A stretch of 64,000 nucleotides of DNA, from assembly GCF_019599405.1 (NCBI RefSeq), contig NZ_RKLQ01000002.1:186001-250000 (forward strand), written 5' to 3'. A program made the translations under genes and the position numbers. The notes below the pieces were generated by a model. That model worked only from the letters and a program-made list of their open reading frames with translations, was not told the origin of the DNA and ran no database searches. This document shows, one piece after another, positions 1 through 64,000 of this stretch. Source of the stretch: Haloarcula salinisoli (GTDB taxonomy: Archaea > Halobacteriota > Halobacteria > Halobacteriales > Haloarculaceae). Position 1 is the stretch's first letter. Each line of letters begins with the position of its first letter.

Positions 1-188
1 GCAGCCTCAGGTCCGCCTCTGGCCTGGAGATAGTTTACGACTTCTTCGAGGACATCACTCAGAATAACCCCGGTCGGGAGTGTCCCCGTATCTACGCCTC
101 GGGAAATAGCAGCGCCCCGCTCGTGATTCTGATCCCGCGAGAGACGCGCGGCGATGAGCACGTTCGCATCGACGACCACCCGCGCCAT
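1..188 (-). CDS. PIN-domain toxin, VapC-like (partial)
   Basis: The first 62 codons are visible; the 3' part lies outside the window. The N-terminus reads MARVVVDANVLIAAR, the beta strand plus first metal-binding aspartate (D7) typical of PIN-domain ribonucleases, and a second acidic cluster (DVLEEV, residues 45-50) sits where the next PIN carboxylate is expected. The ATG overlaps the stop codon of the upstream AbrB-type gene (TGATG), a translationally coupled toxin-antitoxin arrangement. VapC-family toxins are Mg-dependent RNases, often cutting tRNA or rRNA; the target here is unknown. The missing C-terminus means the remaining catalytic acids cannot be checked. Confidence 0.85.
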   Translation of the reverse strand, partial: MARVVVDANVLIAARLSRDQNHERGAAISRGVDTGTLPTGVILSDVLEEVVNYLQARGGPEA

Positions 189-436
189 CAGTAGTCCCCG
201 GCAATGAAGTCGTGGTCTGACGCCGCGTCGGTCGGTTCCCCGGTGTCGACGGGATTTAGCTCGGAGAACGCACCGTACTGCTGTTTGACGACCTGTACGG
301 AAAGCGCTCCATCCTCGTCGACGTGCCACCGAATCTTGTCGCCCGCTTCGAGACCGGCCTCCCGTCGAACTGCCGCCGGCACAGTGACCGAGTAGCTATC
401 GTTGACCGTCGTTTCATCCTCCACCTCGTGAGACAT
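188..436 (-). CDS. AbrB/VapB-type antitoxin, 82 aa
   Basis: This encodes a small swapped-hairpin AbrB (SpoVT/MazE-like) DNA-binding protein. The fold is visible in the segment TVNDSYSVTVPAAVRREAGL followed by AGDKIRWHVDEDGAL. Such antitoxins neutralise the partner PIN RNase through an acidic C-terminal tail (here ending DHDFIAGDY) and autorepress the operon. A start 27 nt upstream at 463 is possible in frame, but a TATA-like element at 461-467 lies 25-31 bp before the ATG at 436, which supports the shorter, leaderless start. The partner toxin follows with a one-base overlap. Confidence 0.85.
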   Translation of the reverse strand: MSHEVEDETTVNDSYSVTVPAAVRREAGLEAGDKIRWHVDEDGALSVQVVKQQYGAFSELNPVDTGEPTDAASDHDFIAGDY

Positions 437-460
437 ACACGAAGCTCCGGGTTCCCGAGA

Positions 461-467
461 CAAATAA
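461..467 (-). promoter_or_regulatory. TATA box of the toxin-antitoxin operon
   Basis: The minus-strand sequence TTATTTG is centred about 28 bp before the ATG at 436. It matches the spacing of a haloarchaeal core promoter giving a leaderless mRNA. It is called by eye only. Confidence 0.5.
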
Positions 468-498
468 TTTGACCCCCAATTTAGGTGGGCGGGTCGGG

Positions 499-3216
499 TC
501 AGGAGATGTGAATCGCCGGTTTGTTCGGCTTCGCTTTCCCCGCCAGCTCGTCGTCGTCGGTCGCTCGCCGCACCGTCACGTCGGCGCCGAACTCGTCCTC
601 GAAGAGCCAGACAGCCTGCTGGAGCACCTCCAGTTCTTGCTCGCCGTCGACGATGGGTTCGAGCCCTTTGCTCCGGTCGGCGAGGGTCGCGGCGTAGTCG
701 GCGGCGGCGTCGCCGTGGGCCTGCATCGACTCGTGGTTCATAATCTCGCCGACGATGGCGTCGTCGGGGTCGGCTCGCTGGGCGATACGGTAGGCCTCGT
801 ACTTCCAGGCCGCGGCGACGACGAGTTCGATGTGGTCGGGGTCATCGATATCGACGACGTCGGTGATGTCCCGGACGTCTGCAAGCGTCGTCCGGACCAG
901 CTGGCGCTCGATGCGGTGGTCCGAGACGTCACGCAGGGGTTCGGGCCAGTCGGCCTCGGCGACCAGCCCGTCCTCGGAGAGCAGGTGCCACAGCTCCTCG
1001 GCCAGGTAGGGAGCGATTGGCGCGAGCAGTTTCGTCAGCACCCGCAAGCCGCGGCTGTAAGCGAAGAGGTAGGGCGGCTCGTAGCTCGCGTACCGGCGCA
1101 GCAGGCGGGCAAAGCGCTGGAGCTCGCCGACGACCCGATGGAAGCGAAAGCGGTCGTACTCCTCGGTGACGGCCGCGATGGTGCGGTCGATCTCGCGTTC
1201 GAGATAGGCGTCGTGGGGCTCACTCTCCGTGCGGACGGGACCGGCCGCCTGCGAGCGCCGGCGCCGGTCCCGCTGGTCGGCGAAGTCGGCGACCAGTTCG
1301 TAGCAGTCCTGCTGGAAGTCGTAGGCCGTCGAGACGTCCTTGACGGTCCACTCGAAGTCCTGAGCGGGGTGGGCCGCCGAGAGGACGAACAGACGCGTGG
1401 TCTCGGCGCCGTACTCGTGGGGGGCAACGGCGTTGCCCGCCGATTTTGACATCTTCTTGCCGCTGTGTAACACCGTCCCCTGGTTGATGAGCCGCTCGAC
1501 GGGTTCGCGTCGGTCCAGCAGGCCCACATCCGCGAGCGCCCGCGTGAAAAAGCGGATGTAGAGCAGATGGAGGACGGCGTGTTCCTCGCCGCCGACGTAG
1601 ACGTCGACGGGGAGCCACTCGTCGGCGGTTGCCTGGTCGAAGGGAGCGTCCTCGAAGTGGGGGCTGAGAAACCGCAGGAAGTACCACGAGGAGTCGACGA
1701 ACGTGTCCATCGTGTCCGTCTCGCGGACGGCGTCAGCGCCACAGTCGGGGCAGGCCGTCTGTTTCCACTCGTCGGCGGCGTCGAGCGGGTTCCCGGTCGT
1801 CTGGACGTACTCCGGGAGTTCGACCGGGAGGTCTTCGTCGGGGACGGGGACCGCCCCGCAGTCGTCACAGTGGACGATGGGGATGGGCGTCCCCCAGTAG
1901 CGCTGTCGGGAGATGAGCCAGTCCCGCAGCCGGTAGGTCGTCGCTGCCTCGACCCCGTCGTGGTCCAGCAGGCGCTCGCGGGCGGCCGAACTCGCGAGCC
2001 CGTCGTACTCGCCGCTTTCGGTCAGCATCCCGTCCTCGGTATAGGGGCCCTCGGGCAGGTCGGTCCCGCTGCCGTCGACGGGTTCGACGACCTGGGAAAC
2101 GGGGAGGTCGTGCTCGTCGGCGAAGGCGTGGTCCCGGTCGTTGTGGGCGGGCACGCCCATGACCGCGCCGGTGCCCACGTCGTCTAGCACGTAGGCGGCG
2201 ACGTACACCGGAATTGCCTCCCCGGTAAACGGGTGGGTCGCGGTCAGGTCGGTCTCGACGCCGGAGAGCCCGGCATCGTCGGTACTTGCGACCTCCTCGA
2301 GATAGGCCGCCACGTCGTCGTCGTGCTCGGCCAGTTCGTCCACCAGGTCGTGGCCCGGTGCCAGCGCGAGGTACGTCGCGCCGTAGACGGTGTCCAGCCG
2401 GGTGGTAAAGGCCGACACGTCGCCGTACTCGCCCACGTCGAACGTGACGCTGGCGCCCGACTGTCGCCCGATCCAGTTGCGCTGGCTGTCTCTGACACCC
2501 TCGGGCCACCCGTCGAGGTCGTCCAGCCCATCGTACAGCTCGTCGGCGTAGTCGGTGATGGTGAAGAACCACTGGTCGAGGTCCCGCCGTTCGACGGGCG
2601 TGCCACAGCGCCAGCAGACGCCGCCGGCCGCGTGGCCGTGGGTCGCCCCCTCGTAGTCGACGGCTTCGCCGTCTCCCCGTTGCGTCTCCGCCGCAACGCT
2701 GGTCTCGACCTGCGCGTCCGCGAGGACGGTCTCGCAGTCAGGGCACCAGTTGACCGTCGCCGAGTCGTACTCCACGAGGTCCTCGTCGAGAAACCGTGTG
2801 AAGAGCCACTGGTTCCACTGGTAGTACTCGGGGTCGCAGGTCGTTATCTCGCGGGACCAGTCGTAGCCAAACCCCATCTCCGCCAGGTCGTCGCGCATCC
2901 GTTCGATACAGGCGCGGGTCCACGATTCTGGGTCCGTATCGCGCTCGTAGGCCGCGTTCTCGGCGGGCAGGCCGAACGCGTCCCACCCCATCGGATGGAG
3001 TACGTCGTCGCCCGCCATCCGCCGGTAGCGGGCGTGGGCGTCGGTGATAGCATAGTTCCGGATGTGGCCCATGTGCAGCGAGCCGGAGGTGTAGGGGAAC
3101 ATCCCCAGGACGTACTCGGGGTCCGTGACCTCGTCGGGCGTCTCGTAGACTCCCTCCCGGTCCCAGACGTGCTGCCAGTACTCCTTGACCCGTGCGTGGT
3201 CGTAGCGGCGCGACAT
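499..3216 (-). CDS. leuS: Leucyl-tRNA synthetase, 905 aa
   Basis: Class I aminoacyl-tRNA synthetase charging tRNA-Leu. The HIGH motif appears as HMGH at residues 48-51 within PYTSGSLHMGHIRNY, and the KMSKS loop is at residues 588-592 (GKKMSKSAGN). Two CxxC zinc pairs (CPDC/CWRC and CDDC/CPDC regions), the CP1 editing domain and the anticodon-binding domain lie in the usual order. The open frame extends far upstream to 4101, but family homology begins at MSRRYDHARVKEY, so the ATG at 3216 is chosen. Size is normal for the bacterial-like LeuS found in haloarchaea. The divergent neighbour starts 139 bp away. Confidence 0.97.
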   Translation of the reverse strand: MSRRYDHARVKEYWQHVWDREGVYETPDEVTDPEYVLGMFPYTSGSLHMGHIRNYAITDAHARYRRMAGDDVLHPMGWDAFGLPAENAAYERDTDPESWTRACIERMRDDLAEMGFGYDWSREITTCDPEYYQWNQWLFTRFLDEDLVEYDSATVNWCPDCETVLADAQVETSVAAETQRGDGEAVDYEGATHGHAAGGVCWRCGTPVERRDLDQWFFTITDYADELYDGLDDLDGWPEGVRDSQRNWIGRQSGASVTFDVGEYGDVSAFTTRLDTVYGATYLALAPGHDLVDELAEHDDDVAAYLEEVASTDDAGLSGVETDLTATHPFTGEAIPVYVAAYVLDDVGTGAVMGVPAHNDRDHAFADEHDLPVSQVVEPVDGSGTDLPEGPYTEDGMLTESGEYDGLASSAARERLLDHDGVEAATTYRLRDWLISRQRYWGTPIPIVHCDDCGAVPVPDEDLPVELPEYVQTTGNPLDAADEWKQTACPDCGADAVRETDTMDTFVDSSWYFLRFLSPHFEDAPFDQATADEWLPVDVYVGGEEHAVLHLLYIRFFTRALADVGLLDRREPVERLINQGTVLHSGKKMSKSAGNAVAPHEYGAETTRLFVLSAAHPAQDFEWTVKDVSTAYDFQQDCYELVADFADQRDRRRRSQAAGPVRTESEPHDAYLEREIDRTIAAVTEEYDRFRFHRVVGELQRFARLLRRYASYEPPYLFAYSRGLRVLTKLLAPIAPYLAEELWHLLSEDGLVAEADWPEPLRDVSDHRIERQLVRTTLADVRDITDVVDIDDPDHIELVVAAAWKYEAYRIAQRADPDDAIVGEIMNHESMQAHGDAAADYAATLADRSKGLEPIVDGEQELEVLQQAVWLFEDEFGADVTVRRATDDDELAGKAKPNKPAIHIS

Positions 3217-3354
3217 TCGATAGTGGGAGTGGGTCGCCGTGACACATGAGTGTTCGGCCAAGGGGCGGTGTTCCATTCGAGTGGTTGTGCCGATGTTACC
3301 CGGTAACGGCGGTGTCCGCGAGCGCTTTTGCCCGGTGACTGCGACCCACTCCCT

Positions 3355-4008
3355 ATGGCGAACAAGGACGGCTACGCCGAGACGGTCGATTACGACGAAT
3401 CGCTGGACACCCATCCCACCGACGACGAACTCGACGCCGCCGTCGAGAGCCTCGAAGCCAGCGGCTTCGACGTCGTCGTCGTCGACGACGCGGCCGCGGC
3501 CCTGGACGAACTCACGAGTCAGATTCCCGCCGGGGCCAGCGTGATGGACGGCCACTCCACGACGCTCGAGGAAATCGGGTTCATGGACCACCTGATGGAG
3601 GGCGACCACGAGTGGGACAACCGCCACGGCGAGGTCTATGGCATCGACGACGACGCCGAACGTCTGCGCGCCCGCCGCGAGGCCCAGGCCAGCGACTACT
3701 TCGTCGGCAGCGTCAACGCCATCGCCGCCACCGGCGAACTCGTCGCCGCCGACGCCTCCGGCAGCCGCATCGGGGCGTATCCGTTCGCCGCTTCGAACCT
3801 CCTGCTGGTCGCCGGCACCAACAAGCTCGTCGACGACCTCGACGCGGCGCTGGACCGCCTGGAGGACGTGGCCTACCCGCTGGAGAACGCCCGCGCACAG
3901 GAGGCCTACGGCCAGGGAAGCATGATCGGGAAGCAGCTCATCTACCGGCAGGAAGCAGAGGAGGGCCGAACGACGCTGGTGCTGGTTCGCGAGTCGCTGG
4001 GGTACTAG
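3355..4008 (+). CDS. LUD-domain protein (lactate-utilisation family), 217 aa
   Basis: The protein resembles the LUD (LutC/YkgG, DUF162) family: an N-terminal helix, the strand FDVVVVDDAAAALDEL, the SVMDGHSTTLEEIG segment (SxxxGxSxT-like), and a Rossmann-like second half with LLLVAGTNKLVDDLDAAL. LUD proteins take part in lactate oxidation or related electron transfer in other organisms; there are no lutA/lutB neighbours here, so the substrate is unknown. The start at MANKDGYAETVDYD is preferred over an in-frame ATG 27 nt upstream because family similarity begins there. Confidence 0.8.
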   Translation: MANKDGYAETVDYDESLDTHPTDDELDAAVESLEASGFDVVVVDDAAAALDELTSQIPAGASVMDGHSTTLEEIGFMDHLMEGDHEWDNRHGEVYGIDDDAERLRARREAQASDYFVGSVNAIAATGELVAADASGSRIGAYPFAASNLLLVAGTNKLVDDLDAALDRLEDVAYPLENARAQEAYGQGSMIGKQLIYRQEAEEGRTTLVLVRESLGY

Positions 4009-4077
4009 ACGGGGCGTGTGCCGCTGGCTCCGAGTCACCGGCGCGGTCGGGGCAGAAACGACCAGCTTTGGGCGCGA

Positions 4078-4086
4078 ACCCTTATC
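4078..4086 (+). promoter_or_regulatory. TATA-like element before the PiT leader ORF
   Basis: The element CCCTTATCC lies 25-33 bp upstream of the ATG at 4111. This spacing would place the transcription start on or very near that ATG, not on the transporter start at 4147. Confidence 0.4.
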
Positions 4087-4110
4087 CACGTAGCGCGTCA
4101 ACCACGAGTA

Positions 4111-4140
4111 ATGACAGCGCCAGCACGCTGGGAGGCCTGA
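4111..4140 (+). CDS. Possible 9-codon leader ORF (MTAPARWEA)
   Basis: A short ORF, ATG to TGA, lies in the same frame as and seven bases before the GTG of the phosphate transporter. It contains GGAGG (4131-4135), which can serve as the ribosome-binding site of the transporter gene 11 bases later. Together with the TATA element at 4078 this looks like a leaderless leader peptide coupled to a Shine-Dalgarno-driven second start. It may equally be fortuitous; there is no homology to lean on. Confidence 0.35.
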   Translation: MTAPARWEA

Positions 4141-4146
4141 TACCCA

Positions 4147-5331
4147 GTGGCGGACGTTCTCTTCTGGGCGCTGGTCGCAGTCGCGACGCTGACCGGCCTC
4201 GTGACGGCCTGGACGCTGGGCGCCAACAGCAACTCCCCGCCGTTCGCGCCGGCGATCGGTGCCAACGCCATCTCGACGATGCGGGCAGCGTTTCTCATCG
4301 GCATCCTCGCCGCGCTGGGGGCGCTAACCCAGGGCGGCGCCATCTCCGAGACTGTCGGTGCGGGGCTCACCGAGGGCGTCGCCATCACGTCGCTGGCGGC
4401 CACGGCCGGCCTGCTGACCGCGACGATGTTCATGGCCTTCGGCATCTACAGCGGCTACCCCGTTCCGGCCGCGTTCGCGACGACCGGCGCGATGGTCGGC
4501 GTCGGGCTGTCGCTGGGCGGTGCCCCCGTCTTCGGAACGTACCAGCGCATCCTCACGTTCTGGGCGCTCGTCCCGCCGGTCTCCGGTGGGCTGGCCTACG
4601 TCACCGCGACAATCCTGCGGCGGGACGACATCCCCGAGACCGTCGGCGTGCCGCTGCTGGCGGCGGTCGTCGGCGGTATCGTCGCCAACGTCCAGCTGAG
4701 TATCGTCCCGTCCCCGCCGGGCGCGACACAGAACTCGCTGGCCGGCTTCGCCGCCATGCTCGTCCCGCTGCCCGGCGTGGTCGTCGTCGCGACGCTACTG
4801 TTCGCGGTGGGCAGTTTCGCCTACATCCGCAAGAAGACACAGGCGTCGGTGGACAAGGGCATCAGGACTTTCCTCGTGGTGCTCGGCAGCGTCGTCGCCT
4901 TCTCCAGCGGCGGGAGCCAGGTCGGGCTGGCGACCGGTCCACTAGAGAACCTCTACACAGCCGAACTGGGACTGCCCAGTATCCTCCTGCTGGGCCTGGG
5001 CGCCGTCGGCATCCTGGGTGGCGCGTGGATGGGTGCGCCGAGACTGTTACAGGCCACGGCCCGCGAGTACGCCCAGCTCGGCGTCCGGCGCTCTATCGCC
5101 GCCTTGGTCCCGGGCTTCATCATCGCCCAGGCCGCCATCGCGCTGGGCATCCCCATCTCCTTTAACAACATCATCATCTCCGGCGTCATCGGCGGCGGGC
5201 TCGCCGGCGGGTCGGCGGGCGTCTCCCGGCGGAAGATCGGCGTCACCGTCGGCTTCTGGCTCATCACGCTCGTCTCCTCCATCGTCGTCGGCTTCGTGCT
5301 CTACCGGGGGCTCGCGCTGGTGTTGACGTAG
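4147..5331 (+). CDS. Inorganic phosphate transporter, PiT family, 394 aa
   Basis: Polytopic membrane protein with the internally repeated PiT signature. The first copy is GANSNSPPFAPAIGANAIS near the N-terminus; a related segment recurs in the second half. About ten hydrophobic segments are visible. PiT proteins import phosphate (or metal-phosphate) driven by H+ or Na+. The only start consistent with the frame is the GTG at 4147, since an in-frame TGA lies at 4138-4140; GGAGG at 4131-4135 supports it. The stop abuts the stop of the convergent UspA gene (TAGCTA). Pairing of PiT with UspA proteins is common, although here the two genes converge. Confidence 0.93.
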   Translation: MADVLFWALVAVATLTGLVTAWTLGANSNSPPFAPAIGANAISTMRAAFLIGILAALGALTQGGAISETVGAGLTEGVAITSLAATAGLLTATMFMAFGIYSGYPVPAAFATTGAMVGVGLSLGGAPVFGTYQRILTFWALVPPVSGGLAYVTATILRRDDIPETVGVPLLAAVVGGIVANVQLSIVPSPPGATQNSLAGFAAMLVPLPGVVVVATLLFAVGSFAYIRKKTQASVDKGIRTFLVVLGSVVAFSSGGSQVGLATGPLENLYTAELGLPSILLLGLGAVGILGGAWMGAPRLLQATAREYAQLGVRRSIAALVPGFIIAQAAIALGIPISFNNIIISGVIGGGLAGGSAGVSRRKIGVTVGFWLITLVSSIVVGFVLYRGLALVLT

Positions 5332-5763
5332 CTACCGCACGACCGTCACCGTCACCGGCGCCTCGCCCACGACGGCCGTCGCCACCGTCCCGAGCAACCG
5401 TCGGGCCAGTTCGTTTCGGGAGCCGCCGTGTCCCCCCATCACCACGTGGTCGATGTCGTGGTCGTCGACGTACGCGAGGATGGTGTCGGCCGGGTCACCT
5501 GTCTCCACGGCCGTCTCGACGGTCCGGTCGACCGCGGCGGCCTGGTCGCGGGCGCGAGCGACCAGATTGTCGGCCCGCTCGCTCGCCGCCTCGCGGCGGT
5601 CCTCGCCCGGTTCGAGCAGGCCGCCCTCGCTCATCGCACTGTCCAGCGGTGCGACGACGTTCAACACCGTGACCCGACAGTCGAACGTCTCCAGGGCGTG
5701 TTCGAGCGCGTCGTCCGCCAGCGGCGACCCGTCCAGCGGGACGAGGACGTGAGCGGGTGGCAT
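5332..5763 (-). CDS. Universal stress protein, UspA family, 143 aa
   Basis: Single UspA domain: the N-terminal strand HVLVPLDGSPLADDALEHAL, an alpha/beta core, and the ATP-binding motif G2xG9xG(S/T) seen as GGHGGSRNELARRLLGTVAT near the C-terminus. The motif suggests the nucleotide-binding subclass. The open frame runs upstream to 6018 through the tRNA, so the ATG at 5763 directly before PPAHVLVPLDGS is used. It is convergent with the phosphate transporter. Physiological role is not shown by the sequence. Confidence 0.92.
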   Translation of the reverse strand: MPPAHVLVPLDGSPLADDALEHALETFDCRVTVLNVVAPLDSAMSEGGLLEPGEDRREAASERADNLVARARDQAAAVDRTVETAVETGDPADTILAYVDDHDIDHVVMGGHGGSRNELARRLLGTVATAVVGEAPVTVTVVR

Positions 5764-5848
5764 GGGTGTACTGGGACGGCGAGTGTCAAGTAAGGGGTGG
5801 CTGTCGGGAACGGGAAGTAGCGCTGTCGCTCGGGAGTTCGTTCGTAGA

Positions 5849-5875
5849 AAGAATAGTCCATCCTGGATTCGAACC
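5849..5875 (+). repeat. 27-bp direct repeat of the tRNA-Gln 3' end (copy 1)
   Basis: These 27 bases are identical to 5955-5981, which hold the T-arm and acceptor 3' strand of the adjacent tRNA-Gln plus 5 bases beyond it. The offset is 106 bp. Duplicated tRNA 3' ends are the usual footprint (attL/attR) of a tyrosine-recombinase integration. Only 79 bp now lie between the copies, so any inserted element has been lost. Confidence 0.8.
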
Positions 5876-5954
5876 GACTGAGGACTCACTGCGTTCATCC
5901 TCCGGGCTTCGAATCCACTAATCACGATACTGTCGCTCCCGAGTTGGTCGCGAC

Positions 5955-5981
5955 AAGAATAGTCCATCCTGGATTCGAACC
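5955..5981 (+). repeat. 27-bp direct repeat of the tRNA-Gln 3' end (copy 2, within the tRNA)
   Basis: This copy includes the 3' end of the functional tRNA. The match to 5849-5875 stops at both sides with a mismatch (a versus c upstream, g versus a downstream). See the first copy for interpretation. Confidence 0.8.
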
Positions 5982-6032
5982 AGGGTCGAAGCCCCCAGAA
6001 GGCTTCAGGATTGGCCACTACCCCAATGGACT
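5960..6032 (-). tRNA. tRNA-Gln (anticodon CUG)
   Basis: The minus strand folds into a complete cloverleaf of 73 nt. The acceptor AGUCCAU pairs with AUGGACU, followed by discriminator A; the T-arm is CCUGG-UUCGAAU-CCAGG; the D-stem is GGGU/AUCC. The anticodon stem AAGCC/GGCUU encloses the loop UUCUGGG, giving anticodon CUG. The 3' CCA is not encoded, as is usual in archaea. A TATA-like TATAAT (6065-6070, minus strand reads ATTATA) lies about 33-38 bp upstream. Confidence 0.93.
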
Positions 6033-6138
6033 GACATGTTTGCGTCGGTCGACGTTGCGACGCTGTATAATCCGATAGCAGTGAGCCACATATCAGTGTT
6101 GCGAATCAGTTTATGTGTCTAGGGGGCGTGTAACACGG

Positions 6139-6580
6139 TTACACGTCTGGTGGCGTGAAATGCTCCTTCCGATGGCAGTTAGCACAGATGACTTCGCATT
6201 TCGCCATCTCGTCGAGTATTTTGTCGCGACCGTGCCCATACGATATCATCGTGGTTACCTGATGTTCCTTCTCGTCTTCGTCGACGTGGTGGAAGTCGAG
6301 ACAGGCCGGGTCGTCCTCCGGACATCGAGCACAGCCAGCAGTCGCCTTGATATCGTTGGCCCAGGCGCGGATTTCGGCTCGACGCGTTCGTCGCCAGCCC
6401 GGCCGCTTCCTTCACCTCGTTCCAGCTACCCATGACGCGCTGAATGGTGGCCGACGCGGGCGTCAGCCCCAGTTCCTCGTAGTCAGCCTTGGTGGGCGAT
6501 TCGCCGAGTCGGTCAGCCGCCTCGCGAAGCGCCCGGATGCAGTCGTCTGCACTCGCCACGGCGAGGGATGGCCCCACCAT
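6139..6580 (-). pseudogene. HNH endonuclease with homing-endonuclease-type repeat, frameshifted
   Basis: Frame 1 from the ATG at 6580 gives a homing-endonuclease-associated repeat ([20 protein letters not shown] then GSWNEVKEAAGL). It then runs out of homology after ATNAS at about 6380. Reading the next frame from about 6378 to the TAA at 6139-6141 gives a clean HNH nuclease with a zinc site: CARCPEDDPACLDFHHVDED and later CEVICANCHRKEHF. One extra base near 6377-6382 (or two missing) therefore separates two halves that together make a normal protein of about 146 aa. It is either a pseudogene or a sequencing error. Its place beside a tRNA with a duplicated 3' end fits a remnant of a mobile element. 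Confidence 0.8.
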
Positions 6581-6647
6581 TTCATTTCAACGTTCGTGTC
6601 GGAGACACATCGACACGGCTTTGCCACGCCCCGAGCGAGGAGCCTGT

Positions 6648-7256
6648 ATGTACGTCGGACGCTTCGTCGTCGTCGGCCCCACAACCGGCGCCTACCGTGT
6701 CTCCTCGCGCTCGTTCCCGAACCGCCAGGCGGTGCGACGAGACGACACTGTCACCGTCGAACCGACCCCGGACGCCCCGGAGACGGACAACCCCTACATC
6801 TCCTACAACGGAGTCCGGCTCACCGACCGCGGCGCCGTGGTCGGCAACGGCTCCCACGTCGACCCCATCGCGGAGAAGCTGGAACTGGGCTATCCCGCAC
6901 GGGACGCACTCGCGCAGGTGCTGCTCTCGCTTGACTTCGAGAAGGACGACTACGACACGCCCCGCATCGCGGGTATCGTCGGCGTCGACGCGGCGGACCC
7001 GACGACTGCCGCCGACGGGCCGGGTGCGGTCATCGGTACCGTCCGCCGGGACGCCCTGCTGGTCGAGGAGGTCACCGAGCCGACGCTGGTGGCGACCTAC
7101 GAGAAAGACAGCCCCACGGCCTTCGACCTCGCGGCCGAGAGCGCCGAGTCGGCCGCCCGTGAGGTGTACGACCACGAGTTCGAGCACGCCGTCTGTTCGG
7201 CCGGTGTCGCGGGCGAGGCAGGCGATTTCGACCTCTCGGTATACAACGGAGCGTAA
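6648..7256 (+). CDS. purO: Archaeal IMP cyclohydrolase PurO, 202 aa
   Basis: PurO closes the purine ring, converting formamido-AICAR (FAICAR) to IMP, the last step of de novo purine synthesis in many archaea that lack PurH. Similarity starts at [10 protein letters not shown] and continues through the family signature [11 protein letters not shown] and YNGVRL and on to [20 protein letters not shown]. The open frame extends upstream to 6489 but the ATG at 6648 is the natural start. It is a stand-alone gene; a metallophosphoesterase follows 74 bp later on the same strand. Confidence 0.93.
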
Positions 7257-7330
7257 CTCGCCGTGGGCCCCACACGCAGCTCCCGAGCGATGGCTGACAC
7301 TCAAGACCCCCCACGCGCTATTAGCACAAC

Positions 7331-8026
7331 ATGAAGGTTGGCGTTATCTCCGATATCCACGGCAACCGTGTCGCCCTCCGGGAGGTACTCGCCGAGATGC
7401 CCGATGTCGACCATCTCGTCTGTGCCGGCGACGTCGTCGGCTACAACCCGTGGCACGCCGACTGCGTCGACGCGGTCCGGGGCGAGCCAGCCGCCCTCCC
7501 CGAGGGCCCCTGGCCGACCGTCCCCATCCCGACGGTGATGGGCAACCACGACCGTGCGGTGGCCGGCGAAACCCCCTTCACGTTCAACGGGATGGCACAG
7601 GCCGGCGTCGAACACGCCAGAGAGCAACTCGACGACGAGCAGCTGTCCTGGCTCGCGGACCTCACCCCGGAGCGCCATCTGTTCGACGACCGCGTGAAGA
7701 TGGTCCACGGCCACCCCGAGGACCCCGACCACTACACCTACCCCGACGAGTTCGGCCCGGAGTTGCTCGAGGAGGAGGAACTGCTCATCATGGGCCACAC
7801 CCACCACCAGCACCACGAGGTGTACGACGAGGGCATCGTCTGTAACCCCGGCAGCGTGGGCCAGCCCCGGGACGGCAACTATCGGGCGGCCTTCGCCGTC
7901 GTCGACCTCGACGAACGGACCGTCCACGAACACCGCGTCGCCTACGACACGACGGTCGTCATCGACGCCGTCGAGGAGGCCGGGCTCCCGCGGGAAATCG
8001 GCTTCCGGCTGACACAGGGTCGGTAG
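7331..8026 (+). CDS. YfcE/MJ0936-type metallophosphoesterase, 231 aa
   Basis: Calcineurin-like phosphoesterase with the full dinuclear metal site: SDIHGN (residues 7-12, D8 and H10), AGDVVGY (D34), GNHDR, VHGHPED and GHTHHQ. Architecture and length match archaeal MJ0936-like phosphodiesterases, which hydrolyse phosphodiester model substrates; the natural substrate is unknown. The ATG at 7331 is directly followed by the KVGVISDIHGN strand. Transcribed in the same direction as purO but with a 74-bp gap. Confidence 0.9.
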   Translation: MKVGVISDIHGNRVALREVLAEMPDVDHLVCAGDVVGYNPWHADCVDAVRGEPAALPEGPWPTVPIPTVMGNHDRAVAGETPFTFNGMAQAGVEHAREQLDDEQLSWLADLTPERHLFDDRVKMVHGHPEDPDHYTYPDEFGPELLEEEELLIMGHTHHQHHEVYDEGIVCNPGSVGQPRDGNYRAAFAVVDLDERTVHEHRVAYDTTVVIDAVEEAGLPREIGFRLTQGR

Positions 8027-8095
8027 TCGGCCGACCGGACAGCGGGGGGACCGATACAGTTTTTTCGCGTGGCGGAATTACCGTTCGGATGACGT

Positions 8096-8428
8096 ATGAA
8101 CCCCTACGCCCTCCTCCTCGCCGCGATACTGTCGGAACTGGTCGGGACGACCGCCCTGAAGCTCTCCGATGGCTTCTCGAAACCGCTGCCGAGCCTCGCC
8201 GTCGTCGTCGGCTACGGGCTGGCGTTCTACCTCCTCTCGCTGACGCTGGAGGAACTCCCCGTCGGCCCCGTCTACGCGACCTGGGCCGCGCTGGGCATCG
8301 TCGGTGTGACCGCCGTCGGCGTCGTCGCCTTCGGCGAACGACTCGACGGGGCGGCCATCGTCGGACTCGCGTTCATCCTCGCCGGCGTCTACTGTCTCAA
8401 CGTCGTCTCGGATATGTCCGTACACTGA
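8096..8428 (+). CDS. Small multidrug resistance (SMR) family transporter, 110 aa
   Basis: Four-TM transporter of the EmrE/QacE/SugE family. The numbering coincides with EmrE: the essential proton/substrate glutamate is E14 (AILSELVGTTALK), with Y60 and W63 in GPVYATWAALG. SMR proteins export cationic compounds or guanidinium in exchange for protons. Nothing here tells which substrate applies. The 3' side runs directly into a hairpin-rich repeat element that extends to the end of lysC. Confidence 0.93.
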   Translation: MNPYALLLAAILSELVGTTALKLSDGFSKPLPSLAVVVGYGLAFYLLSLTLEELPVGPVYATWAALGIVGVTAVGVVAFGERLDGAAIVGLAFILAGVYCLNVVSDMSVH

Positions 8429-8795
8429 GCCCGACGCCGTCGCCGTGGCCGTGAAGCGCGTTTCATCGCGCGAAGACGGGGAAGGGCAGGCCGTGCTCCA
8501 GAGCAGTTGAAACAGGATTACAAACAGTAAGCATCCGGCGCCGTAGGCGCCGGTTCTACCGCGGCGAGGCGACCACCGCGCGCCAAAGGCGCGTGGTTCG
8601 AGAGAGCAAAGCTCTCTCGTCATCACGAAAGACGCTTCGCGTCTTTCGAACGACGACGGGAGCCGAAGCCGCGATTTTTCCCAAGTTTTTGCCCCGGTTG
8701 CGGGCCGTCGGCCCGCAACCGAACGACGTGGCGGCGTAGCCGCCACGCAGAGTGAGCGCGGCGAAGCCGCGCTCACGAAGGTGCAAAAAGTGGTC
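8429..8795 (-). repeat. Dispersed hairpin element, copy A (downstream of lysC)
   Basis: This fills the whole space between the SMR and lysC stop codons. Read on the minus strand it begins right after the lysC stop with GACCACTTTTTGC, passes three perfect hairpins, then the core GGGGCAAAAACTTGGGAAAA (8676-8695), then four more hairpins and the terminus CCTGCCCTTCCCCGTCTTCG. Stems are perfect with 3-nt loops: 8535-8553, about 8578-8592, 8599-8619, 8626-8648, 8696-8720, 8727-8747, 8752-8776. The same core and terminus recur at other loci in the window, so it belongs to a repeat family rather than being a simple terminator. Confidence 0.7.
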
Positions 8796-9971
8796 TCAGA
8801 AGACGCCCTGAACCAGTTCCAGGGCCTGCTCGCGGTCGTCCCAGGGGACGAACACGGAGACGGAGGTCGCGGAGGTGACCACGTCGTAGATGTCGATGTG
8901 GGCGTCGGCGAGCGGTTCGATGACCCGATAGGGCAGGGCGTGCTCGCTGGGGTCGCCGCCGGTGACGCGGATGACGGCGATGCCGTCCTCGACCGTGACC
9001 GAGGAGAGCGTGTCGTCGTCGACGATACGGTCGTGCAGCAGTGCCTCGACCTCGTCGGCGTCGTCCTCGGCGACGTAGAACGTCAGCGAGTCCATGCCCG
9101 AGGAGTTGGCGTCGATGTTGATGCCGGCGTCGCCGATGGCAGAGGCGAGGTCCGCGAGGATGCCGGGGCTGTTGCGGATGGCGCGGCCGGCGACGGTGAC
9201 ACAGGCCACCGGTCCCTCGTGGAGGTCGATGAGGTTCTGGAACTGCCCCTCGATGGAGGTGCCACCAGTCAGCAGGTCGCCGTGCTGGTAGTGGGCGACC
9301 CGGACACCGAGGTTCGCAGTTTTATACGAGAGCGCGGAGGGGGCCACCACTTCGGCGCCGCGGAACGACAGCGAGCGGAGTTCGTCGACGCTGATTTCCC
9401 CGACGTTGCGGGCGCCCTCGACGACGCGGGGGTCGCCGGTCATGACGCCTTCGACGTCGGTGACGATGACGACCTCGTCAGCGTCCATGTAGTTGCCCAG
9501 CATGACGGCTGTGGTGTCGGAGCCACCGCGGCCCAGGGTCGTGATGTTGCCCTCGTGGTCCTCGGCCAGGAAGCCGGTGATGACCGGGACGACGTCTTTC
9601 ATCTGGCCGGCCAGGGCGTGTGCGCGCTTTTTCGTCTCCTCGACGTCGACCTCGCCGTACTCGTCGGTGATGATGGGCCAGTCCTCGCTGCCGGGTTCGA
9701 GGAAGACGGCCTCGATGCCGCGGGCGTTGAGCGCGCCTTTCAGCATCCGGACGGAGATGCGCTCGCCCATAGAGACGATTTCGGCGCGGTCCTCGTCGGC
9801 GGCGTCGTACTCGATGCCTTCGAGCAGCTCGTCGGTCGTGTTACCCATCGCCGAGGCGACGACGCCGACCTCGTGGCCCTGCTGGACCGCGGCCGCGATG
9901 GAGTCGGCGGCCCGGTTGATGCGGTCACCGCTGCCCAGACTCGTCCCGCCGAACTTCGCGATTACGCGCAT
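8796..9971 (-). CDS. lysC: Aspartate kinase, 391 aa
   Basis: Catalyses ATP-dependent phosphorylation of aspartate, the entry to lysine, threonine and methionine synthesis. The kinase domain begins MRVIAKFGGTSLGSGDR (the KFGGTS motif) and contains GRGGSDTTAVMLG and VTDVEGVMTGDPRV. Two ACT-type regulatory domains follow, one around VAGRAIRNSPGILADLASAI and one at the C-terminus ending EQALELVQGVF, so feedback inhibition by an end product is likely. The frame is open to 10226, but the family start is the ATG at 9971. Its stop codon borders repeat element A. thrC lies 6 kb away on the same strand. Confidence 0.95.
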   Translation of the reverse strand: MRVIAKFGGTSLGSGDRINRAADSIAAAVQQGHEVGVVASAMGNTTDELLEGIEYDAADEDRAEIVSMGERISVRMLKGALNARGIEAVFLEPGSEDWPIITDEYGEVDVEETKKRAHALAGQMKDVVPVITGFLAEDHEGNITTLGRGGSDTTAVMLGNYMDADEVVIVTDVEGVMTGDPRVVEGARNVGEISVDELRSLSFRGAEVVAPSALSYKTANLGVRVAHYQHGDLLTGGTSIEGQFQNLIDLHEGPVACVTVAGRAIRNSPGILADLASAIGDAGINIDANSSGMDSLTFYVAEDDADEVEALLHDRIVDDDTLSSVTVEDGIAVIRVTGGDPSEHALPYRVIEPLADAHIDIYDVVTSATSVSVFVPWDDREQALELVQGVF

Positions 9972-10083
9972 CCGACCACCCGTCGATTGTGTCCGTGAGT
10001 CATGCACGCGGATTTGCCGTCGCTCGGGATAACTGTGTCCATCTGCCTTGCCTGCCCCAGTCATGGGACTGTCCGACACACCG

Positions 10084-10090
10084 TTTATTT
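10084..10090 (+). promoter_or_regulatory. TATA box of the GNAT-like gene
   Basis: TTTATTT lies 24-30 bp before the ATG at 10114. This is the standard leaderless haloarchaeal spacing, and it supports that start over the upstream in-frame ATG at 10048. Confidence 0.55.
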
Positions 10091-10113
10091 GCGTGGGGCA
10101 CACACTGTCGGGC

Positions 10114-10515
10114 ATGGAGATACGTGACGCCGTCGAGGCCGACGCCGGGCGTCTCGCCGACCTCGCGGACAGCCCGCCCGACGTGATGCGCAACCTCGTC
10201 CACGACCGGACGGTCCGGGTGGCCACAGAGGGGGAAGAGGACGTGGTAGGCTTTGTCAGCTACGACGCCAAACAGGGAACCGTCCACGTGACACAGCTGG
10301 CCGGCTCGACGGAGGTCTGCGAGCAGTTACTGAACGAGCCCATCGCCTTCGCAGAACGTGAGCACATGGCCGTCGAGTTGCTCGTCACCGCCGACCAGTC
10401 CGAGGTCAAGGCCGCCGTCGAAGCGTCGGGCTTTACCGATTCGGGGTCGGGGCCGAAGTTCGCCGGGGAGTCGACGGTCCGGTATCGGCTAGAGCCCGAG
10501 GCCGCAGAGCAGTAG
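10114..10515 (+). CDS. GNAT-like protein, 133 aa
   Basis: The N-terminus MEIRDAVEADAGRLADLADSP is the beta1-alpha1 start typical of GNAT acetyltransferases. It is followed by VVGFVSYDAKQGTVHVTQLAG (beta strands 3-4) and EHMAVELLVTADQSEVKAAVEASGF (helix 3 to the GF turn). The acetyl-CoA loop (Q/RxxGxG/A) is not obvious, so activity is uncertain. The start at 10114 is supported by a TATA box 24-30 bp upstream. The substrate is unknown. Confidence 0.7.
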   Translation: MEIRDAVEADAGRLADLADSPPDVMRNLVHDRTVRVATEGEEDVVGFVSYDAKQGTVHVTQLAGSTEVCEQLLNEPIAFAEREHMAVELLVTADQSEVKAAVEASGFTDSGSGPKFAGESTVRYRLEPEAAEQ

Positions 10516-10837
10516 GGAAAGCGAGACGATGAGCAGCGAGGGACCGCCTTGCGGTCCCGCGGCCAGTCGGGCGGCTTCGTCGCCCGACGACGCAGCGAAT
10601 CGCCTCGGATAGCACAGCGGTGAACGTAGCGAGGGGCGTGCGTACCACGGCCCTCGATGCGGAACAGAAAGGGACCTCCGGTCCCTCAAGCAGTCGGGCG
10701 GCAGCGCCGCCCGACGACGGGGAACAAAGTGACCCGTGGAGCGAAGTGAGCCGCGAGCAGGGAGGAACCGAACGGAGTGAGGTTCCGCCGAACTAGCGAA
10801 CGGTGAACGGAGCGAATCGTGAGCAGCGAGGGCCGCG
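10516..10837. repeat. Intergenic hairpin array (no gene)
   Basis: No credible ORF is present. The segment is made of short inverted repeats such as GGGACC-TCC-GGTCCC (about 10671-10685), a 10-bp stem around GTCGGGCGGC-AGC-GCCGCCCGAC (about 10693-10715), and a 24-mer at 10764-10787 (GGAACCGAACGGAGTGAGGT plus four bases). That 24-mer recurs exactly, inverted, at 24897-24920 at the end of argF. It lacks the GCAAAAACTTGGG core seen at other loci. Confidence 0.65.
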
Positions 10838-11806
10838 TTACTCGGGAACATCGAGGCGCCATCCGACCAGCCCGCCCAGCGCGAAGACGAAGGCGTTGAG
10901 TGAGCCGTGCAACGCGACCATCGTCGCGATGTCCAGCCCGAGGTCGAGCCCGGAGAAGGTCGCGACGCCGTAGCCAAGCGCCAGCGCCATCGACACCGGC
11001 AGCGCGACCGCCGACGCACCCAGCAAGATAGCCTGACCCCGTGGCCGAGTCGGTGCGATACGGGCGAGGACGTACCAGCCAAACAGCGCGACAGCGAGGG
11101 TAAAGCCGCCGACTGCGACCACCTCGACCAGCGGCGAGAAGGAGATGCCCACGGCGATGATAGCCGGGCCGGCCAGGATGACGCCGACGAGCGAGCGCCA
11201 CAGCCGGGAGTCCAGGTGGCCGCTGCGGCCGGTGAGACCGGTAACGACAGGGAGGACGAAGCCGGCGTAGTGGAAGTGCACCGCCGTCAGGAGGATGATG
11301 GTCGAACCAAAGTAGAAGGTGATATCCAGGTGATAGAGCAGCAGGGCGACGGCGCCGACGGAGACGTACGCAAGCCCGGTGTCGATAGCAGTCTCCGGGA
11401 GGGCGAGTCCACCACGGTCGAGGGTGCGAACGAGTGCGGCCAGTCCCAGCAGGCCAGTAACGAGGAGCCACGGCGCAGCGAGTGCGGCGGCCGTGATGTC
11501 CTGCACGTCGAGCGCGAGCGACGCCGTGAACCCGAGGGCGCCGACGGGTTGAAGCCACACCGCAGCGCGGAGAAACTGACCGGCGCGGCCCGGAAACGGG
11601 CGGTGGGCGGCCATCCCCACGCCCAGCGGGACCAGCACCAGCGGTGCGAGTGCGAGCGCTCGCGGGAGGGTCCCGAGCCGTCCCGCAAGCACTGTGGCCG
11701 TCCAGACGACCGCGCCGAAGAGGGCGCTCGCGTCGGGGACGGCGACGCCGCTGACGGTGGGGACGGCGTCTGCCGCAGTAGCGCCCTCTCGCGTGTGGGT
11801 GCTCAT
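10838..11806 (-). CDS. YndJ-like polytopic membrane protein, 322 aa
   Basis: Nine or more hydrophobic helices and the segment VHFHYAGFVLPVVTGL, with an LHGSLNAFVFALGGLVGW segment near the C-terminus. Both resemble YndJ-family membrane proteins of bacilli and haloarchaea, whose function is not established. The start codon overlaps the stop of the upstream DUF4166 gene (ATGA), so the two are translated together. No cofactor motif is evident apart from the histidines HFH in the middle, which could bind metal or heme; that is only a suggestion. Confidence 0.75.
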   Translation of the reverse strand: MSTHTREGATAADAVPTVSGVAVPDASALFGAVVWTATVLAGRLGTLPRALALAPLVLVPLGVGMAAHRPFPGRAGQFLRAAVWLQPVGALGFTASLALDVQDITAAALAAPWLLVTGLLGLAALVRTLDRGGLALPETAIDTGLAYVSVGAVALLLYHLDITFYFGSTIILLTAVHFHYAGFVLPVVTGLTGRSGHLDSRLWRSLVGVILAGPAIIAVGISFSPLVEVVAVGGFTLAVALFGWYVLARIAPTRPRGQAILLGASAVALPVSMALALGYGVATFSGLDLGLDIATMVALHGSLNAFVFALGGLVGWRLDVPE

Positions 11807-12474
11807 GCGGGTGGGAGCTTTCGAAGTCCCTGCATCGGCTTGAGCGTCTCCACGTCGTGGTCGCCGCGGTCCTCGTCGGCCTGCGTGAACGTGCCCCGAT
11901 AGCTGAGGATGTGCCCCGCAAGCGGGTTCTCGACGGTCGCCAGTACGTGGTAGCGCTCGCCGGCCTCGTCGTAGCGGTCACGGACCTCGACGCCGGCTGC
12001 CATCGCGTCGGGCAGGGCGACGTAGCGGCCCCGCCAGTGGAGCCACTGCCGGCCTGCCTCGACGACCAGTGCGCCGTCCTCGACGCGGGGGTGGAGTTCG
12101 GTGGCGATGAGCCCGCCCCTGCCGAGGTAGTCCAGCAAGCGCTCGTTGCGCTCGTCCCACACCGTCACGGAGTCGAAACGGCGGCGGGTGCCGTCGAAAT
12201 TGAACACCCGGCGGGTCGTCATCGCCTCGTGACCGCCGAGTTCGTAGCCGACGGTCGTCACGGCAAAGCGGACGTCGTGGCCGGCCTCGGGAAAGAGCAT
12301 ATCCCGGCTCGTCATCGCGTACAGCGCGGGGAGCGTGTGGACGCCACGGGAGATGTCCATCCGCCCGCGCCCGACCGTGACGCCGTCCTCGGGGCCGAGA
12401 CTGTAGCGTTCCCGGACCTTCGGGTGGAGGTCCTCGGCCGCCTCGCCGAGCGCGCGCTCGTAGACGCCCGTCAT
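11803..12474 (-). CDS. DUF4166-like protein, 223 aa
   Basis: A soluble protein resembling the DUF4166 family: VYERALGEAAEDLHPKVRER at the start, GRMDISRG, VGYELGGHEAMTTRRVFNFD and a C-terminal half with AGHILSYRGTF. DUF4166 domains often accompany membrane or Rossmann-type partners, but the activity is unknown. The ATG at 12474 is chosen because the family begins at MTGVYERALGE; the frame is open further up. Coupled by ATGA overlap to the YndJ-like gene, so they probably act together. Confidence 0.75.
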   Translation of the reverse strand: MTGVYERALGEAAEDLHPKVRERYSLGPEDGVTVGRGRMDISRGVHTLPALYAMTSRDMLFPEAGHDVRFAVTTVGYELGGHEAMTTRRVFNFDGTRRRFDSVTVWDERNERLLDYLGRGGLIATELHPRVEDGALVVEAGRQWLHWRGRYVALPDAMAAGVEVRDRYDEAGERYHVLATVENPLAGHILSYRGTFTQADEDRGDHDVETLKPMQGLRKLPPA

Positions 12475-12659
12475 CGTGTCCTCCGTCGCAGTGGGGCGGT
12501 TGTCGGCATTGTGCGGCGCGGAGCGGGCCGGCAGTGCGCGACCATAACGTCTTGATTTCGACAGGAACGGGCATAAGAATTTCCTGGGAAGGAGTGTCAA
12601 ACGCGAGGGGCCGAGACACGACAACCACAGCCCGGAAAGCACCCATCAGTTCGTGAACG

Positions 12660-12666
12660 TTTATTT
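12660..12666 (+). promoter_or_regulatory. TATA box of the 52-aa membrane protein gene
   Basis: TTTATTT lies 23-29 bp before the ATG at 12689, a leaderless arrangement. Confidence 0.5.
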
Positions 12667-12688
12667 GTCAGCTACAAGTAGGGTTGGC

Positions 12689-12847
12689 ATGGACAGAGAG
12701 GACGCCGCAGTGCTGCTGGCCATGGCAGGAGCGTTTACCGTCGGTACCGTCGTGTTCGAACCGGTCGGCGGGGCGATTCTCGCGTTCATCGTCGGCTTCT
12801 ACGTGATGTACGTCCGCCGCTACGAGCACAAGTACATCCCGCGGTAG
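12689..12847 (+). CDS. Small two-helix membrane protein, 52 aa
   Basis: The sequence MDREDAAVLLAMAGAFTVGT through AGGAILAFIVGFYVMYVRRY has two hydrophobic segments joined by a short turn and ends in a positively charged tail (RRYEHKYIPR). The start at 12689 rather than 12653 is supported by the TATA element 23-29 bp upstream and by the acidic N-terminus. Small proteins of this design are common in haloarchaea; I do not recognise a function. Confidence 0.65.
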   Translation: MDREDAAVLLAMAGAFTVGTVVFEPVGGAILAFIVGFYVMYVRRYEHKYIPR

Positions 12848-12905
12848 CGCTGTGTCGGCGTGTCCAGAGAGATATCGATGGCAGACGCTCGCGGGGATGG
12901 GCTGA

Positions 12906-14153
12906 CTATGGCGGTCGGAACGCCCTCACCGTCTCGCCGTCCGTCGCGTAGACGAGGTCCTCGACCACGATGACCGTCTCGTCGATGTCGTCGCCCGGCA
13001 CCGTCCACCGCTGGGTGCCGTCGGCTGGGTCGAAGCAGTGGAGGGTGTCGGCCGTCGGAACGATAACGGCCGCGTCGGTTACGACGGGACGCCCGGCAGT
13101 CGCGGCGTCGATATCAGTGGTCGACCACGCCCGCGAGCCGTCAGTGAGCCCCAGCGCGTACAGGCCGGGACTGTCGTCCGGTCCGTCGCCCCTGGGCTCG
13201 ACGCTGTCGCCCGGCGCGACGCAGTACAGGTGGTCGGCTCCGGCACTCAGCGGGCCGAGGCCCGTTACCCAGATGTGTTCGCGCCACTGGGAGCCGCTGT
13301 CGGTCCCAGGGGCAGGTCGGGCGTCGACCGCGGCGGGAAGGAAGTCCCGGCTGAAGACGGTCTCGTCCCGGTAGAACCGGGGGTTGGGGGAGTCAGTGGC
13401 GATGCCCGGTTTCTCGCCGACGATGTCGCCGGTGTCGGCTGTGAGTCTCCAGGGCGTCGACCCACTCCCGCCGCTGGAGACGAAGACCGAGTCGTCACTC
13501 GCAAACAGGTGCGCCGTCGACGGGCCGCGAGTGAGCGGTGTCCGCCACCGTTCGCCGCCGTCCGAGTGGTCCAGGGCGACGGCGGCTGGTTCATCGCCCT
13601 CGGTCAGCGCGTAGACGCCGTGGTCGGTCGCGAAGAACCCGCCATCTGCCTTCGACGGCAGGTCTGCCTGCCACTGTTCGGCCCCGTCGTCGGTCGCCAG
13701 CGCGACGACCGCCTCGCTGGTCGGGACGTACACCGACTCGCCGACGACCCACGGCGTCTCGGTCGTGCCGGAGAGCGACCGCGTCCACCGCTCGTCGCCG
13801 GTGCGAGCGTTCAGTGCGTGAAGTACCTCGCCCGCGCCGACGTACAGCGTCTCGCTGGCGACGACCGGGTCGGTCAGCGAGCCGTTTAGCTCGGTCGTCC
13901 AGAGTTCGGCCACCGGCTCGGTGGGGCCGGCTACCCCGGCAGCGTAGTTACTCCGGCCGGATTCGGCGCCCGGCACCGGCCACGCCGAGTCGAGTGAGTC
14001 GGGCGGGTCGGGCGTGCCCTGTGGGGTGGTTGGGGCACTCGACGATTGGCCAGTCGGAGTCGCGGACCGGGTGGGGTCGTCGCCGACACAGCCCGCAAGC
14101 GCTGCTGTGCTGAGCGACGCCAGGAGGGTACGTCGGGACCAGTGAGAGGGCAT
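12906..14153 (-). CDS. PQQ-repeat (BamB-like) Tat lipoprotein, 415 aa
   Basis: The N-terminus MPSHWSRRTLLASLSTAALAGC is a twin-arginine signal with lipobox (LAGC), so the mature protein is a lipid-anchored exoprotein. It is followed by a Thr/Pro-rich linker. The rest consists of PQQ-like beta-propeller blades with repeated W motifs (ALNARTGDERWTRSL, ALATDDGAEQWQADL, CFDPADGTQRWTVPG). Such propellers usually mediate protein contacts rather than PQQ catalysis. A TATA-like sequence precedes the ATG. It stands alone between divergent and convergent genes. Confidence 0.88.
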   Translation of the reverse strand: MPSHWSRRTLLASLSTAALAGCVGDDPTRSATPTGQSSSAPTTPQGTPDPPDSLDSAWPVPGAESGRSNYAAGVAGPTEPVAELWTTELNGSLTDPVVASETLYVGAGEVLHALNARTGDERWTRSLSGTTETPWVVGESVYVPTSEAVVALATDDGAEQWQADLPSKADGGFFATDHGVYALTEGDEPAAVALDHSDGGERWRTPLTRGPSTAHLFASDDSVFVSSGGSGSTPWRLTADTGDIVGEKPGIATDSPNPRFYRDETVFSRDFLPAAVDARPAPGTDSGSQWREHIWVTGLGPLSAGADHLYCVAPGDSVEPRGDGPDDSPGLYALGLTDGSRAWSTTDIDAATAGRPVVTDAAVIVPTADTLHCFDPADGTQRWTVPGDDIDETVIVVEDLVYATDGETVRAFRPP

Positions 14154-14261
14154 GGCTGCCCGTTCAGGGAAATCAGGTAAATGTTTTCTGTCGAAAGAGA
14201 GCGAGGAGAAATGGGCGACGCAGTCGTCGGTCCGTGACGCCAGGCCGGTCTCGGCGCTGGG

Positions 14262-16004
14262 TTACTCCCGCAACTCGACGCCCGTTAGCTCGAAGCGTGC
14301 GCCGCCGTCCTCGCCATCGGTCACCCGGATATCCCACCCGTGGTTCTCGGCCATGTCCCGGGCGATGGCGAGGCCGACGCCAGTGCCGTCGCCGGCGGTG
14401 GTGTACCCCTGTTCGAAGACGGCGTCGCGGTCGGCCGCCGGGATACCGTCGCCGTCGTCCTCGATGAAGAAGCCGGTCCGGTGGCCGCCGTCGGTGGCCG
14501 GCGACCCGGAAAGCAGGCCGACGCGGACGGCCACCGCGTCGTCGTTGTGGTCGGCCGCGTTCCGATACACGTTCTCGAAGATATGCAACAGCCGGTCGCG
14601 GTCGGCCTGAACGGTGACGGCGTCGTCGACGGCGACGTCGACGGTACAGTCGCCCGTCTGTGCGTATCCCCAGGCCTCACGCGCGCTCTGGGCGAGGGGG
14701 ACCGGCCCGGTCTCCTCGACGGTCTGGCCGGCCGTCGCTATCGTCCGGAGGTCCTCGACCATCGTCTCCATGCGCTCGACCGTATCCTCGATGGCGTCGA
14801 TGTGGTCCTCGCTGGGGTCCTCGCGCAGGAGTTCGAGGCGCCCGCTGGCGACGGTCAGGGGGTTGCGCAGATCGTGGGAGACGACGTCGGCGAACTGGTC
14901 TAACCGTTCGTTCTGTCGTTCGAGCTGTCGCCGTCGCTCGTTCTGGACGGTGATATCTCGGGCGACGATGAGCTGGCCCGCCCGCTCCCCGGCATCCGTG
15001 TGAATCGGCGAGATGTTCAGGTGGAAGGTCCGCTCCTCGCCCCCCGTGGTAGTCGATATCTCCGCTTCGGCGTCCGTAGTGTCGCGGAACCGCTCTACCT
15101 GCTCGGGGAAGGGGCTGAAAAAGTCCGCACCGGCCATGCCGCGCCACTCCGCCGGCGCGTCGACCAGCGAGCGGGCCGCGGGGTTGCAGTCGACGACCCG
15201 CCCCGCATCGTCGAGCATGACCACTGGGTCGTCCATCGAGTTCACGAGCTGCTGTCGGCCGACGGGCGCGAGTCCCAGCAACCGATACCGGAAGATGGCG
15301 ACGGCAAAGCCGACGCCGGTCACGCCCATCGCCATCTCGGTGAGGTTCAGTTCCGGCGGGAGCAGCCCGGCAAACAGCAGGCTGTTGACCAGTGTTGGCG
15401 TCCCGACGGCAACCGCGAGGGCGGCCGCCTGGCCGTTCGAGAGGTCGCTACGATTACGGACGAGATACCGGGCCAGCACCGCACTTCCGGCAAACAGGAC
15501 CACGTACGCGTGGAGCTGGAACAGGTGGAACGGCGTCCGGAGCGTCCGGTCCAGAGCCACCCACTCGTCGAACATGACCCCGAACACCGTCACCGGGCCA
15601 CGGGTGACAAGAGTCCCGTCGAACATGAACGACGGGTCGAGGAGGAGGATGGCACAAACGGTCATCGTCAGGAACCCCACGTAGCCGACGGTCCACCGGT
15701 TCACCCACCCCTCGGTGTCGGTGTAGGCCAGCGCAAACCACAGGAAGGCATAGGTCATCGGCAACACCCCCAGCGCGTTGCCCATGTTGACACCCAGCAT
15801 CTTCAGCTCGGTCGTCGTGGTCACGCCGGCGAAGACGGAGCCCAGTTCCCAGACCGCGATGGCACCCATCAGGACGACGAAGGCAAGCAGTTCCGATTTG
15901 TGGCCGCGATGGTGGTACTGCAGCGCACCGTAGACCCCCAGTGCCACGACGAGAACGAAGACGAGGGCGTTGGCCAGCAATATCGGGGTTATCTGGTACG
16001 CCAT
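14262..16004 (-). CDS. Sensor histidine kinase, 7TM-PAS-HisKA-HATPase, 580 aa
   Basis: The N-terminal 240 residues contain seven hydrophobic helices of the 7TM sensor type (VYGALQYHHRG, TYAFLWFALAYTDTEGW, YRLLGLAPVGR). A PAS domain follows (MDDPVVMLDDAGRVVDCNPA), then the phospho-acceptor H-box FADVVSHDLRNPLT and the ATPase N-box HIFENVYRNAADHN. The G-boxes are EDDGDGIPAADRDAVFEQGY and GTGVGLAIARDMAENHGW. All catalytic boxes are intact. No response regulator is adjacent, so it is an orphan kinase whose signal is unknown. The start at 16004 gives a normal family length. Confidence 0.93.
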   Translation of the reverse strand: MAYQITPILLANALVFVLVVALGVYGALQYHHRGHKSELLAFVVLMGAIAVWELGSVFAGVTTTTELKMLGVNMGNALGVLPMTYAFLWFALAYTDTEGWVNRWTVGYVGFLTMTVCAILLLDPSFMFDGTLVTRGPVTVFGVMFDEWVALDRTLRTPFHLFQLHAYVVLFAGSAVLARYLVRNRSDLSNGQAAALAVAVGTPTLVNSLLFAGLLPPELNLTEMAMGVTGVGFAVAIFRYRLLGLAPVGRQQLVNSMDDPVVMLDDAGRVVDCNPAARSLVDAPAEWRGMAGADFFSPFPEQVERFRDTTDAEAEISTTTGGEERTFHLNISPIHTDAGERAGQLIVARDITVQNERRRQLERQNERLDQFADVVSHDLRNPLTVASGRLELLREDPSEDHIDAIEDTVERMETMVEDLRTIATAGQTVEETGPVPLAQSAREAWGYAQTGDCTVDVAVDDAVTVQADRDRLLHIFENVYRNAADHNDDAVAVRVGLLSGSPATDGGHRTGFFIEDDGDGIPAADRDAVFEQGYTTAGDGTGVGLAIARDMAENHGWDIRVTDGEDGGARFELTGVELRE

Positions 16005-16103
16005 TGATATTCAAGTCAGAACATACATCATAATGAAACTAGTGCCCCAGCGGCCAGGGGGCGTCAGGGAGACGCCTGCTGGTTTTCGCGCCCGTCCCGG
16101 AAC

Positions 16104-17468
16104 TCAGTCCTTCGAGCGGAGTTTCCGGAGGAGATACGCGACACCGAGCCCGCCGGCGACCAGCGCCAGGGATTTGGCGGCCTTCGAGGCCCCTCTCCGG
16201 ACCGACGAGCCGTCGTCGATGTGGGCCAGGATATCGTCGGTGTCGTTTGGCACCGGCTCGGGGTCGGCGCCGGCCGCGGCGGCGGCATCGGGGTCTTTGA
16301 GCATGTGCCCCGTGGTCAGGCAGACGACGGACTCGTCGTCCTCGACGACGCCCGCCTCGCGGAGCTTGTGCAGGCCCGCGATGGAGGCGGCCGACGCAGG
16401 TTCGACGCCGACGCCCTCGCCGGCGAGTTCGCGCTGGGCCTCGGTGATCTCCTCGTCGGAGACGGCGACGGCGGTGCCGCCCGTCTCGCGGATGCCGGGC
16501 AAGGCCTTGGGCGCGTTGACCGGGTTGCCGATGCGGATGGCGGTCGCACGGGTCTCGACGTCCTCCCAGCGGTTGGTCTCCTCGAGGCCCTCGTGGATGG
16601 CTTCGACCATCGGCGCGGCCCCTTCGGCCTGTGCGCCGGTGAGCTTGGGCACCTGGTCCTCCGTGATGGCGCCCGACTTGACGAGCTCGCGGAAGCACTT
16701 GTACAGCGCCGCGGTGTTGCCGGCGTTGCCCACGGGGAGGACGATGCGGTCGGGGTACTCGCCGTAGTCGGCGTAATGTTCCTCCATGATTTCGAGGCCG
16801 ATGGTCTTCTGGCCCTCCAGGCGGAAGGGATTCAGGGAGTTCAGGAGGTAGGCCTCACCCCGGCCCGCGAGGTCCTGGACGCGGTCGAGACACTGGTCGA
16901 AGTTGCCGTCGACCTCGAGGATACGGGCCTGGTGGAGCGCGGCCTGGGCTATCTTCCCGGCGGCGACCTTCCCGGCCGGCAGGAGGACGAGCGTCTCCAG
17001 CCCGGCACGAGCGCCGTAGGCCGCGAGCGCCGCGGAGGTGTTCCCTGTCGAGGCACAGGCGAGGCGGTCGACGCCGACCTCCTGGGCCACGCGGACGCCG
17101 ACGGTCATCCCCCTATCTTTGAACGACCCGGTCGGGTTCATCCCCTCGTGTTTCACGCGCAGGCTGTCGACGCCGGCCGACTCCTCGATTCGGGGCACCT
17201 CGTGCAGCGGGGTGTCGCCCTCGGGGAGGGTGACGCCCACGTCGAAGGGCAGGGCGGCGTGGTAGCGCCAGACGCCCGACCCCTCGCCCTCGAACTCGTC
17301 GAAGGTCGGCAGGTCGGCGTAGCGCACTTCCAGCAGCCCCTCACAGTGGTCGCAGGTGTAGCGAACCTCGTCGAACGGAGCGAACGTCTCCCCACACTCG
17401 ATGCAGGCCAGCCAGACGCCGTCGTCGGCTGCCGGCGGCACGTCGTCGGTGAGTTCCAGGTCGGCCAT
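16104..17468 (-). CDS. thrC: Threonine synthase, 454 aa
   Basis: PLP enzyme converting O-phosphohomoserine to threonine. An N-terminal zinc ribbon (C22xxC25, C39xxC42) precedes the fold-type II domain. The PLP lysine is K117 in NPTGSFKDRG, and the phosphate-binding loop is VLPVGNAGNTAALY. The ATG at 17468 is preferred over one 27 nt upstream because family homology begins with MADLELTDD. Unusually, after the catalytic domain there is an acidic linker and a hydrophobic tail (LALVAGGLGVAYLLRKLRSK) that looks like a C-terminal membrane anchor. lysC is about 6 kb away. Confidence 0.94.
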   Translation of the reverse strand: MADLELTDDVPPAADDGVWLACIECGETFAPFDEVRYTCDHCEGLLEVRYADLPTFDEFEGEGSGVWRYHAALPFDVGVTLPEGDTPLHEVPRIEESAGVDSLRVKHEGMNPTGSFKDRGMTVGVRVAQEVGVDRLACASTGNTSAALAAYGARAGLETLVLLPAGKVAAGKIAQAALHQARILEVDGNFDQCLDRVQDLAGRGEAYLLNSLNPFRLEGQKTIGLEIMEEHYADYGEYPDRIVLPVGNAGNTAALYKCFRELVKSGAITEDQVPKLTGAQAEGAAPMVEAIHEGLEETNRWEDVETRATAIRIGNPVNAPKALPGIRETGGTAVAVSDEEITEAQRELAGEGVGVEPASAASIAGLHKLREAGVVEDDESVVCLTTGHMLKDPDAAAAAGADPEPVPNDTDDILAHIDDGSSVRRGASKAAKSLALVAGGLGVAYLLRKLRSKD

Positions 17469-17495
17469 TATCGTGTCGATGGTCCCATCGGGCAA

Positions 17496-17781
17496 AAGTC
17501 GGACGGTTACGGGCTAGGAGTGGCAGGCGCAGTCGAGTTGGGGGACGCGAACCCGAATTCAAACAGCCTGAAAGGGGCCGCTCGCTCCGGGAAGGCGGGC
17601 GACAGAAGGACCGCAGCGTAGCGAGGAGCGTCGTTCGAGAGAGCTTCGCTCTCTCGGGATGCTGCAAGACCTTCGGTCTTGCACAGGTCGCGAATCTCCG
17701 ATTCGCTCACTCACGAAAGACGCTGTGCGTCTTTCGGACGACAGCGAGCCCCCGACCGGCGTCGGGCAGTCAGGGCCGCCC
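17496..17781. repeat. Intergenic hairpin array (no gene)
   Basis: No coding potential is seen. Four perfect 3-nt-loop hairpins stand in line: 17636-17656 (CGAGAGAGC stem, loop TTC), 17664-17682 (GCAAGACC, loop TTC), 17690-17706 (GCGAATC, loop TCC) and 17714-17736 (CGAAAGACGC, loop TGT). The first and last stems are the same sequences as stems at 8599-8619 and 8626-8648, but with different loop bases. This marks the array as part of the same dispersed family as element A. Confidence 0.65.
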
Positions 17782-18168
17782 TCAGACCGTATCGCCGTCG
17801 AAGGAATCGATGCTGTCGTGGACCGCCGCGGCCCACTCCTCCAGCGCTTCGTGCATCAGCTCGCGGGCCTCCTCGAGCGGTGTCGCAGTGTACTGATAGA
17901 CGTGGCCACCGCCGTCGAGCAGGCGGCGCTCTCGCTTTGCCAGCCCCTTCTCACGCAATGTCGACAGCGAGCGATTGACGTTCGAGCGGTCCCGCTCCAG
18001 GGCGTTGGCTAGCTCCTCGACAGTACTGCCGGGCGTCGAGAGCAGCGTCCGGTAGGTGCGAACCTCGTGACTCTGGACGCCGAAGACACACGCCATCACC
18101 TCCGCGAGGTCCGGGTCGTCGGTGGCCATCAGGTCGCGAAACTGCTCGGGCGAGGGGTCGAGACTCAT
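17782..18168 (-). CDS. Winged helix-turn-helix regulator (TrmB/MarR-like), 128 aa
   Basis: A compact wHTH protein: TPGSTVEELANALERDRSNVN is the HTH, followed by RSLSTLREKGLAKRERRLLDGGGHVYQYTATP (recognition helix and wing). C-terminal helices probably form the dimer interface. An in-frame ATG 18 nt upstream is possible, but MSLDPSPEQFRDLMA is more typical of haloarchaeal relatives. No signal domain is present, and the adjacent genes do not reveal the regulon. Confidence 0.8.
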   Translation of the reverse strand: MSLDPSPEQFRDLMATDDPDLAEVMACVFGVQSHEVRTYRTLLSTPGSTVEELANALERDRSNVNRSLSTLREKGLAKRERRLLDGGGHVYQYTATPLEEARELMHEALEEWAAAVHDSIDSFDGDTV

Positions 18169-18226
18169 ACGACGGCGGATAGGCACGCCGGGCGCATAAA
18201 CGGAGTCGTTACCTCGAACTCACCCG

Positions 18227-18457
18227 TCACTCCTGTCCGTACCCCTGCTGCTGGAGACAGCTTCGCATCTCCTCTCGGGAGTCGTGTTTGTGGAGTCGGG
18301 TCGGTGTATCGCAGTACCAGGTCCCGTCGTATCGCAGTGTCACCTCGTGTGACGAGCCGAGAAACTCGGTCTGGACGACGACGCGACGGCCCGACTCGAG
18401 GGCGTCGAGTATCGTCTCGGTGTCCGTCTCACCAGCGTCGACGACGAGTGGCTCCAT
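18227..18457 (-). CDS. Uncharacterised small haloarchaeal protein, 76 aa
   Basis: The sequence begins MEPLVVDAGETDTETILDAL and contains GRRVVVQTEFLGSSHEVTLR and DGTWYCDTPTRLHKHDS, ending EEMRSCLQQQGYGQE. It has an alpha+beta pattern, acidic composition and haloarchaeal codon use. AT-rich sequence (about 18483-18492, TTATTCT on the plus strand) lies at TATA distance before the ATG. I do not recognise a family with known function. Confidence 0.65.
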   Translation of the reverse strand: MEPLVVDAGETDTETILDALESGRRVVVQTEFLGSSHEVTLRYDGTWYCDTPTRLHKHDSREEMRSCLQQQGYGQE

Positions 18458-18671
18458 CGAGTGTATGTACCCGACTCTCCGGTGTTATTCTGTCGGTCGA
18501 GAGACCCTGAACTGTCGTGCCAGGGTCGTGTGCGCGTGTCGCACACGTACACTGCTGTGTCAGCTTTATTATCCCGCGTTCACCGCCCAATATAACCATA
18601 CTGGGTCGGTGCGTCTCGGTCACGCGTCCGAGCAATCTGTTTACAGGGACCGTCGGTAGCGGGGCGGTAGG

Positions 18672-20714
18672 ATGTACGATAGACGAACGGTACTCGCAGG
18701 GACGTTCGGGGCGGTCGCAGCGCTCGCGGGCTGTCAGGGCTCCGGCGACTCGGGGACGCCAAGCGGGACGCCCACTGGGACGGCGACGCCAGCACAGATG
18801 ATGAACATCGACTACGGGGAGTGGTTCGCCGACACCGACAACTTCGACGGGACGGTGGACATGCGTGGGCAGTCCTCGGTCACCGTCTCCGTCGGTGCAG
18901 CGGGCAACAGCGGCGACTTTGCCTTCGACCCGCCGGCGATTCGCGTCGACCCCGGGACGACCGTCGTCTGGGAGTGGACCGGCAACGGCGGCGAACACAA
19001 CGTCGTCGCCGACGACGACAGCTTCCGCAGCGGCGACCCGGTGAGCGGGGACAACACCTACGAGCGCACGTTCGACACGGAGGGTATCCACCTGTACTTC
19101 TGTGACCCGCACGACTCGCTGGGGATGCGCGGCGCCGTCGTGGCCGGCGACCCCTCGGGCGGAGGTGGCGGCGGTGGCGAGGCCGACTACGGCTTCGAGG
19201 CGGCCACCTTCGACGCCTACTGGTACTCCCTCTATAATATGAGTACCAACATCGCGATGAGCGGTAACGGCGTGCCGTTCCCGTTGAACGAGCAGATGGA
19301 ACAGCTCCAGTCCAACCGGATGCCCGCGATGCTCGAAAACTCGGAGGTCGACCAGCCGCCCATCGCGAACCCGAACCTCTCGCTGGCATCGTTCACCGAA
19401 GGGGACCCGGCCTTCACCCAGCAGCCGGTGCTCGAAGACGACAGCGGCCGCCCGGACGCGAGCACGCTAGCGTGGGACAAGAGCCAGTCTTCGGGCATCG
19501 TCAGCCCCTCCTCGGTCGGCTGGACCCACCTCAAGGGTGTCACCTGGGCGAAGAACTTCCAGGCCCACTTCGACCTGCTGCCCGAGGAGATGGCGCCGAA
19601 GTTCCGGGCCCAACTGCTCTCGACGCTCGCACAGGTCGGTATCAACGCCGCCATCCTCGTGGGCGGCTCTCGCGAGAACGGCGCCTTGACCGCCGGCGAC
19701 AGCTTCGAGTTCCTCTCGGAGTACCGCCCGAGCGCGGGCGAAATCGTCGACGACACGCACCGACCCCACCACCACGCGGCGATGCTGTGGTTCCTCTCGG
19801 ACATGAACAGCCTGGCCCAGAACGGCTGGTTCGGCTACGAGAACCCCAGGCCGCTGATTCCCGCCAACGCGGGCGACGACGCCGTCTTCGACCCGCCGGT
19901 TGGCATCCAGGGCATCGCGGACGGCGTCGCGTCGGCGACGATGGACCTGTTCGAGCCAAGGGCCGTCGCCCAGCAGGAGTCGACGCGCTCGGTGGGCCTG
20001 ATGCTCGCTGCCACGGGGTACTACGGCCCGCAAGCCGGGAGCGACGAGCAGCTGTCGGCCGCCGTCGACTACGCCAACGGCCTCGCGGGCGTCATCGAGG
20101 ACAACCTCGACGGCAACGGCAAGGTGGCAAACGGCGCCCAAAACCAGGCGGCAACCCAGGGTATCGTCGGCCAGGGGCTGCTGTGGGCCTCCCAGCTCGA
20201 CGGCGTCGACTACACCAGTACCGCCGAGGACGTGCTGGGGTACATGACCGACGAGCTGTGGGCGCCCGACGCCGGCACGTTCAGCACGGGCGTCGGCGAC
20301 GACACCTACGCCATCACCGCCCGGGACGCCGGCGACATCACCGGCGGGCTCAACGCCGCCGACGCCGTCCTCGATATGTCCGGCGCCCAGGAGACGTTCG
20401 CGCAGTTCTTCAACGGGACGTTCAACCGCGGACGCCTCCAGCGCGCCCAGCGCCAGCCCTCGGTCAGCGACTCCAACCCCGACGAGCCGCCACTGCCGCC
20501 CGAAGCCGGCGGAGAGTTCGGCCAGGCAGCCGTCTACAACGGCGAAGTCGAGTACGACACCCAGTCCGGCGAGTGGTCCGTCACCGACGACCGGTTCTAC
20601 ACCGGCGAGGCGCTCTACCTCGCGAATCAGGATATCTGGGTCGGCAACTGGGGCGGGGACTTCTACCAGGGTCGGGGCGTCCCCGGCCAGAGCGACGAGC
20701 CGCCGGAAGCCTGA
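18672..20714 (+). CDS. Halocyanin-domain lipoprotein fused to a large unknown domain, 680 aa
   Basis: MYDRRTVLAGTFGAVAALAG-C21 is a Tat lipoprotein signal with lipobox. After a Thr-rich linker and acidic spacer, residues about 70-160 form a type I copper (halocyanin/plastocyanin) domain with ligands H109 (GEHNVV), C144 and H147 (YFCDPHDSLG) and M152. A glycine run (164-169) leads into about 510 further residues that I cannot place. This part contains RPHHHAAMLWFLSD, repeated helical segments such as GLMLAATGYYGP and GIVGQGLLWASQLD, and looks all-helical, possibly an alpha/alpha toroid. Normal halocyanins end after the copper domain, so this is a fusion. It would act outside the membrane, perhaps passing electrons to the C-terminal module. 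A TTTACA element at 18640-18646 may be its TATA box. Confidence 0.85.
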   Translation: MYDRRTVLAGTFGAVAALAGCQGSGDSGTPSGTPTGTATPAQMMNIDYGEWFADTDNFDGTVDMRGQSSVTVSVGAAGNSGDFAFDPPAIRVDPGTTVVWEWTGNGGEHNVVADDDSFRSGDPVSGDNTYERTFDTEGIHLYFCDPHDSLGMRGAVVAGDPSGGGGGGGEADYGFEAATFDAYWYSLYNMSTNIAMSGNGVPFPLNEQMEQLQSNRMPAMLENSEVDQPPIANPNLSLASFTEGDPAFTQQPVLEDDSGRPDASTLAWDKSQSSGIVSPSSVGWTHLKGVTWAKNFQAHFDLLPEEMAPKFRAQLLSTLAQVGINAAILVGGSRENGALTAGDSFEFLSEYRPSAGEIVDDTHRPHHHAAMLWFLSDMNSLAQNGWFGYENPRPLIPANAGDDAVFDPPVGIQGIADGVASATMDLFEPRAVAQQESTRSVGLMLAATGYYGPQAGSDEQLSAAVDYANGLAGVIEDNLDGNGKVANGAQNQAATQGIVGQGLLWASQLDGVDYTSTAEDVLGYMTDELWAPDAGTFSTGVGDDTYAITARDAGDITGGLNAADAVLDMSGAQETFAQFFNGTFNRGRLQRAQRQPSVSDSNPDEPPLPPEAGGEFGQAAVYNGEVEYDTQSGEWSVTDDRFYTGEALYLANQDIWVGNWGGDFYQGRGVPGQSDEPPEA

Positions 20715-21013
20715 GACGGAGCGCCGTGGGTGTCGTCCGACCCGGAGGCCGTCCAAACCGGACGCGACGACACCACTCCGTATGAGAGGGGGTGTCCGGG
20801 GCCACGAACCCAGATGGCCACCCGTTCCCGAACGTGTCGAAAAGGGTAGCGTTTCGGGTGGAACGACTGTGTGTACTGTTCCCGAGCGGAGGAGAAGGGG
20901 TGTGAGTTCGAGTGGAAACGGCGCCCGGGCAGCTGGCTCAGTGTCGTCTCCGGCGAGAACAGTTCGCAACCGTATCGAAACGCATACTGTTTCGGATGGA
21001 GCCTGCCCGAAAC
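20715..21013. other. 300-bp intergenic region with an isolated ORB-core palindrome
   Basis: No convincing gene is present between the halocyanin fusion and the TM2 gene. The palindromic core GTTTCGGGTGGAAC at 20851-20864 is identical to the core of the origin repeats near 58.5 and 58.8 kb, but the following G-run is missing. Related but imperfect sequences occur at 20906-20919 (GTTCGAGTGGAAAC) and 20989-21002 (GTTTCGGATGGAGC). Confidence 0.5.
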
Positions 21014-21271
21014 TCAGGTCATCTTCATCACGTCGATAATGCAGATGACGTGGACCAGCGGCGCAAGGAGGAAGAACAAAAAGCCGATGAGGACGAACGT
21101 CAGGATAAACGAGATAGCGTAGTAGCACACGATTCCGATTATCCACCAGATAGCCCGCTCCTCAGCGCCCACATAGTAGTGACCGAGACCCGGGAACACC
21201 AGGGTCAACAGAATCGCGACTATCTGGTCGTCGTTCGTTCCACCCGTGTTCGCGCCGCCTGAAGCTGGCAT
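21014..21271 (-). CDS. TM2-like small membrane protein, 85 aa
   Basis: Two hydrophobic hairpins are visible: IVAILLTLVFPGLGHYYVG, with the GLGHYY turn characteristic of TM2-type proteins, then AIWWIIGIVCYYAISFILT and a third segment FFLLAPLVHVICIIDVMKM. The N-terminus is a short polar Gly/Asn segment. The start at 21271 is backed by an AT-rich TATA-like sequence (about 21292-21302) at 21-31 bp. It is divergent from the SDR gene. Function is unknown. Confidence 0.8.
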   Translation of the reverse strand: MPASGGANTGGTNDDQIVAILLTLVFPGLGHYYVGAEERAIWWIIGIVCYYAISFILTFVLIGFLFFLLAPLVHVICIIDVMKMT

Positions 21272-21362
21272 GAAGATAGCATTTCGATGATGTGTGTAAA
21301 AAATACTGGTTCCGGACCGAACTGACACAACTTCTATACTCGTCTCGGTCGGGGATGTCTCC

Positions 21363-22091
21363 ATGGAAGACGACACTGTCCTGGTCACGGGCGCGAGTTC
21401 GGGTATCGGCGCAGCGACGGTCCGGCGGGTCGCCGCCGACGGAGCGGACGTGGCGTTGCTGGCCCGGAGCGAGGACCGGCTCCTGGAACTGGCCGACTCG
21501 GTCGCAAGAGACCACGGCGTCGAGACCCACGTCGTCCCGGCCGACGTTCGCGACAGCGCCGAGGTCGCGGCCGCCGTCGAGTCCACCGTCGAGACGCTGG
21601 GGCCGCTCACCGGCGTCGTCGTCAACGCCGGCCTCGCCCGGGGGAGCGACATCGAGACGATGACCGACGAGGCGTTCCAGACGATGCAGGGCGTCAACGT
21701 CAACGGCGCCTTCTTCACCGCCCGCGAGGCGCTTTCCCCGCTCCGCGAGACGGCCGGCAACATCGTCTTCATCGGGAGCTTCGCCGGGAAGTACCCCCGG
21801 CCGTTCAACCCGGTGTACGCGGCGACGAAGTGGTGGATTCGCGGCTTCGCGATGAGCCTCGCCGCACAGGTCGGGGAGGACGACATCGGCGTCACCGTCG
21901 TCAACCCCTCAGAGGTCCGCACGGAGTTCGAGAGCGCCGACGGCACCCCCTTCGAGGAGGTGTTCGCGGAAGGCGAGGTGACCGAACCCGAGGCGGTCGC
22001 CGACGCCGTCGCCTTCGCGCTCTCCCAGGAACCGCCGACGACGGTCAACGAACTCGATGTCTATCGCCGCGACAAGTTCTCGCACTTCTGA
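21363..22091 (+). CDS. SDR-family oxidoreductase, 242 aa
   Basis: Classical short-chain dehydrogenase/reductase. The dinucleotide motif is TGASSGIGAATV (residues 9-20), with NAGLARG, the catalytic serine in FIGSFAGKY, and YAATK holding Tyr and Lys. Acidic or basic determinants after the second strand (LARSEDRL, with R at the end of beta 2) suggest NADP(H), but this is tentative. A TATA-like TCTATACTC lies about 25 bp upstream. The substrate cannot be told from the sequence. Its stop codon directly precedes copy B of the dispersed element. Confidence 0.92.
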   Translation: MEDDTVLVTGASSGIGAATVRRVAADGADVALLARSEDRLLELADSVARDHGVETHVVPADVRDSAEVAAAVESTVETLGPLTGVVVNAGLARGSDIETMTDEAFQTMQGVNVNGAFFTAREALSPLRETAGNIVFIGSFAGKYPRPFNPVYAATKWWIRGFAMSLAAQVGEDDIGVTVVNPSEVRTEFESADGTPFEEVFAEGEVTEPEAVADAVAFALSQEPPTTVNELDVYRRDKFSHF

Positions 22092-22165
22092 GACCACTTT
22101 GTACTTCACGAGAGGCCCCAAAACGACCCCCGTTTGCAAAAACTTGGGAAAAACGGCCGCAGCCG
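22092..22165 (+). repeat. Dispersed element, copy B (downstream of the SDR gene)
   Basis: It starts right after the SDR stop with GACCACTTTG, and 15 bases spanning the stop (22086-22100) are identical to the lysC end. The core TTTGCAAAAACTTGGGAAAA (22134-22153) follows 40 bp later. It is shorter than copy A and has few hairpins between the two conserved parts. Confidence 0.55.
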
Positions 22166-22220
22166 CGAATCCGGTGATACCGCGCCGGAGGCGTATGCCC
22201 CTCCGGCACCCACCGAGACG

Positions 22221-22394
22221 TCACAGTCCCCACCCCTGCGGTAACAGCTCCAGCTGACAGCGCCCGCAGGCCGAAAGCCCGTCCTGCTCGACACACCATC
22301 GCTCCTCCAGGCACAGGTCACACTCGGTAACCCGCCCCCGCCGTCGGTCCCTGATCGTCGTCGACCGGTCGATACCGTGGGCGGGACCCGTCAT
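22221..22394 (-). CDS. Small zinc-ribbon protein, 57 aa
   Basis: A short gene with MTGPAHGIDRSTTIRDRRRG, then the zinc-binding pairs CDLC and CGRC separated by ERWCVEQDGLSA, ending LPQGWGL. Two CxxC knuckles about 15 residues apart are a standard zinc ribbon. The AT-rich TGTAAAAAGT at 22421-22430 lies 27-36 bp upstream of the ATG, so it has its own promoter. Similar tiny zinc proteins are abundant in haloarchaea and mostly uncharacterised. Confidence 0.7.
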   Translation of the reverse strand: MTGPAHGIDRSTTIRDRRRGRVTECDLCLEERWCVEQDGLSACGRCQLELLPQGWGL

Positions 22395-22803
22395 TAACAG
22401 ATACTAGTTAGCTTTGAGAGTGTAAAAAGTTCTTTGCTATGATAGGTCAGTACAGCCGAATCCCCGTCCGTGATGGAGATAGTAACGAAGCGGAGTCGCA
22501 GTATGTGTCGGCCGGCATATCCGCGATAGTTGCCTTCCAGGCGCCATTATAGCCGATTTTATCTCCCGGGAGAAATCCATGCGGCCGGCTGAAAGCAGAC
22601 TGAGGGGAGAAAATATCGATACTAACTAATCGGCGTAATTATTAAACCTCTGGCTTCTGATGTCCCGGTATGCGCTCACAGATTCAACCGAGCGCCGCCA
22701 CCAGCGAGGTGGTGGTATCGAGCGTCGATGCATCGCGGCAGAACACTATCGTCCGAGGCAGGCGGCGGCCGTCTCCGGTGGACACAATAGAGGTGTCGGG
22801 CCG
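22395..22803. other. Intergenic region with long leader of the next gene
   Basis: No gene is seen. The left part is the promoter of the small zinc-ribbon gene. TAATTATTAAACC (22637-22649) is the best TATA candidate for the membrane-protein gene at 22804; it would give a leader of about 130 nt, long for haloarchaea, containing a hairpin CCACCAGCGAGGTGG (near 22695-22715). Confidence 0.4.
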
Positions 22804-23940
22804 ATGAACGGGCTCCTGTTGCAGATTCCAGTCCTCGGCCTCGGCCTCGAGGAGTTTCTCCTGCTTGTCATCACCGCGGCGGCCGGCGGGGCCTTTGGCG
22901 CTGCCGTCGGCGCGCTCCCGGCGTTCATCTTCACCGGGTTCATGGTGTTCCTCGGAGAGGGCCTGGCGGTGCTCAGCCGGGAAGTGGTCGCACTCGACGG
23001 TGTCGCCGCGACCACCCTCACCGCAGGCATCACTGGCACCATCGGCTTCGGACCGATAACCGGGCCCCACGTCGCCTTCGCCGGCGGCGTGGCCGCCTCA
23101 GCCTACGCGGGCAAGAAGTACCCCGAGATGGAACCCGAGGGCTGGGACTACCACTTCGGGAAGAACATCCTCTATGCCTTCGGGACGAAGCCGGATATCC
23201 TGGCCGTCGGGGCCGTCTTCGGCGTTATCGGGCTGCTCATCGCACAGGTCCTCGGGGCCGTCGGATTCCCGACCGACGGTGTCGCGCTGTCCATCGTCAT
23301 CACCGCGTTCCTCGGTCGCGCGGTGTTTGGCTATCCACTCGTCGGTGAGGCCAGCGGGTCGAGCATACTCGATATGTCACCGTTCGAGCGCGAGGAACCG
23401 CGGATGAGCGCCGACGGCGGTGAGCCGAGCGAAGCGAGGCGAGCCTCGTCGGAGCCCCGCTCCGACGGCGGCACGGTGCCCCAGGAACACGCCGGCCGGC
23501 TGGCGACCGAGCCGTGGCTCCCCCACCAGTACAAGTGGAGCGGTGTCACTGCGATCGGCATCGTCGGGAGCATCCTCGGTGCGTTCGTCTACATCCAGAC
23601 GGGCAGCATCTTCCTCATCTACGGCCTCTCGGCCATCAGCCTCCTGTTCCTCAACCTCGGCGTCGAGAAGATGCCGGTGACCCATCACATCACGACGCTC
23701 GGGGCCGTCGGGGCCGCGGTCACGACGCCGATGCTCGGCTCCACGGTCGCCGTCCTGCTTGCCGGCATGGTCGTCGGGACCCTCAGCGCACTGGTGGGGG
23801 AACTGACCCAGCGAATCTTCTACTCGCACTCGGGGACCCACATCGACCCGCCAGCGATGGCGTTTACGGTCATGATGTTCCTTATCGGCGTCCTCCACCT
23901 GGCCGGGTTCCTGCCGAACGCCGGGCACCTCGGTATCTGA
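22804..23940 (+). CDS. Uncharacterised polytopic membrane protein, 378 aa
   Basis: Two blocks of hydrophobic helices (residues about 1-190 and 250-378) are separated by a hydrophilic loop of roughly 60 residues. The first block is rich in Gly/Ala (AAAGGAFGAAVGALPAFIFT, TGTIGFGPITGPHVAFAGG); the second has FLNLGVEKMPVTHHITTLGA and HSGTHIDPPAMAFTVMM. The two halves may be related, as in many inverted-repeat transporters. I cannot assign a family with known activity. The loop-coding DNA (23410-23466) contains perfect hairpins like those of the intergenic arrays, which seem to have been inserted in frame. The start at 22804 is the first that leads directly into the first helix. Confidence 0.7.
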   Translation: MNGLLLQIPVLGLGLEEFLLLVITAAAGGAFGAAVGALPAFIFTGFMVFLGEGLAVLSREVVALDGVAATTLTAGITGTIGFGPITGPHVAFAGGVAASAYAGKKYPEMEPEGWDYHFGKNILYAFGTKPDILAVGAVFGVIGLLIAQVLGAVGFPTDGVALSIVITAFLGRAVFGYPLVGEASGSSILDMSPFEREEPRMSADGGEPSEARRASSEPRSDGGTVPQEHAGRLATEPWLPHQYKWSGVTAIGIVGSILGAFVYIQTGSIFLIYGLSAISLLFLNLGVEKMPVTHHITTLGAVGAAVTTPMLGSTVAVLLAGMVVGTLSALVGELTQRIFYSHSGTHIDPPAMAFTVMMFLIGVLHLAGFLPNAGHLGI

Positions 23941-24018
23941 CGGGGGTCGCCCCGCTACCGGGGCGAACGGGAGTGAGCCGGCCACCGCGTCGGTTCGGTG
24001 CAGTTCACTACGTCCCCA

Positions 24019-24168
24019 TCAGGATTGGTCGCCGCCCCGCAGTGCGCTCTCGAAACACAGCGGACAGAGCGAGACGAACCCCGGCAGTCGCTGTACCTCT
24101 CGATACGGTTTCCCGCAGTCCTCACAGTACATCGGCCTCCCGTCCGGAAGCGAGTTCTCCCCGTTCAT
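24019..24168 (-). CDS. Small zinc-ribbon protein, 49 aa
   Basis: MNGENSLPDGRPMYCEDCGK is followed by PYREVQRLPGFVSLCPLCFE and SALRGGDQS. Two CxxC motifs (CEDC and CPLC) about 17 residues apart form a zinc ribbon. Its ATG overlaps the stop of an upstream 58-codon ORF by ATGA, suggesting an operon driven by the TATA box at 24357-24366. Function is unknown. Confidence 0.68.
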   Translation of the reverse strand: MNGENSLPDGRPMYCEDCGKPYREVQRLPGFVSLCPLCFESALRGGDQS

Positions 24169-24341
24169 CTGGCAGCCACGTCCGTCGGCCGGCCGCGAGA
24201 CGCCGGGAATTCGATATCGTGACGTGGGCGGCTACGCCACGGTGTCGACCCGTCGCGGCGCACCGAGGGCCGGCGCCACGGACGCCCAAGCAGGCTACCG
24301 TCTGTCAGCAGTTGCGCGCTCGATTCGTTCATCGACCGCAT
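24165..24341 (-). CDS. Possible small Arg-rich ORF upstream of the zinc ribbon, 58 aa
   Basis: ORF starting MRSMNESSAQLLTDGSLLGR and ending RPTDVAAR. Its stop overlaps the next start (ATGA), and the AT-rich GTTTATTACC at 24357-24366 lies 16-25 bp upstream, so the RNA probably begins here. The arginine-rich, non-acidic composition is unlike haloarchaeal proteins, so it may be only the leader of the zinc-ribbon mRNA. Confidence 0.35.
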   Translation of the reverse strand: MRSMNESSAQLLTDGSLLGRPWRRPSVRRDGSTPWRSRPRHDIEFPASRGRPTDVAAR

Positions 24342-24481
24342 ATCTCCCCAGTGGGGTAATAAACACTTTTTCAGCCCATTAGTATAAGATATTTTATTTT
24401 TATACAGTGTCAGTATGGGCGGGCAGCCTGCTGACCGCATGTGGAACCCGTGCTCTCGCACAAATCGCCCTGACAACGAGA

Positions 24482-24548
24482 CTAGTCCTGCTCCGACAGA
24501 AACGCCAACAGTCCCTTCTGGGCGTGCAGCCGGTTTTCGGCCTGGTCC
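24482..24548 (-). pseudogene. Orphan duplicate of the argF 3' end
   Basis: On the minus strand this encodes DQAENRLHAQKGLLAFLSEQ-D-stop in the argF reading frame. Bases 24502-24548 match 24929-24975 inside argF at 46 of 47 positions. The terminus LAFLSEQD looks like the original OTC C-terminus, now cut off from the gene by about 380 bp of repeat DNA. Confidence 0.8.
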
Positions 24549-24928
24549 GGCACCCACTTTTTCCGCGTCGGGTGTGCTCACTGGCTCACGGCTCCGCCGT
24601 TCCCCATCCGCGGTCGCAAGCGACCACGATTCGTTCGCACACCACTCGCGCAAAAACTTGGGGAAAAGGCCGCTCGCTGCGCTCGCGATGCGATTCCTGC
24701 TCCGCGGTTCACTGCGTTCGCCGTCGTCGGGCGGCTTTGCGTCCCTCTCCGTTCCGCTTCGAGGAATCTCACTCAGTTCTATTCCTCGCTACGGCTCCAC
24801 GGGTCGCTCCGCTCCCTGTTTCGCTTCGATGCAGTTCGCTGCGCTCACTGCATCGCGCTGCTCGCGGGTCGTTCCTCCCCGCTGCGCGTTGCCCGCGGAA
24901 CCTCACTCCGTTCGGTTCCGCGCCAGCC
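24549..24928 (+). repeat. Dispersed hairpin element, copy C, inserted in the argF 3' end
   Basis: About 380 bp lie between the two copies of the argF end. It begins near CCACTTTTTCC (24554-24564), carries the core GCAAAAACTTGGGGAAAAGG (24650-24669) and many short inverted repeats, and ends with the hairpin 24897-24920 that is identical to 10764-10787. Codon-like ORFs through it are shadows. No transposase or terminal inverted repeat is visible. Confidence 0.7.
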
Positions 24929-25802
24929 ACGCCAACAGTCCCTTCTGGGCGTGCAGCCGGTTTTCCGCCTGGTCCCACACCACCGCGTTCTCGGACTCGA
25001 TGGCGTCGTCGGTGACCTCCTCGCCGCGGTGGGCGGGCAGGCAGTGCATCAGTTTGCGGTCGCCAAGCAGGTCGGTCGTGACCTGGAAGCCGTCGAACTC
25101 CGCGAGTTTTGCCTCGCGTTTGTCCTCCTGGCCCATGCTGACGAAGACGTCAGTGTACACCACGTCGGCGCCGTCGACGGCGGCTTCGGGGTCGTGGGTC
25201 GTCTCGGGGGCGGTGCCGAGCTCGCCAGCCCGGTCGAGCACGTCGTCGTCGACCTCGTACCCCTCGGGCGTGGCCACGGTGAGGTCGAGGTCGACCATCG
25301 CCGCGCCCAGGACGAACGACTGGCAGACGTTGTTGCCGTCGCCGACCCAGGCCACGGAGACGTCGTCGAAGCCGCCGAACTGTTCGCGCACAGTCAGCAG
25401 ATCCGCGAGCGTCTGGCAGGGGTGGGCGTCGTCGGTCAGGGCGTTGATGACCGGGACGTCGCTGTACTCGGCCAGCCCCTCGACGTCCTCGTGGTCGTAG
25501 ACGCGAGCCATGATGAAATCGACGTACCGCGCCAGCGCGCGGGCGGTGTCCTTGACCGGCTCGCCGTGGCCCAGGTGGATGTCGTCGGGACCCAGGAAGA
25601 TGGCGTGACCGCCCAGCTGTGTCATGCCCGTCTCGAAGGAGACACGGGTGCGTGTCGAGGGTTTCTCGAATATCATCCCCAGCGTCTGCTGGTCGAGCAG
25701 GTCACTGGCGTCCTCGCCGTCCGGACCCTTGATGGCGGCAGCGCGGTCCAGCACGGCGGTCAGTTCGTCTGTCGTGAGGTCGTCGACGTCGAGTAGGTGC
25801 AT
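24903..25802 (-). CDS. argF: Ornithine carbamoyltransferase, 299 aa
   Basis: Transfers carbamoyl phosphate to ornithine, giving citrulline. Carbamoyl-phosphate motif STRTR (KPSTRTRVSF), HPCQ (DDAHPCQTLADL), the DVVYTDVFVSMGQ ornithine loop region and HCLP (LMHCLPAHRG) are all intact. The last residues, LAWLARNRTE, come from a hairpin repeat that has replaced the older end (LAFLSEQD, preserved at 24482-24548). Catalytic parts are unaffected, so the enzyme is expected to work. It is the last gene of the arginine cluster, 2 bp after the hydrolase gene. Confidence 0.95.
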   Translation of the reverse strand: MHLLDVDDLTTDELTAVLDRAAAIKGPDGEDASDLLDQQTLGMIFEKPSTRTRVSFETGMTQLGGHAIFLGPDDIHLGHGEPVKDTARALARYVDFIMARVYDHEDVEGLAEYSDVPVINALTDDAHPCQTLADLLTVREQFGGFDDVSVAWVGDGNNVCQSFVLGAAMVDLDLTVATPEGYEVDDDVLDRAGELGTAPETTHDPEAAVDGADVVYTDVFVSMGQEDKREAKLAEFDGFQVTTDLLGDRKLMHCLPAHRGEEVTDDAIESENAVVWDQAENRLHAQKGLLAWLARNRTE

Positions 25803-25804
25803 GG

Positions 25805-26860
25805 TTACAGCAGGCGTTCGGTCACGTCCGTGAGGACGCTCACCGCGCGGTCGTACTCCGCGAGGTCGATGTGTTCGTTGGGCGCGTGGTCGAGGTCGGA
25901 GTCGCCGGGCCCGTAGGTCACCATCGGGCAGTCCCAGGCCCGCGCGTAGACGTTCATGTCGCTGGTCCCGGTCTTCCGGAGCAAGGTCGGGTCGCCGTCG
26001 TGGTCCCGGATGGCCGCCCGGAACGCCCGCGCGACGCTGGTTCGGGGGCTCTGCATGACGGGTTCGACCTTGTCGTCCCAGTTGACGGTGCCGTTGCCCA
26101 GGTGGCCATCGGCCATCTCACGGATTTCGTCGGTCGAATACTCCGGGGGCACCCGGAGCTGGACCTGCATCGTCGCCTCGACGGAGAGGCCGTCATCGGA
26201 GGTCCCACCGCGGAAGTCGACGGGCTTGCAGGTGACCCGTTCGAAGACGGGGTGCCACTCGTCCTTGGCGAACTCGTCTTCCACCGCGGCCCACCAGTCT
26301 ATCGCGTCCTGGATGGCGTTGTTCTCCGGGCGCGAGGAGTGGCCGGACTCGCTGGTGGCGACGTAGGTCCCACCGAGCAGGCCCCGATAACCCAGCGTGA
26401 TACCCTCCCAGCCGGAGGGTTCGCCGTTGATGACGGCGTCGGGCTCGCTCTCGCGGTCTTCGACGAGATAGCGACCCCCTGTGGAGTCGACCTCCTCGCG
26501 GACGACGCCGACGAAGGAAGCGCCGGTGCGGACGGCGGCGACGGCCATCGAGCAGAGCGGCCCCTTCGCGTCGACGGAGCCACGGCCCCACAGCACCTCG
26601 CCGTCGTCGGTCTCCTCGATGCGGACCGGAATGTCGCCCGGGACGGTGTCGATGTGCGACGTGAGGAGCACGCCGTCGTCCGCGGGCGCGCGGACGTTGC
26701 CGACCTCGTCTATCCACACCTCGCGGTCGTGAGCGTCGAAGAACGCTTTGAGCCGTTCGGCGGCCTCGCCCTCGTTGCGCGAGACCGACGGGATTCGGAC
26801 GACGTCTTCCAGCAGTTCGCGGGCCTCGCCGTCGGCCTCGGTGGCGACAGCCTCGCTCAT
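25805..26860 (-). CDS. lysK: LysW-ornithine/lysine hydrolase (M20 family), 351 aa
   Basis: M20 metallopeptidase that releases the amino acid from the carrier LysW. Metal-site signatures are SHIDTVPGD, WGRGSVDAKGPLCSM (D as bridging ligand) and REEVDSTGGRYL. The position between the aminotransferase and argF argues that ornithine is the product released here. The start overlaps the stop of argD (ATGA), and argF follows after 2 bp. ArgE-type deacetylase is the alternative, but the presence of lysW and argX makes the carrier route the better reading. Confidence 0.9.
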   Translation of the reverse strand: MSEAVATEADGEARELLEDVVRIPSVSRNEGEAAERLKAFFDAHDREVWIDEVGNVRAPADDGVLLTSHIDTVPGDIPVRIEETDDGEVLWGRGSVDAKGPLCSMAVAAVRTGASFVGVVREEVDSTGGRYLVEDRESEPDAVINGEPSGWEGITLGYRGLLGGTYVATSESGHSSRPENNAIQDAIDWWAAVEDEFAKDEWHPVFERVTCKPVDFRGGTSDDGLSVEATMQVQLRVPPEYSTDEIREMADGHLGNGTVNWDDKVEPVMQSPRTSVARAFRAAIRDHDGDPTLLRKTGTSDMNVYARAWDCPMVTYGPGDSDLDHAPNEHIDLAEYDRAVSVLTDVTERLL

Positions 26861-27984
26861 CCCACGACCTCCGTCATCGCTTCGACAACCTCGTCGGCAT
26901 GTGACTCTTCGATGGTCAGGGGCGGGAGCAGGCGCACGACCGTTCGACCGGCCGGCAGCGCGAGGATACCGTGGTTCAGCGCGAGTTGCTTGAGCGCCTT
27001 GTTCGCGCCGCGGCCCACCTCGACGCCTATCATCAGACCCTCACCGCGGATGTCCCGGACCTCGTCGCCGATAGCGGCTTCCAGTTCGGTCTGGAGGTAC
27101 TCGCCCATCGCGGCGGCGTTCTCGGGGACATCGTCCTCGACGATAGTCGAGACGGTCGCGCCGGCGGCCGCGGAGATGACCGGGCCGCCGGAAAACGTCG
27201 AGGCGTGGGAACCGTAGTTCTCCGCGATCCAGTCCCGACACAGCGTCGCGCCGATGGGCAGACCGTTGCCCAGCCCCTTGGCCGACGTTATCATGTCGGG
27301 GGCGACGTCGGCCCGCTGGGAGTTCCACAGCGCTCCCGTTCTACCCATCCCGGTCTGGACCTCGTCGAAGATGAGCGCCGCGCCGGCGTCTTCGGTAATC
27401 TCGCGGGCCGCTTCGAGATAGCCCGGCGAGGTCGGGTTGATGCCGCCTTCGCCCTGGACGGGTTCGACGATGAACGCCGCGGTGTCCTCGTCGACGGCCT
27501 CGTCGAGTGCGTCGGCGTCGTCGTAGGGGACAAACTCCACGTCGCCGATGAGCGGCTCGTAGGGCTTTTTGTACTTGTTCTTCCAGGTGGTCGCGAGCGC
27601 CCCCATGGTGCGGCCGTGAAAGCCCTGCATCGTCGCGACGATCTTCGAGTTGCCCGTCGCCGAACGCGCGAATTTGAGCGCCGCTTCGTTGGCTTCGGTC
27701 CCCGAGTTGCAGAGCCAGGTCTTGTCGATGGGGTCGGGCGCGGTGTCCGCGAGCAGGTCGTACAGCGCCGTCCGCTCGGCGTTGGGGTAGGAGGCCTGCA
27801 CGTAGGTTATCTTCTCCAGTTGCTCGGCGACGGCCGATTGGACGGCCTCGTGGCCGTGGCCCAGCGGGACACACGCGTACGAAGCGCCCATATCGAGGTA
27901 TTCGGTGCCGCTGTCGTCGTAGACGTAGGCGCCGTCGCCGCGTTCTATCTGAATCGGCTTCTCGTTGAAGACGAAGCCGCTCAC
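26857..27984 (-). CDS. argD: LysW-glutamate-semialdehyde aminotransferase (acetylornithine type), 375 aa
   Basis: Class III PLP aminotransferase. CNSGTEANEAALKFAR binds the cofactor phosphate, DEVQTGMGRTG holds the PLP-ring aspartate, and SAKGLGNGLPIGA contains the Schiff-base lysine. It converts carrier-bound glutamate semialdehyde to carrier-bound ornithine. The start lies 49 bp after argB; the stop overlaps the next gene by four bases. Length is typical of ArgD/LysJ. Confidence 0.93.
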   Translation of the reverse strand: MSGFVFNEKPIQIERGDGAYVYDDSGTEYLDMGASYACVPLGHGHEAVQSAVAEQLEKITYVQASYPNAERTALYDLLADTAPDPIDKTWLCNSGTEANEAALKFARSATGNSKIVATMQGFHGRTMGALATTWKNKYKKPYEPLIGDVEFVPYDDADALDEAVDEDTAAFIVEPVQGEGGINPTSPGYLEAAREITEDAGAALIFDEVQTGMGRTGALWNSQRADVAPDMITSAKGLGNGLPIGATLCRDWIAENYGSHASTFSGGPVISAAAGATVSTIVEDDVPENAAAMGEYLQTELEAAIGDEVRDIRGEGLMIGVEVGRGANKALKQLALNHGILALPAGRTVVRLLPPLTIEESHADEVVEAMTEVVG

Positions 27985-28033
27985 AGCGACGCACCTCCGG
28001 CCGTCGCGCCGTCGACACGTGTCGTGTGCACAG

Positions 28034-28870
28034 TCATTGTTCCTCCGTTACAGCCCCGGCCTTGATATGTGTCCCGTCACCGTCCAGCGCAGACAGAATC
28101 GGCTCGTCGGCGTTGGCGTCGGCGACGACGACCTCGGGCGAACCACCCGAGAGGGCCTCCTCGGCGGCCATTATCTTCCGGCCCATGAACCCCTCGGCGG
28201 CAGCTTCGAGCGCCTGCCAGTCGTCGCTCGTCTCGACGGATTCGATGAGTGTATCGGGGTCGTCCGGGTCTTCGTAGACGCCGGAGACGTCGGTCAGCAG
28301 GACGAGCGTGGCGTCGAGTTCGCCCGCGATGGCCGCAGCCGAGCGGTCGGCGTCGGTGTTGACCGGGATGATTTCGTCGTCATCTTTGCCGGCCATCGGC
28401 GGTGCCACAACGGGCGTGTAGCTATCCCCGAGCAGCGACTCCAGGAGGTCACCGTTGACCTGCTTGATGGTCCCCGAATGGTCACCCCGGCGAATCTTCT
28501 TCTTGCCGTCCTCGACGACGCGGACGGCGGACTTGCGGGGGCCATACAGCAGTTTGCCGTCGACGCCGTTCAGTCCGACGGCGTCGACACCCTCGCTCTG
28601 GAGCCCGGCGACCAGCTGGGTGTTGAGGTGACCGAAGGCCATCTCGAACACCTCCATCGTCGTCTCGTCGGTGAAGCGGCCGACGACGCCGCTTGGCGTC
28701 TCGACGTACTCCGGTTCGATGCCGAGCCGTTCGAGCGTCTCGTCGACTTTGGTGGAACCGCCGTGAACCACGACGACCTCGTTGCCCTGTTCGACGAGTG
28801 ATGCGACGTCCGCGAGGGCGCCCGCGGGGTCTACCGCGCGAGCGCCGCCGACTTTGATAACGACTGTCAT
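28034..28870 (-). CDS. argB: LysW-glutamate kinase (acetylglutamate-kinase family), 278 aa
   Basis: Amino-acid kinase fold with MTVVIKVGGARAVDPAGALA (the KxGG phosphate loop), VVVHGGSTKVDETL, a substrate segment around YVETPSGVVGRFTDETTMEV, and the ATP site INTDADRSAAAIAG-type sequence (PVNTDADRSAAAIAGELDAT). In a LysW-dependent cluster it phosphorylates the gamma carboxylate of carrier-bound glutamate. It lies 18 bp after argC. Confidence 0.93.
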   Translation of the reverse strand: MTVVIKVGGARAVDPAGALADVASLVEQGNEVVVVHGGSTKVDETLERLGIEPEYVETPSGVVGRFTDETTMEVFEMAFGHLNTQLVAGLQSEGVDAVGLNGVDGKLLYGPRKSAVRVVEDGKKKIRRGDHSGTIKQVNGDLLESLLGDSYTPVVAPPMAGKDDDEIIPVNTDADRSAAAIAGELDATLVLLTDVSGVYEDPDDPDTLIESVETSDDWQALEAAAEGFMGRKIMAAEEALSGGSPEVVVADANADEPILSALDGDGTHIKAGAVTEEQ

Positions 28871-28888
28871 GAAAACTTGGGTCAGGTG

Positions 28889-29926
28889 TTACGGTGCGCC
28901 GACGGGGTGGAGCCCCTGGAACTCCAGGCCCGCCGTCTCCTCGATGCCGAGCGCGATGTTGGCGGCGTGGACGGCCTGGCCGGCCGACCCCTTCATCATG
29001 TTGTCGATGGCGGAGAACACCACGAGGCGCTTGTTCCCGGGGTCGAGTTCGAAGCCGACCTCCGCGCGGTTCGTGCCCGCGACGGCCTTCGGTTCGGGGT
29101 AGCGGTAGACGCCGCCACCGCCCGAGACCAGTTCGACGAACGGTTCGTCTTCGTACTGTCCCCGGTAGGCGCCCCAGAGGTCGCCCTTGGAAACGGGGCC
29201 GTCGGGGAAGACGTGACAGGTCGCGCTCGCGCCCCGGACCATGTCGACGGCGTGGACGGTAAAGGAGACGTCGACGCCGAGGAACTGCTGAATCTCGGCC
29301 TCGTGGCGGTGGCCCGTCGGGGCGTACGGGCGGACGACGCCCGAGCGCTCCGGATGTGAGGAGGCCTCGCCGCCGCCGGCGCCGCCCTCGCTCGAGCCGA
29401 CCTTCACGTCGACGACGATCTGCTCGTCGCCGGAGAGGACGCCGTGCTCGAAGAGGGGGAGCAAGCCCAGAATCGTCGCCGTGGCGTTGCATCCGCCCGA
29501 CGCGATGAGGTCCGCACCCGCGAGGTTCTCGCGGTTCAGCTCCGGCAGCGCGTACTCCGAGTCGGCCAGCAGCTCCGGCCGGGTGTGGCCGTCGTACCAC
29601 TCGTCGTACTGGGCCTCCGAGTCGAGGCGGAAGTCAGCCGAGAGGTCGACGACGGTGTCTGCGGCGTCCTGGAAGGCGTCTATCTGCTCCATCGAGACGC
29701 CGTGGGGCGTCGCCGCAAAGAGGACGTTGACGCTTTCGAGCTCTGCCGGGTCCGAGAAGCGCACCTCGGAGTGGCGCAGGTTCGGGTGGGTGTTCCCGAT
29801 GGTCTTGTTCTCCTTCGAGCGGCTGGTGGCCTGGGCGAGTTCGAACTCGGGGTGGCCGTCGATGAGGCGAAGCAACTCGCCGCCGGTGAACCCGGAGCCG
29901 CCCACGACGCTGGCCGAGTATGTCAT
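28889..29926 (-). CDS. argC: LysW-glutamyl-phosphate reductase (ArgC family), 345 aa
   Basis: NADPH-binding start MTYSASVVGGSGFTGGELLR (GxxGxxG). The catalytic cysteine is in ASGGCNATATILGLLPL, and a conserved histidine follows in the RHEAEIQQFLG region. It reduces carrier-bound glutamyl phosphate to the semialdehyde. The ATG overlaps the stop of argX (ATGA), and argB follows at 18 bp, so the genes form one transcription unit. Confidence 0.94.
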   Translation of the reverse strand: MTYSASVVGGSGFTGGELLRLIDGHPEFELAQATSRSKENKTIGNTHPNLRHSEVRFSDPAELESVNVLFAATPHGVSMEQIDAFQDAADTVVDLSADFRLDSEAQYDEWYDGHTRPELLADSEYALPELNRENLAGADLIASGGCNATATILGLLPLFEHGVLSGDEQIVVDVKVGSSEGGAGGGEASSHPERSGVVRPYAPTGHRHEAEIQQFLGVDVSFTVHAVDMVRGASATCHVFPDGPVSKGDLWGAYRGQYEDEPFVELVSGGGGVYRYPEPKAVAGTNRAEVGFELDPGNKRLVVFSAIDNMMKGSAGQAVHAANIALGIEETAGLEFQGLHPVGAP

Positions 29927-30819
29927 GCTGGTGTCTCTGGGCCGCTCCCGCTTTGTGCCTTCGATTCGAGCCAGTCGACGACCTCGCTGGGTACGTCCAC
30001 GTCGCTGACGTCGTTGAGGGCCTTGAACTCGACGGTGTGGTTGACTTCGTGGACCGTGTAGTCCTCGAACTCGCCGCTCTCTTCGTCGACCCCTGTTTCC
30101 ATCAGGTCGATACCCAGAAGACCGCCGCCGACTGCCGCGCTCGCCTTCTCGACCAGTTCGAGCGCGCGGTCGTCCAGTTCGAAGGTGTCGGTCTCGGCGC
30201 CCTTCGCGGCGTTGGTGAGCCAGTGGTCCGACGACCGGACCATCGCGGCGACCGGCTCGCCGTCGACGGCCAGCACGCGGATGTCCCGGCCGGGCTTGTC
30301 GACGAACTCCTGGACGTAGAATATCTTGTGCTCGTAGTGGCCCAGCGTCTCCTTGTGCTCCAGGATGGCCTCGGCGGCGTCGCGGGAGTCGATTTTCGCC
30401 ATCAGGCGACCCCAGGAGCCGACGACGGGTTTGAGGACACAGGGGTAGCCAAAGTCCTCGATGGAGTCGAGGGCGGCGTCTTTCGTGAAGGCCACGTCCG
30501 TATCCGGCGTCGGGACGCCAGCCTCGACTAAGGCGAGGCTGTTCTTGACCTTGTCCGCACAGACCTCGGCCACGTCGGGGCCGTTGACGACGGGCACGTC
30601 GTAGGCCTCGGCGAACTTCGTCGCGTAGACGCTGCGAGAGGTCGATAAGCAGCGGTCGACGACGATGTCGAGGTCCGAAAAGGAGTCGGGGGCCTCGCTG
30701 ATGTTGAACTGCTGTTTGCGAACGTCTATCTTCGTGATATCGTGGTCGCGCTCGCGCAGTTCCGAGAGCAGGAGCTTCTCGTCCTTGCGGATACGCGAGT
30801 AGAGGAGTCCGATGTTCAT
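29923..30819 (-). CDS. argX: Glutamate-LysW ligase, ATP-grasp, 298 aa
   Basis: RimK/LysX-type ATP-grasp ligase that attaches glutamate to the C-terminal glutamate of LysW. ATP-grasp landmarks: YPCVLKPVVGSWGRLMAKI, YVQEFVDKPGRDIRVLAVDG, and the metal-site end GIDLMETG through YTVHEVNHTVEF. Haloarchaea do not make lysine by the aminoadipate route, and every neighbour is an arginine gene, so glutamate rather than aminoadipate is the expected substrate. It follows lysW by 51 bp. Confidence 0.92.
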   Translation of the reverse strand: MNIGLLYSRIRKDEKLLLSELRERDHDITKIDVRKQQFNISEAPDSFSDLDIVVDRCLSTSRSVYATKFAEAYDVPVVNGPDVAEVCADKVKNSLALVEAGVPTPDTDVAFTKDAALDSIEDFGYPCVLKPVVGSWGRLMAKIDSRDAAEAILEHKETLGHYEHKIFYVQEFVDKPGRDIRVLAVDGEPVAAMVRSSDHWLTNAAKGAETDTFELDDRALELVEKASAAVGGGLLGIDLMETGVDEESGEFEDYTVHEVNHTVEFKALNDVSDVDVPSEVVDWLESKAQSGSGPETPA

Positions 30820-30870
30820 GCTGTTGGCTCCGTGTGCGTCACGGCGGCGCCGCGCGCCACCGCCACCACC

Positions 30871-31035
30871 TCACTCACCCCAGTCCTCTTCGAGCTCGGG
30901 GGCGCTGTCGAGCTCGACGGGGTCGGTACCGATGACTTCGAGCTCGGCACCACAGGTCGCACAGTCGACGATCTCTCCGACTTCGAGGCTGTCGTGCAGG
31001 GAGACCTCCGCCCCGCACTCGATGCAGTCTGCCAT
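30871..31035 (-). CDS. lysW: Amino-group carrier protein LysW, 54 aa
   Basis: The gene is too short for usual ORF cut-offs. It encodes MADCIECGAEVSLHDSLEVG, then EIVDCATCGAELEVIGTDPV, ending EDWGE. Two CxxC pairs form the zinc knuckle. The C-terminal EDWGE is the invariant LysW tail whose final glutamate is ligated to the substrate amino group. It shields the amino group during arginine synthesis in place of an acetyl group. It has its own TATA box (31063-31070) 28 bp upstream. Confidence 0.96.
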   Translation of the reverse strand: MADCIECGAEVSLHDSLEVGEIVDCATCGAELEVIGTDPVELDSAPELEEDWGE

Positions 31036-31062
31036 TGTACCTCTCTCTCGCGGACGTATCTA

Positions 31063-31070
31063 CTTAAAAC
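31063..31070 (-). promoter_or_regulatory. TATA box of the lysW-argF transcription unit
   Basis: The minus strand reads GTTTTAAG, 28-35 bp before the lysW ATG at 31035. This places the transcription start at the ATG (leaderless). It lies in the 162-bp gap after argH, indicating that lysW onward can be transcribed separately from argGH. Confidence 0.6.
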
Positions 31071-31197
31071 CACCGAACCTATCAGATAAAATTACACACC
31101 CACACTCCACTCTAATGGCGTTAGAAGCCCTTCATCCGCACGTGTCTGGATTCTGTATCAGTTTTCTGGTATAATATCCCCGCGAGGGGGTCGTCGT

Positions 31198-32691
31198 TCA
31201 GACATACTCCTCGACCTCCGTCTGTAGACGGTCACGTGCGCCGGAGACCGTCGCCTCGGCCGCGTCGAGCTGTTCACTGTGGCTCGCCAACACGTCGTCG
31301 GCCGCCAAGAGCTGTGCCGCGACCGCCTCGGGGGCCGGGCCGCCTCTGGAGTCCCGCATCGCGACGCTCTCGGCGGGGTCCAGCGCGGCCTCGACGGCCT
31401 CGCGGTCGACGTACTCGGAGAGTGGGTCGCCCAGCACGTCCTCGGCGACGGCCGAGAGCGCGTCGTAGTCGGGGGCGTCCTCGTCGGGGTCGAGGTCGGC
31501 AGCGACCTCGGCAACAACCTCGTGTGCGGTGCGGAACGGCACGCCGGCCATCGCCAGCAGGTCCGCGACCCCGGTCGCGGTGGCAAAGCCCTCGGTCGCT
31601 GCGGCTTCGAGCCGGTCGGCGGGCCAGTCGGCCGTCGCCACCGCACCCGCCGCGACTTCGACGCTCTCCGTGACGCTGTCGATGGCGTCCCAGGCGTGGT
31701 GACCCGCCCGCTGCAGGTCGCGATTGTACGCGCGGGGCTGGCCCTTGAGGTTGGTCAGTAGCCCGTTGAGTCCCGCGGTCGCGTCGCCCGTGCGCCCGCG
31801 AACGAGCTCCAGCGTGTCGGGATTCTTCTTCTGGGGCATGATAGAACTCGTCGAGGCGTAGTCGTCGTCGAGTTCGACGTGGCCCTTGCTTGCCATCACG
31901 ACGACGTCCTCTGCCAGCTGTGAGAGGGTCGTCGCCAGGCCGGCGACGGCGCCCGTCACCTCGACGAGGAAGTCACGGGTCGCCGAGGCGTCCATGGAGT
32001 TCTCCGCCACCGAATCGAACCCGAGCAGCTCCGCCGTGCGCTCGCGGTCCACGTCGAAGGGCGTCCCGGCGAAGGCGGCCGCGCCCAGCGGGTTCTGGTT
32101 GACCCGCTCGTAGGCGTCGAACAGTCGCGCCGTGTCCCGTTGCAGGGCCTGCTCGTAGGAGCATATCCAGTGAGCCACGGTCGTCGGCTGGGCGGGCTGG
32201 AGATGCGTATAGCCCGGCATCACCGTCTCGGTCTCGGCGCGAGCGACGTCGAGCAACTGCTCGCGGGCGCCCACGAGGGTCTCGAGGAGTTCGAGCACGT
32301 CCGAGCGCAGGCGGTAGCGGATGCAGGCCGCGACCTCGTCGTTGCGCGACCGGGCGGTGTGCATCTTCCCGCCCGACTGCCCGACGCGGTCGATAACCGC
32401 GCTCTCGATGGCCTCGTGGACGTCCTCGCCGTCCGGCAGTTCGCCGTGGCCCGCGTCCTCGATGTCGTCGAGGGCGGCCAGAATCTCGCCGGCGGTCTCC
32501 GCGCCGACGATGTCCTGCTCGACGAGCATCACCACGTGTGCGCGGTCGACGGCCAGGTCCGCCCCGAAGATGCGCTCGTCGTCGGAAAGCGAGGAGAGAA
32601 ACGAGCGGGCGGGGCCGCCGCTGAAGCGGTCGCGGCGGACGGCGGTCTGGTCGCCGGCTGACCGATTGTCGGCCTCGTGCTCCTCGCTCAT
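31198..32691 (-). CDS. argH: Argininosuccinate lyase, 497 aa
   Basis: Fumarase/aspartase superfamily enzyme splitting argininosuccinate to arginine and fumarate. It contains HTARSRNDEVAACIRYRLR, PGYTHLQPAQPTTVAHW and the flexible catalytic loop TSSIMPQKKNPDTLELVRG. The ATG at 32691 begins MSEEHEADNRSAGDQT; an upstream in-frame ATG at 32730 would overlap argG. The gap to argG is 4 bp, so they are co-transcribed. Confidence 0.95.
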   Translation of the reverse strand: MSEEHEADNRSAGDQTAVRRDRFSGGPARSFLSSLSDDERIFGADLAVDRAHVVMLVEQDIVGAETAGEILAALDDIEDAGHGELPDGEDVHEAIESAVIDRVGQSGGKMHTARSRNDEVAACIRYRLRSDVLELLETLVGAREQLLDVARAETETVMPGYTHLQPAQPTTVAHWICSYEQALQRDTARLFDAYERVNQNPLGAAAFAGTPFDVDRERTAELLGFDSVAENSMDASATRDFLVEVTGAVAGLATTLSQLAEDVVVMASKGHVELDDDYASTSSIMPQKKNPDTLELVRGRTGDATAGLNGLLTNLKGQPRAYNRDLQRAGHHAWDAIDSVTESVEVAAGAVATADWPADRLEAAATEGFATATGVADLLAMAGVPFRTAHEVVAEVAADLDPDEDAPDYDALSAVAEDVLGDPLSEYVDREAVEAALDPAESVAMRDSRGGPAPEAVAAQLLAADDVLASHSEQLDAAEATVSGARDRLQTEVEEYV

Positions 32692-32695
32692 CTGA

Positions 32696-33952
32696 TTATT
32701 CCTCCGAGTCGTGGTCGGCCTCGCTGCCACCGTCTGCGGCGGGCTTACCAGCTTTCACGTCTTCGAGGATGTCGTTGGCCAGACGGGACTGGAAGCCGTG
32801 GTACTTCGCGACGCCGGTGGCGTCCTGCTGGGTAATCCCACCGGTGATGGCTTCCTCGTCGAAGGACGCGGCGGACTCGCTGTAGACGGCATACTCGGAT
32901 TCCCGGGAGACCGGGCGGCAGTGGCCGCCCTCCATCTTCACGGTCACCGTGCCGGTGACGCGCTCGTTCGTGTCGTCGATGAAGGCCTCCAGCGCGCCGG
33001 TCAGGGGCGCGTCGACGAGCCCCTCGTAGGCCTTCTGGGACCACTGCTGGTCGACCTGGGCCTTGAACTGGCGCTCTTCCTGCGTGAGGACGAGCCCTTC
33101 CAGCGCCTCGTGGGCGGTCAGGAGCACGGTCGCGGCGGGGTGTTCGTAGTTCTCGCGGACCTTGAGCCCCAGCATGCGGTCTTCCATCATGTCCGTGCGG
33201 CCGATGCCGTGAGCGCCGGCCTGCTCGTTGAGCTGTTCGACCAGCTCGACCGAGCCCAGTTCGTCGCCGTCGACGGCGACCGGCTCGCCGTCCTCGAAGG
33301 TGATCTCGACGAGTTCGGGGTCCTTGCCCGAGGGGTTCTCGGTCCACTTGTAGATGTCGTCGGAGGGAATCTCTGCGGGGTCCTCGAGTTCGGAGCCCTC
33401 GATGGAGCGGCTCCAGAGGTTCGTGTCGATGGAGTAGCGGCCGCCGTCGCCGCCCTCGACGGGCAGGCCCTGCTCGCGGGCGTACTCGTTCTCCCACTCG
33501 CGGGTCAGGCCGAGTTCGCGCACCGGGGCGATGACCTCCAGGTCCGAGTCGCGCCAGATAGCCTCGAAGCGCAGCTGGTCGTTGCCCTTGCCGGTACAGC
33601 CGTGGGCGATGCCGTCACAGCCCTCTTCCTCGGCGACCGAGAGGATGGCCTTCGCGATGACGGGGCGGGCGAGCGCGGTGCCCAGCGGGTAGCCCTGGTA
33701 GTCGGCGTTGGCCTTCACGGCCTTCAGGCAGAGGTCCGCGAACTCTTCTTTCGCGTCGACGACGTACTGCTCGACGCCGAGTGCCTCCGCGGTCTCCTCG
33801 GCCTCCTCGAACTCGTAGTCGGGCTGGCCGACGTCGACCGTGACGCCGATGACCTCGTCGTAGCCGTACTCCTCTTTGAGCAGCGATACGCAGACCGTGG
33901 TGTCGAGCCCGCCCGAGAAGGCGAGCGCGACGGTGCCGTTTCCGTCTGTCAT
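32696..33952 (-). CDS. argG: Argininosuccinate synthase, 418 aa
   Basis: ATP-dependent condensation of citrulline and aspartate. The PP-loop is ALAFSGGLDTTVC (S14-GGLDT). HGCTGKGNDQLRFE is the citrulline/AMP region, and AGAHGIGRTDMMEDRMLGLK is the family signature. It is the first gene of the arginine cluster. A TATA-like GTTTACTG (about 33990-33997) lies about 40 bp upstream, and an 81-bp imperfect palindrome (34000-34080) lies just beyond it. The C-terminus is acidic and low-complexity (GSEADHDSEE). Confidence 0.96.
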   Translation of the reverse strand: MTDGNGTVALAFSGGLDTTVCVSLLKEEYGYDEVIGVTVDVGQPDYEFEEAEETAEALGVEQYVVDAKEEFADLCLKAVKANADYQGYPLGTALARPVIAKAILSVAEEEGCDGIAHGCTGKGNDQLRFEAIWRDSDLEVIAPVRELGLTREWENEYAREQGLPVEGGDGGRYSIDTNLWSRSIEGSELEDPAEIPSDDIYKWTENPSGKDPELVEITFEDGEPVAVDGDELGSVELVEQLNEQAGAHGIGRTDMMEDRMLGLKVRENYEHPAATVLLTAHEALEGLVLTQEERQFKAQVDQQWSQKAYEGLVDAPLTGALEAFIDDTNERVTGTVTVKMEGGHCRPVSRESEYAVYSESAASFDEEAITGGITQQDATGVAKYHGFQSRLANDILEDVKAGKPAADGGSEADHDSEE

Positions 33953-33999
33953 AGATGGGTAGTGGATTCTTGCCGTGGTGTGACTGTCGGTTTACTGTG

Positions 34000-34080
34000 C
34001 GAAGGGGCGTTGTACCGATTTCCCGATTCTCGCCGAGTTCAAGTCGGCGATATCCGGGAATGGTTACAACGGCCCCTTCG
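34000..34080. repeat. 81-bp imperfect palindrome upstream of argG
   Basis: The arms CGAAGGGGC-GTTGTA ... CTCGCCGA and TCGGCGA ... TTACAAC-GGCCCCTTCG pair over about 37 bases each with a few bulges, leaving a loop GTTCAAG. It sits about 48 bp before the argG start. It could be an operator region, a structured leader, or a remnant of an inserted element. Confidence 0.65.
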
Positions 34081-34326
34081 ACGCGCCGGACAGCCGGCCG
34101 GCCGTGATTTGAAGCGAAGCGAACCGTCGGGAGGAGAAGTAGTAGTGGGCCTAACGGAGGGCCCGCCGTCGGTTCCGTCGGTGCGTCGAGAAAGCGGCGG
34201 ACCCGTCGCTGGCGGCGGCGAGCGCCCCAGTACCGACAGTCCGCGTCATGTATCAGCGACTACTGCAGGTCGCGTACAAATAGCTTCCGAGTCAGACAGA
34301 GCGTGTGTCGAGTTCCCACACGAGCG

Positions 34327-34379
34327 GTGGTCGAGTGGTTCCGGATGGCGCTGCCCCGGGGCAGCCCGGACTACACCAC
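34327..34379 (-). terminator. Hairpin downstream of the 243-aa secreted protein gene
   Basis: A 16-bp palindrome GCTGCCCCGGGGCAGC (34350-34365) is flanked by pairing segments TCCGG/CCGGA and GTGGT/ACCAC. It is positioned just beyond the stop at 34386 on the minus strand. It probably stabilises or ends that transcript; no U-tract is seen. Confidence 0.4.
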
Positions 34380-34385
34380 GGCGTC

Positions 34386-35117
34386 TCACCTGTGGCGGCC
34401 GGCTAGCAGTCCAGCCATAGCCAGTGCGGCGAGCGCCCCGACGGCACCGAACCCGGGGCCGCTCCCGCTTGTCGTCCCGCCCGTGGTCGACGTCGGGCTC
34501 GGCGCTGGCGTGCCGGTTGGCGCGGTCGTCGACGTGGCGACGATGCTGAGCCCGTCCAGCTCCGCGTCGGCCGCGTAGACGAGCCGACCGTCACTGTTGT
34601 TTGCCGGGCCGGGCGAGACGCTCGTCACCTGATAGCGCTCCGGGACGACGACGACGAGCTTCCGGTCGAGCGATTCGGTGCTGGCGAAGGGCTCACCGAA
34701 CGTCAGCATCCCGTCTTCGGCCGCCGCGAGCCCCGCCCACGTGACCGAGAAGGTCGCGACGCCGGTCGCGTTCGTCCGCGACAGCGACAGCGAGCTGTTG
34801 GTCACGGCCATCTCGCGGTCGGTCCGCGCCGACGTGTCGTTTGCGAGCGAGCGCCAGCGGGCCGTCTGTCGCGCCGCGTAGGCGTCCCGGGCCGTCTCGT
34901 TGCTGCGGAGCTCGTCGAAGGCGGCCTGCTCGCTCTCGTCGTCCAGGTCGAACGTCGAGACGACCGTTACCGCCGCGTCACCGTCGGCAGCGATGTCGAC
35001 AGTCAACGACTCGTCTGGGGCGTCACCGGTCTGGGCCGCACCGGCCGGCGCCACGGCCGCTCCGACCAGCACGGCCGCGAGCACAACACTCGTCAGCAGC
35101 GTCTGTCTGACACGCAT
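34386..35117 (-). CDS. Secreted PGF-CTERM-type protein, 243 aa
   Basis: An N-terminal Sec signal (LLTSVVLAAVLVGAAVAPAG-A) is followed by an ectodomain starting DESLTVDIAADGDAAVTVVS and the segment FDLDDESEQAAFDELRSNET. A Thr/Pro/Ser-rich linker leads to a C-terminal GSGPGFGAVGALAALAMAGL with RHR end. The PGF motif, hydrophobic stretch and basic tail match PGF-CTERM signals processed by archaeosortase A, so it is a lipid-anchored surface protein. Its ectodomain is clearly related to that of the membrane HTH protein at 36019-37077. Confidence 0.8.
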   Translation of the reverse strand: MRVRQTLLTSVVLAAVLVGAAVAPAGAAQTGDAPDESLTVDIAADGDAAVTVVSTFDLDDESEQAAFDELRSNETARDAYAARQTARWRSLANDTSARTDREMAVTNSSLSLSRTNATGVATFSVTWAGLAAAEDGMLTFGEPFASTESLDRKLVVVVPERYQVTSVSPGPANNSDGRLVYAADAELDGLSIVATSTTAPTGTPAPSPTSTTGGTTSGSGPGFGAVGALAALAMAGLLAGRHR

Positions 35118-35120
35118 TAC

Positions 35121-35885
35121 CTAGGGTTGGGAGCCGGGGCTTGTAGTCTCATTGGCCGACTCGGTACCGTCCTGAGTGCCCGAGCGGTCGGTGTCGCCGG
35201 CCGTCGAGCCGTCAGTGTCGCCTCGGTCGCCACCGCTGGTCCGGTTCCCGTCACCCGCTTCGGTCCGGTCACCCGCGCCGCGGTCCGCGGCCTCGCCGGC
35301 ACCGATGTTCTTGCCCGCCTTGTCACCAGCGATGGAACGGGCAATTTCGGCCGTCTCCGGACCGGTCAGGTTCGCCGCGCGGTCCGAGAGCGCTCGGATG
35401 GCGTCGACGTTGACGCCGTTTTCCTCGAGCGTCTCGGCGGGGAGTTCACTCGCCGTCTCGTTGGTCTGGTTGACGAGTCGCTGGGCGTTCTTGCTCTCGG
35501 CGTGGAGCGCGGCGACGCGGGACCGGTACTCGCCCTCGCTCATCGAGCCGTTGTCGCGGGCCTGTTCGAGCTGCTGGCGCCGCTGTTCGAGCTCGCCGAG
35601 GCGCTCGCTCGTCCGGTTGAGCTGGTCGGCCACGACGGCGGCCTTCGCGGCCGAGCTGTTCGCCCGGTCGACGCGGATGTCGTAGGCGCGTGAGTCGACT
35701 TCACCGTCGAGTTCCGCGTCACCGACGGCGACGACGGCGGCGAGCTGGGCGCCCGGGGCGGCGGTGTCGTTCTCGCTGGTCTGATTGGTCTCCGTTTCGG
35801 TCTGCTGTGCCATGACCATCGGCACGGCGGCCACGGTGCTCACCACGAGCAGGAGCGCCAGCACAGCGGAAGTGGGTCGTCTCAT
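35121..35885 (-). CDS. Secreted coiled-coil haloarchaeal protein, 254 aa
   Basis: A signal peptide (MRRPTSAVLALLLVVSTVAA) precedes an acidic ectodomain. A coiled-coil stretch is visible at LNRTSERLGELEQRRQQLEQ, and several NxT/NxS sites could be N-glycosylated. The last 80 residues are low-complexity Gly/Asp/Thr repeats. No membrane anchor follows. It lies between two paralogous surface-domain genes with gaps of 3 bp and 133 bp, suggesting a shared cell-surface role. The family has no known function that I can name with confidence. Confidence 0.75.
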   Translation of the reverse strand: MRRPTSAVLALLLVVSTVAAVPMVMAQQTETETNQTSENDTAAPGAQLAAVVAVGDAELDGEVDSRAYDIRVDRANSSAAKAAVVADQLNRTSERLGELEQRRQQLEQARDNGSMSEGEYRSRVAALHAESKNAQRLVNQTNETASELPAETLEENGVNVDAIRALSDRAANLTGPETAEIARSIAGDKAGKNIGAGEAADRGAGDRTEAGDGNRTSGGDRGDTDGSTAGDTDRSGTQDGTESANETTSPGSQP

Positions 35886-36018
35886 ACAACCACTACTTGT
35901 CCCCCTACCAGTATATAAACAGTCGACGTTCACCCCGCTTTGACGCCGATTAAGCCGGATTAAACCGCACGAATGCGACGGGTTCAGCTGTGAGTGTCGA
36001 TGAAACGGCGGTAGCTTT

Positions 36019-37077
36019 TTATTCGTCTTCTGACCCACCGTCCGCTCCGTCGGTCAGGTCCGTGTCCGGAAGGGTGACCACGTTCTCCCGCCCGATTCGG
36101 AACGTCTCCACGTCGCCTTCTTCACGGAGCCCGCCGATGACCTGGCTGGTCTTGGCGGCCGTCCAGTCGAGGTCGCTCGCGACCCGCTGTTGCTTGATTC
36201 GGCCGCCGTTCTCGCGGAGGAGTTTGAGCACCTGCTCCTCGTTGCTCAGTAGCTCCGCGGGCGGCGTGTCGGTATCCGAAGCCGCGCTGTCGTCGCCGCC
36301 CTCCGTATCGGCGGCCGCCACGGCGTCGTCAGCCCCGTCGGGCTCGTCGGCCCGGACGTACCGGTAGACGCCGTAGCCGGCGACGGCGAGAACCAGCAAC
36401 GCCAGACCGAGGCCGAGCAGGCCCACCAGCGACGATAGCTGGCCCACGTCGTCCCCGAACGGCTGGGACTCGTTGGTGACGACGACCTGGGGCTCGTCCT
36501 CGCCGAAGGACTGGCGCCCGTGCCAGGTGACCGAGCGGGCGCCCTCTTCGTCCGGCGACGGCCGGACGCTTTCGGACCGGTACTCGGAGGGCCACTGCAT
36601 CGTCAGTGACGTATTGCGGTCGAGATACAGCCCGGCGACGGCGTCACCGGCCCGGATGTGGGTGTCGTTGACCGCCGCGAAGTTCGTCCACCGGAACTCG
36701 TAGGTGACGACGCCGTAGGACTGGCCGACGCTCTCCTGGGAGGTCTCGACCGAGACATTGTCGATGGCCATCTCCCGACCGGTGGCGTTCTCGCCGGCCC
36801 GGGCGGTCCGGTTCATCCGGTCGCGGAACCGGCCGGTGTAGACCGACTCGTTCGCCCGGATGTCGGCCTGCAACTCCTCGAAGGCCTGGGTCTCGTTGTC
36901 GTCGGACAGGCGAACGCGGTAGTCGATAGTCCAGGCGGCGTCACCACTCGCCGTCACGTCGGCGGTCATCACGACCACGTCGGCGTCGACGGACTGCTGG
37001 GAGAAGGCGGCGCCGGCCGCCGTCGGCGCCAGTACCGCCAGCAACAGGACCGCCACGACCGCGCTCACTCGTCGCAT
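36019..37077 (-). CDS. Membrane-anchored winged-HTH regulator with extracellular domain, 352 aa
   Basis: Order: signal peptide (VSAVVAVLLLAVLAPTAAGA), an ectodomain of about 200 residues (DADVVVMTADVTASGDAAWT, DNETQAFEELQADIRANESV), a transmembrane helix (SLVGLLGLGLALLVLAVAGY), an acidic linker, and a C-terminal wHTH (LLSNEEQVLKLLRENGGRIK then VASDLDWTAAKTSQVIGGLR). One polypeptide thus links an outside domain to a DNA-binding domain inside. The ectodomain resembles that of the PGF-CTERM protein two genes away. The ligand and target genes are unknown. Confidence 0.85.
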   Translation of the reverse strand: MRRVSAVVAVLLLAVLAPTAAGAAFSQQSVDADVVVMTADVTASGDAAWTIDYRVRLSDDNETQAFEELQADIRANESVYTGRFRDRMNRTARAGENATGREMAIDNVSVETSQESVGQSYGVVTYEFRWTNFAAVNDTHIRAGDAVAGLYLDRNTSLTMQWPSEYRSESVRPSPDEEGARSVTWHGRQSFGEDEPQVVVTNESQPFGDDVGQLSSLVGLLGLGLALLVLAVAGYGVYRYVRADEPDGADDAVAAADTEGGDDSAASDTDTPPAELLSNEEQVLKLLRENGGRIKQQRVASDLDWTAAKTSQVIGGLREEGDVETFRIGRENVVTLPDTDLTDGADGGSEDE

Positions 37078-37165
37078 TGTGCCCCGTTTACCTGCCACCA
37101 ACTATAGGACTTGTTGCCACGGGCGGGCCACAAGGGGTTTGCCCGTTCCACGGAAACTGCCGGCA

Positions 37166-37354
37166 ATGGCACGTGGCAAACTCGACGTCGACACGCTGTT
37201 GAAGATACTGCTGGTCCTGATCGTGGTCTGGATAGCGCTGGAGGTCGTCGGCGAGGTGCTCGGGCTGTTCGCGTGGCTGCTCGGCCCGCTCCAGCCCCTG
37301 CTCGGAGTCGTGCTGATTATCCTCATCGTCCTCTATCTGACCGGCCGGCTCTGA
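37166..37354 (+). CDS. Small membrane protein, 62 aa
   Basis: MARGKLDVDTLLKILLVLIV and on through VVGEVLGLFAWLLGPLQPLL to the end LIILIVLYLTGRL shows two hydrophobic helices and a short charged N-terminus. It belongs to a small-protein type widespread in haloarchaea without known function. The ATG at 37166 is chosen because the frame upstream encodes a non-haloarchaeal, cysteine-containing sequence. Confidence 0.7.
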   Translation: MARGKLDVDTLLKILLVLIVVWIALEVVGEVLGLFAWLLGPLQPLLGVVLIILIVLYLTGRL

Positions 37355-37446
37355 GCGGAGCCGCCGGCTCGGCGAGGGTCGGGAGACCCACGGCGTCTCC
37401 AGGAACTGAGCGGGCTCTTTTTAGCTTCGCCGCGACTCGCTCCGGT

Positions 37447-37959
37447 GTGTACAGCCTGAACGTCTCGCTCCCGTCGTCTGTCACCCGGCTCGCGGGCCAG
37501 CTGGCCCGGGAGCTCCCCCGGGCGCGGGCCCGACCGCGCGGGGAGCATACCCTCGTCGTCAAGCGCCTCGGCGACGGCGACCACGCGGCCTACGCCCGGC
37601 TCGAGGCCCGCGCTCGCGACGCCGTCCGCGGGACCGCCCCCTTCGAGGTGCGTGTCACCGGCGTCGACTGCTTCGAGACGGCCGAAACCGGCCCCTCGCC
37701 AGTCGTCTACCTGGCCGTCGAGAGTCCGGCGCTACGGGCGCTCCACGGGCGGTTCTGTGACGAGTTCGACCCCGTCGAGGGGATGGAAGGCCTCGACGAC
37801 TACGTCCCCCACGTGACGATTGCTCGGGGCGGCGACCCAGCGGCGGCCCGGCGGCTGGTCGAGCGGGATATCGACCCCGTCACGTGGACCGTCGAGGAAC
37901 TGGTCTTCTTCGACGCCGAACGGGGCCAGCCGGTGAGTCGCGTCTCGCTGCCGGCCTAG
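37447..37959 (+). CDS. 2'-5' RNA ligase-like 2H phosphoesterase, 170 aa
   Basis: Two HxT/L-type motifs about 90 residues apart mark the 2H superfamily: HTLVVKRLG in the first half and HVTIARGG in the second, with the family spacing. Members act as 2'-5' RNA ligases or cyclic phosphodiesterases. The first motif reads H-T-L rather than the commoner HxT, so activity is less certain. The start is the GTG at 37447 (MYSLNVSLPSSV); no ATG is available in frame nearby. Confidence 0.78.
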   Translation: MYSLNVSLPSSVTRLAGQLARELPRARARPRGEHTLVVKRLGDGDHAAYARLEARARDAVRGTAPFEVRVTGVDCFETAETGPSPVVYLAVESPALRALHGRFCDEFDPVEGMEGLDDYVPHVTIARGGDPAAARRLVERDIDPVTWTVEELVFFDAERGQPVSRVSLPA

Positions 37960-37969
37960 AGCGGAGTCC

Positions 37970-38326
37970 TCACGCAGGCTGTGCCCGGGCCTCCCGCACG
38001 TCGGCGAACACCGCCGTCTCCACGCTGGGAAGCTCGCGCGCCACCGCGGCGGCCTTGTGCTCGTGTTCGCCGGTGACGTGCCAGTCTGTCACGCCCTCGG
38101 CAGCGGCCGTCCGAGCACCCCGGACCACTGCATCGTGCAGCGTGTCACTCAGCGGGTGCTCGACGTCGACAACGGTCAACACACGGTCGATGTCACCGGT
38201 GACAGCGGTCTCGATAGCGCTGTAGAGCCGCTCGCTTGCCCGGTCATCGAGCACCAGCCGCCGCCGGAGTTCGACGACGACGGTGTCCCCCTCTACCCGT
38301 ACGTCCCATCGTTTCTGTTCCCCCAT
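37970..38326 (-). CDS. STAS-like small protein, 118 aa
   Basis: The sequence MGEQKRWDVRVEGDTVVVEL, then LYSAIETAVTGDIDRVLTVV, then DVEHPLSDTLHDAVVRGART alternates strands and helices as in STAS/SpoIIAA-like folds. The recognised phospho-serine of anti-anti-sigma factors is not evident. The ATG at 38326 is preferred since upstream codons encode a basic, unlikely sequence. It lies between a 2H phosphoesterase (convergent) and a PPC gene (divergent). Function is unknown. Confidence 0.6.
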   Translation of the reverse strand: MGEQKRWDVRVEGDTVVVELRRRLVLDDRASERLYSAIETAVTGDIDRVLTVVDVEHPLSDTLHDAVVRGARTAAAEGVTDWHVTGEHEHKAAAVARELPSVETAVFADVREARAQPA

Positions 38327-38499
38327 TGTTTCGTGTGTATGCTCACGAACACATAAAATTAGTTTATAATGATAGATGGTCAGGAGCGGGTAGCGGTCGA
38401 TAGCTGTGCTCTCAGTTAGACGGCACCGGTGGCGGTCACGACGACAGGCCGGGCGACACGTAGCAACTCTTTTGCCGTCGCCCACCCTGCCACTCGTGT

Positions 38500-38922
38500 A
38501 TGGATTATCGGTCCGTCGAGACAGCACAGGAGTTCGTCTGCCGACTGGACCACGGCGCAGACTGGCGCGCCGAAATCGAATCGCTGGCCGCCGACGAGGG
38601 GATAGACGCGGGCTTTTTCTACGGGCTGGGCGCGGTCGAGGACGCCGAACTGTGGTTCTACGACCAGGATAGACAGGAGTACGACTCGATGGTGTTTGCC
38701 GAGCCCCTGGAAGTCGCCGCCTGCGTGGGGAATATCTCGTGGCTGGAGGGAGACCGATTTGCGCATACGCACGCAGTGCTCTCCCGTCCCGACGGCGAGG
38801 CTATCGCGGGGCATCTCGACAGCGCGACCGTCTGGGCCGGGGAGCTGTACGTCAAGGCGTTCGAGACGGAGCTGGAGCGGGCACACGACGAACCGACCGA
38901 CCTCGACCTCTGGGAGCTATAG
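38500..38922 (+). CDS. PPC (DUF296) domain DNA-binding-type protein, 140 aa
   Basis: This PPC domain (found with AT-hooks in plants and alone in prokaryotes) runs GIDAGFFYGLGAVEDAELWF, then EVAACVGNISWLEGDRFAHT and HAVLSRPDGEAIAGHLDSAT. The clustered histidines (FAHTHAV, GHL) are the usual metal or trimer site. Its stop codon (38920-38922) is immediately followed by the ATG of the PolD large subunit with no gap, so the two are probably co-translated. The role of prokaryotic PPC proteins is not settled. Confidence 0.88.
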   Translation: MDYRSVETAQEFVCRLDHGADWRAEIESLAADEGIDAGFFYGLGAVEDAELWFYDQDRQEYDSMVFAEPLEVAACVGNISWLEGDRFAHTHAVLSRPDGEAIAGHLDSATVWAGELYVKAFETELERAHDEPTDLDLWEL

Positions 38923-41900
38923 ATGCGGGAGGCCGACGAGCGCTACTTCGAACGGCTTGAAAGCGAGCTCGATACGGCCATGGATGTCGCCGAACGCGCC
39001 CGCGAGCGCGGTGGCGACCCCAAGCCCGAAGTGGAGATACCGACCGCCCGCGACATGGCCGACCGCGTCGAGAACATCCTCGGCATCGACGGCGTTGCCG
39101 AGCGCGTTCGCGAACTCGAAGGCGAGATGTCCCGCGAGGAGGCCGCCCTCGAACTCGTCGACGACTTCGTCGAGGGCACCGTCGGGGACTACGACACCCG
39201 CGAGGGGAAAGTCGAGGGCGCAGTCCGGACCGCGGTCGCCCTGCTGACGGAGGGCGTCGTCGCGGCCCCCATCGAGGGTATCGACCGCGTCGAACTGCTG
39301 GAGAACGACGACGGCACCGAGTTCATCAACGTCTACTACGCCGGGCCCATCCGCTCGGCGGGTGGGACCGCACAGGCTCTCTCTGTGCTCGTGGCCGACT
39401 ACGCCCGTGCGCTGCTGGGCATCGAGCAGTACCAGGCCCGCGAGGAAGAAATCGGCCGCTACGCCGAGGAGATCGACCTCTACGACAAGGACACCGGCCT
39501 CCAGTACTCGCCCAAGGAGAAGGAGACGAAGTTCATCGCGGAGCACATGCCAATCATGCTGGACGGCGAGGCCACCGGTGACGAGGAGGTCTCGGGCTAT
39601 CGGGACCTCGAACGGGTGGACTCGAACTCCGCCCGCGGCGGGATGTGTCTCGTCCTCGCCGAGGGTATCGCGCTGAAAGCCCCGAAGATTCAGCGCTACA
39701 CGCGGAATCTGGACGAAGTCGACTGGCCGTGGCTCCAGGACCTCATCGACGGGACGATAGGAGAGGACGAGGGGAGCGAGGGCGAGGGGGCGGACTCCGA
39801 CGACGCGAGCGGCGACGCCGCGAGCGAAGGCGAAGAGAGCGACGACGGCGAGGAACGTGCCGGTCCGCCCCGGGTCGAACCGGCCAAGAAGTACCTCCGG
39901 GACCTCATCGCCGGCCGCCCGGTGTTCTCCCATCCCTCGAAATCCGGCGGCTTCCGGCTGCGCTACGGCCGCGCACGGAACCACGGGTTCGCGACGGCGG
40001 GGGTTCACCCGGCGACGATGCATCTGGTCGACGACTTCCTCGCGACGGGCACGCAGATAAAGACCGAGCGGCCCGGCAAGGCCGCCGGCGTCGTCCCCGT
40101 CGACAGCATCGAGGGGCCCACAGTACGGCTCGCGAACGGCGACGTCCGCCGTATCGACGACGTCACGGAGGCCCGCGAGGTCGGCAACGGCGTCGAGAAG
40201 ATTCTGGACCTGGGCGAGTACCTCGTCAACTACGGCGAGTTCGTCGAGAACAACCACCCGCTCGCCCCGGCCTCCTACACCGTCGAGTGGTGGGAGCAGG
40301 ACTTCGAGGCCGCCGGTGCGGACGTCCAGGCGATGCGGGACGACCCCGGCACAGACCTGACAGACCCCAGCGCCGCCGAGGCGCTTTCCTGGGCCAGCGA
40401 CTACGACGCACCGCTGCACCCGAAGTACACCTACCTCTGGCACGACGTGACCATCGAGCAGTTCGGGGCCCTGGCCGACGCCGTCGAGACGGCCGACATC
40501 ACAGCGACTGACGGTGCGGTCATGGAGGACACGACGACGGCCGCCGACGGCGACCTCGTCCTCGAGAACACCGACCTCGTCCGGGAGGCACTCGAACGCC
40601 TGCTCGTCGAACACACCCAGGAGAGCGACCGGCTGGTCGTCTCGGACTGGCTCCCGCTGGTCCGGACGCTTGGCTTCTCGCGGTCCCTGGAACGGGACTG
40701 GACTCTCGAGGACATCTCCGAGCACGCCAAGACCTACGGCGAGCAGGAGGCGGCCGACGCCATCGGCTACGTCGACGACGAACTCGGCGACGAGGCGGGC
40801 CGGAACGCCATCGAGGCGGTCAACGAGATATCCCCCTTCGAGGTCCGCGAGCGTGCCCCCACGCGCATCGGCAATCGGATGGGACGCCCCGAAAAGTCCG
40901 AGAGTCGTGACCTCTCGCCGGCCGTCCACACGCTCTTTCCCATCGGCGAGGCCGGCGGCGCACAGCGGGACGTCGCCGCCGCGACCAAGCACTCGGACTC
41001 GATGACGGAGACGCCGGGCCGCGTCGAGGTCGAGGTGGCGAGACGGCGCTGTCCCGACTGTGGCACCGAGGGCCACGAGGCCCGCTGTCCGGACTGCGAT
41101 TCGCTGGCCGAGACTATCTACGTCTGTCCGGACTGTGAGATGGAGGTCGAGCCCGACGAGTCCGGCCGCGCCGAGTGCGAGCGATGCGAGACGCTCGCCT
41201 CCCCGACCCAGTACACGGAACTCGATATACAGGAGATATACCGCGACGCACTCCAGAGCGCCGAAGAGCGCGAGACGGCCTTCGACACCCTGAAAGCCGT
41301 CAAGGGACTCACCAGCGAGGCCAAACTCCCCGAGCCCATGGAGAAGGGCATCCTCCGGGCGAAACACGACGTCTCGGCGTTCAAGGACGGGACGGTGCGC
41401 TACGACATGACCGACCTGCCCGTCACGGCGCTCAGACCGGCGGAACTCGACGTCGACCCCGACCGGCTGCGCGCGCTGGGCTACGAGACCGACATCCACG
41501 GCGACCCGCTGACGCATCCGGACCAGCTGTTCGAACTCAAGGTCCAGGACATCGTGCTCTCGAACGGCGCGGCCGAACACATGCTCCAGACCGCCGACTT
41601 CGTCGACGACCTGCTGGCGCAGTACTACGGGCTCGACCGGTACTACGAGTTCGACGACCGCGACGACCTGGTCGGCGAGCTCGTCTTCGGGATGGCCCCA
41701 CACACCAGTGCGGCGACAGTTGGGCGAGTTGTCGGATTTACGAGTGCTGCAGTTGGATATGCGCATCCGTACTTTCACGCCGCGAAACGCCGGAATTGCG
41801 ACGGTGATGAAGATTGTGTGATGCTTCTAATGGACGGATTGTTGAATTTCAGTAAATCATACCTTCCTGACAAACGCGGCGGTCGGATGGACGCCCCCCT

Positions 41901-42549
41901 CGTCATGTCCTCTCGCATCGACCCCTCCGAAATCGACGACGAGGCCCACAACATGGACATCATGGAGCGGTACCCCCGCGAGTTCTACGAGGCGACGCGG
42001 GAACTCACCGCCCCCGAGGAAGTCGAGGACATCATGACCATCGCCGAGGAGAACCTCGGGACCGACCGCGAGTACACCGAGTTCCGGCACACCCACGACA
42101 CCACGGATATCGCCGCGGGGCCGGACCTCTCGGCGTACAAGACGCTGGGGTCGATGGAGGAGAAGATGGACGCCCAGTTGCACCTCTCGCGGAAACTGCG
42201 CGCGGTCGTCGAGAGCGACGTGGCCGAACGCATCATCGAGTACCACTTCCTGCCCGACCTCATCGGCAACCTGCGGGCCTTCTCCCGTCAGGAGGTCCGC
42301 TGTCTGGACTGCGGCGAGAAGTACCGGCGGATGCCCCTGACCGGGGACTGCCGGGAGTGTGGCGGCCGGGTGAACCTCACGGTGCACCAGGGCTCGGTCA
42401 ACAAGTACATCGACACCGCGATACGGGTCGCCGACGAGTTCGGGGCCCGGGACTACACCAAACAGCGGCTCCAGATTCTGGAGACGAAAATCGAGTCGGT
42501 GTTCCAGAACGACCACAACAAGCAGTCCGGCATCGCCGACTTCATGTAG
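38923..42549 (+). CDS. polC: DNA polymerase D large (catalytic) subunit DP2, 1208 aa
   Basis: The replicative family-D polymerase subunit. Visible are the N-terminal domain ([20 protein letters not shown]), a haloarchaeal acidic insert at about residues 285-310, zinc modules (CPDC/CPDC/CPDC/CERC around residue 706-755 and CLDC/CREC near 1125-1150), and the active-site segment [13 protein letters not shown] with C959-DGDED964. No intein interrupts that segment, although it is a known intein site. Codons 929-987 (41707-41883) have only about 44% G/C in the third position, in sharp contrast to the rest. The small subunit is encoded at 62243. Confidence 0.97.
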   Translation: [1208 protein letters not shown]

Positions 42550-42646
42550 CTCGGGCCTGCCAATACAGGCCGCTGACGACCGCAAGACGGGCGTCTGCCG
42601 GCCGTCCGATGGGTGCTTTTGTCACTCGAATCTAATCAGTCATGGT

Positions 42647-42856
42647 ATGACAACCCACCCTGAGAGAGTGGCATCACCCCAGTCACCGACCGTCCCCGAC
42701 TCGCGCGAGGAGCGGCCGATTTCGACCACCGTCCAGGCGCTCCGGGTGGCCGTCCTGGAGTGTCAGGTCGCTGCGCTGGAACAGCAACTCGAAGCCGAAC
42801 GGGAGCGCCGGCAGGCCGTCGTCGACCGCTACGAGCGGCTGCTGGCCGAGCGGTGA
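42647..42856 (+). CDS. Small coiled-coil protein, 69 aa
   Basis: A polar N-terminus (MTTHPERVASPQSPTVPDSR) is followed by one long amphipathic helix, ALRVAVLECQVAALEQQLEA and ERERRQAVVDRYERLLAER, with heptad leucines consistent with a coiled coil. Codon use is haloarchaeal. It ends 15 bp before the convergent serA stop. Function is unknown. Confidence 0.6.
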   Translation: MTTHPERVASPQSPTVPDSREERPISTTVQALRVAVLECQVAALEQQLEAERERRQAVVDRYERLLAER

Positions 42857-42871
42857 GTAGAAGTTCTGAGC

Positions 42872-44458
42872 CTACCCGTCGCCGAGCGCGACGTAGGTCG
42901 TCTCGATGATGCGGCTGTCGTCGTTCAGGCGGTCGATGAGCGAGCGGTCGGGCTTCTCGTCTAAGTTGTAGATAGAGAGCGCTTCCCCGCCGATGGTCTC
43001 GCGGCCGTTGAACATCCCGGCGATGTTGATGTTCGCCTCACCGAGCGCGGTGCCGATGAAGCCGATGGTGCCCGGCTCGTCCTTGTTCCGGACGACGAGC
43101 ATGTGGCCGTGGGGGACGGCCTCGATGCGGTGGCCGTCGATGCGGACGATGCGGGACTCCTCGCCGCCGAACTGCGTGCCACAGACGGAGACGTCGCTCT
43201 CCCCGTCGGAGACGGTGACGGTGATGAGGCTCTGGTAGTCCTCGGCGGAGGAGGTCTTGGACTCGGTCACGTCGATGCCCCGTTCCTCGGCGATCTGGGG
43301 GGCGTTGACGGCGTTGACCTGGATGTCCGAGGGCGCGAAGACGCCCTCCAGGGCGCTGGCGGTGACGTACTCGACGTCCTCGTCGGCGATGTCGCCGGCG
43401 TAGGTCACCTCGACCGAACTCATGTGGCCGTCGAACAGCTGGACGGCGATGCGACCCGCCGTGCTGGCGAGTTCGAGGTACGGCTCGACGGCCTCGAAGG
43501 TGGCACGGTCGAGCGACGGAGCGTTCAGGGCGTTGGCGACGGGCTGGCCGTTGGCCGCGGCGATAATCTGGTCGGCCGTGGAGGTCGCGACGTTCTCCTG
43601 TGCGGCCTCGGTCGAGGCCCCGAGGTGGGGCGTGACGATGATGTCGTCGACGCCGAGCAGCGGGGAGTCCTCGGCCAGGGGTTCCTCGCCGAAAACGTCC
43701 AGCGCAGCGCCGTTGAGGATGCCGTCCTCGACGGCCTCGGCGAGCGCGGGCTCGTCGATGATGCCGCCGCGGGCGCAGTTGACGACGTAGCCGCCCTCCA
43801 GCAGCGCGAGTTCTTCTTCGCCGATCATGTTCTCGGTCTCGGGGGTCAGGGGCGTGTGGATGGTGACGAAGTCCGACGCCTCGAGACAGTCCTCGAGGTC
43901 GTCGACGAGTTCGGCGCCGAACTGCTTTGCCCGCTCCTCGCTGATGTAGGGGTCAAAGGTGACGATGTCCATCCCCAGATTGCCCAGGCGCTTGGCGACC
44001 TGCTGGCCGACGCGGCCAAAGCCGACGACGCCGAGCGTCTTGTTGTTGACCTCGGTGCCGAGGAACTCGCCTTTGGCCCACTCCCCGCCCTTGAGGCGGT
44101 CGTGGGCCTGCGGGATAGAACGAGCGGTGGCGAAAGCCATCGCGACGCTGTGTTCGGCGGCGGCGCGGACGTTCCCGTCCGGGGCGTTCGCGACGATGAC
44201 GCCGTGTTCGGTGGCGGCGTCGATGTCGATGTTGTCGACGCCGATACCGGCGCGACCGACGATGATGAGGTCGGGGGCGGCCCCGAACACTTCGTCGGTG
44301 ACCTCGGTTCCCGAGCGGACGATGAGCGCGTTGGCGTCCGAGACTGCGTCGAGCAGCGCGTCGCCCTCGACGTCGTAGGCTGTGACAACCTCGTGGCCCG
44401 CCTCGCGTAACCGGTCGAGTCCGGCGTCTGCGATGGGGTCTGTAACGAGTACCTTCAT
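42872..44458 (-). CDS. serA: D-3-phosphoglycerate dehydrogenase, 528 aa
   Basis: First enzyme of serine synthesis. Long-form SerA: substrate domain (VRSGTEVTDEVFGAAPDLII), Rossmann domain with GFGRVGQQVAKRLGNLGMD, catalytic residues in NCARGGIIDEPALAEA and VTPHLGASTEAAQ (His), an intervening ASB-type domain, and a C-terminal ACT domain (KDEPGTIGFIGTALGEANIN). Serine feedback through the ACT domain is therefore likely. The start at 44458 matches family length. Confidence 0.95.
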   Translation of the reverse strand: MKVLVTDPIADAGLDRLREAGHEVVTAYDVEGDALLDAVSDANALIVRSGTEVTDEVFGAAPDLIIVGRAGIGVDNIDIDAATEHGVIVANAPDGNVRAAAEHSVAMAFATARSIPQAHDRLKGGEWAKGEFLGTEVNNKTLGVVGFGRVGQQVAKRLGNLGMDIVTFDPYISEERAKQFGAELVDDLEDCLEASDFVTIHTPLTPETENMIGEEELALLEGGYVVNCARGGIIDEPALAEAVEDGILNGAALDVFGEEPLAEDSPLLGVDDIIVTPHLGASTEAAQENVATSTADQIIAAANGQPVANALNAPSLDRATFEAVEPYLELASTAGRIAVQLFDGHMSSVEVTYAGDIADEDVEYVTASALEGVFAPSDIQVNAVNAPQIAEERGIDVTESKTSSAEDYQSLITVTVSDGESDVSVCGTQFGGEESRIVRIDGHRIEAVPHGHMLVVRNKDEPGTIGFIGTALGEANINIAGMFNGRETIGGEALSIYNLDEKPDRSLIDRLNDDSRIIETTYVALGDG

Positions 44459-44549
44459 ACCGGACCGAACTTACTGGGACGGCATAACGCTTGTTTTCTG
44501 CGCGCGGTGTTGCCACTGGTGGCGGTGGAACGGAGAGAAAACGGGCGTG

Positions 44550-44717
44550 CTATCGCCACTCGGGGAGCGAGGCGGCGTCTACGAGCGGGAGTGTCATATA
44601 GGCGTCGTCGGTCGAAACGTCCGCGATGATGAACGTGTCAGTCGGCCCTTCCTCGACGGAAGCCATGACCTCCGATTCGGCAGCAACCTTCGCTGGGGCA
44701 ACCGTATCCGGCTCCAT
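44550..44717 (-). CDS. Small haloarchaeal protein, 55 aa
   Basis: A gene below usual length cut-offs: MEPDTVAPAKVAAESEVMAS, then VEEGPTDTFIIADVSTDDAY, then MTLPLVDAASLPEWR. The pattern SEVMASV..G....FIIADVSxDDAY..LP..D...LPEWR resembles a conserved small haloarchaeal family of unknown function (DUF7556, from memory). A strong TATA box lies at 44740-44750, 24-33 bp before the ATG. Confidence 0.78.
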   Translation of the reverse strand: MEPDTVAPAKVAAESEVMASVEEGPTDTFIIADVSTDDAYMTLPLVDAASLPEWR

Positions 44718-44739
44718 GCATGAGAATATGTAACACCCG

Positions 44740-44750
44740 TATATAAAAAC
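44740..44750 (-). promoter_or_regulatory. TATA box of the 55-aa protein gene
   Basis: The minus strand reads GTTTTTATATA at the position expected for a leaderless or near-leaderless transcript from the ATG at 44717. Confidence 0.6.
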
Positions 44751-45149
44751 TGCGGAATCCGTGGATAACGTGGTGTTAGTATCACAATCCTGAGCTATAT
44801 CCGGTGAAAATCAATGGCTGAAACGAATACCTGATTCGGCCGAAATAGCCGTTTTCTGGGGCCTATACTAGCGAATCACGTTCTTATCGGTGGTATCTAG
44901 CCCCCCTCCAGCGTTTCACTCTTTCGAGTTGACAGGTCGGTCTGGCGTCAAGAACAGCGGGGCGAGGCCAGACAGCGATGGGTTTCGTCTGGACGTGACG
45001 CCCCACCAGCCAGCGTTGGAAGGTCCGACCAGCCAGCGTTGGAAGGTCCGACCAGCCAGCACCGGGCGTGTCACCGCGCGGGCGAGTTCGGCGACGGCAC
45101 GGCCCCGATGTTAACTACTTAGTAGGTGCGGGGCGGAGCTTTGGCCAGT
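44751..45149. other. 400-bp intergenic region with a hairpin and a 23-bp tandem repeat
   Basis: No gene is seen. GTCTGGC and GCCAGAC (about 44940-44975) can pair. A 23-bp unit beginning ACCAGCCAGCGTTGG is repeated at 45005, 45028 and, for its first 10 bases, 45051. The right end holds the promoter of the CBS-glyS operon. Confidence 0.55.
45005..45060 (+). repeat. 23-bp tandem repeat, 2.4 copies
   Basis: The period is exactly 23 bp with two perfect full copies and a 10-base third copy. It is non-coding and lies 90-145 bp before the CBS gene start. Confidence 0.85.
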
Positions 45150-45995
45150 ATGAACGTCGCAGACGCTATGACGCCGCGCTCGGAGGTCGTCACGGTGGAA
45201 ATTCCGGGCACCCGTGACGACGTGCTGGAGTATCTCCAGGAGCGGAAGTTCTCCTCGGTCCCCGTCATCAAGGAGACCGACGACGGCGAACAGTTCCGCG
45301 GGCTCATCTCCCGAGACGCACTCATCGACCAGCCCGACGAGGACCAGCTCGCCTTGCTGGTCGAGGAGGTCCCGACCATCACCGCCGACGCCACCATCGA
45401 GGCGGCGGCCGAACTGATGCTCTCCGAGGGAGAACGCCGCGTCCCGGTCGTCGACGGGCGACTGGAAGGAATCATCACGATAACGGATATCGTCCACGCC
45501 ATCGCCAACGGCGACACCGACGGCGACAGCGAGGTCGGCGGCCTGGCCCGAAGCGACATCAACTGCCTCTATGCCGGGTCGCCCCTGACCGTCGCCGAGC
45601 GGGAACTGTCCTACGCCGAAGTGCCCTACGGCGTCGTACTCGACGACGAAGGCGAGATGACCGGGATGCTCACCGTCGTCGACATCATCGACGTCGCCCG
45701 CGTCGTGGAGGGCGAGGACGACACCGGCGACTCCATCGCCAACCAGGACGACGACTGGGCCTGGGAGGGTATCAAGGCCGTGGGCGGTCGCTACATGCCC
45801 ACGCGCAACGTCGAAATCCCCGCCGAGTCCGTCAGCGAGTTCATGACGAGTGACGTCGTCACCGTCAACAAGCGCCGCACCGCCACGGAGGCCGCCCAGC
45901 TGATGATAGAGCACGACATCGAGCAGATACCGCTCGTCTCGGGCGACGAGCTCACGGGTATCGTGCGGGACGTCGACCTGCTGGAGGGGCTATGA
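45150..45995 (+). CDS. CBS-domain protein (four CBS motifs), 281 aa
   Basis: Two tandem Bateman modules: MNVADAMTPRSEVVTVEIPG, then VPTITADATIEAAAELMLSE with GERRVPVVDGRLEGIITITD, the INCLYAGSPLTVAERELSYA region, and VSEFMTSDVVTVNKRRTATE ending IVRDVDLLEGL. CBS pairs bind adenine nucleotides or SAM and act as sensors. Its stop overlaps the start of glyS (ATGA), so the two are co-expressed; whether it regulates the synthetase is not known. The ATG at 45150 fits the family start. Confidence 0.9.
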   Translation: MNVADAMTPRSEVVTVEIPGTRDDVLEYLQERKFSSVPVIKETDDGEQFRGLISRDALIDQPDEDQLALLVEEVPTITADATIEAAAELMLSEGERRVPVVDGRLEGIITITDIVHAIANGDTDGDSEVGGLARSDINCLYAGSPLTVAERELSYAEVPYGVVLDDEGEMTGMLTVVDIIDVARVVEGEDDTGDSIANQDDDWAWEGIKAVGGRYMPTRNVEIPAESVSEFMTSDVVTVNKRRTATEAAQLMIEHDIEQIPLVSGDELTGIVRDVDLLEGL

Positions 45996-47764
45996 ACGAG
46001 GGCGAACGCCTGACCGAGCTGGCCAAGCGACGAGGGTTCTACTTTCCCGCCGCGGGCGCCTACGGCGGCGCCGCCGGCTTCTGGACCTACGGCCCGCAGG
46101 GCGCCGCGCTGAAAGACAATATCGAGGACGCCTGGCGGGACCGCTTCGTCGTCCAGGCCGGCCACCAGGAGATATCCGCGCCGGACGTGATGCCCGAGCC
46201 CGTCTTCGAGGCGTCGGGCCATCTCGACGGCTTCGACGACATGATACTCGAATGCGGCGAGTGTGGCGCCACCCACCGGGCCGACCACATCGTCGAGGAC
46301 AACACCGACATCGAGGAGGCCGAGTCCCTGCCCAACGAGGAGGTCATGGATATCATCGCCGAGCACGACATCCCGTGTCCCTCCTGTCAGGCCTCCCTGG
46401 CCGGCGAGCCGGTCGATAACTTCAACCTGATGTTCGAGACGAACATCGGTCCGGGCACCTCCTCGCCGGGCTACCTGCGCCCCGAGACCGCCCAGGGCAT
46501 CTTCGTCGAGTTCCCCCAGCTCGCCGAGTACGCCCGCAACCAGCTCCCCTTTGGCGTCGCACAGATAGGCAAGGCCTACCGCAACGAGATATCGCCGCGC
46601 AAGTCGCTCGTGCGCGTACGCGAGTTCACGCAGGCCGAACTCGAACACTTCGTCGACCCCGAGGAGGACGAACCGCCGCTTGAGACGGTCGAGGACGTGA
46701 CCCTGCCGCTGTACTCCGGCGAGAGTCAGCAGGCCGACGACGGCGGCGTCGAGCACCTGACGGTGCGTGAGGCCGTCGATTCGGGCGTCATCACCAGCGA
46801 CTGGGTGGCCTACTACCTGGGCATCGCCCGTGGCTGGTACGAGCGCATCGGCATCGACATGGACCGCTTTCGCTTCCGGCAGCACCTCCCGGGCGAACTG
46901 GCCCACTACGCGTCGGACTGCTGGGACGCCGAGGCCGAAATCGACGGCGACTGGATAGAGATCACCGGCTTCGCCTATCGGGGCGACTACGACCTGCAGA
47001 AACACGCCGACCACTCGGGCCAGGACTACACCGTGTTCAAGCAGTACGACGAGCCCATCACGGTCGAACGGCCCACCGTCGACCCCGAGATGAGCTACCT
47101 CGGGCCGGAGTTCGGCGGCGACGCACAGGCGGTCGCCGACGCGCTGGAGGGACTCGCGGCCGACGACCCAGATGCCTTCGACGATGAGGAAGTCACCGTC
47201 GAACTCGACGGCGAGACGGTCACGGTTCCAGTCGAGCAGACCGGCTTCAGCGTCGAGGAGATAACAGAGAACGGCGAGCATATCACGCCCCACGTCGTCG
47301 AGCCCTCCTTCGGCGTCGGTCGGCTCATCTACACCGTGCTGGCCCACGCCTATACGGAGGACGAGGTCGATGGCGAGGCCCGGACCTATCTCGAACTGCC
47401 CCCCGAGCAGGCCCCGACGACGGTCGGCGTCTTCCCGCTGATGGACCGGGACGGCATGGGCGAGTACGCCCGGGAACTGGCCGAGGCGCTCCGACAGGCG
47501 GGCCACTCGGTCACCTACGACGACTCGGGCGCCATCGGCCGGCGGTATCGTCGCCAGGACGAAATCGGGACGCCGTACTGCGTGACGGTGGACTACGAAT
47601 CGATAGGTGAACCGGAGGGTGACGCCGACCCCGACGACCTGCAGGCCGACACCGTCACACTCAGGGAACGGGACTCCACGGCACAGAAGCGAGTCCCCAT
47701 CGACGGCCTGGCCGAGACCGTCCAGAAACTGGTCGACGGCGACGTGGCGTTCGACGACCTGTAA
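45992..47764 (+). CDS. glyS: Glycyl-tRNA synthetase (archaeal/eukaryal type), 590 aa
   Basis: Class II synthetase, dimeric type. Motif 1 region: FWTYGPQGAALKDNIEDAWR; motif 2: AYRNEISPRKSLVRVREFTQ with PGYLRPETAQGIF; motif 3: HVVEPSFGVGRLIYTVLAHA. The C-terminal anticodon-binding domain (VGVFPLMDRDGMGEYARELA) is present. A CxxC zinc pair (CGEC / CPSC) lies in the insertion. It is translated after the CBS gene with a four-base overlap, and the next gene begins one base after the stop. Confidence 0.97.
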   Translation: MNEGERLTELAKRRGFYFPAAGAYGGAAGFWTYGPQGAALKDNIEDAWRDRFVVQAGHQEISAPDVMPEPVFEASGHLDGFDDMILECGECGATHRADHIVEDNTDIEEAESLPNEEVMDIIAEHDIPCPSCQASLAGEPVDNFNLMFETNIGPGTSSPGYLRPETAQGIFVEFPQLAEYARNQLPFGVAQIGKAYRNEISPRKSLVRVREFTQAELEHFVDPEEDEPPLETVEDVTLPLYSGESQQADDGGVEHLTVREAVDSGVITSDWVAYYLGIARGWYERIGIDMDRFRFRQHLPGELAHYASDCWDAEAEIDGDWIEITGFAYRGDYDLQKHADHSGQDYTVFKQYDEPITVERPTVDPEMSYLGPEFGGDAQAVADALEGLAADDPDAFDDEEVTVELDGETVTVPVEQTGFSVEEITENGEHITPHVVEPSFGVGRLIYTVLAHAYTEDEVDGEARTYLELPPEQAPTTVGVFPLMDRDGMGEYARELAEALRQAGHSVTYDDSGAIGRRYRRQDEIGTPYCVTVDYESIGEPEGDADPDDLQADTVTLRERDSTAQKRVPIDGLAETVQKLVDGDVAFDDL

Positions 47765-47765
47765 G

Positions 47766-48356
47766 ATGACCGACGAGGTCGCCAGACGGCTCGTCCACGC
47801 GACGGGCGCAGCGGTGCCGCTGGGCTACCTGCTCGGTGGCGACCTCGTGAGCTGGCGGGTCGTGCAGCTGTTTCTTTCGGTCGCCCTGGTCGTCGTCGTC
47901 GCCCTCGAGTTCCTGCGGCTGTCGGTCGGGCTCGACTGGGCCATCTACGAACGGCTCACCCGCGAGTACGAACAGGACAACCCGGCGGGCTATGCCCTCT
48001 ACATCGTCGGGATGGCCGTGGTCGCCTGGGCTGTCGCCGTCGGGCTCCCCGTCGCGGTCGCCGTCCCGGCGATGCTAATGTTAGCCATCGGGGACCCCAT
48101 CAGCGGGCTCCTCGGGTCGACGGAGGCCAGCAGCGTCAAACAACTGTGGGTGTTGCTCGTGATGTTCGGGGTCTGTACGCTACTGGCGGCGCCGTTCGTC
48201 TCGACGGCGGCGGCGGTGCTGGGCGGGGTCGCGGCCACCTTCGCCGACGGCGTCAAGCCCACTATCGCCGGCTACGTCGTCGACGACAACCTCTCGATTC
48301 CGGTATTCGGGGCCGTCGCGATGTGGGTCGGCCTCGTGGCCGTCCCCACGCTCTAG
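47766..48356 (+). CDS. Dolichol kinase/phytol kinase-like CTP-dependent membrane protein, 196 aa
   Basis: A polytopic protein starting MTDEVARRLVHATGAAVPLG, with AMLMLAIGDPISGLLGSTEA (the D-P/A-x-A-x-x-x-G motif of the dolichol kinase/CTP transferase family) and GGVAATFADGVKPTIAGYVVDDNLSI-type second motif. Family members phosphorylate polyprenols or phytol, or activate phosphatidate. The neighbouring UbiA gene also handles isoprenoids. The start lies one base after the glyS stop. Confidence 0.82.
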   Translation: MTDEVARRLVHATGAAVPLGYLLGGDLVSWRVVQLFLSVALVVVVALEFLRLSVGLDWAIYERLTREYEQDNPAGYALYIVGMAVVAWAVAVGLPVAVAVPAMLMLAIGDPISGLLGSTEASSVKQLWVLLVMFGVCTLLAAPFVSTAAAVLGGVAATFADGVKPTIAGYVVDDNLSIPVFGAVAMWVGLVAVPTL

Positions 48357-49231
48357 ATCAGCGCCAGTGCGACCAGCCCGAGCAGGAGATACTCGGCGTC
48401 CTTGGCCAGACAGAACGCGTCCATCCGGCCGGTCTCGCCGAGGAACCACGTCAGACCCAGCGAGTAGCCCAGCACGGGCAAGGCTCCGAGCGCGGCCAGT
48501 GCCACCGTCGGAACGGTCATGAGGGTGACGAGCAACGCCAGCGAGCAGCCCTCGAACAGCGCCAGGAGTTGCCGGGTTCGGGGAACGCCCAGCACCACCG
48601 GGATAGTGTCGACGCCGGTGGCGGCGTCGCCAGTGACGTCACGGACGTTGAAGACCTCGACCGAGATGAACGAGCGCAGGTAGAAGAACAGACAGACCGC
48701 TATCGCGACCGGGCCGACTGACAGGCCCCCAAACGCCAGGGGGACGCCGGTGACGGTCAAGGCCCACGCGAGGGCGACGAGCACGGTGTTGGCGCCGAAG
48801 ACGTCCTTGAGCCGTCGGCCCCCGAGCGTGACGGGGAGGCTGTACAACAGCGAGGCCCCGAGCGGGACACAGGCGACAGCCAGCGTGATCGGGCCACCGC
48901 CCCACCACGCGATGGCGGCGCCGAGCGCGAACGTCCCGACGGCGAGGCCAGCGACGACGGCCGGGTGGTCGGCGACGAACGACGAGTGGTCGGGGGTGTT
49001 GATGGCGTCCTCTTCGAGGTCCGCGAGGTCGTTGGCGGTGTAGACGGCGAACGATATCAGGCCGACGATGACCGCGGGCATCGGCGACGCCACACCCAGC
49101 AGCGCCATCGCGAAGGCGGTCTTGGCCGCCGCGACGGCGCCCTGGACCACCCGGAACTGCTGAGCCCATCGAACGAGTGCTCGAAGTTGTTCCCAGTCTC
49201 GGCCAGTTTGGTACTCACTATGTGCTTGCAT
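48353..49231 (-). CDS. UbiA-family prenyltransferase, 292 aa
   Basis: Membrane prenyltransferase with both aspartate-rich motifs: NDLADLEEDAINTPDHSSF (NDxxDxxxD) in the first half and NVRDVTGDAATGVDTIPVVL in the second, plus about eight hydrophobic helices. Haloarchaea use such enzymes for archaeal lipid, menaquinone, heme or C50 carotenoid synthesis; the sequence alone does not tell me which. Its stop codon and that of the convergent kinase gene share one CTAG (48353-48356). Confidence 0.88.
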   Translation of the reverse strand: MQAHSEYQTGRDWEQLRALVRWAQQFRVVQGAVAAAKTAFAMALLGVASPMPAVIVGLISFAVYTANDLADLEEDAINTPDHSSFVADHPAVVAGLAVGTFALGAAIAWWGGGPITLAVACVPLGASLLYSLPVTLGGRRLKDVFGANTVLVALAWALTVTGVPLAFGGLSVGPVAIAVCLFFYLRSFISVEVFNVRDVTGDAATGVDTIPVVLGVPRTRQLLALFEGCSLALLVTLMTVPTVALAALGALPVLGYSLGLTWFLGETGRMDAFCLAKDAEYLLLGLVALALI

Positions 49232-49258
49232 CGTGTCACGGTACGCATCGGGAGACCG

Positions 49259-50959
49259 TCAGTATCGCCCCGAAGCGTTGGGGTCAGTCTCGAAGGGGGA
49301 GGAGGCGCGGTCGAGGGCGAATCGGACCTCGCTCCCGCCCGCGGCCGAGGGTTCGAATGTCAGCTCGTGGCCCGCCTGCTCGACGAAGCAGTAGACCAGC
49401 CAGAGCCCCACGCCGGCACTGTGCTGGAGCGGCGTCTCCCCGTCTTCCAGGATGCGACGTTCGGTCTCCGGGATGCCGGGACCGTCGTCGGCGACGGCGA
49501 CGTGGACCAGCGGGCCGTCCTCGGTGACGGTGACGGTGACCGAGGGCGCGGAATCGGGGTTGTGCTGGATAGCGTTCTCGACAAGATTGTCGAGCGCCGC
49601 CTGAAACCCCGTGGGACACCGGGCGAACACGCCGTCTGGGCAGTCGGCCGTCACCGCTGCGTCGGGGTAGCGGTCTGCGTACCGGGTCCCGACGGCCTCG
49701 ACGGTTCGGGTGACATCGGTCGGGCGGGCGGGTCGGCCGCCGGTGACGATTTCCTGAATCGTCCGGAGCTTCCCGCTCGTCTCGATGATGTCGGTCGCAC
49801 TGGCGTCGATGGCGTCGAGATGGGTGCGCTCGGTCTCATCGGCGGCGTCACCCAGCAGCTCGACGTGGCCCATGATGATGTTGATGCGGTTGGCCATGTT
49901 GTGTCGGAGGACGCGAGAGACCAGCTGGAGGTGTCGTTCCCGGCGCTGTTGCTCGGTGACGTCGGAGAGGACGACCGTCCAGCCCAGGTGATGGGGGCCG
50001 TCGGTTATCGGCGAGAGCTGCACGGAGAGGTACGTAGCCTCCTCGCCGTCCGCGACCGCGATTCTCGTCGGCGTGGTCGTATCGAAGAGGTCGGTCGTGT
50101 CGTCGACGACCGTGTCGATCTGGTCGCCGCGGTGGGTCGATAGGGCAGGGAGCAGTGACGCGGCCGTCGGGTTGTAATCCCGGACCCGGCGCTTCGAGTC
50201 GAGGATTATCATCCCCTCGCTGCTCTGTTCGACCGCCGTGTCACGGGCCACGGGGATGATGTCGAACAGGTCCAGTTGCATCGAGACGGTGGTCGCGAGG
50301 CCGAAGATAGCCAGTCCGACGGGGGTGTAGTCCAGTCCCGGTATCGGGGCCCGGTCGAACACCGAGACCAGGTTGACCAGCAGCGGCAGCGAGGCCCCGA
50401 ACGTGACCAGCATCATCGGCGTCGTGTTGTAGCGGCTCCGGAGATGGAGGTTCACCAGCGCGTACACGCCCGCCGCGAAGTGACAGTAGGCCAGCCCCAC
50501 GTAGAGGAAATACAGCGGCCCGACCCCCTCGTGGACGTAGTGGGGGAAGACGGCCGTCGAGAGTGCGATTCGGTCCCAGAACAGCCCGTGAATCGGGTTC
50601 GTCAACAGCCCGACGGCAAGCGCCAGCATCGAGACGACGATGTAGGCGGTGAAGGGCCGCTGGCGGTGCCAGTGCCGGCCGGTGTACTGGGAGGCAAACA
50701 CCAGGAAGAGAAAGGCGAAGGCGACGCCCATCGGCAGTTCGAGCGTGACCAGAAACCGCTCGACGACGGGAGGCATGGTCAGCTTCGCGACGGCGCTGAA
50801 CGACCACACCGCCATCAGCACCAGCAGGGAGATAAACGAGCGGATGCCGCGGTTGGGAAGCTGCGAAGCGCGGAGATACAGCGCCAGCCCGGCGAGGGCG
50901 AGCCCAGAAAGTGAAAAGAACGCGACGAGGGCTATCTCGACGGGAGTGAGCCCAACCAT
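49259..50959 (-). CDS. Sensor histidine kinase, 7TM-PAS-HATPase, 566 aa
   Basis: Seven hydrophobic helices (AFFSLSGLALAGLALYLRAS to VGLAIFGLATTVSMQLDLFD), a PAS-like segment (EGMIILDSKRRVRDYNPTAA), an unusual H-box RVLRHNMANRINIIMGHVEL, N-box ALDNLVENAIQHN and G-boxes AVADDGPGIPETERRIL and GVGLWLVYCFVEQAGHELTF. The RHNMRN-type H-box is the common haloarchaeal variant. It has the same overall plan as the kinase at 14262-16004 but is not close to it. No response regulator is adjacent. Confidence 0.92.
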   Translation of the reverse strand: MVGLTPVEIALVAFFSLSGLALAGLALYLRASQLPNRGIRSFISLLVLMAVWSFSAVAKLTMPPVVERFLVTLELPMGVAFAFLFLVFASQYTGRHWHRQRPFTAYIVVSMLALAVGLLTNPIHGLFWDRIALSTAVFPHYVHEGVGPLYFLYVGLAYCHFAAGVYALVNLHLRSRYNTTPMMLVTFGASLPLLVNLVSVFDRAPIPGLDYTPVGLAIFGLATTVSMQLDLFDIIPVARDTAVEQSSEGMIILDSKRRVRDYNPTAASLLPALSTHRGDQIDTVVDDTTDLFDTTTPTRIAVADGEEATYLSVQLSPITDGPHHLGWTVVLSDVTEQQRRERHLQLVSRVLRHNMANRINIIMGHVELLGDAADETERTHLDAIDASATDIIETSGKLRTIQEIVTGGRPARPTDVTRTVEAVGTRYADRYPDAAVTADCPDGVFARCPTGFQAALDNLVENAIQHNPDSAPSVTVTVTEDGPLVHVAVADDGPGIPETERRILEDGETPLQHSAGVGLWLVYCFVEQAGHELTFEPSAAGGSEVRFALDRASSPFETDPNASGRY

Positions 50960-51062
50960 GGTGTGTCATTGACTGTATGTGGACAAAACTCTTTGCAGCA
51001 GATGAATGGTTGCCGTCTGTGTGTTTCGGGCGGACCGTTTCAGTTTCACCCTGGTACCTGAA

Positions 51063-51070
51063 CCCTTAAC
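51063..51070 (+). promoter_or_regulatory. TATA-like element of hef
   Basis: CCCTTAAC lies 26-33 bp before the ATG at 51096 and argues for that start rather than the upstream ATG at 51006. Confidence 0.45.
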
Positions 51071-51095
51071 CCCAGCGGGAGCCAACGCCACGCCA

Positions 51096-53672
51096 ATGGC
51101 GACCACCGCCGACGGGGAGTTCCTCGAGCACCCGCTCGTCACCGACGGCTTCCTGGAGAACCGCCGGTATCAGGTCGAACTCGCCGACACTGCGAGCGGG
51201 GACCACGCGCTGGTCTGTCTCCCGACGGGGCTGGGCAAGACGACCGTTTCCCTGCTGGTGACGGCCCGACGGCTGCACGAGGTGGGCGGGAAATCGCTCC
51301 TGCTCGCGCCGACCAAACCGCTGGTACAACAGCACGCCGAGTTCTACCGCGAGGCCCTGACGATTCCCGACGACGAAATCGTCGTCTTCACCGGCGAGGT
51401 TCGCCCCGACGACCGCGCCGCCCTGTTCGAGGACGCGACCGTGGTCATCGCGACCCCGCAGGTCGTCGAGAACGACCTCGTGGGCAACCGCATCGACCTG
51501 GCCCGGGTAACGCACTGCACCTTCGACGAGTGCCACCGCGCGACCGGCGACTACGCCTACAACTATATCGCGGACCGCTACCACGCCGACGCCGCCGACC
51601 CGCTCGTCACCGCGATGAGCGCCTCGCCGGGCGACGACGAGGAGGCCATCCTGCAGGTGTGTGAGAACCTCGGGCTCTCGGAGGTCGCCGTCATGACCGA
51701 GGACGACGCCGACGTCGCCGAGTACACCCACGACACGGACGTCGACTGGAAGCGCATCGACCTCCCGGAGGTCGTCGTCGAGATTCGTGACGCCATCAAC
51801 GAGGTCGTCGCGGACCGGCTGGAGCAACTCAAGGAACTGGGCGTGACGAACAAGTCCTCGCCGGACCTCTCGGAACGAGACATCCAGGGAATGCAGGCCG
51901 AGCTCCGCAAGCTGATGAACAACGACCAGAGCGAGGGGTACCAGGGGATGAGTCTGCTCGCCGAGATACGCAAACTGCGGACCGCCGTCACCTACGTCGA
52001 GACCCAGAGCGTCGAGTCCCTGCGGCGGTACTTCGAGCGGCTGAAGGAGGCCGCCCGCTCGTCAGGGGCATCGAAAGCCGACCAGCGCCTCGTCAGCGAG
52101 CCCAAGATTCGGGAAGCGATACGGAAAGCCGAGAGCTACGACGACCTCCACCCCAAGTTCCGCCAGACCAGAATGCTGCTGGCCGAGACGCTCGGCATCG
52201 AGAACGGGGAGCGGGTCATCGTCTTCACCGAGTCCCGGGATACGGCCGAGACGCTGGTCGATTTCCTCTCGAACCACTTCACGACCCAGAAGTTCGTCGG
52301 GCAGTCAGACACCGACGGCAGCGAGGGGATGACCCAGACCGAACAGCAGGAGACCCTGGAACGGTTCCGCAGCGGCGAGTTCGAGGTGCTGGTTTCGACG
52401 TCGGTCGCCGAGGAAGGGCTGGACGTACCGGAGGTCGACCTCGTGCTCTTCTACGAGCCGGTGCCGACCGCGATTCGGGCCATCCAGCGCAAGGGCCGGA
52501 CCGGCCGCCAGGCCGAGGGGCGGGTCGTCGTCCTGCTGGCGACCGACACCCGCGACGAGGCGTACTTCTGGAAGGCGCGCAACGACCAGAAGCGGATGCA
52601 GAACGAACTGAACGAGCTCAAGAGTGTGGCCGGCGAGCTCTCGGCCGAACTGGACCAGACCGGGCTGGACGACTACGAAGACAGTGGGGCCAAACAGCAG
52701 GCCGCCTCCGAAACCGACGGCGGGACGAGCGCTGGCGCGGGCGAGGCAGCCGCCAACGGTGGTACCGGCGAGGCCGACCGGGGGGAGGCCTCGGAAAACG
52801 CGAGCGGCGAAGCCGAGAGCCAGGCCAACGCCGACGGTGGCCAGGCCGGGCTGGACGCCTTCGCCGGACAGGACATGGCGACTGTAGACGACCAGCGGGA
52901 AGCCACAGACGACACGAGCGGCGCGACCGAGGCGGGCGAGGACGCCGATAGCGACGGCAAGGACGACGAAAGCGACGACAGTGACGACGGCGTGGTCGCG
53001 AAACCCGAAAGCGACGCGGAGTCGGTCGAAATCGTCGCGGACCAGCGCGAACTGGACTCGACTATCGCGCGGGACCTCTCGACGCGGGAGGGCATCGAGA
53101 CGCGCCTGGAGACGCTGGCCGTCGGCGATTACGTCCTCTCGGACCGCGTCGTCGTCGAGCGAAAGACCGTCTCGGACTTTCTGGATACGCTGACCGGCGG
53201 TGACCGGTCGATGTTCGAGCAGGTCGGCGACGCCACCCGAAACTACGCGCGGCCGGTGGTCGTCATCGAGGGTGGCGACCTCTACGGCGAGCGGAACGTC
53301 CACGCGAAATCCATCAACGGCGCGCTGGCCTCGCTGGCCGTGGACTTCGGTGCGAGCGTGCTCCGGACCGACGACGAGGGTGAGACCGCCGACCTGCTGG
53401 AGACCATCGCGACCCGCGAACAGGACGACGGCGACCGCGAGGTCAGCGTCCACGGGGAGAAACAGTCCAAGACGGTCGCCGAGCAACAGGAGTACGTCGT
53501 CGCCTCGGTCGCGGAGGTCGGGCCGGTGACCGCCCGCAGCCTGCTTGAACACTTTGGCAGCGTCGAGGCGGTGATGACCGCCACCCACGACGACCTGCTC
53601 GCGGTCGACGGTATCGGCGAGGTCACGGCCGAGCGCATCCGCTCGGTCGTCGGAAGCGCGTACGAACCCTGA
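51096..53672 (+). CDS. hef: Hef, helicase-nuclease of the XPF/FANCM family, 858 aa
   Basis: Superfamily 2 helicase domains come first: Walker A LPTGLGKT (42-49), DECH box in CTFDECHRATGDY (about 143-150), and motif VI QRKGRTGRQ. A haloarchaeal acidic, low-complexity linker (about 530-645) separates them from the ERCC4 nuclease with ERKTVSDFLD (near 687) and a C-terminal tandem helix-hairpin-helix (GPVTARSLLEHFGSVEAVMT, then VDGIGEVTAERI). Hef processes stalled replication forks and branched DNA, and complements Holliday-junction resolution in haloarchaea. All catalytic motifs are intact. Confidence 0.96.
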   Translation: MATTADGEFLEHPLVTDGFLENRRYQVELADTASGDHALVCLPTGLGKTTVSLLVTARRLHEVGGKSLLLAPTKPLVQQHAEFYREALTIPDDEIVVFTGEVRPDDRAALFEDATVVIATPQVVENDLVGNRIDLARVTHCTFDECHRATGDYAYNYIADRYHADAADPLVTAMSASPGDDEEAILQVCENLGLSEVAVMTEDDADVAEYTHDTDVDWKRIDLPEVVVEIRDAINEVVADRLEQLKELGVTNKSSPDLSERDIQGMQAELRKLMNNDQSEGYQGMSLLAEIRKLRTAVTYVETQSVESLRRYFERLKEAARSSGASKADQRLVSEPKIREAIRKAESYDDLHPKFRQTRMLLAETLGIENGERVIVFTESRDTAETLVDFLSNHFTTQKFVGQSDTDGSEGMTQTEQQETLERFRSGEFEVLVSTSVAEEGLDVPEVDLVLFYEPVPTAIRAIQRKGRTGRQAEGRVVVLLATDTRDEAYFWKARNDQKRMQNELNELKSVAGELSAELDQTGLDDYEDSGAKQQAASETDGGTSAGAGEAAANGGTGEADRGEASENASGEAESQANADGGQAGLDAFAGQDMATVDDQREATDDTSGATEAGEDADSDGKDDESDDSDDGVVAKPESDAESVEIVADQRELDSTIARDLSTREGIETRLETLAVGDYVLSDRVVVERKTVSDFLDTLTGGDRSMFEQVGDATRNYARPVVVIEGGDLYGERNVHAKSINGALASLAVDFGASVLRTDDEGETADLLETIATREQDDGDREVSVHGEKQSKTVAEQQEYVVASVAEVGPVTARSLLEHFGSVEAVMTATHDDLLAVDGIGEVTAERIRSVVGSAYEP

Positions 53673-53760
53673 TATATTAGACAGAACGGCCGCCCTGTCC
53701 GCCGACTGATAGGAACTTTCATTTGACAGTGCGACCCAGACGCACGAGAGGGGTCAGACC

Positions 53761-54303
53761 GTGAACGAACGCGAGAGTCATCAGTTCGATTTCGAACTCC
53801 CGAACGTGGGTCGCGGGGGGGAGACGGTACAGTGCTGCGAACTGCTCGCCGACAGTAACTCCCTGCTCGTGGTGTTGCTGGGCAGTCACTACTGTTCACG
53901 GTCCCGAGAGCTCGTCCGGGTCCTGTCCGAGCGCCACGACGCGTTCCGCAGGCGGGACACGGCGGTCGTCCCCGTCTTGCCCGACATCCGCGAGCGGGCC
54001 AGGCTGTGGGACCAGCAGTACGACCTGCCGTTCCCGATGCTGGTGGACCCGGCAACCGACGGGGCCAGCGAGCAAGCGACGGAGCGTGACGATACCTTCG
54101 AGACGTTCGGGTCGCTCCAGCAGTCGGTGGGTTCGCTCCCGGCCGTTGCGCTCTGTCGCGCCGGGGATGACGGGCTCCGCGTCGTCGCGACTGCGACCGA
54201 AGCGGAGCTGGACGTGCCGGTCGTCGAGTCGCTCCTGGGGTTCCTCGACCGTCACCGAGCCGCGGACGCGACATCGACCGGCAATACGCCGGTCGACAGC
54301 TAG
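53761..54303 (+). CDS. Redoxin-like (AhpC/TSA-type fold) protein, 180 aa
   Basis: Begins with GTG (MNERESHQFDFELPNVGRGG). The core VVLLGSHYCSRSRELVRVLS resembles the peroxiredoxin strand-Cys-helix, with a single cysteine in the peroxidatic region but without the usual PxxxTxxC context. DTAVVPVLPDIRERARLWDQ and YDLPFPMLVDPATDG follow as in redoxins. Activity as a peroxidase is doubtful. Its TAG stop and that of the convergent gene share one CTAG (54300-54303). Confidence 0.65.
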   Translation: MNERESHQFDFELPNVGRGGETVQCCELLADSNSLLVVLLGSHYCSRSRELVRVLSERHDAFRRRDTAVVPVLPDIRERARLWDQQYDLPFPMLVDPATDGASEQATERDDTFETFGSLQQSVGSLPAVALCRAGDDGLRVVATATEAELDVPVVESLLGFLDRHRAADATSTGNTPVDS

Positions 54304-55007
54304 AAACGGACGGCGTCGAGCGCCTCGGCAGCCTCGCGGGCCGCTTTGAGATGTTCGCGAGCGGTGCGTGGGTCGTCGGTGTCGGCGGCCCGCTGGGCGA
54401 ACCGATGGACCGTCTCCGCAAGCAGCCCCTCGGCCGCCGAAAGCTCCGTCGTCACCGCGCCGCGGTCGGTGCGCTGGCCAGTGGTTGGGCCCTCGGGGGC
54501 GGGGGCCGTCGGTTCGCTGCCGTCCCCCGCCTCTGTTGTCCGTGAGGCCCCTGGCGTCCGGTCCGGGTCGGCCGAAGGAATCTCCCGGGTAGTGTCGCCC
54601 ATCGACCCCGCGGCGGGCGGCTGTCCAGCGGCGTCTGTCGACGCGTCGGCCGTCTCCGGAGCGCCGTTCGAGCCCCGCTCGTTCGCGGACTGCTCGTCGG
54701 CGCCGTCCCCGAACTGGACCGTGGCCTCGTCACTGGGGTCGGCCACCTCGATGTGGTCGGTCTGGTCGTCCGCTCCGTCGTCGCTCGCACCCTGGTCGCG
54801 AGCGACCGGTTTCTGACAGGTGGGGCAGAACTCCTGGCCGTCGTAGCGGAAGATAGGGTCGCCACAGTCCGTACAGTGGGCGTTGGTCATCGTCGCACCC
54901 TTCAACAGCAGCTCGCTCATCTGCTCGGTCGCCTTGCGCTTTTCCTCCTCTTCCCCGTACTTCTCGCGGAGTTTCTCGCGCTCGGCTTCCTTGTCGAAGT
55001 CGCTCAT
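54300..55007 (-). CDS. Sjogren/scleroderma autoantigen-1-family zinc-ribbon protein, 235 aa
   Basis: The N-terminal helix DKEAEREKLREKYGEEEEKR, then ATEQMSELLLKGATMTNAHC and the ribbon CTDC ... YDGQEFCPTCQKP, are diagnostic of this archaeal/eukaryal family. The remaining 160 residues are acidic low-complexity sequence with a short C-terminal helix (TAREHLKAAREAAEALDAVR). The molecular role is not known. It is divergent from mdh. Confidence 0.88.
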   Translation of the reverse strand: MSDFDKEAEREKLREKYGEEEEKRKATEQMSELLLKGATMTNAHCTDCGDPIFRYDGQEFCPTCQKPVARDQGASDDGADDQTDHIEVADPSDEATVQFGDGADEQSANERGSNGAPETADASTDAAGQPPAAGSMGDTTREIPSADPDRTPGASRTTEAGDGSEPTAPAPEGPTTGQRTDRGAVTTELSAAEGLLAETVHRFAQRAADTDDPRTAREHLKAAREAAEALDAVRF

Positions 55008-55156
55008 GTACGTGGACAGACGGGCGAGCGGATTAGGGCTTGCGGGCCGGCGACGCGCTGGCGCCCCGTGGGGAACTGCCGGGACGGAGTACCCGACCCG
55101 GGACCGCAGAGAGAGGAGAAGTGTTTACCTTCGCTCGGCCACCAGTACAACACGGC

Positions 55157-56071
55157 ATGACAAAGGTAAGCATTGTCGGTGCGGCCGGAACCGTCGGTGC
55201 CGCTGCGGGCTACAGCATCGCCGTTCGGGACATCGCTGACGAACTCGTCTTCGTGGACATTCCCGACAAGGAGGCAGACACCATCGGGCAGGCCGCGGAC
55301 ACGAACCACGGTATCGCCTACGACTCGAACACCCGGGTTCGACAGGGCGACTACGCCGACACCGCCGGCTCCGACGTGGTGGTCATAACGGCCGGCATCC
55401 CGCGCCAGCCCGGCCAGACCCGCATCGACCTCGCGGGCGATAACGCCCCCATCATGGAGGACATCCAGTCGTCGCTGGACGAGCACAACGACGACTACGT
55501 CTCGCTGACGACCTCCAACCCCGTCGACCTGCTCAACCGGCACCTCTACGAGGCCGGTGACCGCCCTCGGGAGCAGGTCATCGGCTTTGGCGGCCGCCTG
55601 GACTCGGCGCGGTTCCGGTACGTGCTGGCCGACCGCTTCGACGCGCCGACGACCAACGTCGAGGCCACGATTCTGGGCGAACACGGCGACGCGCAAGTGC
55701 CGGTGTTCTCGAAGGTCCGCGTCGACGGCCGCGACCCGGACTTTTCGGCCGACGAGCGCGAGGAGATTCTGGGCGACCTGCAGGAATCCGCGATGGACGT
55801 CATCGAGCGCAAGGGTGCGACCGAGTGGGGGCCGGCACGGGGCGTCGCCCACATGGTCGAGGCCATCCTCCGAGACACGGGGGCGGTGTTCCCGGCGTCG
55901 GTGAAGCTACAGGGCGAGTTCAGCCACGAGGACACCGCTTTCGGCGTCCCCGTCAGGCTCGGGTCGAACGGCGTCGAGGAGGTAATCGAGTGGGAACTGG
56001 ACGACTACGAGCAGGAGCTGATGGCCGAGGCCGCCGAGAAGTTAGAAGAGCAGTACGACAAGATCGCCTGA
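55157..56071 (+). CDS. mdh: Malate dehydrogenase (LDH-like), 304 aa
   Basis: NAD-dependent malate dehydrogenase of the tetrameric, lactate-dehydrogenase-like type described in Haloarcula. [18 protein letters not shown] binds the cofactor. [14 protein letters not shown] contains the substrate Arg and Asp, [17 protein letters not shown] the second Arg, and [18 protein letters not shown] the catalytic His. The acidic surface is typical of halophilic MDH. TGTTTACC at about 55119-55126 may be the TATA box. Confidence 0.96.
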
Positions 56072-56195
56072 GGCTGTCGGTCCGCACCGCCGGAATCCGT
56101 CGGTCAGCAAAGCGGCCCCCTTTTCGAGTCGAGCCGAACGCCATAGCGATGATTCGACCCGTTCAGGACAGTGGGTAGCCAGCGGCGAAAACAGC

Positions 56196-56831
56196 CTATT
56201 CCTGAATCGGCTCGGGCACCTGGATGGAGTAGCGGCCGTCTTCCTCCAGTGCGACGATGTACTCCTCGCGGTCGTACAGTTCCATCAGGTTCAGCTCGTA
56301 CTGGCCCGGCGCGACGACCTTGACCGACTCGAACTGGTTGTTCAGCTCCTCGCGCAGTTCCTTGAGGTCCGGCCGGTCGCGTGTCTCCTCGGACGGGGGT
56401 TCGACCGAGGCGGCGTCGTCGGCATCCACCGGCTCGAACTGGTGGTCGCCCTCGGGCGTGTGGTCCGGGAGCTCGTCCGGCGAGACGACCTCGCCGCGGG
56501 CGCTGGCCTGCGCGGCGTCTTCGGTGTCTGTCGGCCCGGCAGCGATCTGGCTGTCCGCGGTCTCGGGCTGGTCGGCTCCCACCGAGGGCTCGTCGTTGCC
56601 CCCGACGATGTCCCGAACCGTTGCCGCCGTCTTCCCGACCGTCTTCGCGACGGTGCTGTTTCCGCCCGGCGGTTCGGGCGGCTCCGGTGGTTCCGCGTCC
56701 GTCGGCGGCGCACTGTCGGCCCCTTCCGGGCGGAACTGGAACTTGTTGCCGCCACAGTTCGGGCAGCCCGACAGCATCTCCTGGGAGCCATCCTCGAACC
56801 CGCGGCCGCAGTCCGTACACTGGTGTGGCAT
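56196..56831 (-). CDS. oapC: Origin-associated zinc-ribbon protein OapC/ArvC, 211 aa
   Basis: The N-terminal zinc ribbon MPHQCTDCGRGFEDGS with CPNCGGNKFQFRPEG is followed by a Pro/Glu-rich linker and a conserved C-terminal domain (LKELREELNNQFESVKVVAP and YELNLMELYDREEYIVALEE). Members of this family lie beside orc1/oriC1 in haloarchaea together with OapA and OapB. Its ATG overlaps the stop of oapB by one base. Molecular function is unsettled. Confidence 0.85.
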   Translation of the reverse strand: MPHQCTDCGRGFEDGSQEMLSGCPNCGGNKFQFRPEGADSAPPTDAEPPEPPEPPGGNSTVAKTVGKTAATVRDIVGGNDEPSVGADQPETADSQIAAGPTDTEDAAQASARGEVVSPDELPDHTPEGDHQFEPVDADDAASVEPPSEETRDRPDLKELREELNNQFESVKVVAPGQYELNLMELYDREEYIVALEEDGRYSIQVPEPIQE

Positions 56832-57214
56832 TATTTCCGTGAGACCAGCGCGCTGATGAGGTTCTTGTCCTTGTGGAGCGTCTCTATCTGGTTGGCCGGG
56901 CCGATGACCGTGAGCTTCTTCGTCGACTCCTTGCCCATGATGCGGTCGAGCAGACTCGCGTCCGCGGCCTCGGACTTGGGGTAGGTCTCTATCTCGATGC
57001 CGTTGAACTCGTCGGGGCTTATCTCGGTCATGGTGACCTCGATGAGCCGGGACTCCTCGTCAGGCGAGAGGCCCTCTTCGAGGATGACGATGTTGCCATC
57101 GCGCACGCCGTCGAGGATGAGCCGAATCTTCTCCATGGACGTGAGCCCGTCCATGCGCTCCCCGCTGATGAGGTCGATCTGGACGCCGTCGCTTGGGTCT
57201 TTCACTTCTGCCAT
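56831..57214 (-). CDS. oapB: Origin-associated protein OapB/ArvB (DUF2073), 127 aa
   Basis: A small KH/alpha-beta-like protein: GVQIDLISGERMDGLTSMEK, then IRLILDGVRDGNIVILEEGL and the C-terminal KLTVIGPANQIETLHKDKNL. It belongs to the DUF2073 family, always found next to the Era-like GTPase. It lies 4 bp after oapA and is co-translated with oapC. Confidence 0.87.
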   Translation of the reverse strand: MAEVKDPSDGVQIDLISGERMDGLTSMEKIRLILDGVRDGNIVILEEGLSPDEESRLIEVTMTEISPDEFNGIEIETYPKSEAADASLLDRIMGKESTKKLTVIGPANQIETLHKDKNLISALVSRK

Positions 57215-57218
57215 TGTA

Positions 57219-57860
57219 TCACCCGAAGTACTCCGCTATCTTGTCGTAGACCTCGTCCATGTTGTCCCCTTCCAGGGCCGACAGCGGGATGGTCTCGTGC
57301 TGTGGGTAGGCGTTGCGGATGCGCTGGACCGACGAGTCCTCCAGGTCTATCTTGTTCGCGAGAATCAGGACCGGGAGGTCCTGGCTCTCGATGATACCGA
57401 TGAGCATCGTGTTGACCTGGGTAAAGGGGTCCGTCGAGGAGTCGAGCACGTAGATGACGCCGTCGACGTCCTCGCGGAGCCAGTGCATCGCCTCGGCGAC
57501 GCCCTCGGTGGCCTCGCGGGAGCGACGCACCGCGTCGTCTTTCTCCATGTCGTGTTCGAGGAACTCGGTGTAGTCGACTTTCGTCGTCACGCCGGGCGTG
57601 TCGACGATGTCGATGGTCACCTTCTTGCCGTCGCGCTCGATTTCGACGTTCTCCTTCCGGCGGGCTCGACGGGTCTCGTGAGGCACGTGACTCTCCGGGC
57701 CGACGGCGTCGCCGGTCCAGTCGCGTGCGATGCGGTTCGCGAGGGTCGTCTTGCCCGCGTTGGGCGGTCCGTAGATGCCGATACGCTTGGGGTCTTCTTC
57801 CGAGAACAGCGTCGATGCCGCCCTCGAAATGCTGTCTTTGAGATTTGTGAGCAGTCCCAT
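57219..57860 (-). CDS. oapA: Origin-associated Era-like GTPase OapA/ArvA, 213 aa
   Basis: Complete small GTPase: P-loop GPPNAGKTT (31-39), switch region with DIVDTPGVTTKVDYTEFLEH (G3 DTPG), G4 LANKIDLED and G5-like PLSALEGDNMDEVYDKIAEY. First gene of the oapABC operon, transcribed away from the origin. GGGAGG at 57868-57873 is a strong ribosome-binding site, and CTTAAG (about 57927-57932) is a likely TATA box, so this mRNA has a leader of roughly 45 nt. Confidence 0.9.
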   Translation of the reverse strand: MGLLTNLKDSISRAASTLFSEEDPKRIGIYGPPNAGKTTLANRIARDWTGDAVGPESHVPHETRRARRKENVEIERDGKKVTIDIVDTPGVTTKVDYTEFLEHDMEKDDAVRRSREATEGVAEAMHWLREDVDGVIYVLDSSTDPFTQVNTMLIGIIESQDLPVLILANKIDLEDSSVQRIRNAYPQHETIPLSALEGDNMDEVYDKIAEYFG

Positions 57861-58069
57861 CCTATCCTCCCGCCGCCCGGACGTGCCGGTATGGCGGCTT
57901 CTACCACCAAGAGATGCGGGAATTCACTTAAGGCTACGTCAGACAAACAAAAATGATTTGACACGATTGTGGTCGAAAGTCGACGACGTCGCTAAGTCGG
58001 GCGTTCCAGGCGAAATCGAGGGTGAAATGGTACGTAACACGTAGCTACCGAGCGCTCTGAACGGACGAA

Positions 58070-58249
58070 TTACGACGCGAACGCGTCGTCGAGAACGGTC
58101 TGATACAGCGCCACGAGGACGACGGCTCCCGCGAGGACGGCGCTCTCGGCGACCCCGTAGTCGAACGGGTACACTGTCAGCGCGAGCATCCCTGCGGCCC
58201 CAACCGTTCCTACGATACCGGTAAAGAGTGCCTTCGTCCGGGTCGCCAT
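58070..58249 (-). CDS. Small two-helix membrane protein at the origin, 59 aa
   Basis: A short gene: MATRTKALFTGIVGTVGAAG, then MLALTVYPFDYGVAESAVLA, then GAVVLVALYQTVLDDAFAS. It has two hydrophobic helices and an acidic end. It lies between oapA and the origin DNA on the same strand as oapA. Codon use is less GC-rich than usual in places (TTT, GTA, GGA). Function is unknown. Confidence 0.65.
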   Translation of the reverse strand: MATRTKALFTGIVGTVGAAGMLALTVYPFDYGVAESAVLAGAVVLVALYQTVLDDAFAS

Positions 58250-58534
58250 ATTGGAGAGTAGGTGAATCGAGGTGTAAACTTGACGATGGTTCGGTCCGGA
58301 TAGGCAGGAGAAGATTCTAGAGTCAGCTGGAGACGGGTCAGGGGTGACCCATTTGGACTGAATCCGAAAGGGAACCGTACCGAGCAGGCGAGCGAGTCAA
58401 CAAAAACAGGGGTCGGACGGGAACCCGGGTTGGACAGGAAACAGTCCCCCCACGGGCACGAGCGAAATCACGAATCCGGTCTAGGAACCGACAAGAGCAC
58501 TGCACTGTCGAGAGTTGATGGGAGCGGGGGGATG

Positions 58535-58562
58535 CCCCCCACCCCTTCGTTTCGGGTGGAAC
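58535..58562 (-). promoter_or_regulatory. Origin recognition box (ORB), left
   Basis: Minus strand: GTTCCACCCGAAACGAAGGG followed by GTGGGGGG. The palindromic core plus a one-sided G-run is the haloarchaeal ORB form bound by Orc1. The G-run points away from the AT-rich segment. Confidence 0.88.
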
Positions 58563-58637
58563 GGGGAACAGGCCCGGGAGGGGACCTGGCGCGACGGGTG
58601 TTCGAGGGGGTGACGAGCCGGGACGAGCGCGAGCCGA

Positions 58638-58770
58638 ACTAGGGATTCTATCACGGAGACTCGCTCTAGGAACAGTCTAGAACCGTACTAGCTAGCTGAA
58701 GCTTGTTTTCTTTCTAGTGCGGATTTGGTTGTGTGGTATGTGATATAAATCTTTCCTAGACTAGAGCACA
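58638..58770. other. AT-rich putative duplex unwinding element
   Basis: Contains GAAGCTTGTTTTCTTTCTAG and GATATAAATCTTTC, clearly less GC-rich than the rest of the window, lying between the two inverted ORBs. Eight CTAG sites fall in this segment. Confidence 0.75.
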
Positions 58771-58810
58771 ACCCCCGTTCTCGCTGACCCCCCACCCACC
58801 CTTCTTGGGC

Positions 58811-58840
58811 GTTCCACCCGAAACAAAGGGGTGGGGGGGT
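58811..58840 (+). promoter_or_regulatory. Origin recognition box (ORB), right
   Basis: GTTCCACCCGAAACAAAGGG followed by GTGGGGGGGT. The core is identical to the left ORB, in inverted orientation, with the G-run pointing outward. Confidence 0.88.
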
Positions 58841-59116
58841 CTAGTGGATATCGTGGTATAGTGTCACACCCACCCACCACGAATGCCGTTCTCGCACCCC
58901 TCCTGTCACCGACAATACGGTCCGCAGTTCCGAACTGACTGGGCCGACCCGCCCCAAGTTCCCGTGCAACACGATTTTCCCCTCAGTTCGAACCGAAACA
59001 CACCGGTTCCAGCACTGATCCAACGGTGGGTTCCGGCGGCCAAAAGGTCTGTAAACAGGCCATTGTGCCGGTGGTGACCCCTACTTCCGGTCCAGTGTCG
59101 GGGTCCGTCGGACCGA

Positions 59117-59128
59117 AATATTTAATAT
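59117..59128 (+). promoter_or_regulatory. Putative TATA box of orc1
   Basis: ATATTTAATATC is the best core-promoter candidate before orc1. It would start the RNA near 59150, leaving a leader of about 125 nt that includes the third ORB. Confidence 0.45.
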
Positions 59129-59240
59129 CTAATCAGCCACGGGTTCATGTGGTTCAACTGGACGCACCCGCCCGTGTGGAAACGCCCGGAAGGTGGCCGT
59201 AACACGCTCTTCACGTCCGAGCTAGCGGTTCGCAGGCGAC

Positions 59241-59263
59241 ACTCCACCTGAAACGGTGGGGTC
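59241..59263 (+). promoter_or_regulatory. ORB next to the orc1 start codon
   Basis: CTCCACCTGAAACGGTGGGG has the ORB core and G-run, ending 14 bases before the orc1 ATG. Its position suggests both origin function and autoregulation of orc1. Confidence 0.7.
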
Positions 59264-59276
59264 ACAGCTCCCGAGA

Positions 59277-60821
59277 ATGACTGACACAAACGACGACCCG
59301 GAGGCGACTATCGACCCGGACGAGGACAGCGACACCTCGGCGGAACTTGGTTCGACAGACGACCAGCCGTCGCCCGACCTGGACGACGTCGTTCTGGACA
59401 ATCTCGACACTGGCACGGGTGAGGCCTCCGACGAGGCCTCCCGAGGGCTGTTCGACGACCTGCTGGAAGGCGAGCCCATCTTCGAGAACAAGGAGGTGTT
59501 GCGACCGTCCTACACGCCCCACAAGCTCCCCCATCGCGAGGAACAGATAAACAACATGGCGACCATCCTCGTCACCGCCCTGCGCGGGGATACGCCGTCG
59601 AATATCCTCATCTACGGGAAGACCGGGACGGGCAAGACCGCGAGCGCGAAGTTCGTCAGCGAAGAACTGGAGACCACCTCCCAGAAGTACGAGGTCCCCT
59701 GTGAGGTCGAGTATATCAACTGCGAGGTGACCGACACCCAGTACCGGGTGCTGGCCCAGCTCGCGAACAAGTTCATCAACAAGAACGTCGACGTCATCGA
59801 CGAGCGCATCGCGGAACTGGAAGACCTCCAGGCCCGTGCACGCGAAGACACGAGCGAACTCGACGACAGCGACTACGACTCCCTGGCAGCACTCGAAGAC
59901 GCCATCGACGACCTCGAAGCCGACAAGGAGGAGTTCGAGGAGGTGCCGATGACGGGGTGGCCGACCGACCGCGTCTACAGCTCCTTCTTCGACGCCGTCG
60001 ACTACCACGAACGGGTCGTCGTCATCATGCTCGACGAGATAGACAAGTTAGTCGAGAAATCCGGCGACGACACCCTCTACAATCTCTCGCGGATGAACTC
60101 CGAACTGGAGAACTCCCGTGTTTCCATCATGGGCATCTCGAACGACCTGAAGTTCACCGACTTCCTGGACCCGCGGGTCAAGTCCAGCCTCGGCGAGGAG
60201 GAGATTGTCTTCCCGCCCTACGACGCCAACCAGTTGCGGGACATCCTCCAGGCCCGCGCCGACGTGGCGTTCAAGGGTAACGCACTCACCGACGACGTCA
60301 TCCCGCTGTGTGCAGCCTTCGCCGCACAGGAACACGGAGACGCCCGCCGGGCGCTGGACCTCCTCAGAACTGCCGGCGAACTCGCCGAGCGCGACCAGAT
60401 AGACAACGTCGAGGAGGACCACGTCCGACAGGCCCAGGAGAAGATAGAGCTCGACCGCGTGGTCGAGGTGGTCCGCACCCTGCCCACGCAGTCGAAAATC
60501 GTCCTCTTTGCCATCATCCTGCTCGAGAAGAACGGCGTCCACAACATCAACACTGGCGAGGTGTTCAACATCTACAAGAACCTCTGTGCGGAGATCGACG
60601 CCGACGTCCTCACACAGCGCCGGGTGACCGACCTCATCTCCGAGCTGGATATGCTGGGCATCGTCAACGCCGTCGTCGTCTCGAAGGGCCGCTACGGCCG
60701 GACCAAGGAGATCTCCCTGTCGGTCCCGACCGAGGAGACCGAAGCCGTCCTGCTCAGTGATTCCCGGCTGGGCGATATCGACGACGTCCAGCCGTTCGTC
60801 CAGGCTCGCTTCGACAACTGA
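59277..60821 (+). CDS. orc1: Orc1/Cdc6 replication initiator, 514 aa
   Basis: AAA+ initiator. An acidic N-terminus (about 60 residues) precedes DLLEGEPIFENKEVLRPSYT. Walker A is GKTGTGKT (114-121), Walker B VVIMLDEIDKL, and sensor motifs follow (MGISNDLKFTDFLDPRVKSS, HGDARRALDLLRTAGELA). The C-terminal winged helix (LPTQSKIVLFAIILLEKNGV to RRVTDLISELDMLGIVNAVV) contacts ORB DNA. The ATG at 59277 is chosen since upstream codons include the ORB. Adjacent origin DNA makes it the cognate initiator. Confidence 0.97.
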   Translation: MTDTNDDPEATIDPDEDSDTSAELGSTDDQPSPDLDDVVLDNLDTGTGEASDEASRGLFDDLLEGEPIFENKEVLRPSYTPHKLPHREEQINNMATILVTALRGDTPSNILIYGKTGTGKTASAKFVSEELETTSQKYEVPCEVEYINCEVTDTQYRVLAQLANKFINKNVDVIDERIAELEDLQARAREDTSELDDSDYDSLAALEDAIDDLEADKEEFEEVPMTGWPTDRVYSSFFDAVDYHERVVVIMLDEIDKLVEKSGDDTLYNLSRMNSELENSRVSIMGISNDLKFTDFLDPRVKSSLGEEEIVFPPYDANQLRDILQARADVAFKGNALTDDVIPLCAAFAAQEHGDARRALDLLRTAGELAERDQIDNVEEDHVRQAQEKIELDRVVEVVRTLPTQSKIVLFAIILLEKNGVHNINTGEVFNIYKNLCAEIDADVLTQRRVTDLISELDMLGIVNAVVVSKGRYGRTKEISLSVPTEETEAVLLSDSRLGDIDDVQPFVQARFDN

Positions 60822-60845
60822 CGCCACCTGCCCCGCGTCGAGTCG

Positions 60846-61469
60846 CTACGCCGCCTGATTCCAGCCCAGTCGAATCTCGCCCAGCAGCGGGACCCGGTAC
60901 TCGGCGGTGCCGATGACCCACTCGGGCTCGACCGGCTCGCTGATGGGCTCGCTTCCGACCTGGTCGTACTGATTGTTGTTGTCGCCTTTGGTGATGAAGC
61001 CGCCACCGTCCTCTGCCGGGCAGTTAGCCAGCTCCTCGCAGTTGTCGGCCCCGCCGAGATGGTCGGGATCTGCCCGGCTGTACCAGTTCTCGCCGTCCTC
61101 GACGTAGAACATCGCCCGGTGAATAATGGGTGTTCGTCTGTCGCTTCCATCGGGTTGGAATACGATGACGTCACCGGGGCGCTGGAACTTCGTGTAGCCG
61201 TTGGCGTCTGCCGCGGTCACGACACCGTATCTATCGTTCGCCCCGGCGAAGCGCTCTTCCTCCATGACGAACACGAGGTCGCCCTTCTGTATCTGTGGGT
61301 CCATGCTCGGGCTCTCGATAGCCACGAGTGGCGGCCAGACGCCACTGACGGTAAAGAGCAGGAGTCCGACCAGGATGACGGCGCCGGCGCTTCCGACGAT
61401 GTCCAGCCCGTACTGGACGAACTGTGGCGGCTCGTCATCACTGGAAGGTGGCCCGTCGTCACCGGACAT
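60846..61469 (-). CDS. sec11: Signal peptidase I (Sec11-type, S26), 207 aa
   Basis: One N-terminal transmembrane helix (GAVILVGLLLFTVSGVWPPL) precedes the catalytic box VAIESPSMDPQIQKGDLVFV with Ser55. Box D is QRPGDVIVFQPDGSDRRTPI followed by IHRAMFYVEDG (catalytic His, as in archaeal/ER enzymes), and box E is FITKGDNNNQYDQVG. It cleaves Sec signal peptides on the outer membrane face. A close paralogue follows upstream in tandem. Start: ATG at 61469, beginning MSGDDGPPSS. Confidence 0.93.
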   Translation of the reverse strand: MSGDDGPPSSDDEPPQFVQYGLDIVGSAGAVILVGLLLFTVSGVWPPLVAIESPSMDPQIQKGDLVFVMEEERFAGANDRYGVVTAADANGYTKFQRPGDVIVFQPDGSDRRTPIIHRAMFYVEDGENWYSRADPDHLGGADNCEELANCPAEDGGGFITKGDNNNQYDQVGSEPISEPVEPEWVIGTAEYRVPLLGEIRLGWNQAA

Positions 61470-61527
61470 TCGTACACCGACTACCGCGAGGCGAGCAATC
61501 AACGTTCCGTTGTGGCTACACCCGAAC

Positions 61528-62145
61528 TCACCCGGGTCCCGACAGCCGGACCCACCCCAGTCCGGGGGCCCGAAGCTCGGCGGTCCCGATGACCCATCGG
61601 GGTCGGACCACGGTACTCTTGATCGGCTGAACCTGGTCGTACCTCCCGTTGGCGTCCCCTTTCGTGATGAACCCCTCGTGTTTTGCCGGGCAGTTGGTCA
61701 GTTCCTCGCAGTTTTCGGCGTCGCCGATGTACTCCGGGTCGGCACGGCTGTACCACTTCTCCCCCGCCTCGACGTAGAACATCGCCCGGTGGATGATGGG
61801 TGTCCGCTGGTCGCTCCCGTTGGGAGCGAACACGATGACGTCTCCGGGTCGTCCGAAGCGATTATAGCCGGACGACTCGGCTGTCGCTGCGGTGACCACG
61901 CCATCTCTGGCGCCCGGACCCGCAAAGCGCTCTTCTGCCATCACGAACACCATATCCCCCCGTTCCATCTGTGGCTCCATACTCCCGCTCTCGATGGCGA
62001 CCAGTGGCGGCCAGATTCCGCTGACCGCCAGGACCAACAGCCCGACGAGGAAGACTGTCCCAGCGCTGCCGAGGATGTCCAGCCCGTACTGGACGGACTG
62101 TGGCGGCTCGCCGTCACTCGACGCCGACTCATCGGCACCATTCAT
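61528..62145 (-). CDS. sec11: Signal peptidase I paralogue (Sec11-type, S26), 205 aa
   Basis: A tandem duplicate of the previous gene, co-linear over its full length: GTVFLVGLLVLAVSGIWPPL, IESGSMEPQMERGDMVFVMA (Ser55), RPGDVIVFAPNGSDQRTPII plus HRAMFYVEAG and FITKGDANGRYDQVQ. All catalytic residues are kept, so both copies should be active; small changes around Ser (ESGSM against ESPSM) may alter preference. It is divergent from the PolD small subunit gene, 97 bp away. Confidence 0.92.
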   Translation of the reverse strand: MNGADESASSDGEPPQSVQYGLDILGSAGTVFLVGLLVLAVSGIWPPLVAIESGSMEPQMERGDMVFVMAEERFAGPGARDGVVTAATAESSGYNRFGRPGDVIVFAPNGSDQRTPIIHRAMFYVEAGEKWYSRADPEYIGDAENCEELTNCPAKHEGFITKGDANGRYDQVQPIKSTVVRPRWVIGTAELRAPGLGWVRLSGPG

Positions 62146-62242
62146 TCGTGCGTGCGTACCGGGAGACGAACAATCAAAATTCCGCTGTGGCAACCAGTTA
62201 CCGTCCGCTAGCCTTTTGCGGACCGGCGCGTTGAGAGATACT

Positions 62243-63823
62243 GTGCCACTCTCGACGCCGGCCCGTATCGTCAGCGAGCTGGCCAGCCGTGGTTACAACG
62301 CCGAACCGGCGGCAGTGACGCGTCTGGCCGGCGCGCCGGAGTCAGAGACCGCGCTCGAACGCGCACTGGAAACGATGCCCGACGACGCGCTAAAACTCAC
62401 CGTCGACCACGTCGATTCGGTACTCGACCGGTCGGAATCGCGTGCCGCCGCCACGTCGACGCCGGGCCAGGACGCCGAGACCGGGGCGAGTGCAGTCACG
62501 TCGGCGACCGAACCCGAAGACCCCTCTGTTTCAACTGGAACGGAGCCGCCAAACTCGCCCGACGTGGGGGACGGTGTTCCAGTCGAAACGAAGGGGTCTC
62601 GCGACGTTGATATATCTAAGCGTGCCATCGAGGTCGCCAACGACATGACCGGCGACTCGACGGGCACCGGAGAGTACAACGACTTCGTGCAGGTGTTCCG
62701 GGACCGCTACGAGAAGCTCGCGAGCAAGCTGCGGGGACGGGTGAACCACCGCCCGACCGACGCCATCGAGAACATGGCCGGGGGAAGCGAGGCCGCCCTC
62801 ATCGGGATGGTCTCCGATATCCGCTCGACCGCCAGCGGCCACTGGCTGGTCGAACTCGAAGACACCAACGGCACGTTCCCGTGTCTGGTGATGAAAGACC
62901 GCCCCATCGCCGACCTTGTCCAGCAGCTCCTGCTGGACGAGGTCATCGCTGTCGACGGAACCCTGGCCGACGATTCCGGAATTTTGTTCGTCGACTCGCT
63001 GCACTTCCCGGACATCCCCCGGACCCACAGCCCGTCGACGGCCGACCGACCGGTTCAGGCCGCGCTCATCTCCGACGTCCACGTCGGTAGCCAGGAGTTC
63101 ATGGAAGACGCCTGGCACCGCTTTACCGACTGGCTCCACACCCCCGAAGCGGAACACGTCGAGTACCTGCTCATCGCCGGCGACATGGTCGAGGGCGTCG
63201 GCATCTACCCCGAACAGGACAAGGAGCTGGACATCATCGACATCTACGAGCAGTACGAGCAGTTCTCGGAGTATCTCAAGGAGGTCCCCGGCGACATGGA
63301 GATTCGCATGATTCCGGGCAACCACGACGCCGTCCGGCTGGCCGAGCCCCAGCCCGGCTTCGACGAGGAACTCCGGGATATCATGTCCGTCCACGACGCC
63401 AGCGTCCACTCGAACCCCGCCCTCGTGACGGTGGAGGGCGTCACCATCCTCATGTATCACGGCGTCTCGCTGGACGAGGTCATCGCGGAACTGCCCGACG
63501 AGGAGGCCAGCTACGAGGAGCCCCACAAGGCGATGTACCAGCTCCTGAAAAAGCGCCACGTCGCCCCGCAGTACGGCGGCCACACCCGTCTCGCACCCGA
63601 AGACAGGGACTATCTGGTGATGGAGGAGGTCCCCGACGTCTTCCACACCGGCCACGTCCACAAGCTGGGCTGGGGGAAGTACCACAACGTGCTGGCGCTG
63701 AATTCGGGCTGCTGGCAGGCCCAGACGGAGTTCCAGAAGTCCGTCAACATCGACCCCGACTCGGGCTACGCGCCCATCCTGGACCTGGACACGCTGGATA
63801 TGACGGTCCGTAAATTCACCTGA
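62243..63823 (+). CDS. polB: DNA polymerase D small subunit DP1 (exonuclease), 526 aa
   Basis: Begins with GTG (MPLSTPARIVSELASRGYNA). A helical N-terminal domain and a variable linker (about 65-135) precede the OB-fold (EAALIGMVSDIRSTASGHWL) and the calcineurin-like 3'-5' exonuclease: SDVHVGSQEF, IAGDMVEGVG, IPGNHDAVRL, YHGVS, GHTRLAPE and TGHVHKLGWG. All metal ligands are present, so proofreading activity is expected. The linker DNA carries two inverted ORB-like sequences. The large subunit is at 38923. Confidence 0.96.
   Translation: MPLSTPARIVSELASRGYNAEPAAVTRLAGAPESETALERALETMPDDALKLTVDHVDSVLDRSESRAAATSTPGQDAETGASAVTSATEPEDPSVSTGTEPPNSPDVGDGVPVETKGSRDVDISKRAIEVANDMTGDSTGTGEYNDFVQVFRDRYEKLASKLRGRVNHRPTDAIENMAGGSEAALIGMVSDIRSTASGHWLVELEDTNGTFPCLVMKDRPIADLVQQLLLDEVIAVDGTLADDSGILFVDSLHFPDIPRTHSPSTADRPVQAALISDVHVGSQEFMEDAWHRFTDWLHTPEAEHVEYLLIAGDMVEGVGIYPEQDKELDIIDIYEQYEQFSEYLKEVPGDMEIRMIPGNHDAVRLAEPQPGFDEELRDIMSVHDASVHSNPALVTVEGVTILMYHGVSLDEVIAELPDEEASYEEPHKAMYQLLKKRHVAPQYGGHTRLAPEDRDYLVMEEVPDVFHTGHVHKLGWGKYHNVLALNSGCWQAQTEFQKSVNIDPDSGYAPILDLDTLDMTVRKFT
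62519..62545 (-). promoter_or_regulatory. ORB-like sequence inside the PolD small-subunit gene, left
   Basis: Minus strand: GTTCCAGTTGAAACAGAGGG plus GTC. It keeps the ORB core with one internal change and a shorter G-run, pointing outward from its partner. Confidence 0.6.
62576..62600 (+). promoter_or_regulatory. ORB-like sequence inside the PolD small-subunit gene, right
   Basis: GTTCCAGTCGAAACGAAGGG plus GTCTC. This is a very good match to the haloarchaeal ORB, inverted relative to the left copy, 30 bp apart, with G-runs outward as at the origin. It lies in the poorly conserved linker of the protein. Confidence 0.7.
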
Positions 63824-64000
63824 ACCTTTTTGCTGCGGGGGGTTCGCGATGCGAACCCCCGCTTGCAAAAACGTTCATGAAAAAGGCCGGAAGCGCGCCA
63901 GCGGCGCGCTTCCGGGGAACCGGCGGCGGAGCCGCCGGATGATTTTCTCGACAGCCTGCCCTCCCCCGTCTTCGCGGCACGGAGGCCGCTCACGGCCACT
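63824..64000 (+). repeat. Dispersed hairpin element, copy D (downstream of the PolD small subunit; runs off the window)
   Basis: Right after the stop comes CCTTTTTGCTGCGG, a perfect hairpin GGGGGTTCGC-GAT-GCGAACCCCC (63838-63860), and TTGCAAAAACGTTCATGAAA (63863-63882). Further hairpins follow, and then the terminus CCTGCCCTCCCCCGTCTTCG at 63955-63974. Start, core and terminus correspond in order to copy A at 8429-8795. No coding frame is credible here. Confidence 0.68.

Follow-up and report, generated by a model that had tools for sequence, protein, structure and literature searches.

Why does a gene whose third codon positions are about 90% G or C carry, at its active site, a block in which most codons end in A or T? 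The question is raised by the polD DP2 gene (DNA polymerase II large subunit) in the window, a 64,000-nucleotide stretch of Haloarcula salinisoli (contig NZ_RKLQ01000002.1, positions 186,001 to 250,000). The gene occupies 38923..42549 on the plus strand and encodes, free of any intein, a product of 1208 amino acids that matches the Pfam PolC_DP2_N, central and catalytic domains as well as DP2 chains in the PDB. A recount confirmed the codon island described in the earlier note at 41707..41883 (plus strand, 177 bases): 33 of its 59 codons have A or T at the third position, compared with 116 of the 1149 codons elsewhere in the gene (10.1%; Fisher p = 1e-16). The protein segment is conserved, as had also been claimed, with identical residues in the nearest congeners. 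Among 155 open reading frames in the window and in another 160 kb of its genome, the island was the strongest dip in GC3 in a true reading frame; the remaining top dips lay close to the 5' ends of open reading frames, and the single stronger dip was that of a wrong-frame open reading frame. A 282-amino-acid frame with a TTG start at 37111-37959, whose first part has a GC3 of 25%, appears to be read in the wrong frame, and a short open reading frame of membrane type begins nearby at ATG 37167.

The island is centered on an intein site. In congeners (Haloarcula in the wide GTDB sense), inteins begin and end exactly between codons N958 and C959 (RRN/CFHPET...GQ/CDGDED), a site that we take to be the published pol-IIa allele. 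At the corresponding point in the window (41796..41797) the 1208-amino-acid frame is continuous, which makes it an empty pol-IIa insertion point. The island is nearly symmetric about it, extending 90 bp upstream of this point and 87 bp downstream; the figure of about 69 bp downstream given earlier starts counting where the DGDED segment ends. DP2 is uninterrupted in 10 of 32 congeneric genomes and carries an intein at N958/C959 in most of the rest, which bears out the proposal that the island surrounds an empty insertion site; most congeners have the intein there. The site is also empty in each of the four nearest congeneric genomes, with no trace of an intein. The pol-IIa inteins of congeners are either minis of ~540 bp or long forms of ~1480-1550 bp. 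Most pol-IIa inteins (L014, L031, L033 and others) end in Gln, where Asn usually precedes the +1 Cys, and a few (G049, G051, G053, G110) end in Asn. The window's own genome hosts a long, possibly endonuclease-bearing intein of 528 amino acids at the MCM-a site (L224, G000:C2:335900-340700), although its DP2 site is empty.

Retrieval of DP2 genes from the family and the class, at one allele per species, placed the island in a much wider setting. The set comprised 88 empty alleles, for which sampling outside the family favors close matches to the window's protein, 44 mini-intein alleles and 50 alleles labeled HEN+ by length alone, i.e., with an intein of sufficient size to contain a homing endonuclease (HEN). 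The dip was present in 75% of the empty, 74% of the long-intein and 34% of the mini-intein alleles, with a mean GC3 difference between island and background of -0.20, -0.17 and -0.07, respectively. The low-GC3 zone is a plateau spanning roughly codons -30 to +30 (~28 codons on each side). Mini-intein alleles of Haloarcula do not dip, which had suggested that the dip is limited to empty alleles; that idea failed on the long-intein alleles and on several minis of other families, which also dip. Close relatives have far fewer codons in common within the island than elsewhere in the gene: codon identity in close pairs was 0.50 for empty, 0.55 for HEN+ and 0.77 for mini-intein alleles, against a background of 0.80-0.85 in all three classes. 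Between genomes, codon choice in the island was alike at 0.46, compared with 0.40 after shuffling. Since this likeness is barely above the shuffled value, the zone is not a conserved element, and a sequence-specific element was ruled out by the low codon identity inside the tract. RNA structure at the island did not exceed chance expectation.

Tract and flanks also differ in ancestry. The best matches to the island DNA are G060 (92%) and G058 (89%), both of another genus, followed by a congener at 83%, and the closest relative of the flanks is L002, from the window's own genus (94%). The flank tree supports the window's genus (100/100) and genus g7 (93/97). The island tree is weakly resolved; it rejects the g7 clade (p-AU 0.001) and does not reject the four-species clade of the window (p 0.27), and the flanks reject a grouping of the window clade with G060/G058 (p 0.0002). 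Recombination at the site is supported because the tract tree conflicts with the flank tree, and the trees support an exchange of the tract between genera, involving the window allele and G060/G058. The comparison of island and gene trees that the earlier note had called for thus revealed conflicting genealogies: intein-free relatives do have AT-rich codons in the island, and the phylogeny of the tract is discordant with that of the gene.

Other intein sites show part of the same pattern. In 30 intein-free MCM genes of the family, the minimum of smoothed GC3 falls at MCM-a, the Walker-A site, with a second near MCM-d/b. Because the lettering of MCM sites differs between papers, an impression that dips track published intein prevalence is not advanced as a claim. 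MCM-a combines a dip with fast silent turnover, as at DP2, and at both sites the excess of silent change is restricted to the neighborhood of the insertion point. The main interior dip of 16 intein-free RIR1 genes lies near the NP/CGEQ site, and PolB has weak dips near PolB-b and PolB-c. No dip was found at PolB-a, PolB-d or several other RIR1 sites, which counts against a homing footprint, as do the roughly one quarter of empty DP2 alleles that lack a dip. One RIR1 gene (L343, G068:C2:1165000-1174500) contains four inteins together, of 434, 465, 372 and 419 amino acids.

The island is probably the footprint of recurrent intein homing at pol-IIa, left in an allele that is now empty and mismatched to the endonuclease target. 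By homology, the HEN carried by the intein would cut empty alleles near N958/C959; successive rounds of cutting and repair, with conversion from diverged templates, would then drive fast silent turnover over ~85 bp on each side in the participating alleles. Turnover and genealogical conflict are observed; cutting, repair and conversion would be their cause. Since third positions are ~90% G/C, faster silent change alone would shift them toward A/T: nearly any silent change would look AT-rich, and an AT-rich donor would be unnecessary. Conversion alone between ordinary GC-rich genomes would not create AT-ending codons, and we infer both the source of the new changes and the resistance of empty alleles. 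Once the HEN has long been lost, turnover would be expected to stop and GC3 to recover, which is consistent with the Haloarcula minis. A scar of the same kind is found class-wide and in at least one other gene; therefore, the silent changes seem to record a contest between the intein endonuclease and its target. Resection followed by cytosine deamination predicts T upstream and A downstream, a polarity that is absent and, if anything, reversed: at fourfold sites of empty alleles in codons -14 to +14, A is more frequent than T immediately upstream of the insertion, and T is more frequent than A on the downstream side. This asymmetry may reflect amino-acid makeup only, and the absence of deamination polarity also counts against the homing footprint.

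A narrower signal sits at the insertion point itself. HEN+ and empty DP2 alleles have most of their differing codons at -3 to +5 (41788..41814, plus strand; CGC CGG AAT / TGC GAC GGT GAT GAA GAT in the window), a putative HEN recognition core. When labels were shuffled within genus, a step that leaves some relatedness, an unselected scan placed the best 9-codon window at -2..+6, with a scan-wide p of 0.0025 that is the floor for 400 shuffles. Several tests were picked after the data had been seen, and the scan run separately at MCM-a is the main repeat; its best window was -6..+2 (p 0.002). At MCM-a codon -4, HEN+ alleles prefer GGT and 21 of 36 empty alleles have GGA; GC content is not the cause there because the HEN+ codon is itself AT-ending. 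The window allele matches long-intein alleles at 2 of 6 diagnostic DP2 codons, and mean core scores out of 6 were 4.64 for HEN+, 4.98 for mini-intein and 3.14 for empty alleles. Of three score thresholds applied to independent pairs on the flank tree, one favored the association (5 of 6, median p 0.002), and the results at thresholds 3 and 4 were nonsignificant. Empty alleles thus differ from occupied ones in the core at both DP2 and MCM-a, as an association only.

Under recurrent homing, the HEN would sort alleles by ~27 bp at its target, so that matching alleles become occupied and mismatched ones stay empty. For this core block alone, a different account is a serious candidate, if somewhat short of an even chance: the intein may carry the flanking bases of its donor along by co-conversion, with empty alleles being in no way resistant. 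Such hitchhiking fits the homogeneity of occupied alleles in the core, minis included, and the core codons of empty alleles, which do not appear to deviate more than other codons of their island. The predominance of one codon among MCM-a empties at -4, in place of a mixture, speaks against it and is not decisive. As explanations of the core, hitchhiking of donor flanks and sorting by the HEN perform about equally well.

Local codon selection would dispense with inteins altogether: rarer A/T-ending codons around the catalytic loop could slow translation or help folding. The dip does lie on the active-site segment and recurs in many genomes, and an effect of this kind needs no fixed codon. However, the Haloarcula minis encode the same protein segment with no dip, several empty alleles also lack it, the genealogy of the island departs from that of the gene, and the contrast between occupied and empty alleles falls right at the insertion point. 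Nor is there a dip at the active-site motif of PolB-a or at the Walker A of AtpA, which resembles that of MCM-a and is intein-free in these genomes; like AtpA, EF-2 has no comparable interior dip. This control is suggestive, not complete, because it covers two genes, both highly expressed. Taken with the rest, it leaves codon selection an unlikely explanation.

Precise intein loss, or a single co-conversion event importing AT-rich foreign DNA into this lineage, is very unlikely despite the discordant genealogy of the tract and the occupied state of most congeners, since the drop is class-wide and common to long-intein alleles, and the best match to the tract, in place of an AT-rich donor, is a GC-rich haloarchaeon with the same dip. 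A search for a plasmid or phage donor of the tract gave no plausible match; one viral DP2 was found, remote and 51% identical, and no donor of foreign base composition emerged. From the scenario of the earlier note, recombination at the site survives through the tree conflict. Its reading of the AT-ending codons as the scar of one lineage finds no support in that form, because most intein-free and most long-intein alleles drop, as do some other intein sites.

The closest precedent for recurrent homing as the source of the island comes from the mobile self-splicing introns of yeast mitochondria, where silent polymorphism is raised within ~70 nt of homing endonuclease sites and is tied to mobility (Repar & Warnecke 2017, PMC5378118); the causes offered there are conversion and horizontal transfer, or mutagenic repair. 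Both systems confine the excess of silent change to the vicinity of the insertion point, and in both the hotspot is absent at comparable nonmobile positions, represented here by few controls (AtpA, EF-2 and PolB-a). In contrast to the within-species single-nucleotide polymorphisms of yeast, our case concerns inteins in archaeal chromosomal genes and class-wide divergence that extends to empty sites. A genus sharing the tract was found here, whereas the yeast study found no donor, and, unlike in that study, occupied and empty alleles can be told apart by a codon block at the insertion. For the same insertion sites in Halobacteria, the available parts of two reports describe a mosaic presence of pol-IIa and MCM (cdc21) inteins in mini and full-size forms (PMC4071816, PMC10643990); these parts cover the inteins, their distribution and resistance at the protein level (proline at MCM-d), with no mention of silent codon change in empty alleles. 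Homing of the Haloferax volcanii polB intein by cutting and conversion depends both on how long the flanking homology is and on the target sequence, according to the portion available of PMC3024317. That portion also cites HENs as tolerating single silent changes, which counts against the homing footprint; several silent changes occur together in the alleles described here. A literature search, with most subscription journals outside its scope, returned no report of such a silent footprint for inteins.

To our knowledge, the response of host-gene sequence to long exposure to homing endonucleases has been little tested outside mitochondria, and the GC-saturated third positions of haloarchaea make such a response visible as a dip. 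We tentatively propose, as a possibility that the present data leave somewhat below even, that homing leaves a lasting silent footprint across an archaeal class, made up of a ~170-bp zone of fast turnover and a ~27-bp core where the sequence of empty alleles departs from the HEN target. If true, the footprint would provide a test for past homing and predict the target cores of endonucleases, so that genome sequence alone could suffice to recognize empty homing sites, the target cores themselves and escape through silent recoding; silent escape would itself be testable in Haloferax. It would also be a natural analog of the alleles that confer resistance to gene drives. Finally, short tracts of core replication genes would cross genera at these sites, which would bear on trees built from those genes.
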